A stretch of 64,000 nt of DNA, from NCBI GenBank assembly GCA_025934695.1, contig JAICWS010000005.1:62001-126000 (forward strand). The letters run 5' to 3'. Below are positions 1-64,000 of the stretch, piece after piece (the stretch's first letter is position 1; the number at the start of each line of letters is the position of its first letter). Source of the stretch: Alphaproteobacteria bacterium (lineage in GTDB: Bacteria > Pseudomonadota > Alphaproteobacteria > Micavibrionales > UBA2020). The notes under the pieces were generated by a model, which was given only the letters and a program-made list of their open reading frames with translations, was not told the origin of the DNA and ran no database searches. The translations under genes and the position numbers were made by a program.

Positions 1-891
1 CGCGACGGCGTTCAGGTTCACGAGATCGCCGTTCGTTGTCCACATTAATAAGTGCTCTCCCGACCATTGCGCCATCGGGAAGTCGTGCTTTCCGGCCGTG
101 GCGATATATTCGACGAAGTCCGCATAAGGATCGGGCCGGCTCGGAAAAAAGTCATGATAGAACAAGGGCCCTGCCGCCGAAAACCAAGTGCCGAGGACCG
201 AGCCCAGCAGGATCCAGGACAACAGGAAGCACCACAGGAACCGCAGGCGGCGCTTGAGGTCGCCGTCCCAGAACAGCCCATAGCCCATCGACAGGTACAT
301 CATGACGAACCACAGGAAATACAGGACGTCGAGCACGGGCCCTAAGGAGAGCGCCCGCGTCAGCGGCACGATGAATTCATTGGGCAAATGGCCAAAGTGC
401 AGGAAACGGTCGGCGGCGATGAAGAAATCGTCCCAGGCATAGGGGTGCAGCACATGGATCAGCGACTTCTGCACGAAGTAAAAGCCGTTCGCCACGATGA
501 CCAGCAAGCCGATGCAGGCGAAGGGGAAGACGTCGCCGTCGAAGAGATATTTCAGCCCGACATCGAGCGCATGCCGCGCCGCCGCGCGCGGGCCTTTTCG
601 CTGGGTGGCCCAGGCCTTGACGAAGACGCCGAACCCCATCGTAGCGAGCAGGATGAAACATTTCAGAATAATGACCGGGATGACGAGCCCAATGCGCATG
701 AACTGCGTGAAGGGCACATGGACATAGACGGATTCAGCGACGATGGCGAGGATGTAGAGCAGCCCCGTCAGCAGTATTCCCTTCTGTGCCTGGAACGCGC
801 GGGACCAGCGGGCATCCGACGACGCTGCGGGGTTTTCGGCTTTGAGCGAGGCCTGTTTTTTCAGGCGCGATTTTGTTGCAGTAACTGACAT
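1..891 (-). CDS. PAP2-like integral membrane protein, partial (C-terminus outside window)
   Basis: The reading frame starts at an ATG at 889-891 and runs leftward off the window, so 297 codons are visible without a stop. A basic, polar N-terminus of about 35 residues is followed by at least five hydrophobic segments (about residues 38-54, 65-92, 120-141, 184-206 and 216-240), so this is a polytopic inner-membrane protein. The stretch GTWFSAAGPLFYHDF (about 234-248) and the residues after it resemble the part that precedes the catalytic PSxHV signature in Aur1/Ipt1-like PAP2 proteins; that signature would lie just beyond the edge, so the catalytic residues cannot be checked. The family dephosphorylates or transfers lipid-linked phosphate groups. 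The substrate here is unknown, and assignment rests on this pattern alone. Confidence 0.6.
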   Translation of the reverse strand, partial: MSVTATKSRLKKQASLKAENPAASSDARWSRAFQAQKGILLTGLLYILAIVAESVYVHVPFTQFMRIGLVIPVIILKCFILLATMGFGVFVKAWATQRKGPRAAARHALDVGLKYLFDGDVFPFACIGLLVIVANGFYFVQKSLIHVLHPYAWDDFFIAADRFLHFGHLPNEFIVPLTRALSLGPVLDVLYFLWFVMMYLSMGYGLFWDGDLKRRLRFLWCFLLSWILLGSVLGTWFSAAGPLFYHDFFPSRPDPYADFVEYIATAGKHDFPMAQWSGEHLLMWTTNGDLVNLNAVA

Positions 892-1001
892 GCGCTATCC
901 GCTATACCGCGCCACCCCAAGCTCGTCCCGGGGTCCAAAAGCGCGCCCGCGCGTCACATGAATCCGCCATCGATTCATATGACGGCCCGACGGCCTTTTG
1001 G

Positions 1002-1057
1002 ATGCCGGAACAAGTCCGGCATGGAAAAACGGAAGAATGCCGGAATGCGTCCGGCAT
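1002..1057. repeat. Two tandem short palindromes (ATGCCGGA-N5-TCCGGCAT)
   Basis: Two perfect inverted repeats with the same 8-base arms and different 5-base loops lie at 1002-1022 and 1037-1057, directly after the rpoD stop (rpoD is on the minus strand). They sit in the 172-base gap between rpoD and the next minus-strand gene. They could work as a terminator or as a copy of a dispersed palindrome. No U-run follows on the minus strand, so a classical intrinsic terminator is not supported. Confidence 0.5.
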
Positions 1058-1063
1058 CGCACC

Positions 1064-3153
<2,090 letters not shown>

Positions 3154-3192
3154 GCGCGTATGTGCTCCCTGACTAAGTCTGTAGTTCCACCC

Positions 3193-4998
3193 TCATGCCT
3201 TCTTCCAGCGGGCTTTTTCCTGCCCTCTCGAATAGGCTTCCAGCCAGCCCTGCCTCACGAGTTCCAGCGGCTGACCGGGTTTTGCAAAACCTGCATAGAT
3301 GTATAAGGACTTGTCGAACAAGGCCTCAAGAATCTTGCCATACCCTGACTCAATAAGATGTTGTTTAACTGCCTGATCGTCAAGGTATATCCGATCACTT
3401 TCCTGATTGTCGTACCCCCCGCCGAGAAACCTGATGAGTTCCTGACGTAATTGATCATAGTCCGCGTTAGGCACTTCGACCATCCCCAGCTGCTCCGCAA
3501 ACTCATCAAAAAGTTGCGGATAGTTAATAAGAGTGGCGATCAGCACCTTCTCACGCAGCAGTTTGGAGACATTGCCCTTGAGGGGCGGCGGCTTCTTGCT
3601 CATCGGCCGCACCGGCGTATGGGCGTTGGGCGGCAGCACCTTGCCTTTAAAGAAATGCCCCTGGCGTTGCGTCCGCTGGGGCCGGTCTGAACTTCCGCTT
3701 AACAAATCCTTATTAATTCTTTGATTTATCTCGTGAATAAAGAACTGCTGCACAGCCCCATCCGCAATCGTCCGGGCACGTTTTTCGAGCGCGAAACGAA
3801 AGCCGGCCCGCGTTTCCGGCTGGGCGAAATTCCGCTCTTTCGCTTCTTCCAGGTACATCATGTCGAAGAGGCTGATGGCCTGGTCGAGCACCTTTTGCAT
3901 CGCCGACCGGCCGTGATTTTTGATCAGATCGTCGGGATCCTTTGCCTCGGTAATAAAAGCGAATTTTACAGAATGATCTGGCTTGAGGATGGGCAAAACC
4001 CGCTCCATCGCCCGGCTTCCTGCCCGCAGGCCGGCGTTGTCGCCATCAAAGCAAAGGACGGGTGTGCGCTTGTCCTCGGGCATGACTTTCCAGATTTCCT
4101 CGATCTGGGCCTCCGTGAGGGCTGTCCCGAGCGGCGCCACGGCCCCCGTGAAGCCGGCCTGCACGAGGGCGATGACGTCCATATAGCCTTCAACGACGAT
4201 CACCGTCTCCCCGTCGCCGATGGCCTTGCGGGCGCGCGACAAGCCGTAGAGCATCTTGCCCTTATGATAGATCGAAGTCTCGGGTGAGTTGATGTATTTG
4301 GGCGCCGATTTGTCGGGCGGGCCGCCATGGCTTTCGGGCATGACACGGCCGCCGAAGGCGACCACCCGCCCTTGAAAATCCTGCACCGGAAACATGACGC
4401 GCGCGCGAAAGAACGGATAGACCTCGCCCTTCTTGCGTTCGGACTCCTTGAAGAGCCCGGCTTCCTTCATGTCTTCAAACGCGTAGCCGGCTTTTTCGAG
4501 AAACTTCTTTAGCTCGTCGCCGTCGGGCGCGAAGCCAAGGCGGAATGTTTTGATGGTGTCTAAGTTCAGTCCGCGTTCTATCAGATATTCCAGTATTTTT
4601 TTGTTCTTCTTGTCGTGCAGCTGGTGCTCGTACCATTTCGCCGCCGCGTCCATCAGGTCATAGAGCGACATCTGGCGCTGGAATTTTTGTTCTTCCTCGC
4701 GCGTGGGCTTGGGCACCTGCATGCCAGCCAGACTCGCGAGCTGTTCGACCGCGTCCTTGAACGGCAGGTTGTCGTAGTCCATGAGGAAGCCCAATGCGTC
4801 GCCATGCACGCCGCAGCCGAAACAGTGATAAAAGCTCTTGATGTCGTTGACGTAAAACGACGGAGTTTTTTCTTTATGAAAAGGACAGCATCCTTTGAAC
4901 TCCCGCCCCGCGCGAGTCAGCTTCATGCGCTTGCCGATCACTGAAGACAGCGGCACGCGGGCGCGAAGTTCGTCCATAAATGCTTTCGGAAGCGTCAT
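3193..4998 (-). CDS. dnaG: DNA primase DnaG
   Basis: Synthesises RNA primers for replication. The N-terminal CHC2-type zinc finger is intact (C38, H41, C59, C62 in CCPFHKEKTPSFYVND and FYHCFGCG), followed by the catalytic TOPRIM region (about residues 245-335, with VVEGYMDVI and PVLCFDGDNAG carrying the metal-binding acidic residues) and a C-terminal helicase-binding part. Length of 601 residues is normal. I chose the ATG at 4998 (AAGG 7-10 bases upstream) over a TTG 13 codons earlier, since conserved similarity begins near PKAFMDELRARV. It precedes rpoD on the same strand and probably shares its transcript. Confidence 0.97.
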   Translation of the reverse strand: MTLPKAFMDELRARVPLSSVIGKRMKLTRAGREFKGCCPFHKEKTPSFYVNDIKSFYHCFGCGVHGDALGFLMDYDNLPFKDAVEQLASLAGMQVPKPTREEEQKFQRQMSLYDLMDAAAKWYEHQLHDKKNKKILEYLIERGLNLDTIKTFRLGFAPDGDELKKFLEKAGYAFEDMKEAGLFKESERKKGEVYPFFRARVMFPVQDFQGRVVAFGGRVMPESHGGPPDKSAPKYINSPETSIYHKGKMLYGLSRARKAIGDGETVIVVEGYMDVIALVQAGFTGAVAPLGTALTEAQIEEIWKVMPEDKRTPVLCFDGDNAGLRAGSRAMERVLPILKPDHSVKFAFITEAKDPDDLIKNHGRSAMQKVLDQAISLFDMMYLEEAKERNFAQPETRAGFRFALEKRARTIADGAVQQFFIHEINQRINKDLLSGSSDRPQRTQRQGHFFKGKVLPPNAHTPVRPMSKKPPPLKGNVSKLLREKVLIATLINYPQLFDEFAEQLGMVEVPNADYDQLRQELIRFLGGGYDNQESDRIYLDDQAVKQHLIESGYGKILEALFDKSLYIYAGFAKPGQPLELVRQGWLEAYSRGQEKARWKKA

Positions 4999-5246
4999 AA
5001 GGCCTTCAGTCTTAAATGTGTTTAGCAGGCTCCGCAACAGCTTTTGAGCGCGCGCCCGCGCTTTTCAGCCTTGCGGAAGCCTGCTCCGGAATGCCAAACT
5101 GATTGCGGTATTCTTTGATGCCGCGTCAGGACAATCCGCTTTCTCCTCTTCCATATGGATCGCTTCCCCTGCCGCGACAGCTCGCCGCACCAGAACATTC
5201 GAAAACACCGGGACCCGCATTGCGGGCATGGAAACAGGAGCACCGA

Positions 5247-5846
5247 ATGACCAGATACATCAGCCTCATCGCGCTCATGGCGCTTGTGACGGCGCCCGCG
5301 CTGGCCGCCGAGATCAGCGCGCCGCCCATCGGCATCCCTTCCGCGCCGGGCGCGAGCCCCGGCGGCGCTTCCATCACCCCGCCTGCCGCCTCCTCCAGCG
5401 CACCGGGAGGAGCAGACGTTGCCGCGCCCGCGACCGGCGGCACCGCCAGCATGTCGGTGACGGACCTGAAAGCGGCCGCCGAGAAGGGAAACGTCGATGC
5501 GGAATATGCGCTCGCCGAACACTATGGCCAGCGCAACAGCCTGGATGCCGACTTCGGCGTCGCCGCGGAATGGTATGAAAAGGCCGCGAACGCGGGCAAC
5601 AAGGACGCGCAGTTCAAACTCGGTACTCTTTACCAGGACGCCCTTGGCGTGTCGCAAAATTATCCCGTCGCCTATTTCTGGGTCAGCGTCGCTGCCAAAG
5701 ACAGCACCAATAAGGTCTGGCTCGCCAAACGCGATGAATTGGAGAAGCTTCTCAAGCCCGAACAGGTCGCGTCCCTGAAAGCGAAAGCCGCAGCCTGGAA
5801 ACCCGCTGGTCCCGTGGCCGGGCAGCCCGCCGCTGCCGCGCAGTAA
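5247..5846 (+). CDS. Secreted Sel1-repeat (TPR-like) protein
   Basis: A 199-residue protein with a clear signal peptide (MTRYISLIALMALVTAPALAA) ending near residue 21, then a low-complexity Pro/Ala/Ser/Gly linker to about residue 70. After that come Sel1-like repeats: ALAEHYGQ...AAEWYEKAANAG and AQFKLGTLYQDALGVSQNYPVAYFW. Such repeats mediate protein contacts, often in envelope signalling; no partner is evident here. I chose the ATG at 5247 because CAGGAG lies just upstream and the signal peptide starts there; a frame extension upstream has no signal. It diverges from dnaG and converges on the small secreted protein gene at 5934, with a shared terminator between them. Confidence 0.8.
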   Translation: MTRYISLIALMALVTAPALAAEISAPPIGIPSAPGASPGGASITPPAASSSAPGGADVAAPATGGTASMSVTDLKAAAEKGNVDAEYALAEHYGQRNSLDADFGVAAEWYEKAANAGNKDAQFKLGTLYQDALGVSQNYPVAYFWVSVAAKDSTNKVWLAKRDELEKLLKPEQVASLKAKAAAWKPAGPVAGQPAAAAQ

Positions 5847-5866
5847 TATTCCGCATTCAGAAAATC

Positions 5867-5900
5867 AAACCGGCTCCGCAAGCGATTGCGGAGCCGGTTT
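5867..5900. terminator. Bidirectional intrinsic terminator
   Basis: A perfect 15-base inverted repeat (5867-5881 and 5886-5900) with the loop GCGA has A-rich sequence on the left and T-rich on the right. It lies between two converging genes and can serve both. Confidence 0.85.
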
Positions 5901-5933
5901 TCATTGTGTGGAGACAATGAGTGGAGACAATGT

Positions 5934-6245
5934 TTAGCGCAGGTCGATTCTGTCCTCGGTCTTCACGTCGGCTGGACCGGTTTTGATCTTCACCCCTGCC
6001 TTGGCCCGCGCCGGAACCGCGGGCGTCGCTGCGCGCACGTTCCTGACCTTCACGCGGCGCATCTTGCGGTGTTCGGACACATTCGCGGCGGCCCGCGCAT
6101 TTCCCGGCATCGCCGGCGTTGCGCGGGTGCCGGTGACGGAGGCGGGAACAGCGGGCGTGGCGGCATTGATGCTCTTTGCAAATGCGGGCGCCGACAACGA
6201 GAGGGCAATGGCGCCGGCGGCGGCAATGAGTGCGAGATGTTTCAT
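5934..6245 (-). CDS. Small secreted basic protein with ATPAVPA repeats, function unknown
   Basis: A 103-residue product with a typical signal peptide (MKHLALIAAAGAIALSLSAPAFA). The mature part is basic and Ala/Pro/Val-rich and contains the segment AATPAVPA twice (about residues 28-35 and 72-79), with similar short segments between. This suggests a periplasmic or surface-exposed, probably disordered protein. I do not recognise a family. The start has a good Shine-Dalgarno (AGAAGGAGT) upstream. It stands alone between a terminator and the fadE promoter region. Confidence 0.65.
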   Translation of the reverse strand: MKHLALIAAAGAIALSLSAPAFAKSINAATPAVPASVTGTRATPAMPGNARAAANVSEHRKMRRVKVRNVRAATPAVPARAKAGVKIKTGPADVKTEDRIDLR

Positions 6246-6517
6246 GACTGTACTCCTTCTGAAGGGTCGCTTCCCTATCCAAGCAACGAAGCGGCGATGC
6301 GTTACATTATGTATTGTTCATGTTCGCGAAAGCTTCCTCCAACGGCACATTGAATTGCAATGACAACTGGTTTGGTTCCCGCTGCATTGCAGAATTAATT
6401 CGGCGTTTTTCTTGCCATGTTTGTGGCGATTTGCCATTCGCGGCGACAGCGAAGTAATTGCTGCGCCGCAGCGGTTTCTGAAGATTCCGTTAAAGCGTTA
6501 TGAATATTTATTATGTT

Positions 6518-6547
6518 TTGACATTTCCTGTCGCAGCAGTGAATATA
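6518..6547 (+). promoter_or_regulatory. Candidate sigma-70 promoter for fadE
   Basis: TTGACA at 6518-6523, an 18-base spacer and AATATA at 6542-6547 lie about 105 bases before the fadE start. The 406-base gap 6246-6651 otherwise shows no convincing gene and is noticeably AT-richer than the flanking genes. Confidence 0.45.
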
Positions 6548-6651
6548 GCTGCGTCAAAAACAATAAAAAACGGCAACCAGAGGGCAAACCCATCATTGGA
6601 TTGGTGGGGGAGTGTCACGTTATAACGCGTCTTTGAAAGAGGAAGTCACAC

Positions 6652-9048
6652 ATGGGACTGCGCAGTTTAATCGTCAAACAATTCAAGGCCACGATGCCGC
6701 CGCTTTCGGCGACCGAGAAAGAGGCGCTTGAATCGGGCACCGTCGGCTGGGATGGCGAGCTGATGAGCGGCCGCCCCAACTGGGACCAGCTCTTCAAGTA
6801 CGAAAAAGCGCAGCTGTCGGCCGAAGAACAGGCTTTCATCGACGGTCCGTGCGAGAAGCTCTGCAAGATGCTCGACAACTGGGACATCCAGAAAAAGAAC
6901 GATCTGCCGCCCGAAGCGTGGAAGGTCATCCGCGAAGAAGGCTTCATGGGCCTCGAGATTCCCAAGGAATACGGCGGCCGCGGCTTCTCGTCGAAGGCGC
7001 ACTCTGCCGTCGTGATGAAACTCGCGTCGCGCTCGATCACCGCCGCAGTCACCGTGATGGTGCCGAACTCGCTCGGACCCGCCGAACTCATCGGCGAATA
7101 CGGCACGAAAGAGCAAAAAGATTATTACCTGCCGCGCCTCGCGAACGGCACGGAGATCCCCTGCTTCGCGCTGACCGGTCCCGATGCCGGCTCTGACGCG
7201 GGCGCGATCCCGGACCGCGGCGTCGTCTGCAAGAACGAAAAAGGCGAACTCGGCATCCGCCTGAACTGGGAAAAGCGCTACATCACGCTCGGCCCGATCG
7301 CGACGCTGATCGGCCTCGCGTTCAAGCTCGAGGATCCCGACAACCTGCTCGGCAAGGACAAGAAAGACGTCGGCATCACCGTCGCCCTTGTGCCGCGCAC
7401 CGCGCCCGGCATCGAGATCGGCGACCGTCACGCGCCGATGGACCTGCCCTTCCACAACGGCCCGAACAAAGGCAAAGACGTTTTCATTCCGCTCGACAAC
7501 ATCATCGGCGGTCCGGAACGCGCAGGCCAGGGCTGGCGCATGCTGATGGAAAGCCTGGCCGTGGGACGCTCGCTGTCCCTGCCCGCGCTCTCCACCGCTG
7601 CCGCGAAAATGTCGTCCTATGCGACGGGCGCCTATGCGCGCACGCGCAAGCAGTTCGGCACCTCGATCTCCAACTTCCAGGGCATCGAAGAGCCGCTCGC
7701 CCGTATGGCCGGCCTCACCTACATGATGAACGCCGCGCGCGAAGCGACGCTGCAGATGGTCGACGGCGGCGAACGCCCCGCGATCCCCTCGGCGATCCTG
7801 AAATACCATCTCACCGAAGGCATGCGCAAAATCGTCAACGACGCAATGGACATCCATGGCGGCAAAGGCGTCTCCAACGGCCCGAACAACGTGTTCTCCA
7901 CGCTCTATAAAGGCGTGCCGATCGCGATCACGGTCGAAGGCGCCAACATCATGACCCGCAACCTGATCATCTTCGGCCAAGGCGCGGTGCGTGCGCATCC
8001 CTACATCCTGAAAGAACTGGGTGCAGTAGAAGACCCGAACCCGAACAAGGCCTTCGGCAAGCTCGCGAAAGTACTGACCCAGCACGTGGCCAACACCACG
8101 GCCAGCGCGGTCAAGAGCGTCGTCTATGGCATCACGGGCGGCAAATTCTCCTCGACCCCGAAAGGCGTCGATCCCTCGACGAAGAAATACTACCAGGAGA
8201 TCAACCGCCTCTCCGCCGCCTTCAACCTCGCCGCCGACGCTTCGCTCGGCACGCTGGGCGGCAACCTGAAGAAAGAGGAGCGCACCTCGGCGCGCATGGG
8301 CGACGTCTACTCGAACCTCTACCTCGCCTCCTCCACGCTCTGGTACTGGGAGAAGAACGGCCGCAAGAAGGAAGAAAAGCCGCTGGTCGACTGGGCGGTC
8401 AAGCACGCGCTGAAGGAAGCCGAAACGGCCCTCGGCGGCGCGCTCGACAACCATCCGATCAAGCTGGTCGGCAAAGCCGTCAAGACGCTCGCCTTCCCGA
8501 AGAAGCTGCTGATGGCCGCGCTCACCGTGGGCGGCGCCGTCGCCGGCATCCTCGCGGGCCCGGTCGTCGGCCTGACGGCGATGGCGGTCACGCTGGGCGC
8601 CCTGTTCTTCGTCAAGGACCAGCGCAACGCGGGCCCATCGGACAAGCTGGAGCGTGCTGCCGCGAACACCATCCGCAACCCGGGTGAAGTGCGCGACAAC
8701 CTCACGCACGGCATTTTCAAGCCGACCGAAGAGAAGGAACAGCTGAGCCGCCTGGAAAAGGCCTTCCTGCTGACCGTCGAGACCGAGCCTCTCGAGAAGA
8801 AGCTCTATCTCGCGCAGAAGAACAAGGTCATCGCCAAGTCGGACAAGCGCGAGGAAGTCCTCGCCGCCGCCGAAAAGGTGGGCGTGCTGACCGCCGACGA
8901 AATCGCGAAAGTGAAGCTCTCCGACGCTTCCCGACGCGATGTCGTGATGGTCGACGCCTTCCCGCAAACCCCGCAGCCGGCCGCCTCGGCCGCCGCCGCG
9001 CCGGAAGAGAAAAAACCCGCCATCCCCGCCGGCCCCAAAGCCGCGTAG
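6652..9048 (+). CDS. fadE: Acyl-CoA dehydrogenase, FadE type
   Basis: First step of fatty acid beta-oxidation: FAD-dependent oxidation of acyl-CoA to enoyl-CoA. At 798 residues it has the length of E. coli FadE rather than of the short (about 380-residue) acyl-CoA dehydrogenases. The N-terminal and central acyl-CoA dehydrogenase domains span about residues 40-480, including FALTGPDAGSDAGAIPD, the flavin/substrate segment MDIHGGKGV and VEGANIMTRNLIIFGQGA with the expected catalytic Glu. The C-terminal part (about 500-760) matches the FadE-specific DUF1974 region and contains a hydrophobic segment (about 620-660) that may anchor it to the membrane. The Ala/Pro-rich tail is non-conserved. AAGAGGAAG precedes the ATG. 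Monocistronic, with its own promoter and terminator. Confidence 0.92.
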   Translation: MGLRSLIVKQFKATMPPLSATEKEALESGTVGWDGELMSGRPNWDQLFKYEKAQLSAEEQAFIDGPCEKLCKMLDNWDIQKKNDLPPEAWKVIREEGFMGLEIPKEYGGRGFSSKAHSAVVMKLASRSITAAVTVMVPNSLGPAELIGEYGTKEQKDYYLPRLANGTEIPCFALTGPDAGSDAGAIPDRGVVCKNEKGELGIRLNWEKRYITLGPIATLIGLAFKLEDPDNLLGKDKKDVGITVALVPRTAPGIEIGDRHAPMDLPFHNGPNKGKDVFIPLDNIIGGPERAGQGWRMLMESLAVGRSLSLPALSTAAAKMSSYATGAYARTRKQFGTSISNFQGIEEPLARMAGLTYMMNAAREATLQMVDGGERPAIPSAILKYHLTEGMRKIVNDAMDIHGGKGVSNGPNNVFSTLYKGVPIAITVEGANIMTRNLIIFGQGAVRAHPYILKELGAVEDPNPNKAFGKLAKVLTQHVANTTASAVKSVVYGITGGKFSSTPKGVDPSTKKYYQEINRLSAAFNLAADASLGTLGGNLKKEERTSARMGDVYSNLYLASSTLWYWEKNGRKKEEKPLVDWAVKHALKEAETALGGALDNHPIKLVGKAVKTLAFPKKLLMAALTVGGAVAGILAGPVVGLTAMAVTLGALFFVKDQRNAGPSDKLERAAANTIRNPGEVRDNLTHGIFKPTEEKEQLSRLEKAFLLTVETEPLEKKLYLAQKNKVIAKSDKREEVLAAAEKVGVLTADEIAKVKLSDASRRDVVMVDAFPQTPQPAASAAAAPEEKKPAIPAGPKAA

Positions 9049-9066
9049 GGATTGAACGGATTTAAC

Positions 9067-9101
9067 AAAACGCAGCGGCTCGCGAGAGTCGCTGCGTTTT
9101 T
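9067..9101 (+). terminator. Intrinsic terminator after fadE
   Basis: Inverted repeat AAAACGCAGCG ... CGCTGCGTTTT followed by a T-run. Because the arms begin and end in A and T runs it may also work for the minus-strand gene at 9136. Confidence 0.85.
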
Positions 9102-9135
9102 ATTTTGAAGAGACAGCCCTCAATTCGCCACCGCG

Positions 9136-9414
9136 TCAGCAGGGCCCGATTTTGCCCGCGCTCGGGCCGCAGCAGCGGACGTCGTCGCGGGAGCGGAGTT
9201 CGTTGACGAGGGGCCAGGTCATGTCCTTCACGAAGAAGGTGCCGGTCAGCGCGACGGTGATCTTGCCGTGACCGTGTTTGTTGAAGACCTTGGTGAGTTC
9301 CTGCACCGAATGCTGCTGAGGACCATCCATCATAACGATGAATTCGTCGTTGGGATTGATGGGGTGTTTCTTCTGGAAATCCGGGTGATCGCTGGGCGTC
9401 AGGGGCAATGCCAT
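9136..9414 (-). CDS. Small conserved-looking hypothetical protein (92 aa)
   Basis: A 92-residue soluble protein starting at ATG 9414 with GAGGA at a good distance. It contains a central alpha/beta-looking part (NDEFIVMMDGPQQHSVQELT, ITVALTGTFFVKDMTWPL) and ends in a Cys-containing tail (VRCCGPSAGKIGPC). No signal peptide or membrane segment. I do not recognise the family. It converges on fadE and diverges from gltA; nothing in context points to a function. Confidence 0.6.
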   Translation of the reverse strand: MALPLTPSDHPDFQKKHPINPNDEFIVMMDGPQQHSVQELTKVFNKHGHGKITVALTGTFFVKDMTWPLVNELRSRDDVRCCGPSAGKIGPC

Positions 9415-9666
9415 GGTTTTAAATCCTCGCTGATTTGAAATGGTCAGCGCTTATAACGCGCGCCTGTTTCCATAGCAACAAAAACTTCCAAAGCCCCCAT
9501 CCCTTTCCGAAACCACGGTACCTTAGCACCCTCGATTGAACGAAAACCATAAACTATTCCAATAATTTATTACTTTGTTGCACTGCACCATATCTGCGTT
9601 GAATTCGTTAGTGACCTGACTTATCATTGAATAAGGGGAAATCCATTTGCCATTAGAGGGAACAAA

Positions 9667-10986
9667 ATGAACACCGCCGTGCCACAGCCCAAGACGCAGA
9701 AGACCGTCACGCTGATCGACAACGAGACGGGAAAAAAATATGAGCTGCCGATCATCGACGGCACCATCGGTCCGCGCGTCATCGACATCCGCAAGCTGTA
9801 CGCCGAGACGGGCATGTTCACCTATGATCCCGGCTTCACCTCGACCGCGGCCTGCGACAGCGGCCTCACCTACATTGACGGCGACAAGGGCGTGCTGCTG
9901 CACCGCGGCTACTCGATCAAGGAACTGGCGCTGAAAAGCGATTTCCTTGAAGTCTGCCATTTGCTCCTGAACGGCGAACTGCCGAACAAGCAGCAGAAAG
10001 AAGAATTCGTCAACACCGTCACGCGCCACACGATGGTGCACGAGCAGATGCAGTTTTTCTTCCGCGGTTTCCGCCGCGACAGCCACCCGATGGCCGTCAT
10101 GACCGGCACGGTCGGCGCGCTTTCGGCCTTCTATCACGACTCCCTGAACATCGACGATCCGCGCCAGCGCGAGATTGCGGCCTTCCGCCTGATCGCCAAG
10201 ATGCCGACGCTCGCCGCGATGGTCTATAAATATTCCATCGGCCAGCCCTTTATGTATCCGCGCAATGATCTGAGCTACGCCGAAAACTTCCTCTACATGA
10301 CCTTCGCCGTCCCGTCCGAGCCGTACAAGATCAGCCCGATCCTGTCGCGCGCGATGGACCGCATCCTGATCCTGCACGCCGATCACGAGCAGAACGCTTC
10401 GACCTCGACCGTGCGCCTTGCGGGCTCGTCCCGCGCCAACCCCTTTGCCTGCATCGCGTCCGGCATCGCCTCCCTGTGGGGCCCGGCGCACGGCGGCGCG
10501 AACGAGGCGGTTCTCGCCATGCTCAAGGAAATCGGCGACAAGAGCCGCATTCCCGAGTACATCAAGCGCTCGAAGGACAAGAACGACAGCTTCCGCCTCA
10601 TGGGCTTCGGTCACCGCGTGTACAAGAACTACGACCCGCGCGCCGAAATCATGCGCGATACCTGCTACGAGGTCCTGGGCGAACTCGGCATCAAGGATCC
10701 CCTCCTCGACCTCGCGATGGAACTCGAGAAGATCGCGCTCAAGGATGATTATTTCATCGAGAAGAAACTCTATCCGAACGTGGACTTCTACTCGGGCATC
10801 ATCCTGCGCGCCATGGGCTTCCCCACCAACATGTTCACCGTGTTGTTCGCGGTCGCCCGCACCGTCGGCTGGATCTCGCAGTGGAATGAAATGATCCAGG
10901 AGCCGACCCAGAAAATCGGCCGCCCGCGCCAGCTCTACACAGGCCCGGTCGAGCGCTCGTTCGTGCCGATCGACAAGCGGAAGTAA
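9667..10986 (+). CDS. gltA: Citrate synthase, type II
   Basis: Condenses acetyl-CoA and oxaloacetate in the TCA cycle. The 439-residue length and the N-terminal small beta domain fit the hexameric, NADH-sensitive type found in Gram-negative bacteria. Catalytic residues are present: His in [12 protein letters not shown], His in [13 protein letters not shown] and Asp in [24 protein letters not shown] is the expected conserved segment. AGAGGG precedes the ATG. It ends just before a paired palindromic repeat (10993-11110) that probably terminates transcription. Confidence 0.97.
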
Positions 10987-10992
10987 TAATCG

Positions 10993-11110
10993 CGTAACCC
11001 CGGCGAAAGCCGGGGTCTAAGCCCTCTCAGCATAATGGCGGCCATCGTCTTTAAACGGTTTCCGCCATTTTTATTGGAAGATTTAGACCCCGGCTTTCGC
11101 CGGGGTTACG
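10993..11110. repeat. Paired palindromic repeat element (GTAACCCCGG family), copy A
   Basis: Two GTAACCCCGGCGAAAGCCGGGGTCTA-type palindromes in inverted orientation flank an inner palindrome (AATGGCGG at 11034-11041, CCGCCATT at 11062-11069). The outer ends pair perfectly (CGTAACC ... GGTTACG). The inner part aligns with copy C at 42784-42904. It lies between converging gltA and the queuosine-salvage gene and so could act as a bidirectional terminator. Confidence 0.85.
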
Positions 11111-11130
11111 ACGGTTAGTTTTGAAGAATT

Positions 11131-12138
11131 TTAATACCAGACCGTCAGCGTCTTATGGCTGGGTTTCTCGTAGATCCCGCGTTCATAGCCGCGGTTCCAC
11201 AGGATGTGGTCGATGTTGACCGAGGTGACGCTGTGGCCAAGCGCAACAGCCGCCTGTTTCATCAGCTCCACGGCATGGATGCCGCAGGCGCGGATTTCGA
11301 CTTCTTCGGGCGAGCCTTCGGGAATCTGCACGCCGTTATCGATGCGCGCCGCAAGCTGCGGGGCGTAGTCGAGGATGCCATCGCAGCGCAGCACATGCGG
11401 CACCATATTGTCGGCAAAGCAGGTCAGCGCGTCCATGTCCGTGAAGGCGGCCGGCGCGGCGCCCTGCAGCGCGAGCTGCATGTCCGCCGCGAGGATCTGC
11501 GCGCGCTTGAAGAAGGATATGGGCGCGCCTTTATATATCGTCTTGTCGTGAAATGTCGGCCAGCCGGCGACAATATTCACGAGCCGCGCGGCGGAATTCC
11601 CCGCCGCTTCCAGCAGGTTCATCACTTCGCCGCCGTAATTTTCGACGATCTGCTGGCCCGCAGCGCCGAGATGGTCGGCGAACAGCCCCATCAGCCGGTC
11701 GAGGTGGCGGCTCTTTCCGGCGGGCACGCCGAAGATTTCGTGGCATTCCTCTGCCGTCGCGGCCAGCCATTTATAGGGTGTGTTCATGCGGCTCTCGCCG
11801 AAGGCGCGGCGCAAGGCGCCTGCGATGATGTTGTATTCCAGCGCAACGTCCGCTTCCGCCGCGATTTTGAAATAACCGGAACCGAAGTTGACGCTGTCGA
11901 GCGCCAGCACGAAAGCAGCCGTCGCGGCCGGCGAGGCCTCCGACAAAAAGTGGCTCTGCGCATCGAGGCTGGTGATGACGGGATAGCGCGCAAGAAGTTG
12001 TTTCGTGTAATCTTCGACGGTGCCGAGGCGGATTTTGACGAAGTCGGCATGGGTCGCGACGAATTCGGCGCTTTCCCGGACGCGCTGGGGAAGCGATACG
12101 GCGACATCCTGCGGTTTTAACTGCCGTTCGTTTATCAT
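11131..12138 (-). CDS. Queuosine salvage protein, Qng1/DUF2419 family (queuosine 5'-phosphate N-glycosylase type)
   Basis: The family releases the queuine base from queuosine 5'-phosphate, allowing reuse in tRNA modification. The 335-residue protein matches the family pattern: ALDSVNFGSGYFKI near residue 82, a central AAGNSAARLVNIVAGWPTF / YKGAPISFFKRAQILAADM segment, then ADNMVPHVLRCDGILDYAP, EEVEIRACGIHAVELM and a C-terminal IDHILWNRGYE ... HKTLTVWY. The Phe-Tyr/Phe-Lys-Arg-Ala-Gln signature is intact. I chose the ATG at 12138; a TTG 12 codons upstream is in frame but falls on a likely -35 element. It is last in a minus-strand run after three hydrolases. Assignment is from remembered family patterns. 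Confidence 0.78.
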   Translation of the reverse strand: MINERQLKPQDVAVSLPQRVRESAEFVATHADFVKIRLGTVEDYTKQLLARYPVITSLDAQSHFLSEASPAATAAFVLALDSVNFGSGYFKIAAEADVALEYNIIAGALRRAFGESRMNTPYKWLAATAEECHEIFGVPAGKSRHLDRLMGLFADHLGAAGQQIVENYGGEVMNLLEAAGNSAARLVNIVAGWPTFHDKTIYKGAPISFFKRAQILAADMQLALQGAAPAAFTDMDALTCFADNMVPHVLRCDGILDYAPQLAARIDNGVQIPEGSPEEVEIRACGIHAVELMKQAAVALGHSVTSVNIDHILWNRGYERGIYEKPSHKTLTVWY

Positions 12139-12143
12139 GTCGG

Positions 12144-12174
12144 GTAATATGGCGAAGTGGCGCGGGTTTGTCAA
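12144..12174 (-). promoter_or_regulatory. Candidate promoter ending 5 bases before the queuosine-salvage ATG
   Basis: On the minus strand TTGACA (12174-12169), a 19-base spacer and TATTAC (12149-12144) are followed by CCGAC and the ATG at 12138. Transcription would begin at or next to the start codon, giving a leaderless mRNA, consistent with the missing Shine-Dalgarno. The same spacing recurs at the three nitronate-monooxygenase-like genes. The spacer is a little long. Confidence 0.5.
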
Positions 12175-12236
12175 ATTCTTAACCCGGTTCAGATGCGTTT
12201 TCCCCTTGAGGTTCAGTGCGTTGACAGTGATGCGCC

Positions 12237-13097
12237 CTATTTCGCGGCCTGCAGTTTTTTGTCGAGCCAGTCGGGGATCAGCTGCCCGGCGTTAAACGCA
12301 TAGAGATTGTCATGTCCGCCGCCATCAACCTTGATGAAGGTCTTCGGCTCGTTCGCGGCGGCATAGATCGCCTGTCCCATCTCGAAGGGAACGAGCGTAT
12401 CCAGGTCGCCGTGCACGACCAGCACCGGCGCTTTCACTTTGGCGATCTTGTCGATGCTGTCGTAGCGGTCCTTCAGCATCAGGTCGACGGGATAACGCGA
12501 ATAAAACTGCTTCACCACTTCCGCAACGCTCGTATAGGGCGATTCCAGGATGAGCAGCCGCGGAGGATTATCCACCGCCGTCTGCACCGCGACGCCCGTG
12601 CCGAGGCTTTCGCCATAAAGCACGATGCGGTCGAGGCCGTATCCATGGTCCTTCAGCCAGCTCACACAGGCGCGCGCGTCGGTATAAAGCCCCTCTTCCG
12701 TCGGCTTACCGGGATTGCCGGAATAGCCGCGGTATTCGCACAGAAAAACGCCATAGCCGCGCTTGGTATAGAAGGGCATCAACCGCGACCCGGCCAGCAG
12801 GTTGTCGCCATTGCCGTGGAAATACACGACAACGATGCCGGTCTTGGCATCCTTCGGCGGCGTGAACCAGGACGTCAGTTCCAGCCCGTCGTCGGTCTTG
12901 ACCTTCTCGGCCTCGACATTCGCCAGCTTGTATTCCGCCGGCGCCGCGACCGCCCCGATCACGCCGGGATAGAGGAGGCTGCGCTGGAATGTATACAGCA
13001 GCGCGCCGATGCCGACATAAATCAGGACCGGCAAGATCGCCAGCAAGACCGCGACGCGGATGATCCGCTGCTTTTTGCTACCCTGTTGCTGCGCCAT
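12237..13097 (-). CDS. Membrane-anchored alpha/beta hydrolase (BEM46/ABHD17-like), paralogue 3
   Basis: A 286-residue serine hydrolase with one N-terminal membrane anchor (about residues 13-36, after a basic start MAQQQGSKKQRIIR). Catalytic Ser lies in YGESLGTGVAV, Asp in VHGDLDTLVP and His in DGGGHDNLY; HGNGDNLLAG supplies the oxyanion side. The active domain would face the periplasm. It starts at ATG 13097 with GGGGAGAAG upstream and overlaps the preceding paralogue by 20 bases, so the two are co-transcribed and probably translationally coupled. Substrate unknown; family members act on acyl esters or thioesters. Confidence 0.85.
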   Translation of the reverse strand: MAQQQGSKKQRIIRVAVLLAILPVLIYVGIGALLYTFQRSLLYPGVIGAVAAPAEYKLANVEAEKVKTDDGLELTSWFTPPKDAKTGIVVVYFHGNGDNLLAGSRLMPFYTKRGYGVFLCEYRGYSGNPGKPTEEGLYTDARACVSWLKDHGYGLDRIVLYGESLGTGVAVQTAVDNPPRLLILESPYTSVAEVVKQFYSRYPVDLMLKDRYDSIDKIAKVKAPVLVVHGDLDTLVPFEMGQAIYAAANEPKTFIKVDGGGHDNLYAFNAGQLIPDWLDKKLQAAK

Positions 13098-13914
13098 GCT
13101 TCTTCTCCCCCGAAATCTGCTGATCGAGCCAGTCGGCGATGATATGGCCCGCATGATGGTCGTAAAGATCGGAATGGCCGCCGCCCGCGATGGAGCAGAA
13201 TTCCTTCGGATGGTTGGCGGCCTCGAACAGCCGCTTGCCAGAGTCGATGGGAACGACCGGGTCTTCGTCCCCGTGGACGATAAGCAGCGACGAGGCGACT
13301 TTGCCGATCTTGCCGACGCTATCATAGCGGTCATGCATCATGAATTCGACGGGCAGGAATGAATAACGCGCCTTGGCGATTTCGAGCGCGCTGGCGAAGG
13401 GGCATTCAAGGATGAGGTAGCGCGGCTGCGTTTCCAGCGCCATCTGCACCGCAACGCCGCTGCCGATACTTTCGCCGTAGATAACGAACTGCCCGGGGAC
13501 ATAGCCTTTTTCTTCAAGCCATTTGAGCGCCGCGCGCCCATCGTTGTACAGGCCCTGCTCTGTGGGATTGCCGGGATTGCCGCCGAAACCGCGATACTCG
13601 CTGAGGAAAACGCCATACCCGCGGTCGAGGAAATAGCGCGCCTTGATGCCGCGCCCGCCGATGTTGCCCGCGTTGCCGTGGAAGATCACGGCAATCTTGC
13701 CATCTTTTTTCTTCGGCGGTGCGAACCATGACAGGAGTTTCACGCCGTCGGAAGTCGTGACGTAAACGACCGACATTTCCGGCACATTGCTGTCCGCCGG
13801 CGCACCGGGATTGGTTTTATCGGGAAAATACTGGAGATGCCGCTGATAAAAATAGACGAAGACGACGAGGAGGGCGTAAACGAAAAACAACTCCTCGACG
13901 ACGCGGAAGATCAT
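13078..13914 (-). CDS. Membrane-anchored alpha/beta hydrolase (BEM46/ABHD17-like), paralogue 2
   Basis: A 278-residue protein with a hydrophobic N-terminal anchor (about residues 8-22, FFVYALLVVFVYFY) followed by QRHLQYFPD, a segment shared with the neighbouring paralogue. Catalytic Ser in YGESIGSGVAV, Asp in VHGDEDPVVP, His in GGGHSDLY. Start overlaps the stop of the upstream paralogue by 4 bases (ATGA), a sign of coupling. Middle gene of a three-gene tandem array that arose by duplication. Confidence 0.85.
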   Translation of the reverse strand: MIFRVVEELFFVYALLVVFVYFYQRHLQYFPDKTNPGAPADSNVPEMSVVYVTTSDGVKLLSWFAPPKKKDGKIAVIFHGNAGNIGGRGIKARYFLDRGYGVFLSEYRGFGGNPGNPTEQGLYNDGRAALKWLEEKGYVPGQFVIYGESIGSGVAVQMALETQPRYLILECPFASALEIAKARYSFLPVEFMMHDRYDSVGKIGKVASSLLIVHGDEDPVVPIDSGKRLFEAANHPKEFCSIAGGGHSDLYDHHAGHIIADWLDQQISGEKKHGAATG

Positions 13915-14738
13915 CCCTGCTCCCCCGCTACCTGCTTGTCGAGCCAGCCCACGATCATCTCGCCCGCCTTGAAATTATAGAGATCGACATGCCCGCCGCC
14001 ATGGATGGTATAGAAATGTTTGGGCTGGTTGGCGGCCTGGAAAAGCTTGCGATCGTGTTCGATCGGAATGATGTTGTCGGCCGTGCCATGGACGATGAGG
14101 AGATTCGTCTTGATGGCGGCGATCTTGCTGGCATTGTCGAAACGGTCGCGCATGAGCAGGTCGACGGGGATGCCAACCATCGACCCCTTCGCGACGTCGG
14201 CTGCGCTGCTGAAACCGGCTTCGATGATCAGATATTTCGGATGGATCTCACTGGCCATCTGCACCGCGACGCCGGTGCCCAGGCTTTCGCCGTAGATGAC
14301 GAATTGCGACGGCTTGTAACCATTGTTCATGAGCCAGCTAAGGCCGGCGCGCGCGTCGCGGTAAAGCCCCTCTTCCGTAGGATCGCCGGGATTGCCGCCG
14401 TAGCCGCGATATTCGGTGAAGAAGACGCCGTAGCCGTGGTCGATCAGCAGCCGCGCCTTGTTCGCGCGCAAGGGGATGCTGCCCCCGTTGCCATGGAACA
14501 GCACCACGACCTTGCCGTCCTTTTTCTTCGGCGGGGCGAACCAGGCGACGAGGCTGAGGCCGTCTTCCGTCGTCACATGCAGCACCTGCATTTCGGCGAT
14601 ACCCGCGTCCTTGGGCAGACCCACATCGCGCGGGTCGGGAAAATATTCCATGTGGCGCTGGAACAAGAACAGCACGGCGATGACGAAAGCATAGATCGCC
14701 GCAAGCTCGATCAAAAGACGCACTAGCTTCTTGCCCAT
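13911..14738 (-). CDS. Membrane-anchored alpha/beta hydrolase (BEM46/ABHD17-like), paralogue 1
   Basis: A 275-residue protein, first of three tandem paralogues. N-terminal anchor at about residues 6-26 (VRLLIELAAIYAFVIAVLFLF), then QRHMEYFPDPRD. Catalytic Ser in YGESLGTGVAV, Asp in VHGTADNIIP, His in HGGGHVDLY. The start follows the stop of the MsbA-like exporter by only 2 bases, which places it in that operon. The link to a lipid exporter suggests, but does not prove, an envelope-lipid substrate. Confidence 0.85.
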   Translation of the reverse strand: MGKKLVRLLIELAAIYAFVIAVLFLFQRHMEYFPDPRDVGLPKDAGIAEMQVLHVTTEDGLSLVAWFAPPKKKDGKVVVLFHGNGGSIPLRANKARLLIDHGYGVFFTEYRGYGGNPGDPTEEGLYRDARAGLSWLMNNGYKPSQFVIYGESLGTGVAVQMASEIHPKYLIIEAGFSSAADVAKGSMVGIPVDLLMRDRFDNASKIAAIKTNLLIVHGTADNIIPIEHDRKLFQAANQPKHFYTIHGGGHVDLYNFKAGEMIVGWLDKQVAGEQG

Positions 14739-14740
14739 CG

Positions 14741-16483
14741 TCAGGCGGATTCCCTCATCAAATTGCCGTAGAGCCGCGCATAGGCGCCGTTCTGCGCCAG
14801 CAGCGAGGAATGGTTTCCGCTTTCGATCAGCTTCCCATGCGAGAGCACATAAATGGCGTCGGCGTTCATGATGGTCGACAGGCGGTGCGCCACGACGATG
14901 GTCGTGCGGCCCTTCTGGAGCCGATCGAGCGCCGCCTGCACGAGGCGTTCCGAGGTCGTATCGAGGGCGGAGGTCGCCTCGTCCAGCAGCAGGATTGGCG
15001 CGTTGCGCAGGATGGCGCGCGCGATGGAGACGCGCTGGCGCTGCCCGCCCGAGAGCTTCACGCCGTTTTCGCCCACACGCGTGTCATAGCCTTCCGGCAG
15101 GTCCCGGATGAATTCATGCGCGGCCGCGAGTTTCGCGGCTTCCACGATCTGCTCTTCCGTCGCGCCCGGCGTGCCATAGGCGATGTTCTCGCGGATCGTA
15201 TCGGAGAAGATTGCGACTTCCTGGCTCACCACCGCCATGCTGCCGCGCAGGCTTTTCAGCGTCACGTCGCGGATATCCTGCCCGTCGATTTTGATCGCGC
15301 CGCCCGTTACATCGTAAAAACGCGGGATGAGATTGAGGATCGTCGATTTGCCGGCACCGGACTCGCCCACCAGCGCCACGGTCTTGCCTGCCGGCGCGAT
15401 GAAGCTGACCCCGCGCAGCGCGTCGCTGCCGTCAGCATAGGTGAAGGACACGTTCTCGATGCTGACGATAGGGCTTTGCACACGTAGTTCGCCTGCGCCC
15501 GGCTTATCCTGAATGGCGGGCGGGCGGTCGATCAGCTGGAAAAAGCGGTCCAACGCGGCGAAGCCCATCTGGTTGATGCCGTTGAGGCGCGCGAGGCGCT
15601 TCATCGGCTCGAAGGCGAGCAGGAAGGCGGCGATGAAGGAAAACAGCTTGCCCGCGGTGCTATGGCCCTGGATGACCTGCATGCCGCCATAGACGATGAT
15701 CGTCACGATGGCCATGCCGCTCAGCATCTCGGCCAGCGGCGTCACGACGGTCGATACGCGGAAAGCGCGGGTCTGAAGCTTGTAGATCTGCTCGACCGCG
15801 CCGTTGATGCGCTGCTTCTCGAATTCCTCCATGCCATAGGCTTTCACATGGCGGTTGCCCTGGAAGGCCTGGCCCAGCATGCTCGTGAGCTCGCCCATCT
15901 TGACCTGCGTGCTCGTCGATACGCGGCGTAGCTTCTTGCCCATGCGCATGACGGCGAAGGCGGCGGCCGGAAAGACGAAGATCGCGATCAGCGCCAGCTT
16001 CCAGTCCTGGTAGAACATGACACCGATCAGGAAGGTTACGGTAAAAAAGTTTTTGCCGAGGCCGGTCAGACTTTCGGTCAGCGCCGCGCGCACCAGCGCC
16101 GTGTCGGCCAGGAAGCGCGACATCAATTCCCCGCTCTGCTGGCTGTGGAAGAACGCAAGATCCGACTGCACAAGGTGCGCGAACATATTGCGCTGCATGT
16201 CGCTGATGACGCGCAGGCTTAAGTTGTTCATCATGACGCCCTGGCCATAGGTGGCGAAGCCGCGGACGGTGAAAACGGTAAAAACGACTTCGGCCACCGG
16301 CCAGAGCTCCTGGGGGTTTTTGTCCCCGAAAACCTTGTCGATGACAGGTTCCATAAACTTGGCCATAGCCCCCGTCGAGGCGGCGGCGAGCAGCATGAGG
16401 ACCAATGCGCTGAATAAACCCGCCAGATGGGGCCGGATATAGGTCCGCCACATGCGCAGGGCCAAGGGCAGCGACCCTGTCAT
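14741..16483 (-). CDS. ABC exporter, MsbA-like (lipid flippase family)
   Basis: A half-transporter with fused membrane and ATPase domains: six predicted membrane helices in about residues 15-305, and the nucleotide-binding domain from about 335, with Walker A GESGAGKST (373-381), signature KLSGGQRQRVSIARA, Walker B ILLLDEATSALD and H-loop VVAHRLST. The 580-residue length and overall pattern match MsbA, which flips lipid A-core across the inner membrane; related exporters of other hydrophobic compounds cannot be excluded. I chose the ATG at 16483 (MTGSLPLALRMWRTY); a TTG 13 codons upstream is in frame. First gene of a likely five-gene minus-strand operon. Confidence 0.85.
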   Translation of the reverse strand: MTGSLPLALRMWRTYIRPHLAGLFSALVLMLLAAASTGAMAKFMEPVIDKVFGDKNPQELWPVAEVVFTVFTVRGFATYGQGVMMNNLSLRVISDMQRNMFAHLVQSDLAFFHSQQSGELMSRFLADTALVRAALTESLTGLGKNFFTVTFLIGVMFYQDWKLALIAIFVFPAAAFAVMRMGKKLRRVSTSTQVKMGELTSMLGQAFQGNRHVKAYGMEEFEKQRINGAVEQIYKLQTRAFRVSTVVTPLAEMLSGMAIVTIIVYGGMQVIQGHSTAGKLFSFIAAFLLAFEPMKRLARLNGINQMGFAALDRFFQLIDRPPAIQDKPGAGELRVQSPIVSIENVSFTYADGSDALRGVSFIAPAGKTVALVGESGAGKSTILNLIPRFYDVTGGAIKIDGQDIRDVTLKSLRGSMAVVSQEVAIFSDTIRENIAYGTPGATEEQIVEAAKLAAAHEFIRDLPEGYDTRVGENGVKLSGGQRQRVSIARAILRNAPILLLDEATSALDTTSERLVQAALDRLQKGRTTIVVAHRLSTIMNADAIYVLSHGKLIESGNHSSLLAQNGAYARLYGNLMRESA

Positions 16484-16643
16484 ATGCGCCGCTTTTTTCT
16501 CGTTATTCCGGGGGGCTGCCAAACGATTTCTCTGTTACTTGTTAATACTTTAGAAAGTCATGCTATATTAACATGAATGGGCGATATTAGTCTCTAACCC
16601 ATGCTCTGTAAACAATAAACATAATACAAAAAGACGGGGTTTC

Positions 16644-17705
16644 ATGTTCGGAAGGGATAAAAAAGGACCGGATAAACCTTCCGCCGGTCCGGAAGCCCCG
16701 GCGCCAGGGCAGGCAGCGCCGGGACAAGCAAGTACAACAGTTCACATGGCTGCGCCGCCGCGCATCGGCCTTGCGCTGGGGTCCGGTCTCGCGCGCGGCT
16801 TCGCGCATCTCGGCGTCGTGCGCGCGCTCAAGCGCCACGGCATCGAACCCACGGTTGTGGCCGGCACGTCAATGGGCGCGCTTGTGGGCGGCGCTTATCT
16901 CGCTGACAAGCTCGACGCGCTCGAGGAATGGGCCTATACGCTGACCAAGTTCAAGGTCCTCTCCTATCTCGATTTCCGCGTGAAAAGCTCCGGCCTCATC
17001 GGCGGCGACCGGCTGGTAAAGCTGATGCTCGACAACTTCGGCGACGTCAAGGTCGAGGACCTGCCGCATCCTTTCGTCGCCATCACCGCCGACCTGGTGA
17101 CGGGCCACGAGGTCTGGCTGCGCAAAGGCCGCCTCGTCGATGTCATGCGCGCTTCGTTTTCGCTGCCAGGCATTTTCCCGCCCGTGTTCATGAACAACCG
17201 CTGGCTTATCGACGGCGCGCTCGTCAACCCGGTGCCGGTTTCCGCCTGCACCGCCAACGGCGCGCGCATGACCATCGCGGTGAACGTGTCGGGCGACATC
17301 ATCGGCAAAGTGAAACGCCCGGGCGATACCATCCCAACCGTGGCGGGCTTCGATCTTCTGAATTTCGAAGGGCCGCAGCAGGTCGAGGAAGCGAAAAAGC
17401 AGGGCCTCATCCAACGCGTGTTCAGAAGAGATCCCGGCTCGCCATCGATCTTCGGCGTCATGGTTTCCGCGCTCAACATCGTGCAGGACCGCCTCGCCCG
17501 CTCGCGCCTCGCAGGCGATCCTCCCGACGTGCTGATCGTGCCGCGCATCGGCCACATCGGCCTCATGGAATTCGACCGCGCCGAGGAACTGATGGACGAA
17601 GGCGAAGCCGCCGTCGAGCGCGCCATGCCGGACATCAAGGCCGCCTACGCCATCCTCTGCACCGAATACCGCGAGGATGACCGGCCGACCGGTTATACGC
17701 CGTAA
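16644..17705 (+). CDS. Patatin-like phospholipase (RssA type)
   Basis: A 353-residue serine lipase. The oxyanion-hole segment GSGLARGFAHLGV (about 46-58), nucleophile motif GTSMG (Ser76) and catalytic Asp in DGALVNPVP are all present, forming the patatin Ser-Asp dyad. Residues 1-35 are a Pro/Ala/Gly-rich, probably flexible lead, and there is no signal peptide, so action on the cytoplasmic face of the membrane is likely. It diverges from the MsbA-like operon with a 160-base AT-rich gap that must hold both promoters; I could not assign unambiguous elements there. Confidence 0.88.
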   Translation: MFGRDKKGPDKPSAGPEAPAPGQAAPGQASTTVHMAAPPRIGLALGSGLARGFAHLGVVRALKRHGIEPTVVAGTSMGALVGGAYLADKLDALEEWAYTLTKFKVLSYLDFRVKSSGLIGGDRLVKLMLDNFGDVKVEDLPHPFVAITADLVTGHEVWLRKGRLVDVMRASFSLPGIFPPVFMNNRWLIDGALVNPVPVSACTANGARMTIAVNVSGDIIGKVKRPGDTIPTVAGFDLLNFEGPQQVEEAKKQGLIQRVFRRDPGSPSIFGVMVSALNIVQDRLARSRLAGDPPDVLIVPRIGHIGLMEFDRAEELMDEGEAAVERAMPDIKAAYAILCTEYREDDRPTGYTP

Positions 17706-17846
17706 GCGGCAAGTGCGAGCGCGCCTTCATCTCCGCTCGCGGGAGGGGAAGCAATCGCATGAATTTCATATGTTAATTTGATATCGCAGGTGTTTTTCGG
17801 CACCCGCAGTATAATACTATAGGCACATATTTCCGTGGGGTTCGCC

Positions 17847-18653
17847 ATGCATCGCATTATCGGACTGACTGCCGCTTTCGTCATCCTGTCGGTTATTTTT
17901 TCGGTGCTGGAATCATTATTCGCCGCCAACAAAAACCAAAAGCGTTTTCGCGCGGGCTATAAGACTGACCTCGTCTACTGGTTCTGGACGCCCCTCGTGA
18001 CGCAGGCGATCGCGCTCGGCGCAACCGCACTGACGCTGTGCATCGTGTTCCACAGGCCGCCGCGCATGCTCATGGAACTGTTCCAGGATCGCCACACCTG
18101 GGTCACCACTCACCTCCCCACCGCGTTGCAGATCGCCCTGCTGCTTCTCATCGGCGATTTCCTTGGCTACTGGATGCATCGCTGGTTCCACGGACGCAGG
18201 CTGTGGAAATTCCATGCCGTGCATCATTGTTCGCAGGAACTGGACTGGCTGTCGTCGGTGCGGCTGCACCCCGTCAACGACGCGGCGTCGCGCGCGGTTT
18301 CCGCGGTCGTGCTGCTGGGCCTCGGATTCAATCCGGTGGTGATCGCCGCCTATCTGCCGTTCCTGACGTTTTACGCTATTCTCATCCACGCCAATGTCAG
18401 CTGGGATTTCGGCTGGCTCGGGCAGCTTGTCACTTCCCCCCGCTTCCACCGCTGGCATCATACGTCGCAGGAGGAAGGGCTCGACAAGAACTTCTCCGGG
18501 CTGTTCCCCTGGATCGACCGGCTCTTTGGCACCTATTATATGCCCAAGGGAAAGCAGCCCGAAAAATTCGGCCTGCACGGCGAGCAGATACCGGAGAGCT
18601 TCTGGGGCCAGATGATGTATCCCTTCAAAAAGAAACCGCGCAAGGCGGCGTAA
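17847..18653 (+). CDS. Fatty acid hydroxylase / sterol desaturase family membrane protein
   Basis: A 268-residue membrane di-iron protein. The His-box set of the family is present: HRWFH, HAVHH and, later, HRWHHTS, which bind two iron atoms, with several hydrophobic segments around them. Members hydroxylate or desaturate lipids; the substrate here is unknown. I use ATG 17847 rather than a GTG four codons earlier because the GTGGGG there looks like ribosome-binding sequence. A TATAAT-like element sits near 17810. The next gene starts at its stop codon (TAAGTG), so the two are one unit. Confidence 0.85.
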   Translation: MHRIIGLTAAFVILSVIFSVLESLFAANKNQKRFRAGYKTDLVYWFWTPLVTQAIALGATALTLCIVFHRPPRMLMELFQDRHTWVTTHLPTALQIALLLLIGDFLGYWMHRWFHGRRLWKFHAVHHCSQELDWLSSVRLHPVNDAASRAVSAVVLLGLGFNPVVIAAYLPFLTFYAILIHANVSWDFGWLGQLVTSPRFHRWHHTSQEEGLDKNFSGLFPWIDRLFGTYYMPKGKQPEKFGLHGEQIPESFWGQMMYPFKKKPRKAA

Positions 18654-19652
18654 GTGGCATCAGTCTTTTCGCACCCCACCATCCCCCTCGCCCTCGGCCT
18701 CGCGCTCGGAGAAAAACGCATTCCGCGCCCGTTGCTGATCGCGGGCATCGTCTCGTCCATCGCCGCGGATTTCGACAGCTTCGGCTTCGCGGTCGGCATT
18801 CCCTATGCATCCCAGTGGGGGCATCGCGGTTTCACGCATTCCATTTTCTTCGCAGTCACGCTCGCCGCGCTATGGACATGGCGGAACGCCGAATTCAAGA
18901 CCGACCGCTGGATCGTCTTCGCCTATACGTTCATCTCTGCGATTTCGCATCCGCTAATTGACGCGATGACTGACGGCGGGCTTGGCGTCGCGCTGTTCTG
19001 GCCGTTTTCGGATGCGCGGCATTTCTTCCCCTGGCGGCCCATTCCGGTCTCGCCGATCGGCGGCAGCTTCTTCAGCCCGCGCGGCCTGCATGTGATCCGC
19101 GCGGAACTCAGCGACATATGGCTTCCGGCGTTCCTCTTGGGCAGTTTGGGCTATGGCGTCCGGCAGGTGCTGGAGCGCGACCGCGAAGAAGTCCGCAAGC
19201 GCATTCCATTTTTCGCGATCTTCCTGGGCGTGCTGTTCCTCATCGGTTCGATGGGCCTGCAGAAAGGCAATTACGCCGAAGGCAAGTCCGATACGCTGAC
19301 CTGGAAGCAGCTGGCCGCGGCGAAGCCCGATGCCGGGAAAATCCGCTTCGATAAGGCAGTCGACGCGCTCGACGGTCATCACATCAAGATCACGGGCTAT
19401 ATGTTTCCGCTCGATGGCTCGGAAGACCAGAAGCATTTCCTCTTCAGCGCCTATTCGCCGAGCTGCCCCTATTGCCTGCCCGGCGGCCCGGCCGAGATGA
19501 TCGATGTCGACACCTCCGCGCCAGTCGCCTTCACCTACAAGCCGCTGACGCTGGACGGACGGCTGCACCTGGCGAAAAAACCGGGAGATCTCGCGGAGGG
19601 CGTCTACTACGGCCTGTCCGACGTCCACGCGGCATCGGCGGAGCCGAAATAG
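18654..19652 (+). CDS. Membrane-bound metal-dependent hydrolase (YdjM family) fused to a DUF3299 domain
   Basis: A 332-residue protein beginning with GTG directly after the preceding stop. N-terminal half (about 1-190): hydrophobic segments with conserved His/Asp residues typical of YdjM/LexA-binding inner-membrane hydrolases (FSHPTIPLALGLALG, AADFDSFGF, GHRGFTHSI, SHPLIDAMTDGG). A further membrane segment (about 182-200) leads to a C-terminal domain (about 235-325) with ITGYMFPLDGSEDQKHFLF and SPSCPYCLPGGPAEMIDV, which matches DUF3299 including its Cys-x-x-Cys. A free-standing DUF3299 protein is encoded at 38985-39578. The fusion suggests the extracytoplasmic domain works next to the membrane hydrolase; its function is unknown. 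Confidence 0.75.
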   Translation: MASVFSHPTIPLALGLALGEKRIPRPLLIAGIVSSIAADFDSFGFAVGIPYASQWGHRGFTHSIFFAVTLAALWTWRNAEFKTDRWIVFAYTFISAISHPLIDAMTDGGLGVALFWPFSDARHFFPWRPIPVSPIGGSFFSPRGLHVIRAELSDIWLPAFLLGSLGYGVRQVLERDREEVRKRIPFFAIFLGVLFLIGSMGLQKGNYAEGKSDTLTWKQLAAAKPDAGKIRFDKAVDALDGHHIKITGYMFPLDGSEDQKHFLFSAYSPSCPYCLPGGPAEMIDVDTSAPVAFTYKPLTLDGRLHLAKKPGDLAEGVYYGLSDVHAASAEPK

Positions 19653-19655
19653 CGC

Positions 19656-20123
19656 CTACATCTGGAACTTCGGCCGCCGGGGACGCGCATTGGGTCCGGG
19701 ACGCGGCGCGGGTTTCAGCATGGGGCGCGTCTGCGGCGTGAGGCTGATCTGGATGATGCCTGGCTCGGGTGTGTGAACAACGACGCCGACGCCATTGCGC
19801 TTGCAAACGGTATAAAGATTTTTCATGCGCTGGAGCATATAGTCGCGGGCGGGCGCGCGTTCGTTCTCCCAGCCGCCCTCGCCCACCGTATAGATGTGAC
19901 GTCCGGCAGAAGCCTGGTCGAGGCGCGACAGGGGGGAAGCGCCCTTTGCCGCCGCATTGAAATCGCGCGGCAGTTTCGAGACTTTCCTGCGGTCGTAATG
20001 AATGATCTTCGCGGCATCCGTGCCCGCGCGGAACGGGTAAGTCCGCACCGCCTCGCCGACGGATTCAAACCAGTCGCCGAGCACAAAGCGCTCGTCTTTC
20101 CTGTCTGGCTGTTCCCGCTTCAT
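19656..20123 (-). CDS. Hypothetical protein (155 aa), function unknown
   Basis: A soluble 155-residue protein without signal peptide or membrane segments. The middle is an alpha/beta-like segment (DYMLQRMKNLYTVCKRNGV, VGVVVHTPEPGIIQISLTP) and the C-terminus is a basic Pro/Arg-rich tail (KPAPRPGPNARPRRPKF) that could bind nucleic acid. The gene starts at ATG 20123 and converges on the YdjM-DUF3299 gene with a 3-base gap. A strong promoter overlapped by an inverted repeat lies upstream, so it is probably regulated on its own. I do not recognise the family. Confidence 0.6.
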   Translation of the reverse strand: MKREQPDRKDERFVLGDWFESVGEAVRTYPFRAGTDAAKIIHYDRRKVSKLPRDFNAAAKGASPLSRLDQASAGRHIYTVGEGGWENERAPARDYMLQRMKNLYTVCKRNGVGVVVHTPEPGIIQISLTPQTRPMLKPAPRPGPNARPRRPKFQM

Positions 20124-20154
20124 GATGACGTGACTTCCCCCGATAATTTACGGG

Positions 20155-20197
20155 AGTATACATCGTCCGATGTTTATGTCAAATTATCTGACATAAA
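20155..20197 (-). promoter_or_regulatory. Promoter overlapped by a 9-base inverted repeat (probable operator)
   Basis: On the minus strand TTGACA (20182-20177), a 16-base spacer and TATACT (20160-20155) lie 32 bases before the ATG at 20123. A perfect inverted repeat TTTATGTCA - 7 bases - TGACATAAA (20173-20197) covers the -35 element. A repressor bound there would block transcription. The identity of the regulator is unknown; the adjacent Lrp-family gene is one candidate. Confidence 0.6.
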
Positions 20198-20250
20198 TCT
20201 ATTGAGTTCCGTGACTTAATGAATACTCACGCAGACCGTGCGTTCGCCCT

Positions 20251-20727
20251 TTATTCGATGTCGACCGGTACGCCGGGCTTGTGCTTGGCCACGCGGATGC
20301 CGAGCGCCGACTTGATGTGGCTGACGTTGGGCGCGGTGGTCAGGTAGGTGGTGAGGAATTTCTGATAGGCATCCCAGTCTTCGGCCACGATTTTGAGGAT
20401 GTAGTCCGCCTCGCCCGAGACGAGGTAGCATTCGCGCACCAGCGGCCAGCTGCGCACGAGGTCTTCGAATTTTTTGAGATCGGTTTCCGACTGCGTGGAG
20501 AGGCCTACCTGCGCGAAGACCATGACCCCATAGCCGAGCGTGCCGGCGTCGATGTCGGCGTGATAGCCCTTAATGACGCCTGCCTCTTCGAGGGCGCGGA
20601 CGCGGCGCAGGCATGGCGGCGCGGAAATGCCTGCCCTTTCGGCCAGCTCGACGTTCGTCATGCGGCCATTTTCCTGCAGATCGTTCAGAATCTTGCGATC
20701 GATGCGGTCTAATTTCACTTTTGGCAT
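20251..20727 (-). CDS. lrp: Lrp/AsnC family transcriptional regulator
   Basis: A 158-residue regulator with an N-terminal winged helix-turn-helix (about 8-60, NVELAERAGISAPPCLRRVR) and a C-terminal ligand-binding RAM domain (about 70-150; YHADIDAGTLGYGVMVFAQV, VSGEADYILKIVAEDWDAY). The start at ATG 20727 (MPKVKLDRIDRKIL) matches the family; upstream in-frame codons are AT-rich non-coding sequence. It is divergent from trxB, the same arrangement as lrp-trxB in enterobacteria, which supports the global Lrp assignment over a specialised AsnC-type regulator. The gap of about 310 bases to trxB is AT-rich on the lrp side and would hold both promoters. Confidence 0.9.
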   Translation of the reverse strand: MPKVKLDRIDRKILNDLQENGRMTNVELAERAGISAPPCLRRVRALEEAGVIKGYHADIDAGTLGYGVMVFAQVGLSTQSETDLKKFEDLVRSWPLVRECYLVSGEADYILKIVAEDWDAYQKFLTTYLTTAPNVSHIKSALGIRVAKHKPGVPVDIE

Positions 20728-21036
20728 TTTATTACTCGAATATGGAGGGTGGGTTAGAATCAAACTCTGCAATGTAATAATATTAGCATATTTTGCTTTC
20801 AAGTGTAATAATTCCAAAAAAAAGCTTTATGAATCTTTCATTTGCGATAAGCGCACCGCAACCATGCCGCGACCGCGCGCCTGAAATCTGGCAATATGGG
20901 CTCAACCGTATAAATCGATGAGTCGCCACAGGGTTTCCGTTGCCGCCCTTCCTCTTTACAGGCGCGGATGAAACATGTTCTATAAGCCGCCCGTCATACG
21001 GAAAGACGGACGACGTCAGGAAGGATCGAAGAGAAA

Positions 21037-22026
21037 ATGTCCAAGACCCATCACGCCAAGGTGCTGATCATCGGCTCCGGCCCCGCCGGATACACCGCCG
21101 CGATCTATACCGCGCGCGCCAACCTGAAGCCGCTGCTGGTGGCGGGCATGCAGCCGGGCGGACAGATGACCATTACCTCCGACGTCGAAAACTTCCCCGG
21201 CTTCGCCAATCCCGTGAACGGCCCTTGGCTGATGGATGAAATGCGCAAGCAGGCGGAAAACGTCGGCACCGAGATGATCACCGATACGATCAAGAGCGTC
21301 GACCTCAACGCCAATCCGAAAAAGGCGATCGGTGACAGCGGCGACATCTATCTTGCCGACGCCGTCATCATCGCGACGGGCGCGCAGGCGAAATGGCTGG
21401 GCCTACCTTCGGAAACCCAATACCAGGGCAAGGGCGTTTCCGGCTGCGCCACCTGCGACGGGTTCTTCTATCGGGGCAAGGAAGTCATCGTGATCGGCGG
21501 CGGGAACTCCGCGGTCGAGGAAGCGTTGTTCCTCACCAACTTCGCGACCAAGGTCACGCTCGTCCACCGCCGCGACACGCTGCGCGCGGAAAAGATCCAG
21601 CAGGACCGCCTCTTCAACCATCCCAAGATCAACGTCATCTGGGACAGCGAGCTGGATGAAGTGACCGGCGACGGCAAAGTCGTCACCGGCGCGAAAATCA
21701 AGAACCTCAAGACCGGCGCGGTCACCGACCTCAAAACCGACGGCGTCTTTATCGCCATCGGCCACAAGCCCGCCACGGAACTGTTCAAGGGCCAGGTCAC
21801 GCTCGACAGCGACGGTTATATCGTCACCGCCCCGGATTCAACCAAGACCAACATCGAGGGCGTCTTCGCCGCGGGCGACGTGAAAGACAAAGTCTTCCGC
21901 CAGGCCGTCACCGCCGCCGGCATGGGCTGCATGGCCGCGCTCGAGGCCGACAAGTTTCTCGCCGCCCTCGAAGCGGCGCATGCGCCGGCTGTCAAGAAGG
22001 TCGTGAACGGCAATCCGAAGCCGTAA
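21037..22026 (+). CDS. trxB: Thioredoxin reductase
   Basis: NADPH-dependent FAD enzyme that reduces thioredoxin. The FAD-binding GSGPAGYTAAIYTARANL (about 13-30), redox pair in CATC (C137 and C140) and NADPH-binding GGGNSAVEEALFLTNF are all intact, with the C-terminal FAD segment VFAAGDVKDKVFRQAVTAAGMGC. The 329-residue length is normal for the low-molecular-weight bacterial type. GAAGGATC precedes the start. Followed by a paired palindromic repeat that probably ends the transcript. Confidence 0.97.
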   Translation: MSKTHHAKVLIIGSGPAGYTAAIYTARANLKPLLVAGMQPGGQMTITSDVENFPGFANPVNGPWLMDEMRKQAENVGTEMITDTIKSVDLNANPKKAIGDSGDIYLADAVIIATGAQAKWLGLPSETQYQGKGVSGCATCDGFFYRGKEVIVIGGGNSAVEEALFLTNFATKVTLVHRRDTLRAEKIQQDRLFNHPKINVIWDSELDEVTGDGKVVTGAKIKNLKTGAVTDLKTDGVFIAIGHKPATELFKGQVTLDSDGYIVTAPDSTKTNIEGVFAAGDVKDKVFRQAVTAAGMGCMAALEADKFLAALEAAHAPAVKKVVNGNPKP

Positions 22027-22052
22027 GCTCGGCATCTCAAACAAGTACACAT

Positions 22053-22170
22053 GTAACCCCGGCGAACGCCGGGGTCTAAAACCTGTCCGCCCGTACAGCG
22101 GCCACTGCAAATGAGACGGTGCCAGCCTTAGAGCTGAACCGCTTTAGACCCCGGCTTTCGCCGGGGTTAC
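22053..22170. repeat. Paired palindromic repeat element (GTAACCCCGG family), copy B
   Basis: GTAACCCCGGCGAACGCCGGGGTCTAA at the left end is matched by an inverted TTTAGACCCCGGCTTTCGCCGGGG plus TTAC at the right end. The middle does not show the TGGCGG/CCGCCA inner palindrome of copies A, C and E. It lies between converging trxB and the small ankyrin gene. Confidence 0.85.
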
Positions 22171-22182
22171 GGATAAGGTGGT

Positions 22183-22530
22183 TTAGCCGCGCGCGACTCC
22201 GCCGCTTGTCGCGGCAATCAGCTCGATCATGAAGGGATTGCCAGACTTCACGGCGACGGAGAGCGGCGTCCAGCCGGATCTGGTTTCGACGTTCAGGCTC
22301 GCACCAGCAGCAATGAGTTCGGCGGCAGCGCGAAGCTGGCGGTGGCGGATGGCGATAATGAGCGGCGTCTGGCCCTTGTCGTCGCGCGTGTTGACGTCGG
22401 CGCCATCGGCGATCAGCGCGCGGATCAGGCGCGCATCGCCCTGCTCCGCCGCATCGTGCAGCGCTTCGGGCGTTACCGGGACGACGGCAACGGGCGGACT
22501 TGTGTTGATAGTGTGGGTGTGGAATCTCAT
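22183..22530 (-). CDS. Small ankyrin-repeat protein
   Basis: A 115-residue protein made almost entirely of ankyrin repeats: ALHDAAEQGDARLIRALIAD, then DDKGQTPLIIAIRHRQLRA and SGWTPLSVAVKSGNPFMI. No signal peptide. Ankyrin repeats bind other proteins; the partner is unknown. The start at ATG 22530 has AAAGGA upstream; an upstream in-frame extension would run through a terminator-like hairpin and is not credible. One of three ankyrin genes in this window (also at 48793 and 49356). Confidence 0.85.
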   Translation of the reverse strand: MRFHTHTINTSPPVAVVPVTPEALHDAAEQGDARLIRALIADGADVNTRDDKGQTPLIIAIRHRQLRAAAELIAAGASLNVETRSGWTPLSVAVKSGNPFMIELIAATSGGVARG

Positions 22531-22596
22531 GACAATGCATCCTTTCTCGAAGGCATAAAAAAGCCGCCGACGTATAGCACGCGGCGGCACATTGTC
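22531..22596 (-). promoter_or_regulatory. Structured 5' leader of the small ankyrin gene: terminator-like hairpin inside a second inverted repeat
   Basis: Reading the minus strand, GACAATG (22596-22590) is followed by a GC-only hairpin (GCCGCCG at 22588-22582 with CGGCGGC at 22569-22563), six T (22562-22557), the AAAGGA ribosome-binding site and CATTGTC (22537-22531) just before the ATG. The hairpin plus T-run is an intrinsic terminator 27 bases before the start codon. The outer 7-base arms can pair and would bring the start region into a closed structure. This looks like an attenuator, though it could also be the terminator of an upstream transcript. Confidence 0.55.
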
Positions 22597-22711
22597 CGCC
22601 AACGCTTTAGCTGAATTTGTTAAGCGCCCGCAAGCTGTCGGCTTCAAATCGGCGCATACTGAACACTACTGCGGTGCAGCATTTCTGTCAAGCGTAACGT
22701 TCGAAGAAGTT

Positions 22712-22798
22712 CTGTCATCCTGAGCGAAGCGAAGGATCTCGCTTTTCTATCGGCACAAAGAGAGATTCTTCGGTCGCTGCGCTCCCTCAGAATGACAG
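22712..22798. repeat. Palindromic repeat with GTCATCCTGAGCGAAGCGAAGG motif (family 3)
   Basis: The left arm CTGTCATCCTGAGCGAAGCG is matched by an imperfect inverted right arm ending in CTCAGAATGACAG. Similar paired elements are at 35757-35853 and 49303-49353. It occupies the gap between the short-chain dehydrogenase stop and the ankyrin leader. Confidence 0.75.
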
Positions 22799-22867
22799 AA
22801 AAGTATGCAAACACAAATCCGCCGCGCCGGGGGTCAGGGCGCGGCGGATCGCGGGAGGAAACGGATT

Positions 22868-23596
22868 TTAAGCGGCTTTGTCCATCGGCGCCGCCAGCAT
22901 TTTTTCGAGCGCCACGGGGTCGGTGCGCCAGAGTTGGCCGGCCTGTTCGGACATCGGGTCAGGGAAGATGAACTCGTCGCTGCCCAGCAGTCCCTTCACG
23001 ATCGCCTGCGCTGTCGATTCCGCCGAAGCTTTTTGCATGGGGAAGTCACGGGCCATGTCGGTATCGATGGGACCGGGATAGATGCCGGAGACTTTGATGC
23101 CGCGCGGGGCGAGTTCGGCACGGAGCGTCTGCGTCGCGGAGTGCAGCGCGGCCTTCGAGGCCGAATAACCGCCAATCGCCGGGACGGGCGCGAGACCCAC
23201 GACGCTGATCACGTTGGCCAGCTGCCCCTGCCCGTTCTTCTGCAGTGCAGGCAGGAAAGCCCGCGTGACGCTGAGCGTGCCGTAATAGTTGGTGTTCATG
23301 TCGGCGGCGATATCGGCCTTTTCGTCCGTCAGCGCTGCAAATGTCGCGATACCCGCATTGTTAATCAGCACATGCACATCTTTTGCCTTTTCAGCGGCGG
23401 CTTTCACCTGCCCGCCATTGGTGATATCGAGGGCGAGCGGAACGACGCGCTTGTCGCCGAAATCCGGCAGGCTGTCGATTTTGCGCGCAGCGGCATAAAC
23501 TTTACCGACCTTGTGCTTGAGCAGCTCGCGCACGATAGCAGCGCCGATGCCGCGGTTCGCGCCGGTGACAATGATATTGCGGTTGTCGAGTTTCAT
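22868..23596 (-). CDS. Short-chain dehydrogenase/reductase
   Basis: A 242-residue Rossmann-fold oxidoreductase. Cofactor motif TGANRGIG (about 11-18), NNAG and the catalytic YSASK with its upstream Ser (VISVVGLAPVPAIGGYSASK) are all present, and the typical PG segment follows (GIYPGPIDTDM). The substrate cannot be predicted. Two ATG codons lie back to back (23599 and 23596); the second has the better spacing from AAGGAGA. It is the last gene of a probable TetR-controlled run that includes an MlaC-like protein, so a role in envelope or lipid stress is possible but not shown. Confidence 0.88.
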   Translation of the reverse strand: MKLDNRNIIVTGANRGIGAAIVRELLKHKVGKVYAAARKIDSLPDFGDKRVVPLALDITNGGQVKAAAEKAKDVHVLINNAGIATFAALTDEKADIAADMNTNYYGTLSVTRAFLPALQKNGQGQLANVISVVGLAPVPAIGGYSASKAALHSATQTLRAELAPRGIKVSGIYPGPIDTDMARDFPMQKASAESTAQAIVKGLLGSDEFIFPDPMSEQAGQLWRTDPVALEKMLAAPMDKAA

Positions 23597-23635
23597 CATA
23601 GTTCTCCTTGGTTGAGGTTGTGAGTGCAGGTAGAG

Positions 23636-23962
23636 TTAGTTGGAAGAAAGTCCGTCGATGACCCGCGCGAGGCGGCGCTGGGCGTAGGCGGTGAGATCGT
23701 CGAATTCGACCGCGGTCACCCCCGCGCCGCTGCGAATGACATGGCCGTCGATCCAGATGCCGACGCTTTCATCCGGCAGGTGGAAGCGCAGCGTCAGCTT
23801 GACAGGCTCGCCTTCGCTCAGTTGCGATCCATGCGTCTCGAAGGAAACGCCTGCGGGGCTCCATTCGCGCATCGGGTGGATTTCGCCGTCGAGGCGCACG
23901 TCGGCGGAAACGCCGCGGTCTTTCAGGGTGGGCTTGTCGGTCTCGGGAATGATATCGCGCAT
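23636..23962 (-). CDS. PilZ-like domain protein (108 aa)
   Basis: A 108-residue protein with the layout of a single PilZ domain: RLDGEIHPMREWSPAGVSFE near the start, a central VKLTLRFHLPDESVGIWIDG strand region and VIRSGAGVTAVEFDDLTAYAQRRLARVI at the end. PilZ domains bind cyclic di-GMP; the canonical RxxxR and D/NxSxxG motifs are degenerate here (only the SPAGVSF part is clear), so nucleotide binding is uncertain. The start at ATG 23962 is chosen because sequence upstream in the same frame lacks any family similarity and overlaps the preceding small gene. Part of the TetR-MlaC run. Confidence 0.6.
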   Translation of the reverse strand: MRDIIPETDKPTLKDRGVSADVRLDGEIHPMREWSPAGVSFETHGSQLSEGEPVKLTLRFHLPDESVGIWIDGHVIRSGAGVTAVEFDDLTAYAQRRLARVIDGLSSN

Positions 23963-23988
23963 GTTACGTACTCCTGACGATAAACGGG

Positions 23989-24201
23989 TTAATGAGACCC
24001 GGCGTAGGCGTTGAGGTCGGCCGCGCTGTTCGAATAGCTTTCGGCAGCGGCGAGCATTGCTTCGAAAGTGAAGCGTTCGTGACGATCGCTGTGCGTCCGC
24101 ACCGCCAGCGCTTGAGCCGCGATCTCTTCGGACGCCGGCAGGCCGGACTTGTTGAATAGCTCGTGCATGCTGTGGCTCATGTAAAGGTTTTCGAAACTCA
24201 T
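23989..24201 (-). CDS. Small protein of unknown function (70 aa)
   Basis: A 70-residue soluble, probably helical protein (MSFENLYMSHSMHELFN ... FTFEAMLAAAESYSNSAADL). AAAGGGAGG lies at an ideal distance before the ATG, a strong sign that it is translated. It lies 23 bases after the preceding small gene and 26 bases before the PilZ-like gene on the same strand. I do not recognise a family. Confidence 0.65.
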   Translation of the reverse strand: MSFENLYMSHSMHELFNKSGLPASEEIAAQALAVRTHSDRHERFTFEAMLAAAESYSNSAADLNAYAGSH

Positions 24202-24224
24202 GGCAGCCTCCCTTTTTGGGTTGA

Positions 24225-24431
24225 TCAGTTGATCCAGTCGAACGCGGCTTCGGATGCCGGATGGTTGTCATCCGTCTCCGACATGCGGCGGATAAGCTCG
24301 GCGAGGTAGAAGTCGCCGGTTTCCGCCTCGATCAGGGCGTTCGCCCATTCCGCGCGCCCGTTGAATTCGGCGAGATAGCGGTCGATGATGGCGAGGTCGG
24401 TTTTGGTGGCGGTTTGTTTCGCGGTTTTCAT
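24225..24431 (-). CDS. Small protein of unknown function (68 aa)
   Basis: A 68-residue soluble protein, mostly helical in appearance (LAIIDRYLAEFNGRAEWANA, GDFYLAELIRRMSETDDNH). GAAAGGA precedes the ATG at good spacing. It sits 43 bases after the MlaC-like gene, in the same orientation and apparently the same operon. I do not recognise a family. Confidence 0.65.
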   Translation of the reverse strand: MKTAKQTATKTDLAIIDRYLAEFNGRAEWANALIEAETGDFYLAELIRRMSETDDNHPASEAAFDWIN

Positions 24432-24474
24432 GGCAGCAGTTCCTTTCGTACGGGGGTTATTGATTTGACGTTTT

Positions 24475-25089
24475 TCATTTCAGGGCCGACAGCAGCGCTT
24501 CGACATTGCCGCCGTTCCTTTCAATGACCGAGGCGAAGTCGCCGCGGCGCTCGACGCTCATGCTCATGCCGTCGATGACGATATCGACGATCTTCATCTG
24601 GCCGTGGTCGTCGCGGACGCGCCAGTCGACATCGACGGGCTGGCGGCCGTTGGTCTGCCCGATTTCAGTGCCGACGAGCGTGTCATCGCCGGAATGCACG
24701 ACCTTGGCGACGCGGAATGACTGACCGCCGAAGCGGGTGTCATAGGTGCGGACCAGCTGCTTCTCGATCAGGTTGAAATAACGTTCGCGTTGCTCAGCGG
24801 TCGTGTCGCGCCAGTAAGTGCCCAGCATGAAGCGGCCGATGGCGGGAACGTCGATATTCTGGCGCACGATCTCCAGCACGCGGGCGGAGCGTTCATTGGT
24901 CGGAAGCCGCCGCACTGTCAGCGCCGCTTCACCCAGTTTCTGCACGAACTGCGCGGCGGGATCGGCGGGCGGTTCGGCGCCTTCGGCGATCGACGCCAGA
25001 ATGACGAGGATCAGCGCGATGCCCGCGACGCGAAGCGCTTTGTGGAACATGTTCACATGCGGAACGGTGTGGAGGGCGGTTGCTTTCAT
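24475..25089 (-). CDS. MlaC/Ttg2D-family periplasmic phospholipid-binding protein
   Basis: A 204-residue protein with a hydrophobic export signal at about residues 18-37 after a longer polar start. The mature part matches the MlaC family: FVQKLGEAALTVRRLPTNER, IDVPAIGRFMLGTYWRDTTAEQRERYFNL, and a C-terminal DWRVRDDHGQMKIVDIVIDGMSMS. In the Mla pathway MlaC carries phospholipids across the periplasm to or from the MlaFEDB complex. Here no mlaFEDB genes adjoin it; it heads a run of small genes, so it may serve another lipid or a stress-response role. Probable operator overlaps its promoter region (25114-25127). Confidence 0.85.
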   Translation of the reverse strand: MKATALHTVPHVNMFHKALRVAGIALILVILASIAEGAEPPADPAAQFVQKLGEAALTVRRLPTNERSARVLEIVRQNIDVPAIGRFMLGTYWRDTTAEQRERYFNLIEKQLVRTYDTRFGGQSFRVAKVVHSGDDTLVGTEIGQTNGRQPVDVDWRVRDDHGQMKIVDIVIDGMSMSVERRGDFASVIERNGGNVEALLSALK

Positions 25090-25113
25090 GACGCTGTTCC
25101 TTTCCTCTCTTAG

Positions 25114-25127
25114 TTGACCAGTCGGTT
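25114..25127. promoter_or_regulatory. Candidate TetR operator 2, upstream of the MlaC-like gene
   Basis: TTGACCAGTCGGTT; its reverse complement, AACCGACTGGTCAA, matches the operator at 25870-25885 at 11 of 13 aligned bases (ACCGACTGGTCAA against ACTGACTAGTCAA). It lies about 25 bases before the start of the MlaC-like gene. Confidence 0.5.
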
Positions 25128-25206
25128 TAGTTATGGTTTCAAAAAAAGCCGCAAGGTATGTCGCGGCAAGGGCATCCGCCCCTCGTCTCGTTTATCCTGG
25201 GCTGTT

Positions 25207-25827
25207 TCAGGCGGCTTTCGATCCCTTCTCCGAAACGCCCAGCAGTTTCATCATCCCGCACTTCAGGTTGCGCTTGAGCGGCTCCAGGTCATTCTGGATG
25301 CGCGCCAGCGTCAGCTGGCCGAGCACATAAGCATAGAGTTCCTGCGCCAGGGGTTTCACTTCCGTATTCTCCGGCAGCAGCTTGTCGGCAACCATGTCGC
25401 GCACGGCGCTTTCGAAATAGCGCACCTTGGTCATGCTCAGATCCTCGAATTTCTTGCGGATCGGATCTTCCTGGCAGGCCATTTCCGAGCCAATGGCTGC
25501 CAGCGGACAACCACAGACCTGGCCGTATTTTTTGGCCACTTCCGCCTGCATTTCAACGGTGTGGTCGGCATAGCGCGCGAAGCGTTCGAGCGGCGGCACG
25601 CTGGCTGAGAAAATCCCGTCGAGGCTGGCGCGCGCCATTTTGGACGTTTCATCCATCGCAGCGACGGCCAGGTCGACTTTGGAGGGAAAGAAATGATAGA
25701 AGCTGCCCTTCTTGACGTTAGCAGCCTTGCAGATGTCGTCGACACTCACCGAGCCATAGCTGTCCGTCCAGATCAGCTCCAGCGCCGTGTCGATCAGTCT
25801 CTGCTTTGTGTCGGTGTTGCCAACCAT
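25207..25827 (-). CDS. TetR/AcrR family transcriptional regulator
   Basis: A 206-residue regulator: N-terminal TetR helix-turn-helix (about residues 8-54, TKQRLIDTALELIW ... VDDICKAANVKKGSFYHFFPSK) and a helical ligand-binding part with two Cys (VCGCPLAAIGSEMACQ) as in one common TetR C-terminal class. Ligand unknown. It is 117 bases upstream of the MlaC-like gene on the same strand, and near-identical palindromic motifs lie in front of both, so it probably represses itself and the downstream run. Confidence 0.88.
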   Translation of the reverse strand: MVGNTDTKQRLIDTALELIWTDSYGSVSVDDICKAANVKKGSFYHFFPSKVDLAVAAMDETSKMARASLDGIFSASVPPLERFARYADHTVEMQAEVAKKYGQVCGCPLAAIGSEMACQEDPIRKKFEDLSMTKVRYFESAVRDMVADKLLPENTEVKPLAQELYAYVLGQLTLARIQNDLEPLKRNLKCGMMKLLGVSEKGSKAA

Positions 25828-25869
25828 GGCGAACGCTCCTTGAACCTTATACTTTCAATCTAATCAAAT

Positions 25870-25885
25870 TTGACTGACTAGTCAA
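25870..25885. promoter_or_regulatory. Candidate TetR operator 1, upstream of the tetR gene
   Basis: TTGACTGACTAGTCAA contains arms TTGACT and AGTCAA, and the internal TGACTAGTCA is a perfect 10-base palindrome. It lies 43 bases before the tetR start and probably overlaps its promoter. A related site precedes the MlaC-like gene. Confidence 0.6.
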
Positions 25886-25962
25886 GCGGTAAAATTTCAG
25901 CTCTAGTATCAGTACCTTACGCCGTATTTGCGGGAGCCTGTCATTCCCGCGAAGGCGATTCT

Positions 25963-26125
25963 CCCTCTCCCGCGATAGCGGAAGAGGGTCGGGGTGAGGG
26001 GCTTCGCGATGGATATTCTGTCAGCGATGGTGATGGAACAACCCCCTCTCCTTTGTCAGTCGTGAAAGCAAAAACGATCTCGGTCAAGCCCCTCACCTAA
26101 CCTCTCCAGCTATCGCGGGAGAGGG
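25963..26125. repeat. Paired palindromic repeat (CCCTCTCCCGCGATAGCGGGAGAGGG family), copy 1
   Basis: CCCTCTCCCGCGATAGCG at the left and CTATCGCGGGAGAGGG at the right form one inverted pair; inside them a second pair (GGTGAGGGGCTT ... AAGCCCCTCACC) is visible. The same layout recurs at 57827-57936. It fills most of the 369-base gap 25828-26196, which otherwise shows only the tetR operator. Confidence 0.8.
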
Positions 26126-26196
26126 ACTCGACCGCTTCACTTGAAAGCTGCGGTCGATTATTCCGCAGTATGAATCATGGGAATGACGTATCTTTT

Positions 26197-26778
26197 TTAA
26201 ACGGCAGCGCCCTTCCACACCCACCGCCTATACAACAGCGCAACAATGAATATCGAATTCGTCACAAGCACAACGCCGGGATAAAGCCAGTTCGTCAGCG
26301 AATAATTCTCCATCGCCAGTATCGCGAAGAAAAATCCTATCTCGCCCAGCACGAAAGTCATCAGCACCTCCTCATACGGTTTCAGCCAGGATTTGCGCAT
26401 GGTGGGAAAGAAGCCGAAAGTGTCGATGACGCTCACGAGGATAACCGACCACAGCGGGTCTTTCGTCAGCACCCAGAGCGGCACGGCCGCAAGGCCTGAC
26501 AAAAACATGATCCAGTCGCCGCGCGTGATGTTCTTCTCGCCGCGGCGCAGCGCATAGATGGCGATGCAGCCGTTGACGAAGGCGGTCGTTCCTGCCGACC
26601 AGGATCCCGCCCCTGCCCCGCTGACCATTTGCGCCGCGCAGACAATGGCGTTGATCAGCGACCAGAGAATCCACGAAAAGGCGTGCGGCTTCGCGGCGTT
26701 TTTCCAGCAGGCGATGATGTAAGGAACCGAGCTTGCCGCCAGGAACGCGACGCCGAGACTGCCGTAAATTTCTTTCAT
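26197..26778 (-). CDS. Integral membrane protein with PQ-loop-like repeats
   Basis: A 193-residue protein with about six hydrophobic segments and no soluble domain. The N-terminal part (GVAFLAASSVPYIIACWKN, PHAFSWILWSLINAIVCAAQ) and a later part (VSVIDTFGFFPTMRKSWLKPYEE) both have the proline-containing helix pattern of PQ-loop/SemiSWEET-like transporters, suggesting an internal duplication. The substrate is unknown. It diverges from murI. Confidence 0.65.
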   Translation of the reverse strand: MKEIYGSLGVAFLAASSVPYIIACWKNAAKPHAFSWILWSLINAIVCAAQMVSGAGAGSWSAGTTAFVNGCIAIYALRRGEKNITRGDWIMFLSGLAAVPLWVLTKDPLWSVILVSVIDTFGFFPTMRKSWLKPYEEVLMTFVLGEIGFFFAILAMENYSLTNWLYPGVVLVTNSIFIVALLYRRWVWKGAAV

Positions 26779-26891
26779 GCTTTGAGTTCACCCCGAATAA
26801 GTTCACCTTACTTCGCTTCTGAAAATTATGTCAAACATTATTCCTTGTCAGTCTTCGTTCAACGCCATATATTTGGCGTTGGGAGATTTAC

Positions 26892-27779
26892 ATGATCGGC
26901 GTATTCGACAGCGGATTTGGCGGACTGACGGTGCATCGCGCGCTTATCGAGGCGCTGCCGGAACGCGACTTCGTTTATCTCGGCGACAACAAGAACGCAC
27001 CCTACGGCACGCGTCCGCCGCTCGAGGTGCTCAACCTCACCTGCGCGGGCATCGAGCGCCTGTTCGCGGAAGGCTGCACGCTCGTCATCGTCGCCTGCAA
27101 CACGGCGTCGGTCGTGACGCTGCGCTGGATCCAGCAGCAATGGCTGCCGAGCATCCGCCGCAAGGAAAATATCAAGCGCAACGCCATCGGCATCGTGGTG
27201 CCGACGATCGAGGCGGCAACCGGCCTCGGCTGGCATGAGGAAGCGCGCCCTATCAACCCGTTCGCGGAAGCGGAAGCATCGCTGCCGCTGTTCCCCGCGG
27301 AAGCCGCCGGCCCCCATACTATCGTCGTCTTCGCGACCGCCCGCACGGTGGAGACGGAAACCTATCCATACGAAATCCGCAAGCGCCGCCCGGATATCCG
27401 CGTCATCCAGCAGGCCTGCCCCGATCTCGCCTCCGCCATCGAAGCCGGCGCCCCGCGCCAGAAGCTGAAGGACATGATCCGCGATTACGTGGGACAGGCG
27501 AACGAACTGCTCTCGGCACCGCCCGACAGCGTCATCCTGGGGTGTACGCATTATCCGCTGGTCGCCGACCTGTTTGCAGAGGCCCTGCCGGTGGGCGTGC
27601 CGATCATCCATCAGCCCGAAGCCACCGCCAGCGCCCTGCGCGGATACCTGGAGCGGCACCCCGAATATAACGTGGGCAGCCACGGAAAACGCACGTTCCT
27701 CTCCACCGGCTTTTCGGCGGACGCCCTGCCTCTCATCGAAAAATTCTGGGGCGGCACGCTGGATTTCAAACAAGCCTGA
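26892..27779 (+). CDS. murI: Glutamate racemase
   Basis: Makes D-glutamate for peptidoglycan. N-terminal IGVFDSGFGGLTV, LGDNKNAPYG, catalytic Cys in IVACNTASVV (C69) and second catalytic Cys in LGCTHYPL are intact, as expected for the two-base mechanism. Length of 295 residues is slightly above usual because of an insert around residues 88-145. GGGAGA lies before the ATG. It converges on the two secreted paralogues with a 4-base gap. Confidence 0.95.
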   Translation: MIGVFDSGFGGLTVHRALIEALPERDFVYLGDNKNAPYGTRPPLEVLNLTCAGIERLFAEGCTLVIVACNTASVVTLRWIQQQWLPSIRRKENIKRNAIGIVVPTIEAATGLGWHEEARPINPFAEAEASLPLFPAEAAGPHTIVVFATARTVETETYPYEIRKRRPDIRVIQQACPDLASAIEAGAPRQKLKDMIRDYVGQANELLSAPPDSVILGCTHYPLVADLFAEALPVGVPIIHQPEATASALRGYLERHPEYNVGSHGKRTFLSTGFSADALPLIEKFWGGTLDFKQA

Positions 27780-27783
27780 TGAT

Positions 27784-28425
27784 CTATTTCGATCCGGGAA
27801 TGACGACCTTCACCCCCACCGTCACACTGACCGACACCTTGTTGCCGTCCTTGTCGCGGGCGTCGTAGCGCTGGAGCGGCTCGGGACCGTCGTCAATGGC
27901 GACGGGGCCTTCCCATTGCAGGCAAGGGTCGAGATAAACCGCATCGCCGTCCTTGTCGCCAAAGATAAGCGCGTGGCGGCCGTTCATACTGGCGAGGCCG
28001 GCGGCAAAGATCCGTGCGGCATTGGGGACGCCGTTGAGTAGATCGTAGACCTCGACGCTCTTGAGGTGATTGCCGTCGATGTCGAACCAGCCGCTGTCGT
28101 TGATATGCAGCGTGTCGACGCCGTTGCCGCCCTTGATGAACATCTGCGACGCATTCGCGTTCATGATCTCGATGGAGGCGACGCGGCGGCGCAGTTCGAT
28201 GAATGGATCATAGTTGTGCTGGGCGCCAAGGTCGATGCCCGGACAGTCTTTCGACGGCATCGGCGGAACATCGAGCTTCGCCGCGGGCGCGTCGATGGCC
28301 TGAAGCTGCTGCAAGGGCGCGGCCGCCGCCGGCTTGGGCTGCGGCGGCATGTCTTCGGCGCGCGCGGCCGCGATGCCGGTCAGCAAGGCCAAGATTGCCA
28401 AGGCGGCGGTGAACGATTTGGTCAT
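27784..28425 (-). CDS. Secreted protein of unknown function, tandem paralogue 2
   Basis: A 213-residue protein with a clear signal peptide (MTKSFTAALAILALLTGIAAARA). After a Pro/Ala-rich stretch (residues about 25-60) comes a compact domain shared with its neighbour: PGIDLGAQHNYDPF, SMNGRHALIFGDKDGD, VYLDPCLQWEGPVAIDDG and a C-terminal YDARDKDGNKVSVSVTVGV. Two Cys (in KDCPGI and DPCLQW) could form a disulphide. FIKGGNGVDTLHINDSG is faintly like bacterial beta-roll surface repeats, but this is weak. Its start overlaps the paralogue's stop (ATGA). I do not recognise the family. Confidence 0.75.
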   Translation of the reverse strand: MTKSFTAALAILALLTGIAAARAEDMPPQPKPAAAAPLQQLQAIDAPAAKLDVPPMPSKDCPGIDLGAQHNYDPFIELRRRVASIEIMNANASQMFIKGGNGVDTLHINDSGWFDIDGNHLKSVEVYDLLNGVPNAARIFAAGLASMNGRHALIFGDKDGDAVYLDPCLQWEGPVAIDDGPEPLQRYDARDKDGNKVSVSVTVGVKVVIPGSK

Positions 28426-29234
28426 GGTCTCTTCTTTCCCGCCGGTTTCACGACCTGCACGCCATCCGTCACGCTGACCGAGGCGGGATTGCCCTGCGAG
28501 TCATGGGCGTCATAGCGCAACATGGGCTCCGCGCCATCCTCGATGGCGATCGGATCGTTCCATTCGAGGCAGGGGTCGAGATAAAGCTGATCGGCCCTAT
28601 CGCCGATGATAATGGCATGGCGGCCATCGATGCTCATCAGCGCCGGCGCGCTTAAGTACAGGCGGTTCGGCGCATCATTGCGGATGTCGTAAATACCCAT
28701 GCCGGTGATGCTGATGCCGTCCATGTGCAGGTCGCCGCCCGCCTTGTCCTTGTAAAGGTCGAAGCCGCTCCCCCTGAGCGACATTTTCACGGTCGGGCTC
28801 GTCGCCATGACGAATGTATTGCGCGGCTTTTTGTTTTCGACGAAAGGATCATAGTTATGCTGCGCGCCGAGGTTGACGCCGGAACAGTTCTCGGCTTCCA
28901 TCGGCGTCTCGTCCGCTTTTTGCTGTTTCTCCGCTGTGGGATTATCCACTTCCTGCAATTCCTTGATGGCCGCGTCGCCCGGCGCGATCGCTTCAGGTGA
29001 GTTATCCGGCAGGCTGTCCGGCTCTACTTCAGCGGGCTTCGGCTGTGGTGGCATGCCGTCGGTTGCCCGCAAGGCGGACGTCTCAGGCGCCTGTTCGTGG
29101 ACAGTCTCCTGCACCGGCCGGCGCTTCGACGATGTCGTCTCATCGGAACTGGAAAATTCCTTGAGGACGAGCGGCGTCACCAGGATGGCTCCCAAAAGGA
29201 CCAGGATCAGCAATATGTCGCGGACGATTTTCAT
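28422..29234 (-). CDS. Membrane-anchored secreted protein of unknown function, tandem paralogue 1
   Basis: A 270-residue protein with an N-terminal membrane segment (MKIVRDILLILVLLGAILV) without an obvious cleavage site, so probably anchored. A long acidic, Pro/Glu/Thr-rich linker (about 25-130) follows, then the same domain as the downstream paralogue: SGVNLGAQHNYDPF, SIDGRHAIIIGD, LYLDPCLEWNDPIAIEDGAEPM, YDAHDSQGNPASVSVTDGVQVV. Both conserved Cys are kept. Start at ATG 29234. The pair is transcribed together and converges on murI; function unknown. Confidence 0.75.
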   Translation of the reverse strand: MKIVRDILLILVLLGAILVTPLVLKEFSSSDETTSSKRRPVQETVHEQAPETSALRATDGMPPQPKPAEVEPDSLPDNSPEAIAPGDAAIKELQEVDNPTAEKQQKADETPMEAENCSGVNLGAQHNYDPFVENKKPRNTFVMATSPTVKMSLRGSGFDLYKDKAGGDLHMDGISITGMGIYDIRNDAPNRLYLSAPALMSIDGRHAIIIGDRADQLYLDPCLEWNDPIAIEDGAEPMLRYDAHDSQGNPASVSVTDGVQVVKPAGKKRP

Positions 29235-29330
29235 GGTGCTCAAGATACTCCGCGCCCTCTCACTGGCGCAATCAAGTGCTGTCGTTATTCGCTGCCGCAT
29301 TCAGGGAGCTTTAAGGCCATCATCTTTTTT

Positions 29331-29360
29331 ATTGATTATGTTAATCAATTCTGCTATGGT
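29331..29360 (+). promoter_or_regulatory. Promoter of small gene 1, with overlapping palindrome
   Basis: TTGATT (29332-29337), a 17-base spacer and TATGGT (29355-29360). The palindrome ATTGATT-ATGTT-AATCAAT (29331-29349) overlaps the -35 element. The first nine bases TTGATTATG and the later AATTCT are shared with the promoter at 29669. Confidence 0.55.
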
Positions 29361-29388
29361 CCGCGCGGAATCAAACAGGAGTTCAAAA

Positions 29389-29550
29389 ATGGCACCTTTC
29401 TTCATGGACGTCTGGATGGAAACGGCGTCGGAGAATCAGGCGAGAGCCACCGTAAAGTCGGAGAAGAAGACGCTCTTTTTCATCCCTTCGAACGATGACA
29501 TCCTCGGCAAAACAGACTGGCAGAAAACCGCCCGCGCCGAACAGGCCTGA
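29389..29550 (+). CDS. Small protein 1 (53 aa), twin of the one at 29746
   Basis: A 53-residue protein starting MAPFFMDVWMETASENQARA, with CAGGAG 8 bases before the ATG and a promoter further up. No membrane segment. The motif FFIPSNDD (residues 30-37) matches FHMPANDD in the second small protein, and both begin M-x-PF and have 53 residues. It is followed by a long AT-rich hairpin. Too short to assign to a family, but the ribosome-binding site, promoter and twin make it credible. Confidence 0.6.
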   Translation: MAPFFMDVWMETASENQARATVKSEKKTLFFIPSNDDILGKTDWQKTARAEQA

Positions 29551-29560
29551 TTTTAACTTC

Positions 29561-29603
29561 GAATAAATATCAATTATTTCAATGTAGTAATTGATATTTA
29601 TTC
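29561..29603. terminator. AT-rich perfect hairpin after small gene 1
   Basis: A 16-base perfect inverted repeat, 29561-29576 and 29588-29603, with an 11-base loop. The stem is almost only A-T, unlike the GC-rich terminators elsewhere in the window, and T-rich sequence follows. It probably ends the transcript of small gene 1 but could be part of a regulatory RNA. Confidence 0.5.
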
Positions 29604-29668
29604 ATGTTTTTCTTTAATTAAAGCATCACATGAAGGGATGGCGCTAAGCCATTCGGGTCATTTTCCAT

Positions 29669-29697
29669 TTGATTATGAAAAAATTCTATGCTACGTT
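29669..29697 (+). promoter_or_regulatory. Promoter of small gene 2
   Basis: TTGATT (29669-29674), a 17-base spacer and TACGTT (29692-29697). Begins TTGATTATG and contains AATTCT and TGCTA like the promoter at 29332, so the two small genes are probably co-regulated. Confidence 0.5.
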
Positions 29698-29745
29698 AAG
29701 CACGTTCCATTAATACATTTTAACGATTTCAGGAGTGACCAATTT

Positions 29746-29907
29746 ATGGTGCCGTTTATGAAGACCTCTGCCGAGATTCATATCCAGAAGGCAAAGGCTG
29801 TTTCCCATGACCTGGAGATGCTGCAGCACTTCCACATGCCCGCCAACGATGACAGATACAGTGTCACCTACTACGGCGCGCCGGAAACCAAAGCCTCGAA
29901 CGACTAA
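29746..29907 (+). CDS. Small protein 2 (53 aa), twin of the one at 29389
   Basis: A 53-residue protein starting MVPFMKTSAEIHIQKAKAVS and containing FHMPANDD. I chose the ATG at 29746 because CAGGAG lies 11 bases upstream; an in-frame ATG at 29638 has no such site and its extra residues precede the promoter-like sequence. A strong terminator follows at 29921. Function unknown; see the note on small protein 1. Confidence 0.6.
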   Translation: MVPFMKTSAEIHIQKAKAVSHDLEMLQHFHMPANDDRYSVTYYGAPETKASND

Positions 29908-29920
29908 CACAAGTTTCAAT

Positions 29921-29952
29921 AAAAAAGCCCGGCTTCGCAGCCGGGCTTTTTT
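29921..29952. terminator. Bidirectional intrinsic terminator
   Basis: AAAAAAGCCCGGC TTCGCA GCCGGGCTTTTTT, a GC-rich stem with A-run and T-run on either side, between small gene 2 and converging metE; it can serve both. Confidence 0.92.
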
Positions 29953-29967
29953 TGATTTTGGCAGCCC

Positions 29968-32256
29968 CTACTCCGCCGCCACGGCAAGGCCGCGCATGGA
30001 TTTCGCGGCGCCGACCATGTTGCGCAGGCATTGTTTGGTCTCTTCCCATTTGCGGGTCTTGAGGCCGCAGTCGGGATTGACCCAGATCTGGTCGGCTTTG
30101 AGGACCTTCGCCGCCTTTTTCAGGAGCGCTTCCATTTCCGACTGCGGAACGACGCGGGGGGAATGGATGTCATAGACGCCGGGGCCGATTTCGTTCGGAT
30201 ATTTGAAATCGACGAAGGCATCGAGCAGTTCCATCTGCGAACGCGAGGTTTCGATCGAGATCACGTCGGCGTCGAGCTCGGCGACCGCCTCGATGATGTC
30301 GTTGAACTCGGCATAGCACATGTGGGTGTGGATCTGCGTCTCGTCCTTCACGCCCGAGGCCGTGATGCGGAAGGCATCGACCGCCCAGCGCAGGTAATCT
30401 TTCCAATTCTTCTGGCGCAGCGGCAGGCCTTCGCGCACCGCAGGCTCGTCGATCTGGATCACCTTGATGCCGGCCTTTTCGAGGTCGGTGACCTCATCAC
30501 GCAGCGCGAGCGCGATCTGCTTGGCCGTTTCGGAACGCGGCTGGTCGTCGCGCACGAAGGACCATTGCAGGATGGTGACGGGTCCCGTCAGCATGCCTTT
30601 CATCGGGCGCTTGGTGAGGCTCTGGGCGTATTTCGACCATTCGACCGTCATGGGTTTCGGGCGCGCGACGTCGCCGAAGATGATCGGCGGCTTCACGTAG
30701 CGGGAGCCATAGCTTTGCACCCATCCGAACTTGGTGAAGATATAGCCGCTCATCTGTTCGCCGAAATATTCGACCATGTCGTTGCGCTCGGCCTCGCCAT
30801 GGACGAAGACGTCGATGCCGAGGTCTTCCTGGATCTCGACGCAGTTCTTGATTTCCTTTTTCAGGAAATCGTTGTACTGCGCTTCGGTGATCTTGCCCGA
30901 CTTGAATTCCGCGCGGTGGTGGCGAATTTCCGGGGTCTGCGGGAAAGAACCGATGGTCGTGGTCGGGAACAAGGGCAGGTTCAAGGCCTTGCGCTGGGCC
31001 ACGATGCGCTTGTCGAAGGCGCTCTTGCGGTTCAGCATCGCAGCCGTGACCGCCTTGGCGCGGTCCTTCACCTGCTGGTTATGGATGCGCCTGGAGACTT
31101 TGCGGTCGGCGGCGGCGCTGTCGCTTTCGCGGAACGCTTCCTTCACCTCGTTCATTTCGCCGTCGGCGGCTTCGGCCAGCGCCGCGACTTCGTGCAGCTT
31201 CTGCTTCGCGAAGGCGAGCCAGGTCTTCACCTCGCCGTCCAGCGATTTTTCGCTGTCGAGGTCGACCGGGGTGTGCAGCAGCGAGCAACTGGGCGCGACG
31301 AAGATATAATCCTTGCCGTGCGCCTTCACCGCCTTCTGCACGATTTTCAGGGTTTCGGATAGGTTGTTGCGCCAGATGTTGCGGCCGTCGACGACGCCCA
31401 GCGAAATCACCTGGTCCTTGCGGGCGGCTTTGAGCGCGGCATCCAGTTGCTGCGGTGCGCGGACGAGGTCGATGTGCACGCCCGCCACGGGCAGGCCGAA
31501 GACGGCTTCGAGATTGTCGCCCAGCTCGTCGAAATAGGTCGCGACGAGAAGCTTGAGCTTCGGCGAAACCTTCGACAGCCTGTCATAGGCTTTCTTCAGC
31601 GCGTCGCGCGCGGCATTCGGCTGGTCGAGGACGAAGCAGGGCTCGTCGATCTGCACCCATTCGGCACCCGCCGCCGCGAGTTTGCCCAGGATCTGTTCGT
31701 ACACGGGCAGCAGCTTGTCGAGGAGCGTCAGTGCGTCGCCGCCGTCCTTCATCTTGCCGAGCAGCAGGAACGACACGGGGCCCAAAAGAACCGGCCGCGT
31801 GGTGATGCCCATGTCCTTCGCTTCCTCGAAAGCCACCATCGGGCGGTCGCCGGACAGTTTGAAAGCCTGGTCCTTCGAGAACTCAGGAACGATGTAATGG
31901 TAGTTGGTGTCGAACCACTTGGTCATTTCCATCGCGCCGACTTTTTCGTTGCCGCGCGCCATGGCGAAGAAAGTGTCGATGTCGACATTGCTCTTGCCGT
32001 CCCAGCCGTAACGGGCCGGCACCGCGCCCACGAGCACCGCGGTCGCCAGCACATGATCGTAATAGGTGAAGTCGTTCGAGGGGATATGGTCGAGGTCGGC
32101 GTCCAGCTGCATCTGCCAGTTGATGCGGCGCAGCTCCGCGCCCACTTTATACAGCTCGTCTTTCGAAATGCCTTTCGACCAGTAGCTTTCCAGCGCCTTC
32201 TTCAGTTCGCGCTTCGCGCCGATGCGGGGAAACCCCAGGTTCGTTGCTAATACCAT
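29968..32256 (-). CDS. metE: Cobalamin-independent methionine synthase
   Basis: Transfers the methyl group from 5-methyltetrahydrofolate (triglutamate) to homocysteine. The 762-residue length is typical. The N-terminal folate-like domain starts LGFPRIGAKRELKKALE; the C-terminal catalytic domain (from about 430, FPTTTIGSFPQTPEIR) has the zinc ligands in IHTHMCYAEF (His and Cys) and NPDCGLKTR (Cys), plus the Glu in VISIETSRSQ. AGAAGGAG precedes the ATG. It follows metF with a 13-base gap, so the two enzymes that supply and use methyl-folate are co-transcribed. No B12 riboswitch is visible. Confidence 0.97.
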   Translation of the reverse strand: MVLATNLGFPRIGAKRELKKALESYWSKGISKDELYKVGAELRRINWQMQLDADLDHIPSNDFTYYDHVLATAVLVGAVPARYGWDGKSNVDIDTFFAMARGNEKVGAMEMTKWFDTNYHYIVPEFSKDQAFKLSGDRPMVAFEEAKDMGITTRPVLLGPVSFLLLGKMKDGGDALTLLDKLLPVYEQILGKLAAAGAEWVQIDEPCFVLDQPNAARDALKKAYDRLSKVSPKLKLLVATYFDELGDNLEAVFGLPVAGVHIDLVRAPQQLDAALKAARKDQVISLGVVDGRNIWRNNLSETLKIVQKAVKAHGKDYIFVAPSCSLLHTPVDLDSEKSLDGEVKTWLAFAKQKLHEVAALAEAADGEMNEVKEAFRESDSAAADRKVSRRIHNQQVKDRAKAVTAAMLNRKSAFDKRIVAQRKALNLPLFPTTTIGSFPQTPEIRHHRAEFKSGKITEAQYNDFLKKEIKNCVEIQEDLGIDVFVHGEAERNDMVEYFGEQMSGYIFTKFGWVQSYGSRYVKPPIIFGDVARPKPMTVEWSKYAQSLTKRPMKGMLTGPVTILQWSFVRDDQPRSETAKQIALALRDEVTDLEKAGIKVIQIDEPAVREGLPLRQKNWKDYLRWAVDAFRITASGVKDETQIHTHMCYAEFNDIIEAVAELDADVISIETSRSQMELLDAFVDFKYPNEIGPGVYDIHSPRVVPQSEMEALLKKAAKVLKADQIWVNPDCGLKTRKWEETKQCLRNMVGAAKSMRGLAVAAE

Positions 32257-32269
32257 GACTGTGCTCCTT

Positions 32270-33199
32270 CTAAGCAGCTATTTGTTGAATATTCTTCGAC
32301 CGCATGCCCAGCATGTGGCAGATGGCGAGGGCGAGTTCGGCGCGGTTGAGGGTGTAGAAATGGAACTGCCGCACGCCTTCCTCGTGAAGGACGCGGCATT
32401 GCTCGGACGCGACGGTCGCGGCGACGAGTTCGCGCGTTTTCGGATGATCGTCGAGGCCTTCGAACAGCGTCACCATCCAGCGCGGGATGCGCGCGCCGCA
32501 TTTCTCCGCGAATTCGATGGTCTTGCTGAAATTGATGATCGGCAGGATGCCAGGCACGATCGGCACGTTGATGCCCGCGGCGACCGCGCGGTCGCGGAAA
32601 GCCAGGAATTTTTCCGGGTTCATGAAGAACTGGGAAATAATGCGGTCCGCGCCTGCATCCACCTTTCGCTTTAGATGCAGCAGGTCCATCTGGGAATTCA
32701 GCGCTTCCGGATGGCCTTCCGGGTATCCCGCGACGCTGATTTCGAAGGGCTTGAACTTCTTTAATCCGTCGACAAGGTCGCAGGCATATTCATAGCCGCC
32801 GGGCGTGGACACATATTTGCCGACATTGCCGGGCGGATCGCCGCGCAGGGCCACGATATGCCGGACGCCCACGTCCCAATAGCTGGACACGATCTCTTCG
32901 ATCTCTTCCTTCGTATGGCCAATGCAGGTCAGATGCGCCGCCACCGGCAGGCCGCTGCGGGTCTGCACCTGGGTGACGATTTCATGCGTGCGGGTGCGCG
33001 TGGAGCCGCCCGCGCCGTACGTGACGGAAACGAATTTGGGATGGAGCGGATGCAATAGCTCAAACGACGACCACAGCGTCTCTTCCATTTTGGCGGTCTT
33101 GGGCGGAAAAAATTCGAAGCTGACGGTGAGGTCGCTGTCCTGCGGCATGATGAACGGCAGACGCATCATCCCCTTCTTGTCGTTCTGCTCTGTAGCCAT
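32270..33199 (-). CDS. metF: Methylenetetrahydrofolate reductase
   Basis: Reduces 5,10-methylene-THF to 5-methyl-THF for MetE. The 309-residue flavoprotein has VSFEFFPPKTAKMEETLW near the N-terminus (catalytic Glu in EFFPPK), FVSVTYGAGGSTRTRTHE, ALRGDPPG and DRIISQFFMNPEKF. Start at ATG 33199 (MATEQNDKKG) fits the family; a longer frame upstream does not. I looked for a SAM riboswitch in the 181-base gap to hppD (33200-33380) and did not see one. Confidence 0.95.
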   Translation of the reverse strand: MATEQNDKKGMMRLPFIMPQDSDLTVSFEFFPPKTAKMEETLWSSFELLHPLHPKFVSVTYGAGGSTRTRTHEIVTQVQTRSGLPVAAHLTCIGHTKEEIEEIVSSYWDVGVRHIVALRGDPPGNVGKYVSTPGGYEYACDLVDGLKKFKPFEISVAGYPEGHPEALNSQMDLLHLKRKVDAGADRIISQFFMNPEKFLAFRDRAVAAGINVPIVPGILPIINFSKTIEFAEKCGARIPRWMVTLFEGLDDHPKTRELVAATVASEQCRVLHEEGVRQFHFYTLNRAELALAICHMLGMRSKNIQQIAA

Positions 33200-33380
33200 A
33201 AATGGTGTCTGCCGCCGTATTATCACAACCCGGGGAGTAATCTTAACGCCAAAATCTTCAAAGCCAAGCCCAAATGTCCAGAAAAACAAGGGATTTGGCG
33301 CGCAATTGTCAGAGTCCCGGGCTTGAAATCGCCCTTGAAAACATCAATACTAGCCGCAGTTCATTTATATGGAGTAGATC

Positions 33381-34466
33381 ATGGCCGACCTGTTTGAAAA
33401 CCCGATGGGGACAGATGGTTTTGAATTCGTGGAATATTCCCACGTCGAACCGGAAAAGCTCGAAAAGCTGTTCGCGGAGCTGGGCTTCAAAAAGACCGGC
33501 ACCCACAAGTCCAAAAAGGTCACGCTCTGGCAGCAGGGCGACATCAACTTCATCCTGAACGCAGAGCCCGCTGCGGTGGAATTCGCGCGTCAGCGTCACG
33601 GCGGAGGCGCCATCGCCATGGCTTTCCGGGTCAAAGACGCCCAGAAAGCGCTGAAGCACGCGGTCTCGAAAGGCTGCAAGGAAATCAAGGGCAAGGTCGG
33701 CCCGGGCGAGCTTTCCATCCCCGCCATCGAAGGCATCGGCGGCTCGGTTTTGTATCTCGTCGACAAATACGGCCCCAAGGGCTCGATCTACGAGGTCGAC
33801 TTCAACCTGACCGACAAGGCGCCGAACAAGGGCGCGGGCCTCACCTATCTCGACCACCTCACGCATAACGTCAATCGCGGCAACATGGCGAAATGGGCGG
33901 ATTTTTACACCGACCTCTTCAACTTCCGCGAAATTCGCTACTTCGACATCGAAGGCAAGCTGACGGGCCTGAAATCCAAGGCCATGACCTCTCCTTGCGG
34001 CAAGATCCGCATTCCGATCAACGAGTCTTCAGACGACAAGTCGCAGATCGAGGAATTTCTCAAGCGTTACGGCGGCGAAGGCATCCAGCATATCGCGCTC
34101 GGCACCGCGAACATCTATGACACGGTCATCGAGTTGCAGAAGCGGGGCATCGACTTCCAGGCCACGCTCGACACCTACTACGCGAAACTGGACAAGCGCG
34201 TGCCGAACCATGGCGAAGACACGAAGAAGCTGCAGGATCTCAACATCCTGCTCGACGGCGCGCCGACCAAGGGCCAGGGCATCCTGCTCCAGATATTCAC
34301 CAAGGACGCCATCGGCCCGATCTTCTACGAAATCATCCAGCGCAAGGGCAACGAAGGCTTCGGCGAGGGCAACTTCCAGGCCCTGTTTGAATCGCTGGAG
34401 GACGACCAGATCCGCCGCGGCGTGCTGACAGACGATGGAAAGAAAGCCGGCAAGAAGGCTTCCTGA
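33381..34466 (+). CDS. hppD: 4-hydroxyphenylpyruvate dioxygenase
   Basis: Second step of tyrosine catabolism, forming homogentisate. The 361-residue protein has two vicinal-oxygen-chelate halves. The iron ligands are present: His in TYLDHLTHN (H159), His in GIQHIALGT and Glu in [15 protein letters not shown] precedes the ATG. First gene of the hppD-hmgA-fahA operon; the next gene starts 2 bases after its stop. Confidence 0.96.
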
Positions 34467-34468
34467 CC

Positions 34469-35746
34469 ATGGCGCTCCAGTACCAGTCCGGCTTCGGCAA
34501 CGAATTCGAAACCGAAGCGATGCCCGGTGCCCTGCCGCGCCGGCAGAACTCCCCGCAAAAACCTCCCTTCGGCCTTTATGCCGAGCAGCTGAGCGGCGCG
34601 CCTTTTACGGTGCCGCAGAAAAACCAGCTGCGCTCGTGGCTCTACCGCATCCTGCCCTCGGTCAAGCAGGGGCCTTTTAAATCTTACAAACAGTTTAGGC
34701 AAGGCGCGGATTCAGCGACGCCCAACCAGATGCGCTGGGACCCGTTGCCGATGCCGAAGAGGAAAACCGATCTCGTCGATGGCGTGGTGACGATGGCCCA
34801 TGGCGGCGACGCTCACAGCTGGACGGGCCTCGGCGTGCATCGCTACGCGATCAACGTCTCGATGCAGAAGCGTTTCTTTTATGACGCGGACGGTGAATTG
34901 CTGTTCGTGCCCGAGCAGGGCGGCCTGACCTTCCGCACGGAGTTGGGTGTCTTGTCGGCCGTGCCCGGCGAGATCGCGGTCATTCCGCGTGGCGTCAAAT
35001 TCGCGGTCGACGTGCAGGACAAGACGGCGCGCGGCTATATCTGCGAGAATTACGGCGCGCCCTTCGTATTGCCCGATCTCGGCCCCATCGGCAGCAACGG
35101 CTTGGCCGCGCCGCGGCATTTCCTCTACCCCGTCGCGGCATTCGAGGACAAGAAAGGCGCGTTCGAACTGATCGCGAAGTTCGACGGCTCGCTCTGGAGC
35201 GCGAAGACCGACCATTCGCCGCTCAATGTCGTCGCCTGGCACGGCAATTATGCGCCGTATAAATACGACCTGTCGCAATTCATGGCAATCAACACGGTCA
35301 GCTTCGACCATGCCGACCCTTCGATCTTCACCGTCCTGACCTCGCCGTCGGGCGCGCCCGGCGTCGCGAACGTCGATTTTGTCATCTTCCCGCCGCGCTG
35401 GTCGGTCGCCGAGCATACCTTCCGTCCGCCCTATTTCCACCGCAACATCATGAGCGAGTTCATGGGCCTCGTAACGGGCGTCTATGACGCCAAGGGAAGC
35501 GGCGGCTTCGTGCCGGGCGGCTGTTCGCTCCACAACTGCATGTCGGCCCACGGCCCCGACGCGGGCGTGGTGGAGGCCGCCATGAACGCCGATCTGAAAC
35601 CCGCCTATATGAAGGATACGCTCGCCTTCATGTTCGAATCCCGCTACATCATGCGGCCCACCCCCATCGCGCTAAAAAGCGGGCTGCAAAAAGACTATTA
35701 CAAATGCTGGCAGGACATGCCGAAGATGTTTGGTATCAAGACATAA
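34469..35746 (+). CDS. hmgA: Homogentisate 1,2-dioxygenase
   Basis: Opens the homogentisate ring to maleylacetoacetate. The 425-residue protein begins [19 protein letters not shown], characteristic of the family. Iron ligands lie in [14 protein letters not shown] (His and Glu) and CMSAHGPDA (His). It begins 2 bases after hppD, so translation is coupled. A palindromic repeat separates it from the third gene. Confidence 0.97.
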
Positions 35747-35756
35747 CCTCTCATTT

Positions 35757-35853
35757 GTCATTCCGAGCGAAGCGAGGAATCTTCCCAAGGCGCAAAAATA
35801 TCGGTAAAAGTCATTATGGACCACCGAAGATCCCTCGCTGCGCTCGGGATGAC
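35757..35853. repeat. Palindromic repeat with GTCATTCCGAGCGAAGCGAGG motif (family 3)
   Basis: GTCATTCCGAGCGAAGCGAGG at the left pairs with CCCTCGCTGCGCTCGGGATGAC at the right, an inverted pair with a central loop of about 50 bases. It interrupts the tyrosine operon between hmgA and fahA and so may modulate downstream expression. Confidence 0.8.
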
Positions 35854-35874
35854 ATTGAATTTAGGAGATAGAAG

Positions 35875-36891
35875 ATGAAACTCGCTTCCTTGAAACACGG
35901 CCGCGACGGGCGGCTGGTGGTTGTGACGCAGGATCTCGCGCAATGCGCGCCGGCGGAAAAGGTGGCCCCGACGCTGCAGGCGGCGCTGGACGACTGGGCC
36001 ACGGTGCAGCCGAAGCTGGAACACCTGGCCCACGACCTCGAACAGGGCCGCGCGAAGGATGCGATGCCGTTTTATCCGAAGCTCTGCGCCTCGCCCCTGC
36101 CCCGCGCCTATCAGTGGGCGGACGGCAGCGCTTACGTGAACCACGTCGAGCTCGTGCGCAAGGCGCGCGGCGCGGAAATGCCGGAAAGCTTCTGGACCGA
36201 TCCGCTGATGTATCAGGGCGGCTCCGACACCTTCCTGTCGCCGACAGACGACATCGCCTTCGCCGACGAAGCCTGGGGCATCGATTTCGAAGGCGAAGTC
36301 GCGGTCATCACCGGCGACGTGCCGATGGGCACCCCCACTGAAGACGCCGGGCAATACATCCGCCTGCTCATGCTGGTGAACGATGTGACGTTGCGCGCGG
36401 TCGCGGCGCCTGAACTGGCCAAAGGCTTCGGTTTCTACCAGTCCAAGCCCTCGTCCGCCTTCTCGCCCGTCGCGATTACGCCGGATGAGCTCGGCGACAA
36501 GTGGAGAGATTACAAAGTCCACCTGCCGCTCCTTACCAGATGGAACGGCGATAAATTCGGCGCGCCTGAAGCGGGCGTCGACATGGTCTTCAGCTTCGCG
36601 CAGCTGATCGCGCACGCGGCGAAAACACGCCCCCTCGCGGCCGGAACCATCATCGGTTCGGGCACCATCTCGAACAAGGACCGGAGCAAGGGCCATGCCT
36701 GCATCGTCGAGAAACGCATGCTCGAAAAAATCGAGCAGGGCGAAAGCAAGACGCGTTTCATGAAGTTCGGCGATACGATCAAAATCGAAATGCTGGACGC
36801 GCATGGGAAATCGATCTTCGGCGCCATCGACCAGAAGGTCGCCAAGTACACCTATGAAGCCACCGCGCCCAAGAAGGCGGCGGCGGGGTAA
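35875..36891 (+). CDS. fahA: Fumarylacetoacetate hydrolase family protein (probable fumarylacetoacetase)
   Basis: Last step of tyrosine catabolism, splitting fumarylacetoacetate into fumarate and acetoacetate. The 338-residue protein carries the metal-binding acidic residues in WGIDFEGEVAVITGDVP and FLSPTDDIAFADEAWG, and FYQSKPSSAFSPVAITPDEL, SGTISNKDRSKG in the C-terminal half. The operon position strongly supports the specific function over other members of this broad family. Maleylacetoacetate isomerase is not encoded nearby. Confidence 0.88.
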   Translation: MKLASLKHGRDGRLVVVTQDLAQCAPAEKVAPTLQAALDDWATVQPKLEHLAHDLEQGRAKDAMPFYPKLCASPLPRAYQWADGSAYVNHVELVRKARGAEMPESFWTDPLMYQGGSDTFLSPTDDIAFADEAWGIDFEGEVAVITGDVPMGTPTEDAGQYIRLLMLVNDVTLRAVAAPELAKGFGFYQSKPSSAFSPVAITPDELGDKWRDYKVHLPLLTRWNGDKFGAPEAGVDMVFSFAQLIAHAAKTRPLAAGTIIGSGTISNKDRSKGHACIVEKRMLEKIEQGESKTRFMKFGDTIKIEMLDAHGKSIFGAIDQKVAKYTYEATAPKKAAAG

Positions 36892-36894
36892 TTT

Positions 36895-37851
36895 CTAGAG
36901 AGACATCTCCCAGTCCTGGCCGACGACGTCCTTGCCGAAACGGGTGTGGGTCGTTTCCCTGACGATTTTCAGGCCGGCTTCCTGGAACAGCGGGATGGCG
37001 TAATCGAGGACGCTTTCGGTGCGCATGCGCAGTTTTTTATAGCCGACATGCCGCGCGAAACGGACGAGTTCGTTCAGCAGGTTCGAACCGATCCCCATCC
37101 CGCGCGCATGGGGCGCCACATAGAGCAGGCGCAGCTCGCCGCACTCCTGTCCATTGTCGACGAGGAATACCGAGCCAACAAGGTGCCCGTCCATTTCGGC
37201 GACCCAGCAGCGTTCCTTGGCGGGGTTGAAGCTGCGGATGAATTCGGCCGATTTTTCCGCAACCAGCGCCTCGAATTCGCTGTTGAAGCCGTAATCTTCC
37301 GCGAAGCGGACGGCATGGTTGTGGATGATCAGCCCGATATCGCCCATGCGGTGCGGCCGGATGACATAAGGCGGCGGCGTGACGCGGTCGTCGGTCATCC
37401 GGCCTTGGTTGATGATGCGGTCGATCGTCGTCATCGCACCGACGAGGCGGATCTGCTCCGGCACGGCCAGCGGGGAAACGATGTTGGTGATAATCCGGCG
37501 CGCCTCGGTCAGGATGTCGTCGCTGACCTTGCGGCCTTTCTTCGTCAGGAGGATGTTGCGCTGGCGCGCGTCTTCCTTCGACTTTTCCTTGGTGATAAGC
37601 CCGTCCTTCTCGAAGCGGCACAGGATGCGGCTTAAATACCCGCCATCGAGCTTCAGCTCGCGCGCGAGCACGGTCGCTGTAGTCGCCTTTTTGACGCTGA
37701 GTTCATTCAGGACGCGCAGCTCCGCGGGCGAAAACGAGCTGCCGAAAATATTCTCGGCCAGCAGCCCGATACGCTGCATGTACATTCGATTGAAGCTTCT
37801 GATTACTTCCAGGCGCTGTTCGAAGCCCGGATCCGGCTGCAATTCTGACAT
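36895..37851 (-). CDS. MarR-family regulator fused to a GNAT acetyltransferase
   Basis: A 318-residue fusion. The N-terminal MarR winged helix (about 1-150) contains SSFSPAELRVLNEL, ATVLARELKLDGGYLSRILCRF and DARQRNILLTKKG; the C-terminal GNAT domain (about 165-318) contains AEMDGHLVGSVFLV, LRLLYVAPHARGMGIGSNLL (acetyl-CoA-binding R/Q-x-x-G-x-G/A type loop) and LFQEAGLKIVRE. I chose ATG 37851; an in-frame ATG 27 codons upstream has no clearer ribosome-binding site. This fusion is recurrent in bacteria; targets are unknown. It converges on fahA. Confidence 0.88.
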   Translation of the reverse strand: MSELQPDPGFEQRLEVIRSFNRMYMQRIGLLAENIFGSSFSPAELRVLNELSVKKATTATVLARELKLDGGYLSRILCRFEKDGLITKEKSKEDARQRNILLTKKGRKVSDDILTEARRIITNIVSPLAVPEQIRLVGAMTTIDRIINQGRMTDDRVTPPPYVIRPHRMGDIGLIIHNHAVRFAEDYGFNSEFEALVAEKSAEFIRSFNPAKERCWVAEMDGHLVGSVFLVDNGQECGELRLLYVAPHARGMGIGSNLLNELVRFARHVGYKKLRMRTESVLDYAIPLFQEAGLKIVRETTHTRFGKDVVGQDWEMSL

Positions 37852-38016
37852 GTGCGATACGGTGAAAAAGATTTGGTTCTCAAATTTGGTAGGGCGCTTC
37901 CGCGCCCGCCTCCCCAGTTCTGCCTCAAGCATAGCAAAAAACCCTGCTGGAATGACAGGATTTCGGCACAGTCACTTCTTTTGGAGACAAGTTTTACTTT
38001 ACAGAAAAGCGCTGAC

Positions 38017-38598
38017 CTAGCGCAGATTGATAAGCGCCCATTTTTGATCACGCTTGTCAAAATGGAAAGGCTGCACGTTGGCGCTATGGTCGAGCTCGGT
38101 AAACAGGCAGCGCCGCAGCACGCGATATACGCCGCCATGTGCGACGAAGAGAATGTTTTCTCCTTCGAATTGCTCAAGATTCCGGCGGAAAGCCGCAATT
38201 GTGCGGACGCGGAAGTCGGCATAGGGTTCCCCTTTGGGCGGACAGGGATAGCCATTTTCCTCGGCCGGCAGGCCCTTTTTAAGCATTCCGTCCTTCAATT
38301 CATCCATCTCGGCGATCCTTAGCCCTTCGAACTCGCCGAAATGCCGTTCTTTCAGGCCCTCGTCCACCGCCAGCGGTTTTTGCAGCGCAGCATTGACGAT
38401 CGAGGCGGTTTCGTAAGCGCGCGACAGGGTGCTGGCGACGATGCGCTGGATCGGCGCGCGGGCGAGAATCGACACCACCTGCTCCGCCTGGGCGCGGCCC
38501 GTATCGTTGAGGGGGATGTCGGTATGGCCCTGGATCAGGCCGGACTTGTTCCAGTCCGTTTCGCCGTGGCGCAGGAAATAGAATGAACGCTGGAGCAT
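38017..38598 (-). CDS. Histidine phosphatase family protein (phosphoglycerate-mutase-like)
   Basis: A 193-residue enzyme of the RHG superfamily. FLRHGETDWNKSGLIQG holds the phospho-His, STLSRAYETA the conserved Arg, and VAHGGVYRVLRRCLF the second His. The family includes cobalamin-pathway phosphatases, sugar-phosphate phosphatases and broad-specificity enzymes; nothing here decides between them. It diverges from the lipoprotein gene. Confidence 0.88.
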   Translation of the reverse strand: MLQRSFYFLRHGETDWNKSGLIQGHTDIPLNDTGRAQAEQVVSILARAPIQRIVASTLSRAYETASIVNAALQKPLAVDEGLKERHFGEFEGLRIAEMDELKDGMLKKGLPAEENGYPCPPKGEPYADFRVRTIAAFRRNLEQFEGENILFVAHGGVYRVLRRCLFTELDHSANVQPFHFDKRDQKWALINLR

Positions 38599-38663
38599 GG
38601 CACCTTCATGGACTTAACGATTGAAACTGGATAACTTATATAAAATTTTCCAGCGGAGTAAAT

Positions 38664-38972
38664 ATGCTTCATCGGGTCCTGCCGGCATTTGTCGGGCTGA
38701 TTTTTCTCTCCGCCTGTGCGGCGCCTCCGCCCCCTCCGGTGCAGAAGCCTGCGCCGCACCCTGTCTGCAGCACCCTCGACCACATGCTGCACGAACTGGA
38801 GAAGAACGCAAATTACGCTTATACAGCGGATGCTATCGACAGCCACGAAGAAGTCCATGAGTGGTTCGTCAATCCCAGGACGCGGAAATGGGTGCAGATC
38901 CACGTCTACAGCAACCTGAAGGCCTGCATCGAATTCAAGGGCTCGGACTGGCATTGGGCGCTGGATCATTGA
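38664..38972 (+). CDS. Small lipoprotein (102 aa), function unknown
   Basis: A signal peptide ends in the lipobox LSAC (Cys18), followed by a Pro-rich linker (APPPPPVQKPAPHP), so the product is probably a lipid-anchored periplasmic protein. The mature part is about 80 residues with two Cys (CSTLD, ACIEF). CGGAG precedes the ATG, with TATATAAAA-type sequence upstream. No recognised family. Converges on the DUF3299 gene with a 12-base gap. Confidence 0.75.
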   Translation: MLHRVLPAFVGLIFLSACAAPPPPPVQKPAPHPVCSTLDHMLHELEKNANYAYTADAIDSHEEVHEWFVNPRTRKWVQIHVYSNLKACIEFKGSDWHWALDH

Positions 38973-38984
38973 CCCGGCCGTCAA

Positions 38985-39578
38985 TCACTTCACCAGACTG
39001 ACGTCCGTCATCCGGTAGAAGGTGCTATTTTCCGGGTCTTTTTCGACCAGCTGCAGCTTACCCTTCAGCGTGATCGCGTCATAGGAGAATTTGATCGGCT
39101 GCTTGTCGGCATGGACCTCGATCACCAGCGCGGGCGAGACATGGTAATGAAACGGGCAGCTGACCGGGAACGGGCCGAACAGGAACAGCTGCTGCTTGTC
39201 GACCGCGCCCAGCGGAAACATGAAGCCCTTGACCGTGATTTCCTTGCCATTGAGCGCTTTCACCTCGGGCGGGAAGCCGGGTTTGAAATACTGGAAGTCG
39301 AAGCCTTGCTTGTCCTTGCCCTCGATGTTGATTTCCTTGGTTTTGCCGAAGGTGCGCCAGTCGACGCCGCCCTTGGGGATGTCGACATAGTCCTTGGCGT
39401 AATCCGCAAGCGTGCGGTTGGGCGAGTCCAGCACCATCGTGCCCATATCGATCTTGCCGGTCACGGTCATCTCGGACTGCGTGAGACCCGTGGTTTCAGG
39501 CGTCGCCTTCTGCTTGGTGAAGGCGTAAGCCGGCGCCGCCATAAGCAGGGCAGAAAGGATGGCTGCGATTATCCTCAT
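38985..39578 (-). CDS. Secreted DUF3299 protein
   Basis: A 197-residue protein with signal peptide MRIIAAILSALLMAAPAYA. The C-terminal domain (about 105-195) matches DUF3299: VKGFMFPLGAVDKQQLFLF, SCPFHYHVSPALVIEV, and the final KFSYDAITLKGKLQL. The Cys-Pro-x-Cys of the fusion protein at 18654 is SCPFHYH here, so one Cys is replaced by His-containing sequence. Its start overlaps the permease stop by 4 bases, making it the third gene of the ABC operon. I infer that it is a periplasmic partner of the transporter; the substrate is unknown. Confidence 0.8.
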   Translation of the reverse strand: MRIIAAILSALLMAAPAYAFTKQKATPETTGLTQSEMTVTGKIDMGTMVLDSPNRTLADYAKDYVDIPKGGVDWRTFGKTKEINIEGKDKQGFDFQYFKPGFPPEVKALNGKEITVKGFMFPLGAVDKQQLFLFGPFPVSCPFHYHVSPALVIEVHADKQPIKFSYDAITLKGKLQLVEKDPENSTFYRMTDVSLVK

Positions 39579-40780
39579 GCGCGCCCCCGCGCAAGAATGC
39601 CCGCGATATCGGTGCGCGCGGCGGAGAGGGCTGGAACGGCGCCCGCCAGAAGCCCGGTGCCGAGGCCCACGGTCAGCAATAATCCGTCCGTCTGCGTCAG
39701 GGATAGCATTTCCGAAGGAAGCACCAGACCCTGCAGGCTCGCAATCGTCGAGGCGGCGCAGAAAGCCAGCATATGCCCTGCGGCGATGCCCGCTATCGTA
39801 CCCGCCGCGCTCAGCATCATGCCTTCGGCAATGACAGTGCCGGATAGCGTCAGGGGCGAGGCGCCAAGGACGCGCAGCACGCCCAGGTCATAGCGACGCG
39901 CCGACAGGCTGGAGGCCAGCGATGAAAGCAGCATCAGGGCCGAAAGTGCGATAAACCCCGCACCCAGCGCCGTCAGTAGGTCACGGCCGAAACCGAGGCT
40001 TTGCGACAGGCGCGTCATTTCATAGCCGGGATTGGCGGCCAGCAGGTTCGAGGTCTTGTTGATCTCGCGTGGCAGGTTGATGATGGCGATGGGACTGTGA
40101 ACCTTCACCAGCAGCGCCGTGACCTGGTGGCCGATCTTCTGCTCCTCCGCGGCGTCGGGGTCGCCCGCATCGGGATGGCGGTGCAGCTCCTGCACGCTTT
40201 CGACGGAGGTCAGGATCAGCCGGTCGAGCACGGTACCCGTCGGCTTCATGGTTCCCGTGATCTGGTAGAGATGGAAGTTATGCACGTCGTCGCTGTCGGC
40301 CGACAGCCCGTGCACGCCCGCGAACCTGTCGCCGACTTTCAGCTCGGTGAAAGCGCCCGCGACGGCGTCGAAGGGTTTCGAAAACATTACGCCGTCGCGA
40401 ATCGTCGCATGATAAAGCGCCGGATAATCCGGCGTCGTGCCCGCGATGCGAAAACCGTGATAATTATCTCCAAGAGCGAGTGGAATAATCTGGCTGATCT
40501 TCGGATTATGCTTCATCTTCTCGTAATCTTCGGCCTCGATGTTCCCGGTGGGAACATCGGCATGGTAGACGGACGACAGGACGAGCTGCAAAGGACTTCC
40601 CTTCGCGCCGATGACGACATCGATGCCTTCCGCGTTGCGCATGAAGCTAGTCTCGATGGAGCCGGAGAGCAGGAAGATGCAACTCAGCAGCGCGAACCCT
40701 GCGCCGGCCGCGAGGACGCAGAGCGAGGCCTGCAAAGGACGCGATTTGATCGATGCGGCGGCGAGCGACAGCGCGTTCAT
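39575..40780 (-). CDS. ABC transporter permease, FtsX/MacB type
   Basis: A 401-residue protein with one N-terminal membrane helix (about 17-41), a periplasmic domain (about 45-255) and three C-terminal helices (about 275-300, 325-350, 365-390), the layout of LolC/E-, FtsX- and MacB-type mechanotransmission permeases. DVVIGAKGSPLQLVLSSVYH (about 54-73) is a segment I associate with the subgroup found next to DUF3299 genes. It overlaps both neighbours by 4 bases (ATGA). Probably moves a substrate within the periplasm or energises a periplasmic protein rather than importing a solute. Confidence 0.88.
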   Translation of the reverse strand: MNALSLAAASIKSRPLQASLCVLAAGAGFALLSCIFLLSGSIETSFMRNAEGIDVVIGAKGSPLQLVLSSVYHADVPTGNIEAEDYEKMKHNPKISQIIPLALGDNYHGFRIAGTTPDYPALYHATIRDGVMFSKPFDAVAGAFTELKVGDRFAGVHGLSADSDDVHNFHLYQITGTMKPTGTVLDRLILTSVESVQELHRHPDAGDPDAAEEQKIGHQVTALLVKVHSPIAIINLPREINKTSNLLAANPGYEMTRLSQSLGFGRDLLTALGAGFIALSALMLLSSLASSLSARRYDLGVLRVLGASPLTLSGTVIAEGMMLSAAGTIAGIAAGHMLAFCAASTIASLQGLVLPSEMLSLTQTDGLLLTVGLGTGLLAGAVPALSAARTDIAGILARGRA

Positions 40781-41439
40781 GCGGCCTCCCTGGCCCGGCC
40801 TTCGAGCCGGATGACATGCTTGAAATGATGGATGATGCGATTGTCGTGGGTCGCGATGAGCAGCGCCGCCCCCGCCTCTTTCGCCTGGTCATGGAGCAGT
40901 TTCAGCACGATCTCGGCGTTTTCATCGTCGAGGGCCGAGGTCGGCTCGTCCGTCATGATGATCTTCGGGCGATTCAGCACGGCGCGCGCGATGGCAGCGC
41001 GCTGCTGCTCGCCCTGGCTCAAGGCTTCCGGCTTGCGGTGCGCCTTGCCGATGAGGCCCAGTGTCGTCATGAGATGGTCGATGCGCTTTTCGTCGCGCGG
41101 CATATCGGCCATGTCGGCCGCGAGCGCGATGTTCTGGCGCAGGTTCAGCGTGGGCAGCAAGTGCAGCGTCTGGAACACGAAACCGAAATTCTCGCCCCGC
41201 AGATGGTCGCGTGCGCGCGGCGCGAGCGTATAGACATCATGGCCCTTGAAATGCACCGATCCCGTTGCCGGCTTCAGCAGCCCCGCCAGCACCGACAAGA
41301 GCGTCGTCTTGCCGGAGCCCGAAGGACCCAGCACCAGCGTCTTCTCCATCGTCTCGACGCGAATATCGGGAAACGCCAAAGGCGGCGTGCCCTTGCGCAG
41401 GACGGATATATTTTTGGACTGAAGCAGTATCCCCGACAT
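40777..41439 (-). CDS. ABC transporter ATP-binding protein, LolD/MacB type
   Basis: A 220-residue ATPase: Walker A GPSGSGKTT (about 38-46), Q-loop VFQTLHLLPTL, signature SQGEQQRAAIARA, Walker B KIIMTDEPTSALD and H-loop IATHDNRI. The pattern is of the LolD/MacB/FtsE class that pairs with FtsX-like permeases. I chose ATG 41439 with GGGAAAAGGGA upstream; a TTG 10 codons earlier is in frame. It begins 53 bases after the tRNA-Thr 3' end on the same strand, so read-through from the tRNA promoter is possible. Confidence 0.92.
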   Translation of the reverse strand: MSGILLQSKNISVLRKGTPPLAFPDIRVETMEKTLVLGPSGSGKTTLLSVLAGLLKPATGSVHFKGHDVYTLAPRARDHLRGENFGFVFQTLHLLPTLNLRQNIALAADMADMPRDEKRIDHLMTTLGLIGKAHRKPEALSQGEQQRAAIARAVLNRPKIIMTDEPTSALDDENAEIVLKLLHDQAKEAGAALLIATHDNRIIHHFKHVIRLEGRAREAA

Positions 41440-41491
41440 GTCCCTTTTCCCGAGCGGCTTGCCACCCAAAGCTCGCGAAGCGAGTGAAGGA

Positions 41492-41566
41492 TGGTGCTGT
41501 TGAAGCGGATTGAACGCTCGACCTCCCCCTTACCAAGGGGGTGCTCTACCACTGAGCTACAACAGC
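41492..41566 (-). tRNA. tRNA-Thr (GGT anticodon)
   Basis: The minus strand folds as a cloverleaf: acceptor GCTGTTG with CAACAGC, D-arm GCTC-AGTGGTA-GAGC, anticodon arm CCCCC-TTGGTAA-GGGGG with anticodon GGT, variable region AGGTC, and T-arm GAGCG-TTCAATC-CGCTT. Discriminator A and CCA are encoded. A short CTCGC-TTC-GCGAG hairpin follows. Confidence 0.96.
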
Positions 41567-41650
41567 ATACTCTTTAACATCAATGGGTTAGGCTTGCGCC
41601 ACCGGCCCCAAGGGATCGCTGGATGTATGGATAAGGTAAAATCCCCTGTC

Positions 41651-41720
41651 TTGTCAACAAATCTCCTTTCCATTAAGAAAGTCAATGACCCGCTCCAAAT
41701 TACAGAAAGACCAGCCATGA
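41651..41720 (+). promoter_or_regulatory. Promoter and short leader ORF in front of nitronate-monooxygenase-like gene 1
   Basis: TTGTCA (41651-41656), 17-base spacer, TAAGAA (41674-41679), then AGTCA and an ATG at 41685. That ATG opens a 12-codon frame (MTRSKLQKDQP, stop at 41718-41720) whose TGA overlaps the ATG of the main gene (ATGA at 41717-41720). Transcription would start at the leader ATG, so the main gene may depend on translation of this leader. The five-base gap from -10 to ATG is the same as at 43768 and 45021. Confidence 0.45.
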
Positions 41721-42775
41721 CGCCCGATTCCGGCGCTCCGCCGTCCCCGAAAACGACTGCCGACACCCTGAAATCGAAAACATCGCTGCCCGTCATCGTG
41801 GCGCCGATGTTCCTCGTCTCAAATCCCGACATGGCGCTGGCCTCATGCAAGGAAGGGCTGGTCGGCAGTTTTCCCGCCCTGAACCAGTTGACGAGCCAAG
41901 GCTTCGAAGACTGGCTCATTAAAATGAATGATGGCATCGAGAAACTGAAGAAAGATAATCCGGGCCAGACCATCGGCCCTTATGCCGTCAACCTGATCGT
42001 CCACAAGACCAATCCGCGTCTCGAGGAAGACCTGGCGCTTTGCATCAAGCACAAGGTGCCGGTCGTCATCACCTCGCTGGGCGCAGTGCCGGACCTCGTC
42101 AAGGCCGTGCATGCCTACGGCGGCATCGTGCTGCATGACGTGACGAACATCGAGCATGCCAAGAAAGCGGCGGCGGCCGGCGTCGATGGGTTGATTGCTG
42201 TGTCCGCCGGTGCTGGCGGCCATGCGGGCACGCGTAATCCAGTTTCACTCGTCAATGAGATCCGCGAATTCTTCGACGGTGTCGTCGTGCTGGCGGGTTG
42301 CCTGTCCAACGGACATGACGTACTGAGCGCAGAGGTCATGGGCGCGGATTTTGCCTATATGGGCACTCGCTTCGTCGCAACGAAAGAATCATCGGCGGAT
42401 CCGGCCTATAAACAAATGATCGTCGATGCCTCGGCCACCGACGTGGTCTATACGTCGGCGGTGAGCGGCATTCCTGCGAACTTCCTGAAGGACAGCATGG
42501 CGAAAGCCGGCTTCGACGTCGAAAAGCTCAAAAAGGAAGGCGCCGCCGCCGGCAAACTGAAGCCAATGAACGCTGACGGCGAAGAGGCCAAGGCCTGGAA
42601 AACCGTCTGGTCGGCAGGCCAGGGCGTCAGCAATATCCATGACATCCCTTCGGTCGAAGATCTCGCCAAGCGTCTCGAGACCGAATATGCGGAGGCGAAG
42701 GAAGAACTGGCGAAAAAGCTCGGCATCGCCCCCGCGAAGCCGAAAGCCGCCGCGCCGAAAGCGCCGAAGCCGTAA
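41717..42775 (+). CDS. Nitronate monooxygenase-like FMN protein, paralogue 1
   Basis: A 352-residue TIM-barrel flavoprotein of the nitronate monooxygenase / 2-nitropropane dioxygenase family, which oxidises nitroalkanes (nitronates) using FMN. The core contains LPVIVAPMFLVSNPDMALA (about 23-41), VPVVITSLGAVPDL, GGHAGTRNP and VVLAGCLSNGHDVLSAEVMGADFAYMGTRFVATKES, the FMN phosphate region. The Lys/Pro-rich tail is non-conserved. The start at ATG 41717 is preceded by AGAAAGA and overlaps a short leader frame. One of three paralogues in 4.4 kb. Confidence 0.88.
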   Translation: MTPDSGAPPSPKTTADTLKSKTSLPVIVAPMFLVSNPDMALASCKEGLVGSFPALNQLTSQGFEDWLIKMNDGIEKLKKDNPGQTIGPYAVNLIVHKTNPRLEEDLALCIKHKVPVVITSLGAVPDLVKAVHAYGGIVLHDVTNIEHAKKAAAAGVDGLIAVSAGAGGHAGTRNPVSLVNEIREFFDGVVVLAGCLSNGHDVLSAEVMGADFAYMGTRFVATKESSADPAYKQMIVDASATDVVYTSAVSGIPANFLKDSMAKAGFDVEKLKKEGAAAGKLKPMNADGEEAKAWKTVWSAGQGVSNIHDIPSVEDLAKRLETEYAEAKEELAKKLGIAPAKPKAAAPKAPKP

Positions 42776-42783
42776 GAAACACG

Positions 42784-42904
42784 CGTAACCCCGTCGAAGG
42801 CCGGGGTCTCTGCACTCGCAAAATAAATTGGCGGACATCGTCACAAACGATATCCGCCATTTTTGTTGATATATCCAAGACCCCCGGCTTTCGCCGGGAT
42901 TACG
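42784..42904. repeat. Paired palindromic repeat element (GTAACCCCGG family), copy C
   Basis: Outer arms CGTAACCCCGTCGAAGGCCGGGGTCT and AGACCCCCGGCTTTCGCCGGG plus ATTACG flank an inner stem TGGCGGACATCGT / ACGATATCCGCCA with one mismatch. The inner part aligns with copy A base for base over most of its length. It lies between converging genes. Confidence 0.85.
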
Positions 42905-42912
42905 AAAGTGTT

Positions 42913-43626
42913 TTACCTGCGATCGCCCATCAGGCTGATCAGCATATTGAACAGGTTGATGAAGTTCAGGTACATGCGCAGCGCGCCGGTGAGGGCCATC
43001 TGGTCGTTATTGCCGCCGTATTGATAGCTCTCCTTGATGTACTGGGTATCCCAGGCGGCAAGCCCGGTGAAGATGACGACGCCCATGATCGACACGGCCC
43101 ACTGGAGGCCTGCCGAATGGAAGAACATGTTGAAGAGCGAGGCGAAGAAGATGCCCATAAAGCCCATCATCATGAACGATCCCATCTTCGTGAGGTCGCG
43201 CTTCGTCGTATAGCCGTAGAGGCTGGTCGCGGCGAAGGTCGCGGCGGTGATGAAAAAGACCCGCGCGATGCTCTGCGCCGTGAAGACGAGGAAGATCGAG
43301 CCCATGGAGAGGCCCATCAGCGCCGAGAACAGCGCGAACATTCGCGTGGCTTCCCCTGCCTCCATGCGCGACAGGCGCTGGGGCGTGAGACCGAACCACA
43401 GAAAGGCGAGCGGCGCGAAGGCCACTACATAGAACAAGGGCGTGCCGAAGATCGCGTGCGCGAGAGCGGGCACCGAAGCGACGCCCCAGGCGACGAGACC
43501 GGTGATACCAAGACCGATGGTCATGATGTTATAGACCTTGCGCATATGCGCCTGCAGGCCGGCGTCGATATCGCTGCCATAGGCCGCGCGATTGACGGAC
43601 TGGTTTTCAAGCGGATCGAAGGACAT
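42913..43626 (-). CDS. Bax inhibitor-1 / YccA family membrane protein
   Basis: A 237-residue protein with about seven hydrophobic segments. ALMGLSMGSIFLVF, SLYGYTTKRDLTKMGSFMMMG and the C-terminal FTGLAAWDTQYIKESY ... LYLNFINLFNMLISL-like end are typical of the bacterial BI-1/YbhL group, with conserved acidic residues in the last helices that may form a pH-sensitive cation leak. Some members modulate membrane protease activity. It lies between two nitronate-monooxygenase-like genes but on the opposite strand, so no operon link. Confidence 0.92.
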   Translation of the reverse strand: MSFDPLENQSVNRAAYGSDIDAGLQAHMRKVYNIMTIGLGITGLVAWGVASVPALAHAIFGTPLFYVVAFAPLAFLWFGLTPQRLSRMEAGEATRMFALFSALMGLSMGSIFLVFTAQSIARVFFITAATFAATSLYGYTTKRDLTKMGSFMMMGFMGIFFASLFNMFFHSAGLQWAVSIMGVVIFTGLAAWDTQYIKESYQYGGNNDQMALTGALRMYLNFINLFNMLISLMGDRR

Positions 43627-43733
43627 TTCTTGTTTTTCCTTTCAAAGCTATTGAATTCATTGCTTTATACGCAGGAGTTTAGGCGATGGATGGGTGGGGA
43701 GTCACTAAATAAAAGACAAGGTTTTCCAAGCTC

Positions 43734-43762
43734 TTGACCGAACCCTGCGCCACCGCTACCGT
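43734..43762 (+). promoter_or_regulatory. Promoter of nitronate-monooxygenase-like gene 2 (probable leaderless transcript)
   Basis: TTGACC (43734-43739), 17-base spacer, TACCGT (43757-43762), then GCATT and ATG at 43768. With normal sigma-70 spacing the transcript starts on the start codon. No Shine-Dalgarno is present. Confidence 0.6.
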
Positions 43763-43767
43763 GCATT

Positions 43768-44817
43768 ATGCCCAATCCTCCTAAAGATATAGCCGCGGAA
43801 CTCAAAGGCGCAACCTCGCTGCCCGTCATCGTCGCGCCGATGTTCCTTGTGTCCAACGCGGATCTCGTCCTGGCCTCCTGCAAGGAAGGGCTAGTCGGCA
43901 GCATCCCCGCGGGCGCGTCGTGGACCGGCGCCGCCTTCGAACAGCTGCTTAAGGATCTTAATGATGGCATCGACAAGCTCAAAGCCGCCGACCCTGCCGC
44001 GAAGGTCGGCCCGTATGCCGTCAACCTGACGTTCAAAAGTATGAACAAGCGCCTCGATGCCGATATCGACCTTTGCGTGAAGTACAAAGTGCCCATCGTC
44101 CTGGCGTCCCACGAAGCGACGCAGGAACAGATCGACAAGATTCACGCTTATGGCGGCCTCGTCCTGCATGATGCGGCGACCATCGAACAGGCGAACAAGG
44201 CGATCGCCGCGGGCGCGGACGGCATCATCGCCATCGGCGCGGGCGCCGGTGGACAGGCGGGCACGATGAACCCCTTCGCGCTCGTGAACGGCATCCGCGA
44301 AGTATTTGACGGGCCGATCATCCTGGCGGGCTGCATCAATACGGGCCAGGATATTCTCGCCGCGCAGGCGATGGGCGCCGATATGGTTGTCATGGGCACG
44401 CGCTTTATCGCGACGGAGGAATCGAACGCAGAAACCGATTACAAGAACATGATCGTCGGCGCGCAATCGTCCGACATCATCTACACCTCCGCCATCTCCG
44501 GCGCGCCCGGCAATTTCATCCGCCAGAGCCTCGAAGGCTGCGGCTATGACGTCGAGCAGTTGAAGAAAGAGGGTGCGGGCGCCCCCAGAATTCCGCCGCC
44601 GCCGGGACAGGAATCCCGCGCCTGGAAATATGCCTGGTCCGCAGGCCAGGGCGTAGGCGGCATCCACGACATTCCAACCGCCGCCGAACTCGCCGACCGG
44701 CTGAAGGCAGAGCACGCCGCCGCGAAGGCGGAATTTGCGGTGAAGCTAGGGATTGTTCCCCCGCCCAAACCGCCCGCACCGGGCGTCTTCCGGTCACCAA
44801 AACCACCCTCGCCATAA
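43768..44817 (+). CDS. Nitronate monooxygenase-like FMN protein, paralogue 2
   Basis: A 349-residue paralogue of the flanking proteins. LPVIVAPMFLVSNADLVLASCKEGLVG is nearly identical to paralogue 1 (read as two parts, LPVIVAPMFLVSN and LASCKEGLVGS). The FMN region IILAGCINTGQDILAAQAMG and ADMVVMGTRFIATEES is conserved, as is GAGAGGQAGTMNP. C-terminal Pro-rich tail. The start is fixed by the promoter, which leaves only five bases before the ATG. It probably acts on nitronates or a related propionate-type nitro compound; the family also has unproven members. Confidence 0.88.
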   Translation: MPNPPKDIAAELKGATSLPVIVAPMFLVSNADLVLASCKEGLVGSIPAGASWTGAAFEQLLKDLNDGIDKLKAADPAAKVGPYAVNLTFKSMNKRLDADIDLCVKYKVPIVLASHEATQEQIDKIHAYGGLVLHDAATIEQANKAIAAGADGIIAIGAGAGGQAGTMNPFALVNGIREVFDGPIILAGCINTGQDILAAQAMGADMVVMGTRFIATEESNAETDYKNMIVGAQSSDIIYTSAISGAPGNFIRQSLEGCGYDVEQLKKEGAGAPRIPPPPGQESRAWKYAWSAGQGVGGIHDIPTAAELADRLKAEHAAAKAEFAVKLGIVPPPKPPAPGVFRSPKPPSP

Positions 44818-44934
44818 GTGCTACCCCGGCGAAGGCCGGGGTCCACGGACTTGATCGGTCGGAGGAAACTGGCAGGCGCCGGTTTTTCTGAAACGGCGCA
44901 GTCCGTGGACCCCGGCTTTCGCCGGGGTGGCACT
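44817..44934. repeat. Paired palindromic repeat element (GTAACCCCGG family), copy D
   Basis: Left arm AGTGCTACCCCGGCGAAGG and right arm CCGGGGTGGCACT pair almost perfectly over their whole length, and the pairing continues inward (GTCCACGGACT with AGTCCGTGGAC). The sequence of the ends differs from copies A and E, but differs in both arms together. It overlaps the last base of the paralogue 2 stop codon and lies between tandem genes. Confidence 0.85.
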
Positions 44935-44985
44935 ATTGGGTAAATGTTTGTCTTCATTAAATTTTCCAGATATTTCCCGAATCTA

Positions 44986-45015
44986 TTGACTATTCATCGG
45001 CGTTTTCGCTACTGT
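44986..45015 (+). promoter_or_regulatory. Promoter of nitronate-monooxygenase-like gene 3 (probable leaderless transcript)
   Basis: TTGACT (44986-44991), 18-base spacer, TACTGT (45010-45015), then ATCTT and ATG at 45021. No Shine-Dalgarno. Same geometry as the promoter at 43734. Confidence 0.6.
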
Positions 45016-45020
45016 ATCTT

Positions 45021-46088
45021 ATGAAAAAGCAAAACCCCATCACCGAAAAGCTCAAAGATCAACTCTCCCTGCCCCTCTTCGTGGCGCCGCTGTTCCTGAA
45101 TTCGACCCCGGAACTGGTACTGGCCTGCGTGAAGGAAGGCTTCATGCCGGGCCTGCCCGCCTATGGCGTTTTCACCAGTGAAGAATGGGATCACTGGCTG
45201 ACAGAAGTTGACGAGGGCATTGCGAAACTGAAAGCAGAAGATCCGACCCGCAAGATCGCCCCCTATGCCGCCAACCTGATTTTCAAGGAAAATAACCAGT
45301 TCCTCGGCCCCGACCTCGACCTCTGCGTGAAGCACAAGGTGCCGATCATTCTCGCCTCCGCCACGCCATCGAAGGAGCAGATCGACAAGATCCATTCCTA
45401 CGGCGGCATCGTGTTCTACGACGTCAAGACTCTCGACGAAGCGAAGCGCGCGATGGAAGTCGGCGCCGACGGCATGATCGCCGTCACCGCGGGCGCCGGG
45501 GGCCAAGGGACCACCAAGAATCCGATTTCCTTTGTGGGCGAGATCCGCCAGTTCTTCGACGGACCGCTCGTGCTGGCCGGCTGTCTGTCGACGGGCCACG
45601 ATATTCTTGCGGCGCAAACCATCGGCGCGGATTTCGCGACCATGGGCACCCGCTTCATCGCAACCAGGGAAGCGCGCGCGGAAGAGGGCTACAAGCAGAT
45701 GGTCGCGCATTCGACCTCGGAGAATATCGTTTATACGACCGCCTTCACCGCCGAACCCGCGAACTTCATCGACGGCAGTATCACCGCCTCCGGCTATGAT
45801 GCCGACAAGGCGCGCAAGGAAGGCATCACGGCCCAGCGCGTCAAGCCGCCGCCGGGAGAGAAATCGAAATCCTGGGTCAAAATCTGGGCCGCCGGACAGG
45901 GCGTGGGCAATATCCACGACGTGCTGCCGGTGCAGGCTCTGGCCGAGCGCCTCAAGCGCGAATATGCCGACGCGAAACAGGAAATGGCGGAGCGGCTGGG
46001 TTTTGCGTTCAACACCTGCGCCAATTGCGCGCCCGCGAACGATACGCTGCCCGCACCCGCTGCCGCAAAGTCAGCGCCGAAGGTTTAG
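45021..46088 (+). CDS. Nitronate monooxygenase-like FMN protein, paralogue 3
   Basis: A 355-residue paralogue: LPLFVAPLFLNSTPELVLAC replaces the LPVIVAPMFLVSN of the other two, and GAGGQGTTKNP and LVLAGCLSTGHDILAAQTIG ... MGTRFIATREA are conserved. It is the most divergent of the three in its N-terminal strand, hinting at a changed substrate. A C-terminal Cys pair (NTCANCAP) is not seen in the other two. Start codon placed by the promoter five bases upstream. Ends before a palindromic terminator-like repeat. Confidence 0.87.
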   Translation: MKKQNPITEKLKDQLSLPLFVAPLFLNSTPELVLACVKEGFMPGLPAYGVFTSEEWDHWLTEVDEGIAKLKAEDPTRKIAPYAANLIFKENNQFLGPDLDLCVKHKVPIILASATPSKEQIDKIHSYGGIVFYDVKTLDEAKRAMEVGADGMIAVTAGAGGQGTTKNPISFVGEIRQFFDGPLVLAGCLSTGHDILAAQTIGADFATMGTRFIATREARAEEGYKQMVAHSTSENIVYTTAFTAEPANFIDGSITASGYDADKARKEGITAQRVKPPPGEKSKSWVKIWAAGQGVGNIHDVLPVQALAERLKREYADAKQEMAERLGFAFNTCANCAPANDTLPAPAAAKSAPKV

Positions 46089-46106
46089 GAGACCTCTCTC
46101 AGCAAT

Positions 46107-46134
46107 CGTAACCCCGACTTCCGCCGGGGTTACG
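46107..46134. repeat. Single GTAACCCCG palindrome (family 1), probably a terminator
   Basis: CGTAACCCCGACTTCCGCCGGGG plus TTACG forms one nearly perfect hairpin between converging genes. It represents half of the paired elements seen elsewhere. Confidence 0.75.
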
Positions 46135-46155
46135 GGAGCGCTGATGGAGCGCATA

Positions 46156-47331
46156 TTACGCCGCCGGAAAGACCTCGGTGTTCGAGCCGGGGAGTTCGTA
46201 GAAGCTGTGCGGGCCATTGAGGGACGGGTTCTTGTGATAGGTGCCTGTAATCTGGTTATGAATGGCCGAGGTGTAATCCGTGCCGTCCTGCGCCTCGTGG
46301 ATGCCGTAGCTTGCCACGATGGGTCCGCTGTCGGAAATGATGTTGTCGATGATAAGGGTATTGGTCGTGTGGAAGGTCGTGCCTGAAACGCTGTCCTTGA
46401 CGGATTCAAGACGTATTTCCTCATAAGCGTGGTTGCCCGCGCGGGAGTCGTTGGTCAGTGTCGAATTCTCCAGCTCGCTGCCCGAACTGCCGCGGAAGCG
46501 CACGCCCCGGTCCATATTGTCGTGGATATTCACGCCGTTGATCAGCACGTTGTTGGCGAGATCGACCTGGATGCCGTCTTCGCCGTTGCTGTAGAACTGG
46601 CCCCCGGTCACCGTAATGTTATGCGTGAGGGGAATATTATCCGAACCGCGCTGGATCATAAGGCCATTACTGCCGTTGCCGTACGAGATGTCGTTCGAAA
46701 GCTCCGTATTCTGCGAATCCGTGACCACGTTGAACCCGTGACGGCCGTTGTCATAGGCGACGTTATTGTCCACATGCCCGTCGATCTGGAAGTCCATCGT
46801 GAAGCCGTCGAGTCCGTTGCCATGGCTGACGCAGTTGGTGATCGACAGGTTGGTCGTCTCCTCGTGCGGGTCGAAGCCGTAGCCCGAGCAGTTCTTTATC
46901 TCGACGTGATCGAGCGTGATGTTCGTATCGGTGCCCGGCCCGCCCGGCGTCACGCCGTTGAACCAGCCATCGGTCTTGCCTGTCGTGTTCGCCCGGTTGC
47001 CGTCGATGGTGAGGTCATGCATGCCGATGTCGTGGTTCTGCACGCCCGACTGGTCGCGGAAAATGCCCGTCACCGGATGGCTCCAGCCGTTGATAAGCTT
47101 GACGGTCGTGCTGCCCATCCCGTCGCCGAAGACGGTGATGTTGTCGTAGAGCATGATGGCGCCCTTGGACGATGACGATTGCCCATGCACGATATAGGTG
47201 CCCGTGGGGATATAAACCTCGCCGCCGCCTGCTGCGTGGGCCGCGTTGACTGCCGCCTGGATTGCGTTCGTATCGTCGGCGACGCCATCGCCCTTCGCGC
47301 CGTAATTCTTCACATTGTAAATCGTCGCCAT
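46156..47331 (-). CDS. AlgE-type mannuronan C5-epimerase, single A-module (parallel beta-helix)
   Basis: A 391-residue right-handed parallel beta-helix protein that matches the catalytic A-module of Azotobacter AlgE epimerases along its whole length, from YNVKNYGAKGDGVADDT at the start through DLTIDGNRANTTGKTDGWFN, SGYGFDPHEETTNL, NVAYDNGRHGFNVV and SNGLMIQRGSDN. These enzymes convert beta-D-mannuronate to alpha-L-guluronate in alginate. The four catalytic residues remembered from AlgE4 (Y149, D152, H154, D178) align with Y151, D154, H156 and D180. Unlike AlgE proteins it has no C-terminal calcium-binding R-modules, and no signal peptide is visible, so export is unexplained. ATG 47331 has AGGAG upstream. 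No alginate biosynthesis genes are in the window. Confidence 0.88.
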   Translation of the reverse strand: MATIYNVKNYGAKGDGVADDTNAIQAAVNAAHAAGGGEVYIPTGTYIVHGQSSSSKGAIMLYDNITVFGDGMGSTTVKLINGWSHPVTGIFRDQSGVQNHDIGMHDLTIDGNRANTTGKTDGWFNGVTPGGPGTDTNITLDHVEIKNCSGYGFDPHEETTNLSITNCVSHGNGLDGFTMDFQIDGHVDNNVAYDNGRHGFNVVTDSQNTELSNDISYGNGSNGLMIQRGSDNIPLTHNITVTGGQFYSNGEDGIQVDLANNVLINGVNIHDNMDRGVRFRGSSGSELENSTLTNDSRAGNHAYEEIRLESVKDSVSGTTFHTTNTLIIDNIISDSGPIVASYGIHEAQDGTDYTSAIHNQITGTYHKNPSLNGPHSFYELPGSNTEVFPAA

Positions 47332-47465
47332 GTGCCGCTCCTGTTCCGTTGCGCTGCCCTGCCCTGCCGGCCTTTTACGGGCCGCGACTCCCTGACCCAA
47401 CGGCACGATGCGTCCGCGGTTCCGGAAATGGGGTTTCAAGGAATGAAGGGCCCAACACCCACACA

Positions 47466-47493
47466 ACCGTCACCCCGGCGAAGACCGGGGTGA
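47466..47493. repeat. Single CGTCACCCCGG palindrome (family 1)
   Basis: CGTCACCCCGGCGAAGACCGGGG followed by TGACG forms one hairpin. It lies between the epimerase start and the end of the next minus-strand gene, in a 197-base gap that shows nothing else clear. Confidence 0.7.
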
Positions 47494-47528
47494 CGCTAAA
47501 TGATAGAAGCGTTGTTAAACCAGAAGCG

Positions 47529-47846
47529 CTATTCGGGTTTGTGAGAGGTGGGCTTGCGGCGGGGGAACGGCTTCTTCGCGGTAACCTTCTTCGCCGCCGG
47601 TTTGCGCTTCGGCTTTTCGGCGGCGTCGTTCAGTTCCTTTTTGATCGCGCGTTTGCGCGCAGGTTTTTTGGCAGGTTCTTCAACTTTTGGAGCGGGCGCG
47701 ACGGTCGCAGCGGTGGGTCGGTCATCCTCGACTGCGGCGGACGGATTGACCGGCGGCGCAGATGCCGGCACAGGTTCTTCATGCGTCTTGGGCCGCGCGT
47801 GGCCGGCGATCACCAGATATTTATGCATCCAGTCGTTTTCGCTCAT
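47529..47846 (-). CDS. Basic Lys/Ala/Pro-rich protein, histone H1-like tail
   Basis: A 105-residue protein: a short ordered start (MSENDWMHKYLVIAGHARPK) and then a long low-complexity tail rich in Lys, Ala and Pro (KKPARKRAIKKELND, KRKPAAKKVTAKKPFPRRK) like bacterial histone-H1-type DNA-binding tails. It probably binds nucleic acid non-specifically. Start at ATG 47846 has AGAGG at good distance; an in-frame ATG 8 codons upstream is possible. Confidence 0.6.
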   Translation of the reverse strand: MSENDWMHKYLVIAGHARPKTHEEPVPASAPPVNPSAAVEDDRPTAATVAPAPKVEEPAKKPARKRAIKKELNDAAEKPKRKPAAKKVTAKKPFPRRKPTSHKPE

Positions 47847-47991
47847 GAAGCGCCTCTTCTGCTGTGACATCAGCCTAACATCCCCAGCCTAGCCATGTCA
47901 AGTTTATGGAAATAAGTTATTTCAGCCAGTTAGCTGTGGATAAGTCCCGTCCTGCTTGACCCTTTCGAGGCCTGCGCTTTATTTTTCGGAT

Positions 47992-48126
47992 ATGGGCCAG
48001 CACACAAAATCGACCACACCCCCGAAGCGGAAGCAGAAGAGCGCCGACAACCTGCGCCAGAACCTGCTCAAGCGCAAGGAACAGGCCCGCGCACGCAGCG
48101 CCCAACAGGAAACGGAGAAGAAATAA
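47992..48126 (+). CDS. Very small basic protein (44 aa) directly upstream of dcd
   Basis: A 44-residue, Lys/Arg/Gln-rich, probably helical protein ([20 protein letters not shown], then [19 protein letters not shown]). Its stop codon overlaps the dcd start by one base (TAATG), so the two are translationally coupled. Short basic frames before dcd seem familiar from other alphaproteobacteria, but I cannot name the family. An unlikely chance frame, given coupling and composition. Confidence 0.55.
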
Positions 48127-48680
48127 TGTCCATCATGCCCGACAGCTGGATCCGCGAGCAGGCGCTCGAACACGGCATGATCAAGCCCTTCGAGGAACGC
48201 CTCAAGCGCGAGGGCGTGATTTCCTACGGCCTGTCCTCTTACGGCTACGATTGCCGCCTCTCCGACGAATTCATGATCTTCACGAATGTCGACAATGCCA
48301 TCGTCGACCCGAAGGCCTTCAACCCGGCCAGCTTCGTGACGCGCAAGACCGACGTCTGCATCATCCCGCCCAATTCCTTCGTGCTGTGCCGCACGGTTGA
48401 AACCTTCAAGGTGCCCCGCGACGTGCTCGTCGTCTGCCTGGGCAAAAGCACCTATGCGCGCTGCGGCCTCATCGTCAACGTGACGCCGCTCGAGCCGGAA
48501 TGGGAAGGCCAGGTCACGCTGGAAATCTCGAACACCACGCCGCTGCCCGCCAAGGTCTATGCCAATGAAGGCATCGCGCAATTCCTGTTCTTCAAGGGCG
48601 AAAGCGTCTGCGAAGTCTCTTACGCCGACCGCGCCGGCAAGTACCAGAACCAGAAGGGCGTCACCCTGCCGAAAATGTGA
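48126..48680 (+). CDS. dcd: dCTP deaminase
   Basis: Converts dCTP to dUTP in thymidylate synthesis. The 184-residue protein matches the Dcd family: [17 protein letters not shown] near residue 40, [26 protein letters not shown] (read as KSTYARCG and [11 protein letters not shown]), catalytic Glu in [11 protein letters not shown] and the C-terminal GIAQFLFF ... [14 protein letters not shown]. Coupled to the small basic gene upstream. Confidence 0.96.
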
Positions 48681-48792
48681 CCGCGGGCAGCCCAAGGAGA
48701 CCCTCCGCCCGAGGCATAAAAGCCCGGTTGTTTTTCCTTGCATTTCTGTTTTTATTGTCATAATGTGTCATGGATTTTAAGGAAGATGATCC

Positions 48793-49296
48793 ATGCCCCA
48801 GCACACGCGCGAAGAACTCGGCCGGAAACTGCTCTACGATATTGCCATCGGCAAGGAAGCCGCGGCGCACAAGCTTATCGACGAGGGCGCCTGGCTGAAC
48901 GTGAAGGACACGGACGGGGGCATCGCCCTGCACAAGGCCGCGGCCGCCGGCAGGACCGGGATCCTCAACACGCTGCTGGCCCGCACCTCCGCCCTCGACC
49001 CGAAAGACGATGCGGGCTACACGCCGCTGATGTATGCCGCGCGGCTGGGAAAAACGGATGCTGTCGCTTCCCTTCTCAAGGCCGGTGCGAGCATCACCGC
49101 TAGAAACGCCATCGGCCAGTCGGTCCTCGACCTCGCGAAGGAAGGCGGCGATCTTCGGATCATCAGCATGATCGTTGATGTCGACGTCGAAGGCCGCCGC
49201 AAGCTTGCCGATGAATGGAAAGACGCCGCGATGCATGTCGACCATCAGGTGACGGTGTCGAAGCCACTGCAGCTGAAGATCGGGCCGAAGTTCTAA
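48793..49296 (+). CDS. Ankyrin-repeat protein (167 aa)
   Basis: A soluble 167-residue protein with about three ankyrin repeats: DTDGGIALHKAAAAGRTGIL, DDAGYTPLMYAARLGKTDAV and NAIGQSVLDLAKEGGDLRII, followed by a short C-terminal part (KPLQLKIGPKF). TAAGGAAG precedes the ATG. It converges on the long ankyrin gene across a palindromic repeat. The last segment resembles the end regions of its neighbours only weakly, so direct duplication cannot be claimed. Confidence 0.88.
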   Translation: MPQHTREELGRKLLYDIAIGKEAAAHKLIDEGAWLNVKDTDGGIALHKAAAAGRTGILNTLLARTSALDPKDDAGYTPLMYAARLGKTDAVASLLKAGASITARNAIGQSVLDLAKEGGDLRIISMIVDVDVEGRRKLADEWKDAAMHVDHQVTVSKPLQLKIGPKF

Positions 49297-49302
49297 CAAT
49301 CA

Positions 49303-49353
49303 CGTCATCCCCGACCAGTGAGCGCGAAGCGCGAACGCAGCGCAGGGATGACG
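49303..49353. repeat. Palindromic repeat with CGTCATCCCCG ... GGGATGACG (family 3, short form)
   Basis: CGTCATCCC and GGGATGACG form the outer arms, with AGCGCGAAGCGCG-type sequence inside. It lies between two converging ankyrin genes (stops at 49296 and 49356) and probably terminates both. Confidence 0.7.
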
Positions 49354-49355
49354 AT

Positions 49356-50903
49356 TTACTTGATTAGCCCTGGCGTCTTCTTCTGCACCGGCAGAACGTG
49401 CGGGTCGGGTGGGTTGCCCCCGAGTTCCTTGAGCTTCGCGTAAGCCTCGTCGATCGCTTCCTGCCGCTGGACATCGGAGAAATTCTGCACGGTCACGGGC
49501 GCAGGTCTCTCCGTATCACGGAAAATGACCTGCTGGGTCCAGAAATTGAAGGTCATGGTCAGCCCATCACCCTCGCGCACCTCGAGGCTGTGGTCGTTGA
49601 TGCGCTGGTAATGAAATCCATCCGGCGGCGCGGCGGCGGCGGGCGCGGCGGTCTTGACGGTTTCGTGCCGGTAGCGGGCGAGATAATCCTTGGCTCGCTT
49701 CTTGTCGGCCGCAACCGCGTGATCATAGGCGGACATGCCGTGCTGGTCGTGGGCGTCGGGTTTCGCGCCCGCCTTGATCAGCAGCGACAGGGCTTCGATC
49801 TGGTCCGCGCTCACCGCCCGCATCAAAGGGGTGCGGCTCTCGCTGTCCAGGGCGTTGACGTCGGCGCCCGCGCCGATCAGCAGTTCCAGCACGCGGCCAT
49901 GTCCGCGTTCGGCGGCGGCAAAGAGCGCCGGCTCAAGATCCAGCTTCGCGCCAGTGGCCTCCGCCGCCGACAACAGGGTCATCACGGTGCGGATCGAACC
50001 CGCGCCGGCGGCCAGGGTCAGCGCCGTCAGCCCCTGCTTGTCGCACGCGCCGAGGTCCGCCTTGGCCCTCACCAGCATGTCGACGATTTCCTGGCTATTG
50101 TTGCGCGCCGCGATAACGAGCGGAATATTGCCTTCGTTGTCCTTGACGTTCGGGTTGGCGCCCTTGTCGAGCAGAATCTTCACCAGGTCAGAGCGCTCGT
50201 TCGCCACCGCCATCTGCAAAGCGGGTATTCCCTTGTGCGTTCTGAATTCGATGTCGGCCTTCTGGTTCAGCACCCATTCGAGGATCGAAGTGGTGCCCGC
50301 GGTGACGGCAGCGTGCAGCGCGGTGACGCCCTCGTGCTGGGTCGCCGAGTTGATGTTGATGTCGAGTTTTTCCATCATGCGCGACAGCAGGCGTTCCGGC
50401 GCGCCATGAGTGACGGCGGTGATCAGCACCTGCCGGACCGACTTGTCGTCCCTCGCGCAATAGTCCAGCAGCAGGTCCGCCGCCTTCCAGCCCTTCTGGT
50501 TGACGGCCGTCATGAGCGGCGTATTGCCGTAGTCGTCGGTGACATTGAGTTCGGCACCCGCGTCGATCAGCGCCTTAATCACCTTCAGGTGGCTCGGCGT
50601 GCGATAGCAGGCAAAATGCAGCGCCGTGCGGCCGCAGCTGGCGTCCTTCTTCAACACGGACGCCTTTTTATCGAGCAGCGCCTGCACGCAAGCGAGCGCC
50701 GTTTCCTCCCGATATTGAGTCATGGCGATAAACAGGGCAGGCCCGTAGTTGTATCTCACGAGATTGGGATCGGCCCCTTTGTCGAGCAGCTTTGTCGCAG
50801 TTTCCGAATGACCTTCGGAAAGAGCGCGATAAAGCGCATAGTTCTTTTCTTTCTGGCTCAGCCCGAACAAAGCATGGTTCCTTGACAAATATTGAATTGC
50901 CAT
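49356..50903 (-). CDS. Large ankyrin-repeat protein (515 aa)
   Basis: Residues 20-410 are about ten to twelve consecutive ankyrin repeats (for example DDYGNTPLMTAVNQKGWKAA, HEGVTALHAAVTAGTTSILE, DNEGNIPLVIAARNNSQEIV, DSESRTPLMRAVSADQIEAL). A charged linker follows, then a separate C-terminal domain of about 80 residues (HYQRINDHSLEVREGDGLTM, FWTQQVIFRDTERP) of unknown fold. No signal peptide. In host-associated bacteria such proteins are often effectors, but they also occur in free-living ones; no secretion signal is visible, so the role stays open. Confidence 0.9.
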   Translation of the reverse strand: MAIQYLSRNHALFGLSQKEKNYALYRALSEGHSETATKLLDKGADPNLVRYNYGPALFIAMTQYREETALACVQALLDKKASVLKKDASCGRTALHFACYRTPSHLKVIKALIDAGAELNVTDDYGNTPLMTAVNQKGWKAADLLLDYCARDDKSVRQVLITAVTHGAPERLLSRMMEKLDININSATQHEGVTALHAAVTAGTTSILEWVLNQKADIEFRTHKGIPALQMAVANERSDLVKILLDKGANPNVKDNEGNIPLVIAARNNSQEIVDMLVRAKADLGACDKQGLTALTLAAGAGSIRTVMTLLSAAEATGAKLDLEPALFAAAERGHGRVLELLIGAGADVNALDSESRTPLMRAVSADQIEALSLLIKAGAKPDAHDQHGMSAYDHAVAADKKRAKDYLARYRHETVKTAAPAAAAPPDGFHYQRINDHSLEVREGDGLTMTFNFWTQQVIFRDTERPAPVTVQNFSDVQRQEAIDEAYAKLKELGGNPPDPHVLPVQKKTPGLIK

Positions 50904-50971
50904 ATCCTAAAGTTGACATATGAGAAGTCAAGCTACCAAATTATGATCAGAATCAAGGTGCTGTACGTTGA

Positions 50972-50999
50972 TTGACAGAGCTTAAGCTATTGATAATAT
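50972..50999 (+). promoter_or_regulatory. Promoter of the DHH phosphoesterase gene
   Basis: TTGACA (50972-50977), 16-base spacer, TAATAT (50994-50999), followed by an AGAAGAGAG ribosome-binding region before the TTG start at 51024. Confidence 0.7.
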
Positions 51000-51023
51000 A
51001 GAAATTACAGAAGAGAGCATGCT

Positions 51024-52148
51024 TTGAACACAGCCGAAAAACGCCACCTGATCGTTGTTTATCACGAGGACTGCATCGACGGTCTCGCCTCGGCCTGGGC
51101 CTTTGACAAGAAATGGGGCCGCGAAGATAACACACATATCTCCTACATCCCCTATGGCCATCACGACATTCCGGGCGCGCAAGAAAAAATCCGCAGCGAG
51201 CTGAGCCAGGGCGCGGAACTGTATTTCGCCGACGTCGCGCCGCAGAAAGCCTTCCTCGACGAGCTGATGGCGCCGCTGACCTCCGGCCTCCCCGCTCTCA
51301 AAGCCGTCCACATTCTCGACCATCACGGCACGGCGGCGGAAGAACTCGCAAATTACAAGGCGCCCGCCGACCTGGAAGCGCCGACGCTGGAGCTGCATAT
51401 CGACGCCGAGCATCCCAGCGCCGCCAACATGATCTGGGAGACGCTGCTGCCGGGCGTGGAAAAGCCTGACTTCCTCAAGATGATCGCGAAGATGGACCTG
51501 TCACGCGATATCAAGGAAGACCATGATCTCGCCGCCGCTGCGCTGATCGATTCAAAAAGCATCAAGACCGTCGCCGACGCCTTCCACAATTTCGAGGAAC
51601 TGTCGCAGTTCAAGATGCATGACATGGTCGTGGCCGGCCTCAACATCCTGTCCGACCAGGAAAACCGCATCGAAAAACTGACCGATAATATCATGTACAC
51701 GCGGCTGATCGTGCTGACCGACAAGGGGCAGGAAGAGTCCCTGTGGATCCCCGTCATCAATGCCGATGTGCAGAATTTCGGGCGTCATATCTCGGACTAT
51801 TTGCGCGAACAGGGCGACCGTACCGGTCTCGGCATGGCCTTTGCCTGGTACGTGCAGGGCAACGGCACGGTCACCATGAGCATCCGCTCCGACGGCGACC
51901 CGGACGCGAGCAAGATGGCCGAAATCCTGCGCAGCCATCCCGGCGTGACCGGCGGCGGCCACAAGACCAGCGCCGCGGTGCATTTCACCTCGCTGCGGCA
52001 GTTCATGGACATCATCCCGCTTCACACCGAGGCCGAGATGAACCAGCTTAAAAAAAAAGACTGCGGGCCTGAGCGGGTGAGCAACGTTCCGCCCTCCCCG
52101 CCCGCGCTGGCGGCGAAGGTGAGCAGCAGGTATCCACGGTTTGGGTAA
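51024..52148 (+). CDS. DHH-family phosphoesterase
   Basis: A 374-residue protein with the DHH superfamily motifs: VVYHEDCIDGLASAWA (motif I region), ELYFADVAPQ, the DHH signature in HILDHHGTAAEE and the C-terminal substrate-binding GGGHKTSAAV. Related enzymes are oligonucleases (Orn/NrnA type) or cyclic-di-nucleotide and polyphosphate phosphoesterases; the specific substrate is not predictable. The start is a TTG at 51024, chosen because it follows the promoter and AGAAGAGAG at the right distance and no ATG fits. The last 30 residues (after LKKK) follow a run of nine A and look unlike the rest, so the true C-terminus may be shorter. Confidence 0.82.
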   Translation: MNTAEKRHLIVVYHEDCIDGLASAWAFDKKWGREDNTHISYIPYGHHDIPGAQEKIRSELSQGAELYFADVAPQKAFLDELMAPLTSGLPALKAVHILDHHGTAAEELANYKAPADLEAPTLELHIDAEHPSAANMIWETLLPGVEKPDFLKMIAKMDLSRDIKEDHDLAAAALIDSKSIKTVADAFHNFEELSQFKMHDMVVAGLNILSDQENRIEKLTDNIMYTRLIVLTDKGQEESLWIPVINADVQNFGRHISDYLREQGDRTGLGMAFAWYVQGNGTVTMSIRSDGDPDASKMAEILRSHPGVTGGGHKTSAAVHFTSLRQFMDIIPLHTEAEMNQLKKKDCGPERVSNVPPSPPALAAKVSSRYPRFG

Positions 52149-52286
52149 TGTTTCCGCATTACGTTAAACCGCTGAACTGCACAATCAATCTGCCGCTTTT
52201 GCACAAATCCGTCACAGCTATTGAATTTCTTCGCGCTAGTATGGGACAAGAAGCGACCTATTTTGTTAGCGCGAGGAATGTGGCGA

Positions 52287-53573
52287 ATGGACAAAATCCA
52301 GATCACGGGCGGAAAACAGCTCAACGGCGACATCGACATCAGCGGCGCGAAAAACGCGGCACTGCCGCTCATGACGGCCGCGATCCTGACCGACCAGCCG
52401 CTGCTCCTCAACCGCGTCCCCGACCTGAAGGACGTTCTGTCGCTCAATGAAGTGCTTGAGCAGCTGGGCATCACGGCCCGCTATGACAGTCATTCGAAAA
52501 AGCTGGTCCTGAACGGCGCGAAGATTACGAGTTGCGAAGCGCCCTATGACCTCGTGCGCAAAATGCGCGCGAGCATTCTCGTCCTCGGGCCCCTCGTCGC
52601 GCGCATGGGCGAAGCGAAAGTCTCGTTGCCCGGCGGCTGCGCGATCGGCACCCGCCCCGTCGACCTCCACATCGAGGGCCTCAAGCGCCTCGGCGCCGAG
52701 ATCGAGTTGCAGGAAGGCTATATCCTCGCCCGCGCGCCCAAAGGGTTGACCGGCGCGCATGTGCATTTCACCAAGGTCTCGGTGGGCGCGACGGAGAACC
52801 TGATGATGGCGGCGGCGCTCGCCAAGGGCGAAACGGTCCTGAGCAACGCCGCGCGCGAACCGGAAATCGTCGATCTTGGCGAAATGCTGATCAAGATGGG
52901 CGCGGAGATCGAAGGTCTCGGCACCGACCGGATCACCATCCAGGGCAAGCAATTCCTGCGCGGCACGGAGCACAGCGTCATCGCCGACCGCATCGAGGCC
53001 GGTACCTTCGCGGTCGCCAGCGCCATGACGGGCGGCAAGGTGACGCTCAAGAATTGCGACATCAAGCACCTGCAATACCTGCTCGAGCCGATGACGAAAG
53101 CCGGCGTGGAAATGACCGGCGACAAGGGCGACGTCCACATCCAGCGCAAGTCCGAGCGCATCCACGGTTTCGACATCATGACCGAACCCTACCCCGGCTT
53201 CCCGACCGATCTGCAGGCGCAGATGATGTCGATGCTGACCGTTTCCGACGGCGCGGGCATGATCACCGAGACGATTTTCGAAAACCGCTTCATGCACGTG
53301 CCCGAACTGGCGCGCATGGGCGCGAACATCACCGTGCATGGTTCCTCCGCTCTCGTGCGCGGCGTGCCGAAACTTAAAGGCGCGCCCGTCATGGCGACGG
53401 ACCTGCGCGCTTCCGTATCGCTGATCCTGGCGGGCCTCGTGGCCGAGGGCGTCACGACGGTGAGCCGCATCTATCACCTCGACCGCGGCTATGAGAACCT
53501 GGTCGGCAAGCTGACCAGCGTCGGCGCCAAGCTCGACCGCGTGAAGGAACAGGAAGAAGTGGCGGCCGAATGA
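52287..53573 (+). CDS. murA: UDP-N-acetylglucosamine 1-carboxyvinyltransferase
   Basis: First committed step of peptidoglycan synthesis. The 428-residue protein has [19 protein letters not shown] at the start, the fosfomycin-target Cys in [17 protein letters not shown] (C118) and the C-terminal [19 protein letters not shown] and [18 protein letters not shown]. Fosfomycin-sensitive Cys is intact. I chose ATG 52287 ([10 protein letters not shown]), 9 bases after an in-frame ATG, because GAGG sits at the better distance. The next gene starts within its last codons. Confidence 0.96.
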
Positions 53574-54067
53574 CCGAGACGCCCCACCGCATCATCGAGG
53601 TCAAGCTCGACGCCAATTCCATCACCGCCAAGTCCCCCGACATCGAGGTCGAGCGCCATCGCGCGATTTCCGACCTGCTGGATGAAAACAGCTTTCGCCT
53701 GGCCGAACCCGAGCATGCGCAAGGACCCTACCGGCTCTACTTATCGCTGACGCCCGACCATATGCTGATGGTCGTCGGCTGCACCAAGACGGGTCACGAG
53801 GCCGAGGTGCCGCTGCCCCTTTCGGGCATCAAGAAGCACATCAATGACTATGTGATCGTCTGCGATAATTTCTATAAAACGGCCCGCGCCGGAGAAATCC
53901 ACCGGCTTGAAGCGATTGACGCCGGGCGGCGCTCGATTCACAATGAAGCCGCGGAACTTATTGCCGAAACCCTTGAAAACAAAGTAATTGTTGACAAAAC
54001 GACAGCAAGGCGTTTATTTAGCCTCTTATACGTGTTACATATGCGCGGCACGCCAACAATTATCTGA
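53570..54067 (+). CDS. UPF0262 family protein
   Basis: A 165-residue protein of the UPF0262 family, known mainly from alphaproteobacteria, usually in the murA-hisD-infA neighbourhood. Recognisable segments are EVERHRAISDLLDENSF, YRLYLSLTPDHMLMVVG, PLPLSGIKKHINDYV and the AIDAGRRSIHNEAAELI end. No enzymatic function is known. It overlaps murA by 4 bases (ATGA) and contains the probable infA promoter near its 3' end. It is one reason to place the organism among alphaproteobacteria. Confidence 0.88.
   Translation: MTETPHRIIEVKLDANSITAKSPDIEVERHRAISDLLDENSFRLAEPEHAQGPYRLYLSLTPDHMLMVVGCTKTGHEAEVPLPLSGIKKHINDYVIVCDNFYKTARAGEIHRLEAIDAGRRSIHNEAAELIAETLENKVIVDKTTARRLFSLLYVLHMRGTPTII
53991..54020 (+). 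promoter_or_regulatory. Candidate infA promoter inside the UPF0262 gene
   Basis: TTGACA (53991-53996), 17-18-base spacer and TTATTTA (54014-54020), about 55 bases before the infA start. The local sequence is AT-richer than the rest of the gene. Confidence 0.5.
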
Positions 54068-54073
54068 GGACTA

Positions 54074-54295
54074 ATGTCTGAAAAAGAAGACCTGATGAGC
54101 TTTGACGGCACCGTCACGGAGCTGCTGCCCAACGCCATGTTCCGCGTCAAGCTCGACAACGGCCACGTCATCCTGGGCCACAGCTCGGGCAAAATGCGCA
54201 AAAACAAGATCCGCATCCTGGAAGGCGACCGCGTCACCGTCGAAATGACGCCCTACGACCTCACCAAAGGGCGCATCACTTTCCGGCATAAGTAG
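54074..54295 (+). CDS. infA: Translation initiation factor IF-1
   Basis: A 73-residue OB-fold protein that fills the ribosomal A site in initiation. [41 protein letters not shown] and [16 protein letters not shown] are classic IF-1. TGAGGA precedes the ATG. Located between UPF0262 and maf as in many alphaproteobacteria. Confidence 0.97.
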
Positions 54296-54326
54296 TGGCT
54301 CTGAGAGAGTCACGAGAATTCAAATT

Positions 54327-54427
54327 CCGTCACCCCCGCGAAGGCGGGGGTCTGGCCCGCCGCGTAGCGGCCTTTATAAATGCGGCATTCGCCGCGGACC
54401 GGATGCCCGCCTTCGCGGGCATGACGG
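54327..54427. repeat. Paired palindromic repeat, CGTCACCCCCGCG variant of family 1
   Basis: CCGTCACCCCCGCGAAGGCG plus GGGGTCTGG at the left and CCGGATGCCCGCCTTCGCGGGC plus ATGACGG at the right form two inverted hairpins with a GC-rich centre. It separates infA and maf. Confidence 0.75.
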
Positions 54428-54435
54428 GTGGATAG

Positions 54436-55002
54436 ATGGTTTCTCTCATCCTCGCCTCCGCTTCTCCCCGCCGCCTGGAATTGCTCAAACAGGTCGGCAT
54501 TGTCCCGGCGAAAGTCGTGCCGGCGGATATCGACGAGACGCACCTCAAGACCGAACTGCCGCACCTCTATGCCAAGCGCATCGCTTCGTCGAAGGCGCTG
54601 AAAGTCCACGACCAGCACAAAGGCGAGATCATCCTCGCTGCCGATACCGTCGTCGGCGTCGGGCGCCGCATATTGCCCAAGACCGAGACCGAAGCCGAGG
54701 CGCGCAAATGCCTGGAACTGATGTCGGGGCGCCGCCACAAAGTCATGACGGCCGTCTCGGTCATCGACGCGAGCGGCAGGCAGAAGACCAAGCTTGTCAC
54801 TTCTGTCGTGCAGTTCAAGCGCCTGTCGGAAAGTGAGATCGCCGACTATATCACTTGCGGGGAATGGAAAGGCAAGGCCGGCGGATACGCTATCCAGGGC
54901 CGCGCCGCGCCGCTCATTCCCTTCATCAGCGGGTCCTATTCGAACATCGTGGGCCTGCCGCTGCATGAAACCTGCACGATGCTGAAGGACGCGGGACTGT
55001 GA
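54436..55002 (+). CDS. maf: Maf family nucleoside triphosphate pyrophosphatase
   Basis: A 188-residue pyrophosphatase that removes non-canonical or excess nucleotides. LILASASPRRLELLKQVGI at the start is the family hallmark; ILAADTVVGVGRRILPKT holds the catalytic Asp, and GWKGKAGGYAIQGRAAPLI-type (here EWKGKAGGYAIQGRAAPL) the conserved glycine loop. Start ATG 54436 directly follows the repeat. Its stop overlaps the next gene (GTGA), so RNase E/G is translationally coupled. Confidence 0.93.
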   Translation: MVSLILASASPRRLELLKQVGIVPAKVVPADIDETHLKTELPHLYAKRIASSKALKVHDQHKGEIILAADTVVGVGRRILPKTETEAEARKCLELMSGRRHKVMTAVSVIDASGRQKTKLVTSVVQFKRLSESEIADYITCGEWKGKAGGYAIQGRAAPLIPFISGSYSNIVGLPLHETCTMLKDAGL

Positions 55003-56192
55003 GCGGAATCGAATTGCTTGTCGACGAGGCAGCCGGGCGGCTGCATTGCGCGGTCGTGAAGAAGACCGTGCTGACCGACCTTTACGCGGACCCTATCGAC
55101 ATGACCGGCGCCTGGGCATCGCTTTATCTGGGCAAGGTCGCCAAGATCGACACGCGGCTTGATGCTGCCATCATCGATCTCGGGCACGGCCTGCAGGGCC
55201 TGCTGTCGGCCAAGCACGTGCATTTTCCGGGCGGTGACGCGTCGGAAAAACGCACGGGCATCGCGAATGTCCTGAAGCCGGGACAAATGCTGCTCGTCCA
55301 GATCAAGGCCGAGGGCAAGCGCGGCTCGACCAGCGAGAACCACAAGATGCCGCGGCTCACCACCAAGCTTTACGTGCTGGGCCATCATCTTGTCTATTGC
55401 CCTTTCGCCAATCCCGTCACTATGTCGCGCCTGATCGAGCGCACGGATGTCTTGAACATGACGGCGAAACTGAAAGCCAAAGGCGGCTGGATTTTGCAGC
55501 CCCATGCCGAAAGGGCGGATGTTGATGCTCTTCGGGCCGAGGCCGAAAAGCTGCTCGACGAATGGACCGGCATTCAGGGCGCGGAACAGACCAGCGAAGG
55601 CAAGCCGCGCATCCTGAAAGGCGGCCCAACCGCCCTGCACCGCGCGCTGTTTGATTACGGCGCGGGCGCTTTCGAGCATATCCAGGTCGGCAACCGCAAA
55701 ATCTTTAATGCCATGGCGCAATGGTGCGCAAAGTATGATCCTGTCCTCGCGGGTTCGAAGCGCCTGCGGCTTTACAAGCCGGCGAAAGTTGGCCAGGCGC
55801 TGCTCGACGTCGAGGATGTCCTGTCGGAAATCGACATGCTGGACGATAAACGCATTGAACTCAATTCTGGCGGTTCGATCATCATCGAGACGACGCAGGC
55901 GCTGACCGTCATCGACGTCAACCAGGGATCGGCCGACAGCATCTTCCGCGCCAACGAAGACGCCGCGAAGGAATGCGCGCGGCAGATCAGGCTGCGGAAC
56001 CTGAGCGGCGCCATCCTCATCGACTTCATCGGCATGGAAGAGCGCAGCCAGCGCGCGAAGATCGTCGACATCCTTGAAACCGCTTTCTCCAACGACCCTG
56101 GCAACGCGCAGGTCCACGGCTTCACGCGCCTCGGCATCATCGAGATCACGCGCAAGCGCCGGACGGCGGCTTATGCGGAAAAATTAAAATAG
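54999..56192 (+). CDS. Ribonuclease E/G family protein, short form
   Basis: A 397-residue endoribonuclease. S1-like N-terminal part (YLGKVAKIDTRLDAAIIDLG, QGLLSAKHVHF), then the RNase E/G core with the two metal-binding Asp in LTVIDVNQGSA and GAILIDFIGMEER and RQIRLRNLSGA between them. It is shorter than E. coli RNase G (489) and lacks the long acidic C-terminal tail and zinc-link cysteines of RNase E, so its oligomeric state may differ. GTG start, overlapping the maf stop. In many alphaproteobacteria yacG follows; here a repeat and yceI follow instead. Confidence 0.88.
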   Translation: MSGIELLVDEAAGRLHCAVVKKTVLTDLYADPIDMTGAWASLYLGKVAKIDTRLDAAIIDLGHGLQGLLSAKHVHFPGGDASEKRTGIANVLKPGQMLLVQIKAEGKRGSTSENHKMPRLTTKLYVLGHHLVYCPFANPVTMSRLIERTDVLNMTAKLKAKGGWILQPHAERADVDALRAEAEKLLDEWTGIQGAEQTSEGKPRILKGGPTALHRALFDYGAGAFEHIQVGNRKIFNAMAQWCAKYDPVLAGSKRLRLYKPAKVGQALLDVEDVLSEIDMLDDKRIELNSGGSIIIETTQALTVIDVNQGSADSIFRANEDAAKECARQIRLRNLSGAILIDFIGMEERSQRAKIVDILETAFSNDPGNAQVHGFTRLGIIEITRKRRTAAYAEKLK

Positions 56193-56193
56193 T

Positions 56194-56318
56194 AGAGCAA
56201 CCCCGGCGAAAGCCGGGGTCTAGACTCTATCCATTTAAAATGGCGGCTCCGTTCTTTTGACGGAGCCGCCATTTCTTACTGAAACATGCGAGACCCCGGC
56301 TTTCGCCGGGGTTGCTCT
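56194..56318. repeat. Paired palindromic repeat element (GTAACCCCGG family), copy E
   Basis: Outer arms AGAGCAACCCCGGCGAAAGC and GCTTTCGCCGGGGTTGCTCT are fully complementary; the inner stem AATGGCGGCTCCG (56239-56251) and CGGAGCCGCCATT (56261-56273) is a perfect 13-base pair. It has GCAACC/GGTTGC where copy A has GTAACC/GGTTAC. It lies between converging genes and should act as a terminator. Confidence 0.88.
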
Positions 56319-56323
56319 GTGGA

Positions 56324-56905
56324 TTACATCGCCTGCGCTTCGGATTCGATGTCGATCTTCACGTCGTCGGCCACGTCGGGCACGTACTTCACGACGCCGA
56401 AGTCGGAGCGCTTGATGGTGGCGGACGCGGTGAAGCCGACGGCCTTTTTCTTGGTCATCGGGTGATCGCCTTCCTTGTTCAGCTTCACGTCCAGCGTCAC
56501 GGGCTTGGTCACGCCGTGCAGGGTCAGGTCGCCGGTGACTTTGGCGGTGTCCTTGCCGGTGACTTCAATCTTGGTGCTCTTGAAGGTCGCGGTCGGGAAT
56601 TTCTCGGCGTCGAGGAAATCCGCGCTCTTGATGTGCTCGTCGAATTTCGGGTTGCCGGTGACGAGGCTGGTCGTGTCGATCGTCACGTCGACCGCACTCT
56701 TGGCCGGGTCCTGCTCGTCCAGCGTCAGCGTGCCTTCCTTGATACCGAAATGGCCCGAAGGAGACGAGAAGCCGAAATGGTTGTCGTGGAACAGGATGTT
56801 CGTATGGTTCGGATCGAACGAGAATTTATCCGAGGCCATTGCGGCGGCGGACAGCGAAACCGACAGCATGGCTGCGGCGACGGTAGCGAAAAGAACGCGT
56901 TTCAT
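56324..56905 (-). CDS. YceI family periplasmic protein
   Basis: A 193-residue lipocalin-like protein with signal peptide MKRVLFATVAAAMLSVSLSA (cleavage near residue 24). Mature part: FSFDPNHTNILFHDNHFGFS, SAVDVTIDTTSLVTGNPKFDEHIKSADFLDAEKFP (read in two parts), TGDLTLHGVTKPVTLDV and GFTASATIKRSDFGV, all hallmark YceI segments. Family members bind polyprenoid or amphiphilic molecules; the ligand here is unknown. Stands alone between a palindromic repeat and coaX. Confidence 0.93.
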   Translation of the reverse strand: MKRVLFATVAAAMLSVSLSAAAMASDKFSFDPNHTNILFHDNHFGFSSPSGHFGIKEGTLTLDEQDPAKSAVDVTIDTTSLVTGNPKFDEHIKSADFLDAEKFPTATFKSTKIEVTGKDTAKVTGDLTLHGVTKPVTLDVKLNKEGDHPMTKKKAVGFTASATIKRSDFGVVKYVPDVADDVKIDIESEAQAM

Positions 56906-57006
56906 TGGGTACTCCGGTAAAAGTTAAAATTCTGAACGGGCCGGACAGAAGGCCCTGCTCCATATGATAGTGCGAAAATCCGGCTTGGGTAGAGGTGAAT
57001 TCAAAC

Positions 57007-57807
57007 TCAGCCGGCTGCGGCCTTCGCCTGGGCGGCTTTCGAGTTTTCGTAAGCAATCCGTATGCCTTGCGAAACCAGGTCCGGAAGGATGGCGTCGAAA
57101 ATCTTCTGGTCCTTGAACAGCTGCGAAAAGCCGCCGGTGCCAATGGTTACCACTTCCTCACTGGGGAACAGTTCCTTCTTGTACCCCGCCACGATCTCGC
57201 GCATCGCACCGAGGTGGCCGTAATAGAGGCCGCGCTGGATGCACTCGCGCGTCGACTGGCCGAGATAAGTTTCCGGCGCCTCGATGTCGACTTCCATGAG
57301 CTTGGCCGTGTTCGACTTCAGCGCCTCCATCGACAGACGCATGCCCGGCATGATGACGCCGCCGAGGAAATCCGACTTCTTGGTGACCGCGACCAGCGTC
57401 GTGGCCGTGCCGAGGTCGGCGATGATGCAGTTCCTGGCCGGGAAAGCCTCGACCGCGCCGATGGCGCCGGCGATAAGGTCCGCGCCCACTTCGGCCGGGT
57501 TCTTATACTTGATGTTGATGCCGGTCTTGACGCCCGCCTGCAGCACGAAATATTCGGCATGGGCGAAATAGCTGGCGAAAGCATGGCGAATGGTGAAATT
57601 CGCGCCCGGAACCACCGAACACAGCGCGGTCACCTTGACGTTTTTATAATCGACGCCGTTCGTCTCGAGAATGCCGCGCAGGAAAATTCCGAACTGGTCG
57701 GCCGTGCCGATCTGGTGCGTCGCATACCTGAACCGCAGCGTCAGCTTCTTGCCGTCAAACAGCGCGCCGACGATATGGGTGTTTCCGACGTCGAGACATA
57801 AGAGCAT
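57007..57807 (-). CDS. coaX: Type III pantothenate kinase
   Basis: Phosphorylates pantothenate, first step of CoA synthesis from it. The 266-residue protein has the CoaX signatures CLDVGNTHIVGALFD at the start, GADLIAGAIGAVEAFP and IIADLGTATTLVAV (ATP-binding Asp) and GGVIMPGMRLSMEAL. Start ATG 57807 has GGAG at ideal distance; an ATG 4 codons upstream is in frame but has poorer context. Third in a pantothenate/CoA gene block with panC, panB and the DUF2520 gene, all on the minus strand and separated from it by a palindromic repeat. Confidence 0.94.
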   Translation of the reverse strand: MLLCLDVGNTHIVGALFDGKKLTLRFRYATHQIGTADQFGIFLRGILETNGVDYKNVKVTALCSVVPGANFTIRHAFASYFAHAEYFVLQAGVKTGINIKYKNPAEVGADLIAGAIGAVEAFPARNCIIADLGTATTLVAVTKKSDFLGGVIMPGMRLSMEALKSNTAKLMEVDIEAPETYLGQSTRECIQRGLYYGHLGAMREIVAGYKKELFPSEEVVTIGTGGFSQLFKDQKIFDAILPDLVSQGIRIAYENSKAAQAKAAAG

Positions 57808-57826
57808 TTTATTCTCCATTCTTGTT

Positions 57827-57936
57827 CCCTCTCCCGCGATAGCGGGAGAGGGTTAGGGTGAGGGGCTTAGCGCTGCTGAAGTTGAATACGGTTAAGCCCC
57901 TCATCCCCCGCCTTCTCCGCTATCGCGGGAGAAGGA
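57827..57936. repeat. Paired palindromic repeat (CCCTCTCCCGCGATAGCGGGAGAGGG family), copy 2
   Basis: The left arm CCCTCTCCCGCGATAGCGGG pairs with CCGCTATCGCGGGAGAAGG at the right, and an inner pair GTGAGGGGCTTA / TAAGCCCCTCAT lies between them. Same arrangement as 25963-26125. It lies between panC and coaX. Confidence 0.8.
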
Positions 57937-57981
57937 GTCAGGGCATGCTTTTTGTAGCGTACTATCTCAAGCGCAAACTAT

Positions 57982-58767
57982 TCAAGCCGCTTTGTCGCTT
58001 TTCTTCACTTCCGACAGCGGCACATTGTCGATCAGGCGCACGTCGCCGAGCCAGGCGGCGGCGAGGCGGCGGCCCCAGCGGGTGGCGACGTATTCGGGCT
58101 TAAAGCCGGCTTCGGCGAGCTTTTTCATGACTTCCTCGTCCGAATGGCCGCTTTTGAGCAGGCGCGAGATTTCGGTGGCCTTGTTCAGCTGTTCCGGCGA
58201 CAGGCGCCCGTTGCGTGAGCTTAAGGCGAGGCCGCTCTCGGCCCGCACGGTCGGCACGGGAACGATCTCGGTAGGGATAAAGAAAGCATCGACCATCTTT
58301 TTGACCAGCGTCAGCTGCTGGAAATCTTTCTCGCCGAAATAGGCCTTGTCCGCCTGCGCGATGTTCAGGAGCTTCAAAACGACGGTGAGCATGCCCTGGA
58401 AATGGCCGGGGCGGAATTCGCCCTCCAGCTCCTTCGAAATGACCGTTTCCGAGACCTGCATTTCGTAGTTATCCGGGTACATCGCCTTTTCATCGGGATT
58501 GATGACGTAATCGACCCCCGCCTCGTCGAGCAGCTTGCAATCCGTCTCGAAGGTGCGCGCGTATTTCTCGTAGTCGGCACGCTGATTGAACTGCGTCGGG
58601 TTCACGAAGATGCTGACCACGACATGGTCGCACTCTTTTCTTGCCCTTTTGCAAAGTTCGATATGGCCTTCGTGGAGGTTGCCCATCGTCGGCACGAGGC
58701 CGACGGTACCTTTAAGACCGGTGCGAAGCTTTTGCCATTTTTTTGGATCCGAAACTATGGTCGGCAT
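57982..58767 (-). CDS. panC: Pantothenate synthetase
   Basis: Joins pantoate and beta-alanine with ATP. The 261-residue protein has GLVPTMGNLHEGHIELCK (the HxGH motif), SIFVNPTQFN, YFGEKDFQQLTLVKKMVDAF and SGLALSSRNGRLSPE. It begins at ATG 58767, inside the last 56 bases of panB, so the two are tightly coupled. The C-terminus is a little shorter than E. coli PanC (283). Confidence 0.95.
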   Translation of the reverse strand: MPTIVSDPKKWQKLRTGLKGTVGLVPTMGNLHEGHIELCKRARKECDHVVVSIFVNPTQFNQRADYEKYARTFETDCKLLDEAGVDYVINPDEKAMYPDNYEMQVSETVISKELEGEFRPGHFQGMLTVVLKLLNIAQADKAYFGEKDFQQLTLVKKMVDAFFIPTEIVPVPTVRAESGLALSSRNGRLSPEQLNKATEISRLLKSGHSDEEVMKKLAEAGFKPEYVATRWGRRLAAAWLGDVRLIDNVPLSEVKKSDKAA

Positions 58768-59536
58768 CGGGGAATGCTCCTCTTCTCACTTCTTCGTTGT
58801 ACTCCTCGATCGCCTCGACGAAGAGCTCGGCGCCGTTCAGGTAGCGCTTGACGAACTTCGGCTTGAATTCGGTGTTGAGGCCGAGGAGATCCTGGAACAC
58901 CAGCACCTGCCCGTCCGTATCCGGACCGGCGCCGATGCCGATGGTCGCGATTTTCAATTCCCGGGTGATCGTGGCGGCAAGCTCCGACGGCACGCATTCG
59001 AGCACGAGGGCGAAACAGCCCGCTTCCTGCAGCGCGAGAGCTTCTTCAATAAGGCGTCTTGCGCTCTCATCCGTCTTGCCCTGCACGTGATAGCCGCCCA
59101 GCAGGTGCACGAACTGCGGCGTGAGGCCGAGGTGGCCCATCACCGGCACGCCGGAATCCGCCAAATGCTGGATGAAACCGGTATTGCCCGATGCGCCTTC
59201 GAGCTTGATCGCATGCGCGCCCGCCTGCATCAGCGCCTGCACGGCGTTCATGTTCTCGGTGAGAGATTTCCGGTATGACAGGAACGGCAGGTCGCCAACG
59301 ATGAACTTGCTTTTGGCGCCGCGCGCGACGGCCGCCGTGTGCATGGCCATGACGTCGATGGTCGCCTGCACGGTCGTTGGGTGCCCATGCATCGTCATAG
59401 ACAGGCTGTCGCCCACGAGGATCGTGTCGACCGAGGTCTTGTCGCAGATCAGCGCGCTCGTGTAGTCATAGCAGGTGACCATGGTGATTTTTTCGCCGGC
59501 GGCTTTCTTTTTATTAAAATCGAAAATGTTGATCAT
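58712..59536 (-). CDS. panB: Ketopantoate hydroxymethyltransferase
   Basis: Transfers a hydroxymethyl group from 5,10-methylene-THF to alpha-ketoisovalerate. The 274-residue barrel protein has KITMVTCYDYTSALICDKT, VGDSLSMTMHGHPTT (metal site), VIGDLPFLSY-type sequence (FIVGDLPFLSYRKS), KLEGASG and GHLGLTPQFVH. Its C-terminus runs 56 bases into panC. Overlaps the DUF2520 gene start region by 4 bases (59533-59536). Confidence 0.95.
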   Translation of the reverse strand: MINIFDFNKKKAAGEKITMVTCYDYTSALICDKTSVDTILVGDSLSMTMHGHPTTVQATIDVMAMHTAAVARGAKSKFIVGDLPFLSYRKSLTENMNAVQALMQAGAHAIKLEGASGNTGFIQHLADSGVPVMGHLGLTPQFVHLLGGYHVQGKTDESARRLIEEALALQEAGCFALVLECVPSELAATITRELKIATIGIGAGPDTDGQVLVFQDLLGLNTEFKPKFVKRYLNGAELFVEAIEEYNEEVRRGAFPDADHSFGSKKMAKASHRS

Positions 59537-60525
59537 GATGCTTTCCTCTCCCTGACCCTTTTCTGGGGTTGTTGTTTTATTGACGGGTAAGCCTCGACAA
59601 AGGCTTCATAGATTTTCTGGAACGGGTCGCCGCCAAGCGCCCCGATGTTGACATCGATCGTCTTGGCGTCGCCGCGCGCGAGCGGGCCGGTCAGCGCGCC
59701 CTTGTAATTGGTCAGCAGGTTCTCCGTCTGCTGGCGCAGGTACATGTCGGCGGTGTGCGGCGGAATATCGAATTCCTCGCCCAGCGAGTCGAACAGCTTC
59801 TGCCACAGGATGCAGGAGAAATTCCCCGCCATGACGCAGAGCGCATGGTATTTCGCCTTCTGTTTTTCCGACAGGCGCACGTTGGGATTATGCAGCCCCG
59901 GCAGGAGGTCGCTGAACAGCGGCGCCTTTTCATCCACCACGAAGGGGATGGCGAGGTATTTTTCAAGCGTGTAAAGCTCCGGGCCGAAGGTCATCAGCGG
60001 ATGCGCGCCATAAGCCTTGCGCGTGACCAGGCTGCCCGAGAAATGGATTTTGATGTTCTTGCGCAGGCCCTTCTTGAGCACGTCCATCTTTTCCGACAGT
60101 TTGCGCAGGCCAAGCGCGCCCGCGCCCGGCAGCGCGTCGATGGCCTTCGAGACATGGGCGATGGGTTTCAGGTTCTGGCGCTTGTCGCCGTGATGCTCGA
60201 TGAAGAATTTCATCGCGCCCTGCATTTCGCGGACGGTCTGGAGCGACAAATTCGCCTGCATTCCGGCGAAGCCGGCGTTCAGCGCCTTCACGTGCTCGCA
60301 CACAGCTACGTCGGTCAGATGCGCGTCGATGAAGGGCTCGATCGCATCGTCCTTGATCGCGAGCAGGATATGGCTCGACCCGGTTGCGAGTTCAACGAGG
60401 CGCGCCACCGGCTGGGAGCGATCCCACTGGGCGACGGATTTGACCTTGAGAAGGGAAAAATAATGGGCGAGATGCCGCGCAAGGCGGCCATTGCCGATGA
60501 TCAGATATTTCGGTACTTGTCTCAT
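59533..60525 (-). CDS. Rossmann-DUF2520 family protein, candidate PanG-type ketopantoate reductase
   Basis: A 330-residue protein: N-terminal Rossmann start (YLIIGNGRLARHLAHYFSLL, GxGxxA-like motif) over about residues 6-100, and a helical C-terminal domain (about 200-325) of the DUF2520 / 6-phosphogluconate-dehydrogenase-like type (VRLSEKQKAKYHALCVMAGN, YLRQQTENLLTNYKGALTGP). It overlaps panB by 4 bases and precedes panB-panC-(coaX). In Francisella an unrelated-to-PanE ketopantoate reductase, PanG, occupies this place, so I infer this role, which fills the gap between PanB and PanC. No panE or ilvC is in the window. Start ATG 60525 matches the Rossmann start. Confidence 0.6.
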   Translation of the reverse strand: MRQVPKYLIIGNGRLARHLAHYFSLLKVKSVAQWDRSQPVARLVELATGSSHILLAIKDDAIEPFIDAHLTDVAVCEHVKALNAGFAGMQANLSLQTVREMQGAMKFFIEHHGDKRQNLKPIAHVSKAIDALPGAGALGLRKLSEKMDVLKKGLRKNIKIHFSGSLVTRKAYGAHPLMTFGPELYTLEKYLAIPFVVDEKAPLFSDLLPGLHNPNVRLSEKQKAKYHALCVMAGNFSCILWQKLFDSLGEEFDIPPHTADMYLRQQTENLLTNYKGALTGPLARGDAKTIDVNIGALGGDPFQKIYEAFVEAYPSIKQQPQKRVRERKAS

Positions 60526-60680
60526 TCGATCAAGCCCATATTTGCGATACCAAGTTCCAGGTCGTGCCCCTCGTTCCACGATGGGGCCTGAATTCATTAT
60601 ACATTATCGTGCTGCACCGCGTCAAAGCAAGACGATTCTGCGGCCAAAAAACCTTTGAAAACGAAGGGGTTAAAAAGAAG

Positions 60681-60710
60681 TGGACATAAGCCTGAAAGAT
60701 AGTTTATAAA
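60681..60710 (+). promoter_or_regulatory. Promoter of tRNA-Phe
   Basis: TGGACA (60681-60686), 18-base spacer, TATAAA (60705-60710), 28 bases before the tRNA 5' end. Confidence 0.6.
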
Positions 60711-60738
60711 CTTTTCTGCTGTAAGATCACGGCAACAA

Positions 60739-60814
60739 GCCCGGATAGCTCAGTTGGTAGAGCATGCGACTGAAAATCGCAGTGTCGCTGGTTCAAATCC
60801 GGCTCCGGGCACCA
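60739..60814 (+). tRNA. tRNA-Phe (GAA anticodon)
   Basis: Cloverleaf: acceptor GCCCGGA with TCCGGGC, D-arm GCTC-AGTTGGTAGAGC, anticodon arm TGCGA-CTGAAAA-TCGCA with anticodon GAA, T-arm CTGG-TTCAAAT-CCGG region, discriminator A and encoded CCA (60812-60814). The downstream sequence is T-rich. Confidence 0.96.
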
Positions 60815-60839
60815 TTTCTCCCCTTCCGCTCTATATTTT

Positions 60840-61982
60840 TTACTTTTTTTGTAAGACCTTGTGGGCGCGCAGCTTTTCTTCAATGCGATTTGGAAGTTCT
60901 GTGAGGCGCGGCACAATTCTCTCTTTTAGCGGCAAATTCTGGCTGATTAAAAGGTGGGAAAATGCTTTATCGCCGCGCCACAAATCTGTGTAGGGGATAT
61001 ACATGGCGTGCATCATATCGACATAATCCGAATCTTTCATTGGCTCATCAGGATTAGCCTTGGCATTTATATAAGCGGCTTGAATGTCGAAAAAGTTCTC
61101 CGGCATCTGCGACAAAAGGCTTTGGTTTTTGATTAAGCTTCGCAGCCAGGCAGGAGTTACAGGCAGCAAATTGGGAATATCCTTTTTCATTTTTCTTAAA
61201 TTGTCACGTAGCGCGTGGTGTACGCCAAGATTCCGGGCTTCGGATTCGACCGCATTGATATTTTGGCGATGCTTCGCAGCCATGGATACCTGATCTCGAA
61301 GCGACTTTATTCCCTGCCGAACCTTATCACCCCAGCCATGAAGGCTGTCGTATAAAAAATTTCCTTTGCTCGCATATTCAAACCATGCCGTAAAAAACAA
61401 TTCAATATCACGAAAGGTCGTTAGGATTTCTGTGACTATCTCTTCTCGACTAATCTCTCCGGCAAGATATCGCACATACATATTCTCATCCCGAAATCGC
61501 CTCGACACAGGAATATGTTGCGTGTCCATCTTCATTCGATGCGATAATGCTGCCATGTTACTTCTTAAATAATCACGCGGACGAAAGGTTTTTTTAAGAG
61601 CGCGACGATGATGTCGATTTTTTCCATGTGTTTCAGCATATTCCGCCCTGAATTTATCTTCGGTTTCGTCGAAATTGAACAGTTCGCCAACGTCAGGATG
61701 CCAGTCGCCTTCCGTATTAAAAGCATCATCCCCGAAGCGATCGAAAAAGCGAAACGCATTTCGATTACAGAGCCGCTTAATGAATTTGGCACGAGCGAGG
61801 CGGTCTTCCCGATATTTCGGGTCAAAATCCTGAAGGAATTCCGCAACAATCTGATATGAGAAGCCGATTTGAATCCGTCCGGCATCGACAGCGTCTACGA
61901 GGTAGGTATAAATCTCCTCGTTCTCCGGTGTGCGGTTCTTATAGAGTTTGGCATAGTCGGATGTATCTAAGTACACGCGCAT
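60840..61982 (-). CDS. AT-rich orphan protein, possible PIN-like nuclease
   Basis: A 380-residue soluble protein. The N-terminus MRVYLDTSDYAKLYKNRTPE and an early conserved-looking Glu (QIVAEFLQDF) resemble the first strand and acidic residues of PIN nucleases, and the C-terminal DSDYVDMMHAMYIPYTDLWRGDKAF resembles their last two acidic positions. Between them lies an insert of about 250 mostly helical, basic residues. Base use is clearly more AT-rich than in neighbours, consistent with horizontal acquisition next to tRNA-Phe. I chose ATG 61982 because GGGA lies 9 bases upstream; ATG 61988 and TTG 61997 are in frame. Function unproven. Confidence 0.6.
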   Translation of the reverse strand: MRVYLDTSDYAKLYKNRTPENEEIYTYLVDAVDAGRIQIGFSYQIVAEFLQDFDPKYREDRLARAKFIKRLCNRNAFRFFDRFGDDAFNTEGDWHPDVGELFNFDETEDKFRAEYAETHGKNRHHRRALKKTFRPRDYLRSNMAALSHRMKMDTQHIPVSRRFRDENMYVRYLAGEISREEIVTEILTTFRDIELFFTAWFEYASKGNFLYDSLHGWGDKVRQGIKSLRDQVSMAAKHRQNINAVESEARNLGVHHALRDNLRKMKKDIPNLLPVTPAWLRSLIKNQSLLSQMPENFFDIQAAYINAKANPDEPMKDSDYVDMMHAMYIPYTDLWRGDKAFSHLLISQNLPLKERIVPRLTELPNRIEEKLRAHKVLQKK

Positions 61983-62304
61983 GAGCATGGTTCCCAATTG
62001 TGACTGTTCATCATTATTTTGGCACAGCTAACAAAATTCGAAACCAATACGTCCGATTGAAGATATTTGCATAATAATTTGATTTCGGGAGGAATTTTAA
62101 TAACTTGTAAAATAAAAGGATACTGACGGAAAAATGGAAGGAGTTTAAAATTCACAATCTACCCTTTCTGTCCACATCTTCTACCCCAATCTTTTATCGA
62201 AGCGCGCCCTTTGAATCGCAGCCTATGGCAAATGCGTATCGCGGGCGTTTTTTAAGGGTTTGGTGCTAAAATCAGAACATTCCTTCGGGGGGAATACGCA
62301 AGAC
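61983..62304. other. AT-rich gap between orphan gene and response regulator
   Basis: A 322-base gap, much more AT-rich than average, without a convincing gene or RNA. It should hold the promoters of the orphan gene and of the two-component system. A short inverted repeat (ATTCC ... GGAAT) lies at about 62279-62295 near the response-regulator start. No direct repeat of the tRNA-Phe 3' end was found, so no att site is supported. Confidence 0.5.
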
Positions 62305-63000
62305 ATGAAGGTGCTGGTCGCCGAAGATAACGAGGAGATGCTGCAGAACCTCTGCGACATCCTGGAACGCGAGGGGTACAAGCCCCTGCGCGCCAAAAAC
62401 GGCGAGCTGGCCCTGGAAATGTACGCGGCGCAGTCCCCTGACTTCATCTGTCTCGACATCATGATGGAAAAACTGTCGGGCCTCGACGTGTGCCGCGAGA
62501 TCCGCAAGAAAAACGCCAAAGTTCCCATCGTCTTCATCACCTCCAAGACCGAAACGGTGACCAAGGTCGCGGGGCTCGAGGTCGGCGCCGACGATTATAT
62601 CGTCAAGCCCTTCGACATCCACGAAGTCACCGCCCGCATCCGCGCCATTACCCGCCGCTGCATGGCCGCCGCGCCGCAGACGGACGCAGACGAGGCCTTT
62701 TCGCTGGGTGACCTGAAAGTCATGCCGCGCGAGCTGCGCGCCGAGCGCGGCGGCAAAACCATCGAACTCTCGCTGCGCGACGTCAAAATTTTGCGCCTGT
62801 TCTTCGAAAACAAGGGCAAGCTCATCAACCGCGACACGCTGCTCGACCATTGCTGGGGCGCGCATATCATGCCCGAAAGCCGCACGGTGGACTGGCACAT
62901 CTCGCAGTTGCGCAAGAAGATCGAGGCGGACCCCGCCAATCCGAAGTTCATCCGCACCATCCACGGCGCGGGTTATAAATACGACGATTCACCGGCGTGA
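62305..63000 (+). CDS. Two-component response regulator, OmpR/PhoB family
   Basis: A 231-residue regulator: receiver domain (about 1-115) with acidic pair E7/D8, phospho-acceptor D51 (FICLDIMMEKLSG), Thr/Ser in VFITSKTET and Lys in VKPFDIHE; C-terminal OmpR-type winged helix (about 130-228; LSLRDVKILRLFFENKGKLI, GYKYDDSP). It precedes a histidine kinase by 3 bases, so the pair forms one two-component system with an unknown signal. Confidence 0.92.
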   Translation: MKVLVAEDNEEMLQNLCDILEREGYKPLRAKNGELALEMYAAQSPDFICLDIMMEKLSGLDVCREIRKKNAKVPIVFITSKTETVTKVAGLEVGADDYIVKPFDIHEVTARIRAITRRCMAAAPQTDADEAFSLGDLKVMPRELRAERGGKTIELSLRDVKILRLFFENKGKLINRDTLLDHCWGAHIMPESRTVDWHISQLRKKIEADPANPKFIRTIHGAGYKYDDSPA

Positions 63001-63003
63001 CGA

Positions 63004-64000
63004 ATGCAGTTTGAATCGCTGAAAATCTACGCCCGCAACCACAATACGCCGCTCGTCTATTCGTTGCTGGCGGCGCTCCCCTTTGTCGCGGCGCGGCTGT
63101 GGCTTTATGGGCTGCCGCACCCGCTGCTCGACATTACCGTGAATACCGAGCGCACGGCCGGCTTCCTCGCCATGGCGCTGGTCGGCATGCTGCGGCTGAA
63201 GAAAACCTATGCGCATATCGCCGCCCTCGAGGGGCGCGACGCGCCTTATGGCCGTTTGCTCGCAGCCATTATCGTCAACAAGCTGGTCTATATGACCTGC
63301 TGGCTGATGTTCCTGTTCTGGCCCGTGCAGTCGCCGCTGCTTTTCGACCATCTGGTCGGCTACGCCTTTATCTTAAGCGCCGCGGCCATGTATGCCTCGA
63401 TCAGCGCGCCGCACAAGGGCCTGTTCTTCTTCGACGTGGGCCTGCAGGCCTGCTTCGCCATTTTCGTCATGGTGCTGAACAAGGACCAGCCGGAAATGCG
63501 CTATGCCGCGCCGCTGGTCGTGATGTTCCTCGTCTATACGCTGCTGATCGGCAACAAGATCACCCAGACGACGAAGGAACTGCTGCGCACGCAGACCGAC
63601 CTCGAGCGCAGCGCCCGCGCCGCCGACAAGGCCAACCGCGCCAAGTCCGAATTCCTGGCCATGATGTCGCACGAAATCCGCACCCCCATGGCGGGCGTGC
63701 TAGGCATGGTCGATTACCTCAAGGAAACGCCGCTGCAGAACGACCAGCAGCAGAGTCTCGAAACCATCAGCGAATGCTCGAAGACGCTGCTCAACACGCT
63801 GAACGACGTGCTCGACATATCGCGCATGGAGGCGGGCAAGCTCAATATCAGCCGCGCCAATTTCGATTTCCACGGCGTACTGATGAATTCCTTCAAGATC
63901 CTCAAGCCCTACGCCGATAAAAAGCGCATTTCGCTGGAATTGAAGGTCGACCCCGCGGTGCCGCAGCACGCCTATGGTGACCCCAGCCGCATCCAACAGA
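63004..64000 (+). CDS. Membrane sensor histidine kinase, partial (C-terminus outside window)
   Basis: 332 codons are visible and the frame runs off the right end. The N-terminal half holds about five or six membrane helices (residues 15-190) in place of a periplasmic sensor domain, so the signal is probably sensed in the membrane. Then a HisKA dimerisation domain with phospho-acceptor H223 (SEFLAMMSHEIRTPMAGVLG). The visible end is the start of the ATPase domain (ELKVDPAVPQHAYGDPSRIQ). The HisKA sequence is of the kind common in hybrid kinases, but no receiver can be seen here. Co-transcribed with the upstream response regulator. Confidence 0.9.
   Translation, partial: MQFESLKIYARNHNTPLVYSLLAALPFVAARLWLYGLPHPLLDITVNTERTAGFLAMALVGMLRLKKTYAHIAALEGRDAPYGRLLAAIIVNKLVYMTCWLMFLFWPVQSPLLFDHLVGYAFILSAAAMYASISAPHKGLFFFDVGLQACFAIFVMVLNKDQPEMRYAAPLVVMFLVYTLLIGNKITQTTKELLRTQTDLERSARAADKANRAKSEFLAMMSHEIRTPMAGVLGMVDYLKETPLQNDQQQSLETISECSKTLLNTLNDVLDISRMEAGKLNISRANFDFHGVLMNSFKILKPYADKKRISLELKVDPAVPQHAYGDPSRIQQ

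Follow-up and report, generated by a model that had tools for sequence, protein, structure and literature searches.

A putative AlgE-type epimerase consisting of an A-module alone, in a genome with an alginate region and two larger paralogues

AlgE enzymes are composed of one or two A-modules and 1 to 7 R-modules, according to passages of PMC8824271, PMC7385640 and PMC12269086. The gene considered here encodes a single A-module with nothing after it, which raises the questions of whether the gene is complete, whether its product could still act as an epimerase and on what substrate, and how a protein of this form arose. It is located in a stretch of 64,000 nucleotides (hereafter the window; C6:62001-126000) of a genome of 4.13 Mb in 7 contigs.

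The gene (P0001; 46156..47331, minus strand) encodes an AlgE-type mannuronan C-5-epimerase A-module of 391 aa, identified by PDB matching, AlphaFold2 and Foldseek. According to the ORF list and its translation, the frame runs from an ATG at 47329-47331 to a stop at 46156-46158, and a ribosome-binding site, AGGAG (47338..47342, minus strand), can be read directly 6 bases 5' of the ATG. None of 2000 codon-position-preserving shuffles of the ORF was free of stops (0/2000), and the 391-aa ORF is therefore not due to chance. The convergent neighbour, a FabK/nitronate-monooxygenase-like gene recognized by profile and ORF list as the third of three paralogues (45021..46088, plus strand), ends at 46088, only 67 bases from the epimerase stop, and there is thus no room for an R-module lost to a frameshift. 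Truncation of the gene by a frameshift or by the assembly is ruled out by the same gap. The GC3 of the gene is 0.82, and those of two paralogues in the same genome are 0.79 and 0.78. The gene is real and intact, and its architecture is that of an A-module only.

An end-to-end alignment with the catalytic module of AlgE enzymes had been claimed in the preliminary description of this locus and is borne out. The best PDB match of the protein is the AlgE6 A-module (5lw3, E 1.2e-105, query residues 5-376), followed by AlgE4 (2pyg, E 2e-103, query residues 5-377). AlphaFold2, run on a 36-sequence alignment, and Foldseek give a predicted right-handed beta-helix A-module of approximately 385 aa at full length, with a mean pLDDT of 93.8, a pTM of 0.92, and TM-scores to 2pyg, 2pyh and 5lw3 of 0.92-0.94 (query) and 0.96-0.97 (target). 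In the alignment, the catalytic motif Y151-G-F-D154-P-H156-E157 (46861..46881, minus strand) agrees with the motif YG(F/I)DPH(D/E) described in a passage of PMC8824271, and the catalytic Asp180, D178 in AlgE numbering, is encoded at 46792..46794 (minus strand). The four catalytic positions named previously, Y151, D154, H156 and D180 (Tyr149, Asp152, His154 and Asp178), are all present and recur without change in 35/35 aligned A-modules from elsewhere and in both paralogues, and E157 is also identical in all 35 named A-modules aligned; these counts leave out four more distant relatives from the order, which differ there. The window A-module shares 49-55% identity with the 35 named modules, most of which are from Pseudomonas. 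The protein thus resembles the A. vinelandii AlgE enzymes (AlgE4, 2pyg/2pyh; AlgE6, 5lw3) over the whole A-module, in sequence, predicted fold and the catalytic Y/D/H/D. It also shares the beta-helix and a weak profile similarity with AlgG (NF038177; 17.1 bits, E 0.0017) but is far under the 700-bit cut-off. An identity as AlgG was rejected, and a separate gene of the genome (C5:220929) is the AlgG candidate, at 397.1 bits and likewise under 700 bits.

Residues that discriminate epimerases from the bifunctional lyase AlgE7 are given in passages of PMC8824271: epimerases conserve K117, F122, G148 and L172, whereas AlgE7 has E117, Y122, R148 and K172, among which R148 is the most important for lyase activity. 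Applied to the alignment, this rule places the window protein with the A. vinelandii epimerases at all four positions, which are occupied by K119, F124, G150 and L174. An AlgE7-type bifunctional lyase was rejected on these residues, and the shift of the family to lyase, which had been named earlier as the case that would refute an epimerase, is not supported.

The pattern in which M and G residues are written may be another matter. In A. vinelandii, positions 235 and 307 are both Tyr in the enzymes that add G beside G, as stated in a passage of PMC7385640. In the PDB alignment, position 307 is F307 in AlgE4 and Y307 in AlgE6, and the corresponding residue of the window protein is Val311 (46399..46401, minus strand), the role of this position being taken from the same passage. 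Tyr is found at this position in 33/35 and Phe in 2/35 of the named modules, and Tyr in both paralogues. The equivalent of position 235 is His237, at a variable site with Tyr in 4/35 of the others. The lack of Tyr at both positions tied to G-block formation counts against the reading, favoured below, of the protein as a working epimerase. With His237 and Val311, the M/G pattern of the product may differ from that of its relatives.

Unlike the A. vinelandii AlgE enzymes, the window protein has no R-module, carries Val in place of Tyr/Phe at 307 and shows no visible export signal. A motif search found no RTX nonapeptide in its 391 aa, and an N-module is absent. No signal peptide is visible at the ATG start. 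An in-frame TTG extension is possible up to 47466, and a signal peptide hidden in it was rejected, as the added stretch has no hydrophobic segment. The absence of an R-module and of a visible signal peptide, as first described, is thus upheld. In contrast, the accompanying statement that AlgE enzymes need R-modules does not hold for catalysis: in passages of PMC7385640 and PMC4444821, R-modules raise activity and add calcium supply and binding, and A-modules alone epimerize.

The exporter given as missing in the preliminary description has candidates elsewhere in the genome. The ABC transporter in the window (14741-16522) is MsbA-like (576.8 bits, just under the 602-bit cut-off) and was rejected as a type I exporter. 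Of the 47 genome matches to the PrtD model, the three best were typed together with the one in the window, and they are an HlyB-type ATPase (C7:119494, 1020.6 bits) and two LssB-type ATPases (C2:912343, 862.9 bits; C3:1239901, 901.4 bits), all over NCBIfam type I cut-offs. The search of the rest of the genome that had been suggested revealed three or more ATPases for type I secretion. Structure prediction of the C-terminus and a search for a type I signal had been suggested as well. The prediction gave a tail of low confidence, in which the last 13 residues and the stop (46156..46197, minus strand) include the lowest values of the model (mean pLDDT 70 for residues 381-390 and 59 for residue 391), but by eye the C-terminus has no recognizable type I tail and no RTX. 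The protein ends in ...NTEVFPAA, and the two paralogues end in ...GGYLVA and ...SGNFVV. That the tail might be a remnant of an N-module start (GSNTE, resembling GQSNAE) was rejected as chance-level similarity, the score being reached by 3261/5000 and 3003/5000 peptide shuffles and, at the DNA level, by 2016/5000 codon shuffles.

Both paralogues are much longer. The first (C5:236509) shares 66% identity with the window A-module in an open frame of 1158 aa, and the second (C3:728944) shares 65% in an open frame of 1624 aa. In each, the A-module is followed by a PsmE-type N-module-like domain and then by Big_9/cadherin-like and RTX repeats, a plan like that of Pseudomonas syringae PsmE (epimerase and O-acetylhydrolase), from which the window protein differs in having neither the N-module (SGNH) nor RTX. 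The PsmE module plan and the removal of acetyl groups by the N-module ahead of epimerization are described in passages of PMC4444821. The second domain of the paralogues is 34-37% identical to the matching domain of proteins from P. congelans and P. cerasi, which are taken for PsmE orthologues and were compared in place of PsmE; on sequence grounds the domain is taken for the PsmE N-module, and Pfam named no SGNH family in either paralogue at 1e-4. The C3 epimerase (L006:9354-14159) has five cadherin/Big_9-like repeats 5' of the RTX tail, and the C5 copy has one.

No alginate gene is present in the ORF list of the window at 40-54 kb, but a search of the rest of the genome detected an alginate region at about 211-241 kb of C5 (G000:C5:211027-241100). 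The region contains the C5 epimerase, the AlgG candidate described above, candidates for AlgD (a nucleotide-sugar dehydrogenase, over cut-off), Alg8 (GT2), Alg44 (a PilZ protein with an EmrA-like stretch), AlgK (a TPR protein), AlgL (a PF05426 alginate lyase), AlgI (an ORF that partly resembles DltB, MBOAT) and AlgC (a phosphomannomutase-like protein, under cut-offs), an alginate-export porin (PF13372), an RTX-bearing alginate lyase of PF08787 type, found by profile match, and AlgX/AlgJ-like ORFs that were named by position and reading and have no NCBIfam match. Adjoining the C5 epimerase, a divergent gene encodes an RTX-only protein of 1112 aa (L004:15741-19079) with 12 Pfam RTX stretches and no named catalytic domain. 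Among 16 genomes searched, AlgG was matched in two, this genome and G019, and in none of the five other genomes of the genus.

A cell-surface or exogenous polymer had been proposed as the target of the enzyme, but no unknown polymer is needed in a genome with an alginate region and two full-length epimerases. Because of this region and these two secreted-type paralogues, the cell's own alginate is the likely substrate of the window protein, which the genome context thereby explains. A PF07940 search returned two proteins in the genome, and the one examined is heparin-sulfate lyase-like and far under the cut-off, a result that weighs against intracellular alginate catabolism but is not conclusive.

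The origin of the gene was addressed with a tree of 42 rows, in which the window protein was placed among its two paralogues, four relatives from the order and 35 of 80 named loci. These 35 were picked by hand, and near-duplicates and one odd locus were left out. The window, C5 and C3 A-modules form one clade (support 100/99), within which the window and C5 modules group together (93/87). By its sequence, the window protein is kin to the C5 and C3 paralogues, and the single clade makes a duplication in this lineage the most likely origin of the gene, which would have kept the A-module alone and lost the N-module, the RTX repeats and the C-terminal export signal. A phage or plasmid origin was rejected: the phage collection gave one weak tail-spike match over half of the protein, the plasmid collection gave no match, and among the best 80 of 233 confirmed matches in viral contigs the top one was 34% identical over residues 5-225, with the others weaker or shorter.

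The epimerase locus is variable between genomes of the genus. On the upstream side, it is followed by an ORF of 113 aa (47529..47870, minus strand), which has no NCBIfam match and to which an ORF in the corresponding position of G001, a genome of the genus, is related (40% identity over 103 residues), and by the dCTP deaminase gene dcd (48126..48680, plus strand, by profile), a synteny anchor shared with G001 and G002 of the genus. G001 keeps, in order, two FabK/NMO-like genes flanking a Bax-inhibitor-1-like gene, the 113-aa ORF, dcd, ankyrin, DHH and murA, and in place of the third NMO-like gene and the epimerase it has other ORFs, two of which read as Sel1-like; in G002, dcd and an NMO-like gene are about 750 bases apart. 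None of the four loci compared gave an epimerase match. Within the window, the three FabK/nitronate-monooxygenase-like paralogues surround the Bax-inhibitor-1-like gene at 41510-46088. A palindromic repeat lies downstream of the epimerase gene (ACCCCGACTTCCGCCGGGGT, 46111..46130) and another upstream (ACCCCGGCGAAGACCGGGGT, 47472..47491); 20-base palindromes like ACCCCGGCGAAGGCCGGGGT occur in four intergenic copies in all, at 44823-44842, 44909-44928, 46111-46130 and 47472-47491. Their presence on both sides of the gene is no proof of a mobile element.

Selection on the window copy was assessed from conserved positions and from substitution rates. The copy keeps 83 of the 86 columns that are invariant in 37 other A-modules (the 35 named ones, C5 and C3, with the four distant order relatives left out), and of the columns invariant in the 35 named modules (n=94) it keeps 86, C5 87 and C3 88. 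Changes at outgroup-conserved columns number 25 against 22 in C5 (sign test 0.77) and 28 against 19 in C3 (sign test 0.24), so that in this relative-rate test the window copy is no faster than its paralogues, the differences not being significant. Across the sequence, it evolves faster than they do. Its tip branch in the 42-row tree is 0.51, against 0.12 and 0.17 for the paralogues; dN is 0.30 from the window copy to each paralogue and 0.19 between C5 and C3, and the corresponding dS values are 1.26 and 1.15, and 1.57. A three-branch split puts dN/dS near 0.5 on the window branch and at about 0.1 on the others, with dS near saturation and hence unreliable. Identity to the paralogues is 70-78% before residue 240 and 46-51% after it. 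The departures from invariant or near-invariant residues are D81N, S205D, a one-residue gap at 314, K257D, Y280R and Y311V, and at 257 and 280 the paralogues also depart from the consensus. The pattern is read as relaxed but real constraint, and decay is not evident in the sequence.

No other A-only relative was found among the best 80 of 212 named relatives or the matches listed in five genome searches, in which all ORFs were at least 481 aa. The best 80 of the 212 relatives confirmed in the named-genome scan are mostly from Pseudomonas, and each of them carries two or more RTX motifs and has an ORF no shorter than 719 aa. In the order, 8/142 genomes match at 1e-30, including this one, and the eight places in the seven others are open frames of 735-848 aa. 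In the class, only this genome matches at 1e-30 (1/385), and in the phylum 4/398 match at 1e-25, this one and three more whose frames measure 1550-1653 aa. In the family around G871, where up to four candidates per genome were scored, 42/398 genomes match at 71 places, the shortest open frames being 481, 485 and 588 aa; RTX was found at 6/6 of the places inspected, which included those of 481, 485 and 597 aa, and the others were judged by length. Weak matches, accepted up to E 1e-3, lie in open frames of at least 549 aa. Same-genus (n=5) and same-family (n=12) genomes gave no match to the protein, and none of the genomes searched yielded an A-only orthologue. The Azotobacter chroococcum enzyme AcAlgE3 is, together with the 481- and 485-aa proteins, the shortest AlgE-type kin encountered; these have one A-module and a reduced tail. 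Passages of PMC7385640 describe AcAlgE3 as a bifunctional lyase with one R-module and an A-module short of 47 residues. The 481- and 485-aa proteins, which we guess to be its orthologues, carry RTX motifs, unlike the window protein.

The literature yielded no report of a natural A-only AlgE, with limited coverage of subscription papers. Within the searches made, this would be the first AlgE-type epimerase known to occur naturally with nothing but its A-module, although not a new kind of system: the AlgE family is known, and the natural A-module-only form, beside an alginate region and two N-module epimerases, is new. A-modules without R-modules have been studied as constructs, and a natural one would represent a compact epimerase, making the role of R-modules in the cell testable within one organism.

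We give about an even chance to the reading that the protein is an intact, A-module-only paralogue of the PsmE-like epimerases of the genome, derived by duplication, which would work as a calcium-dependent epimerase and act once outside the cell. It would be a mannuronan C-5-epimerase and not a lyase: the Y151/H156 pair would remove a proton at C-5 and add one back, turning M residues of the cell's own alginate into G. AlgE enzymes are calcium-dependent in the passages behind PMC8824271, PMC4444821 and PMC7385640, and because of this need the protein would be idle in the low-calcium cytosol. It would become active only after reaching extracellular alginate, where Val311 should change the M/G pattern written. 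The simplest assumption on release is that part of the population lyses, an unrecognized type I signal being the bolder route. A more ambitious version, in which a small, tail-less and calcium-gated epimerase exits through a non-RTX route or by programmed lysis and writes a distinct M/G pattern onto alginate already treated by the RTX epimerases of the same cell, seems unlikely.

It is also somewhat unlikely that the gene is a relic, a truncated duplicate that is translated and drifting without a selected function. Its faster evolution than either paralogue, the missing export tail, the restriction of the A-only form to this genome among the relatives searched and the variable locus, with other ORFs in G001 and a gap of about 750 bases in G002, would all suit a relic. 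Yet dS to both paralogues exceeds 1 and no stop has appeared in 391 codons, which none of the shuffles reproduced; the ribosome-binding site is intact, GC3 is close to that of the paralogues, 83 of 86 invariant columns are kept, and the relative-rate test is not significant. The conserved active site points to a product in use, which would suit export without a leader or RTX tail, whether by a type I system through a short non-RTX C-terminal signal or in company with another RTX protein, for which the RTX-only neighbour of the C5 epimerase is a possible carrier; the result would be a small diffusing epimerase alongside the large ones with RTX tails. HasA is a type I secretion substrate without RTX repeats. 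The one HlyB-type and two LssB-type ATPases could serve such export, and residues 381-391, the least confident in the model, would suit a free tail. Nevertheless, we consider this route improbable, since the C-terminus bears no recognizable signal and is unlike the ends of the paralogues, and the ABC transporter of the window is MsbA-like. Least probable by far is a change of reaction in the A-only copy to that of a lyase or another uronan enzyme. AlgE7-type bifunctional enzymes do exist in the family (passages of PMC8824271), and Val311, Asp205 and Arg280 are unusual, but all four epimerase-type residues are kept.

Outside this lineage, four relatives in the order (L009, L010, L011 and L012, from G077, G088, G082 and G046) have AlgE-like A-modules with the catalytic motif R-I-A-F-N-P-H-E, in which Tyr149 is replaced by Ile and Asp152 by Asn, and position 148 is Arg in 4/4 aligned. 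Judging from these residues, the four modules may be lyases, may be inactive like AlgY, or may have a different activity.
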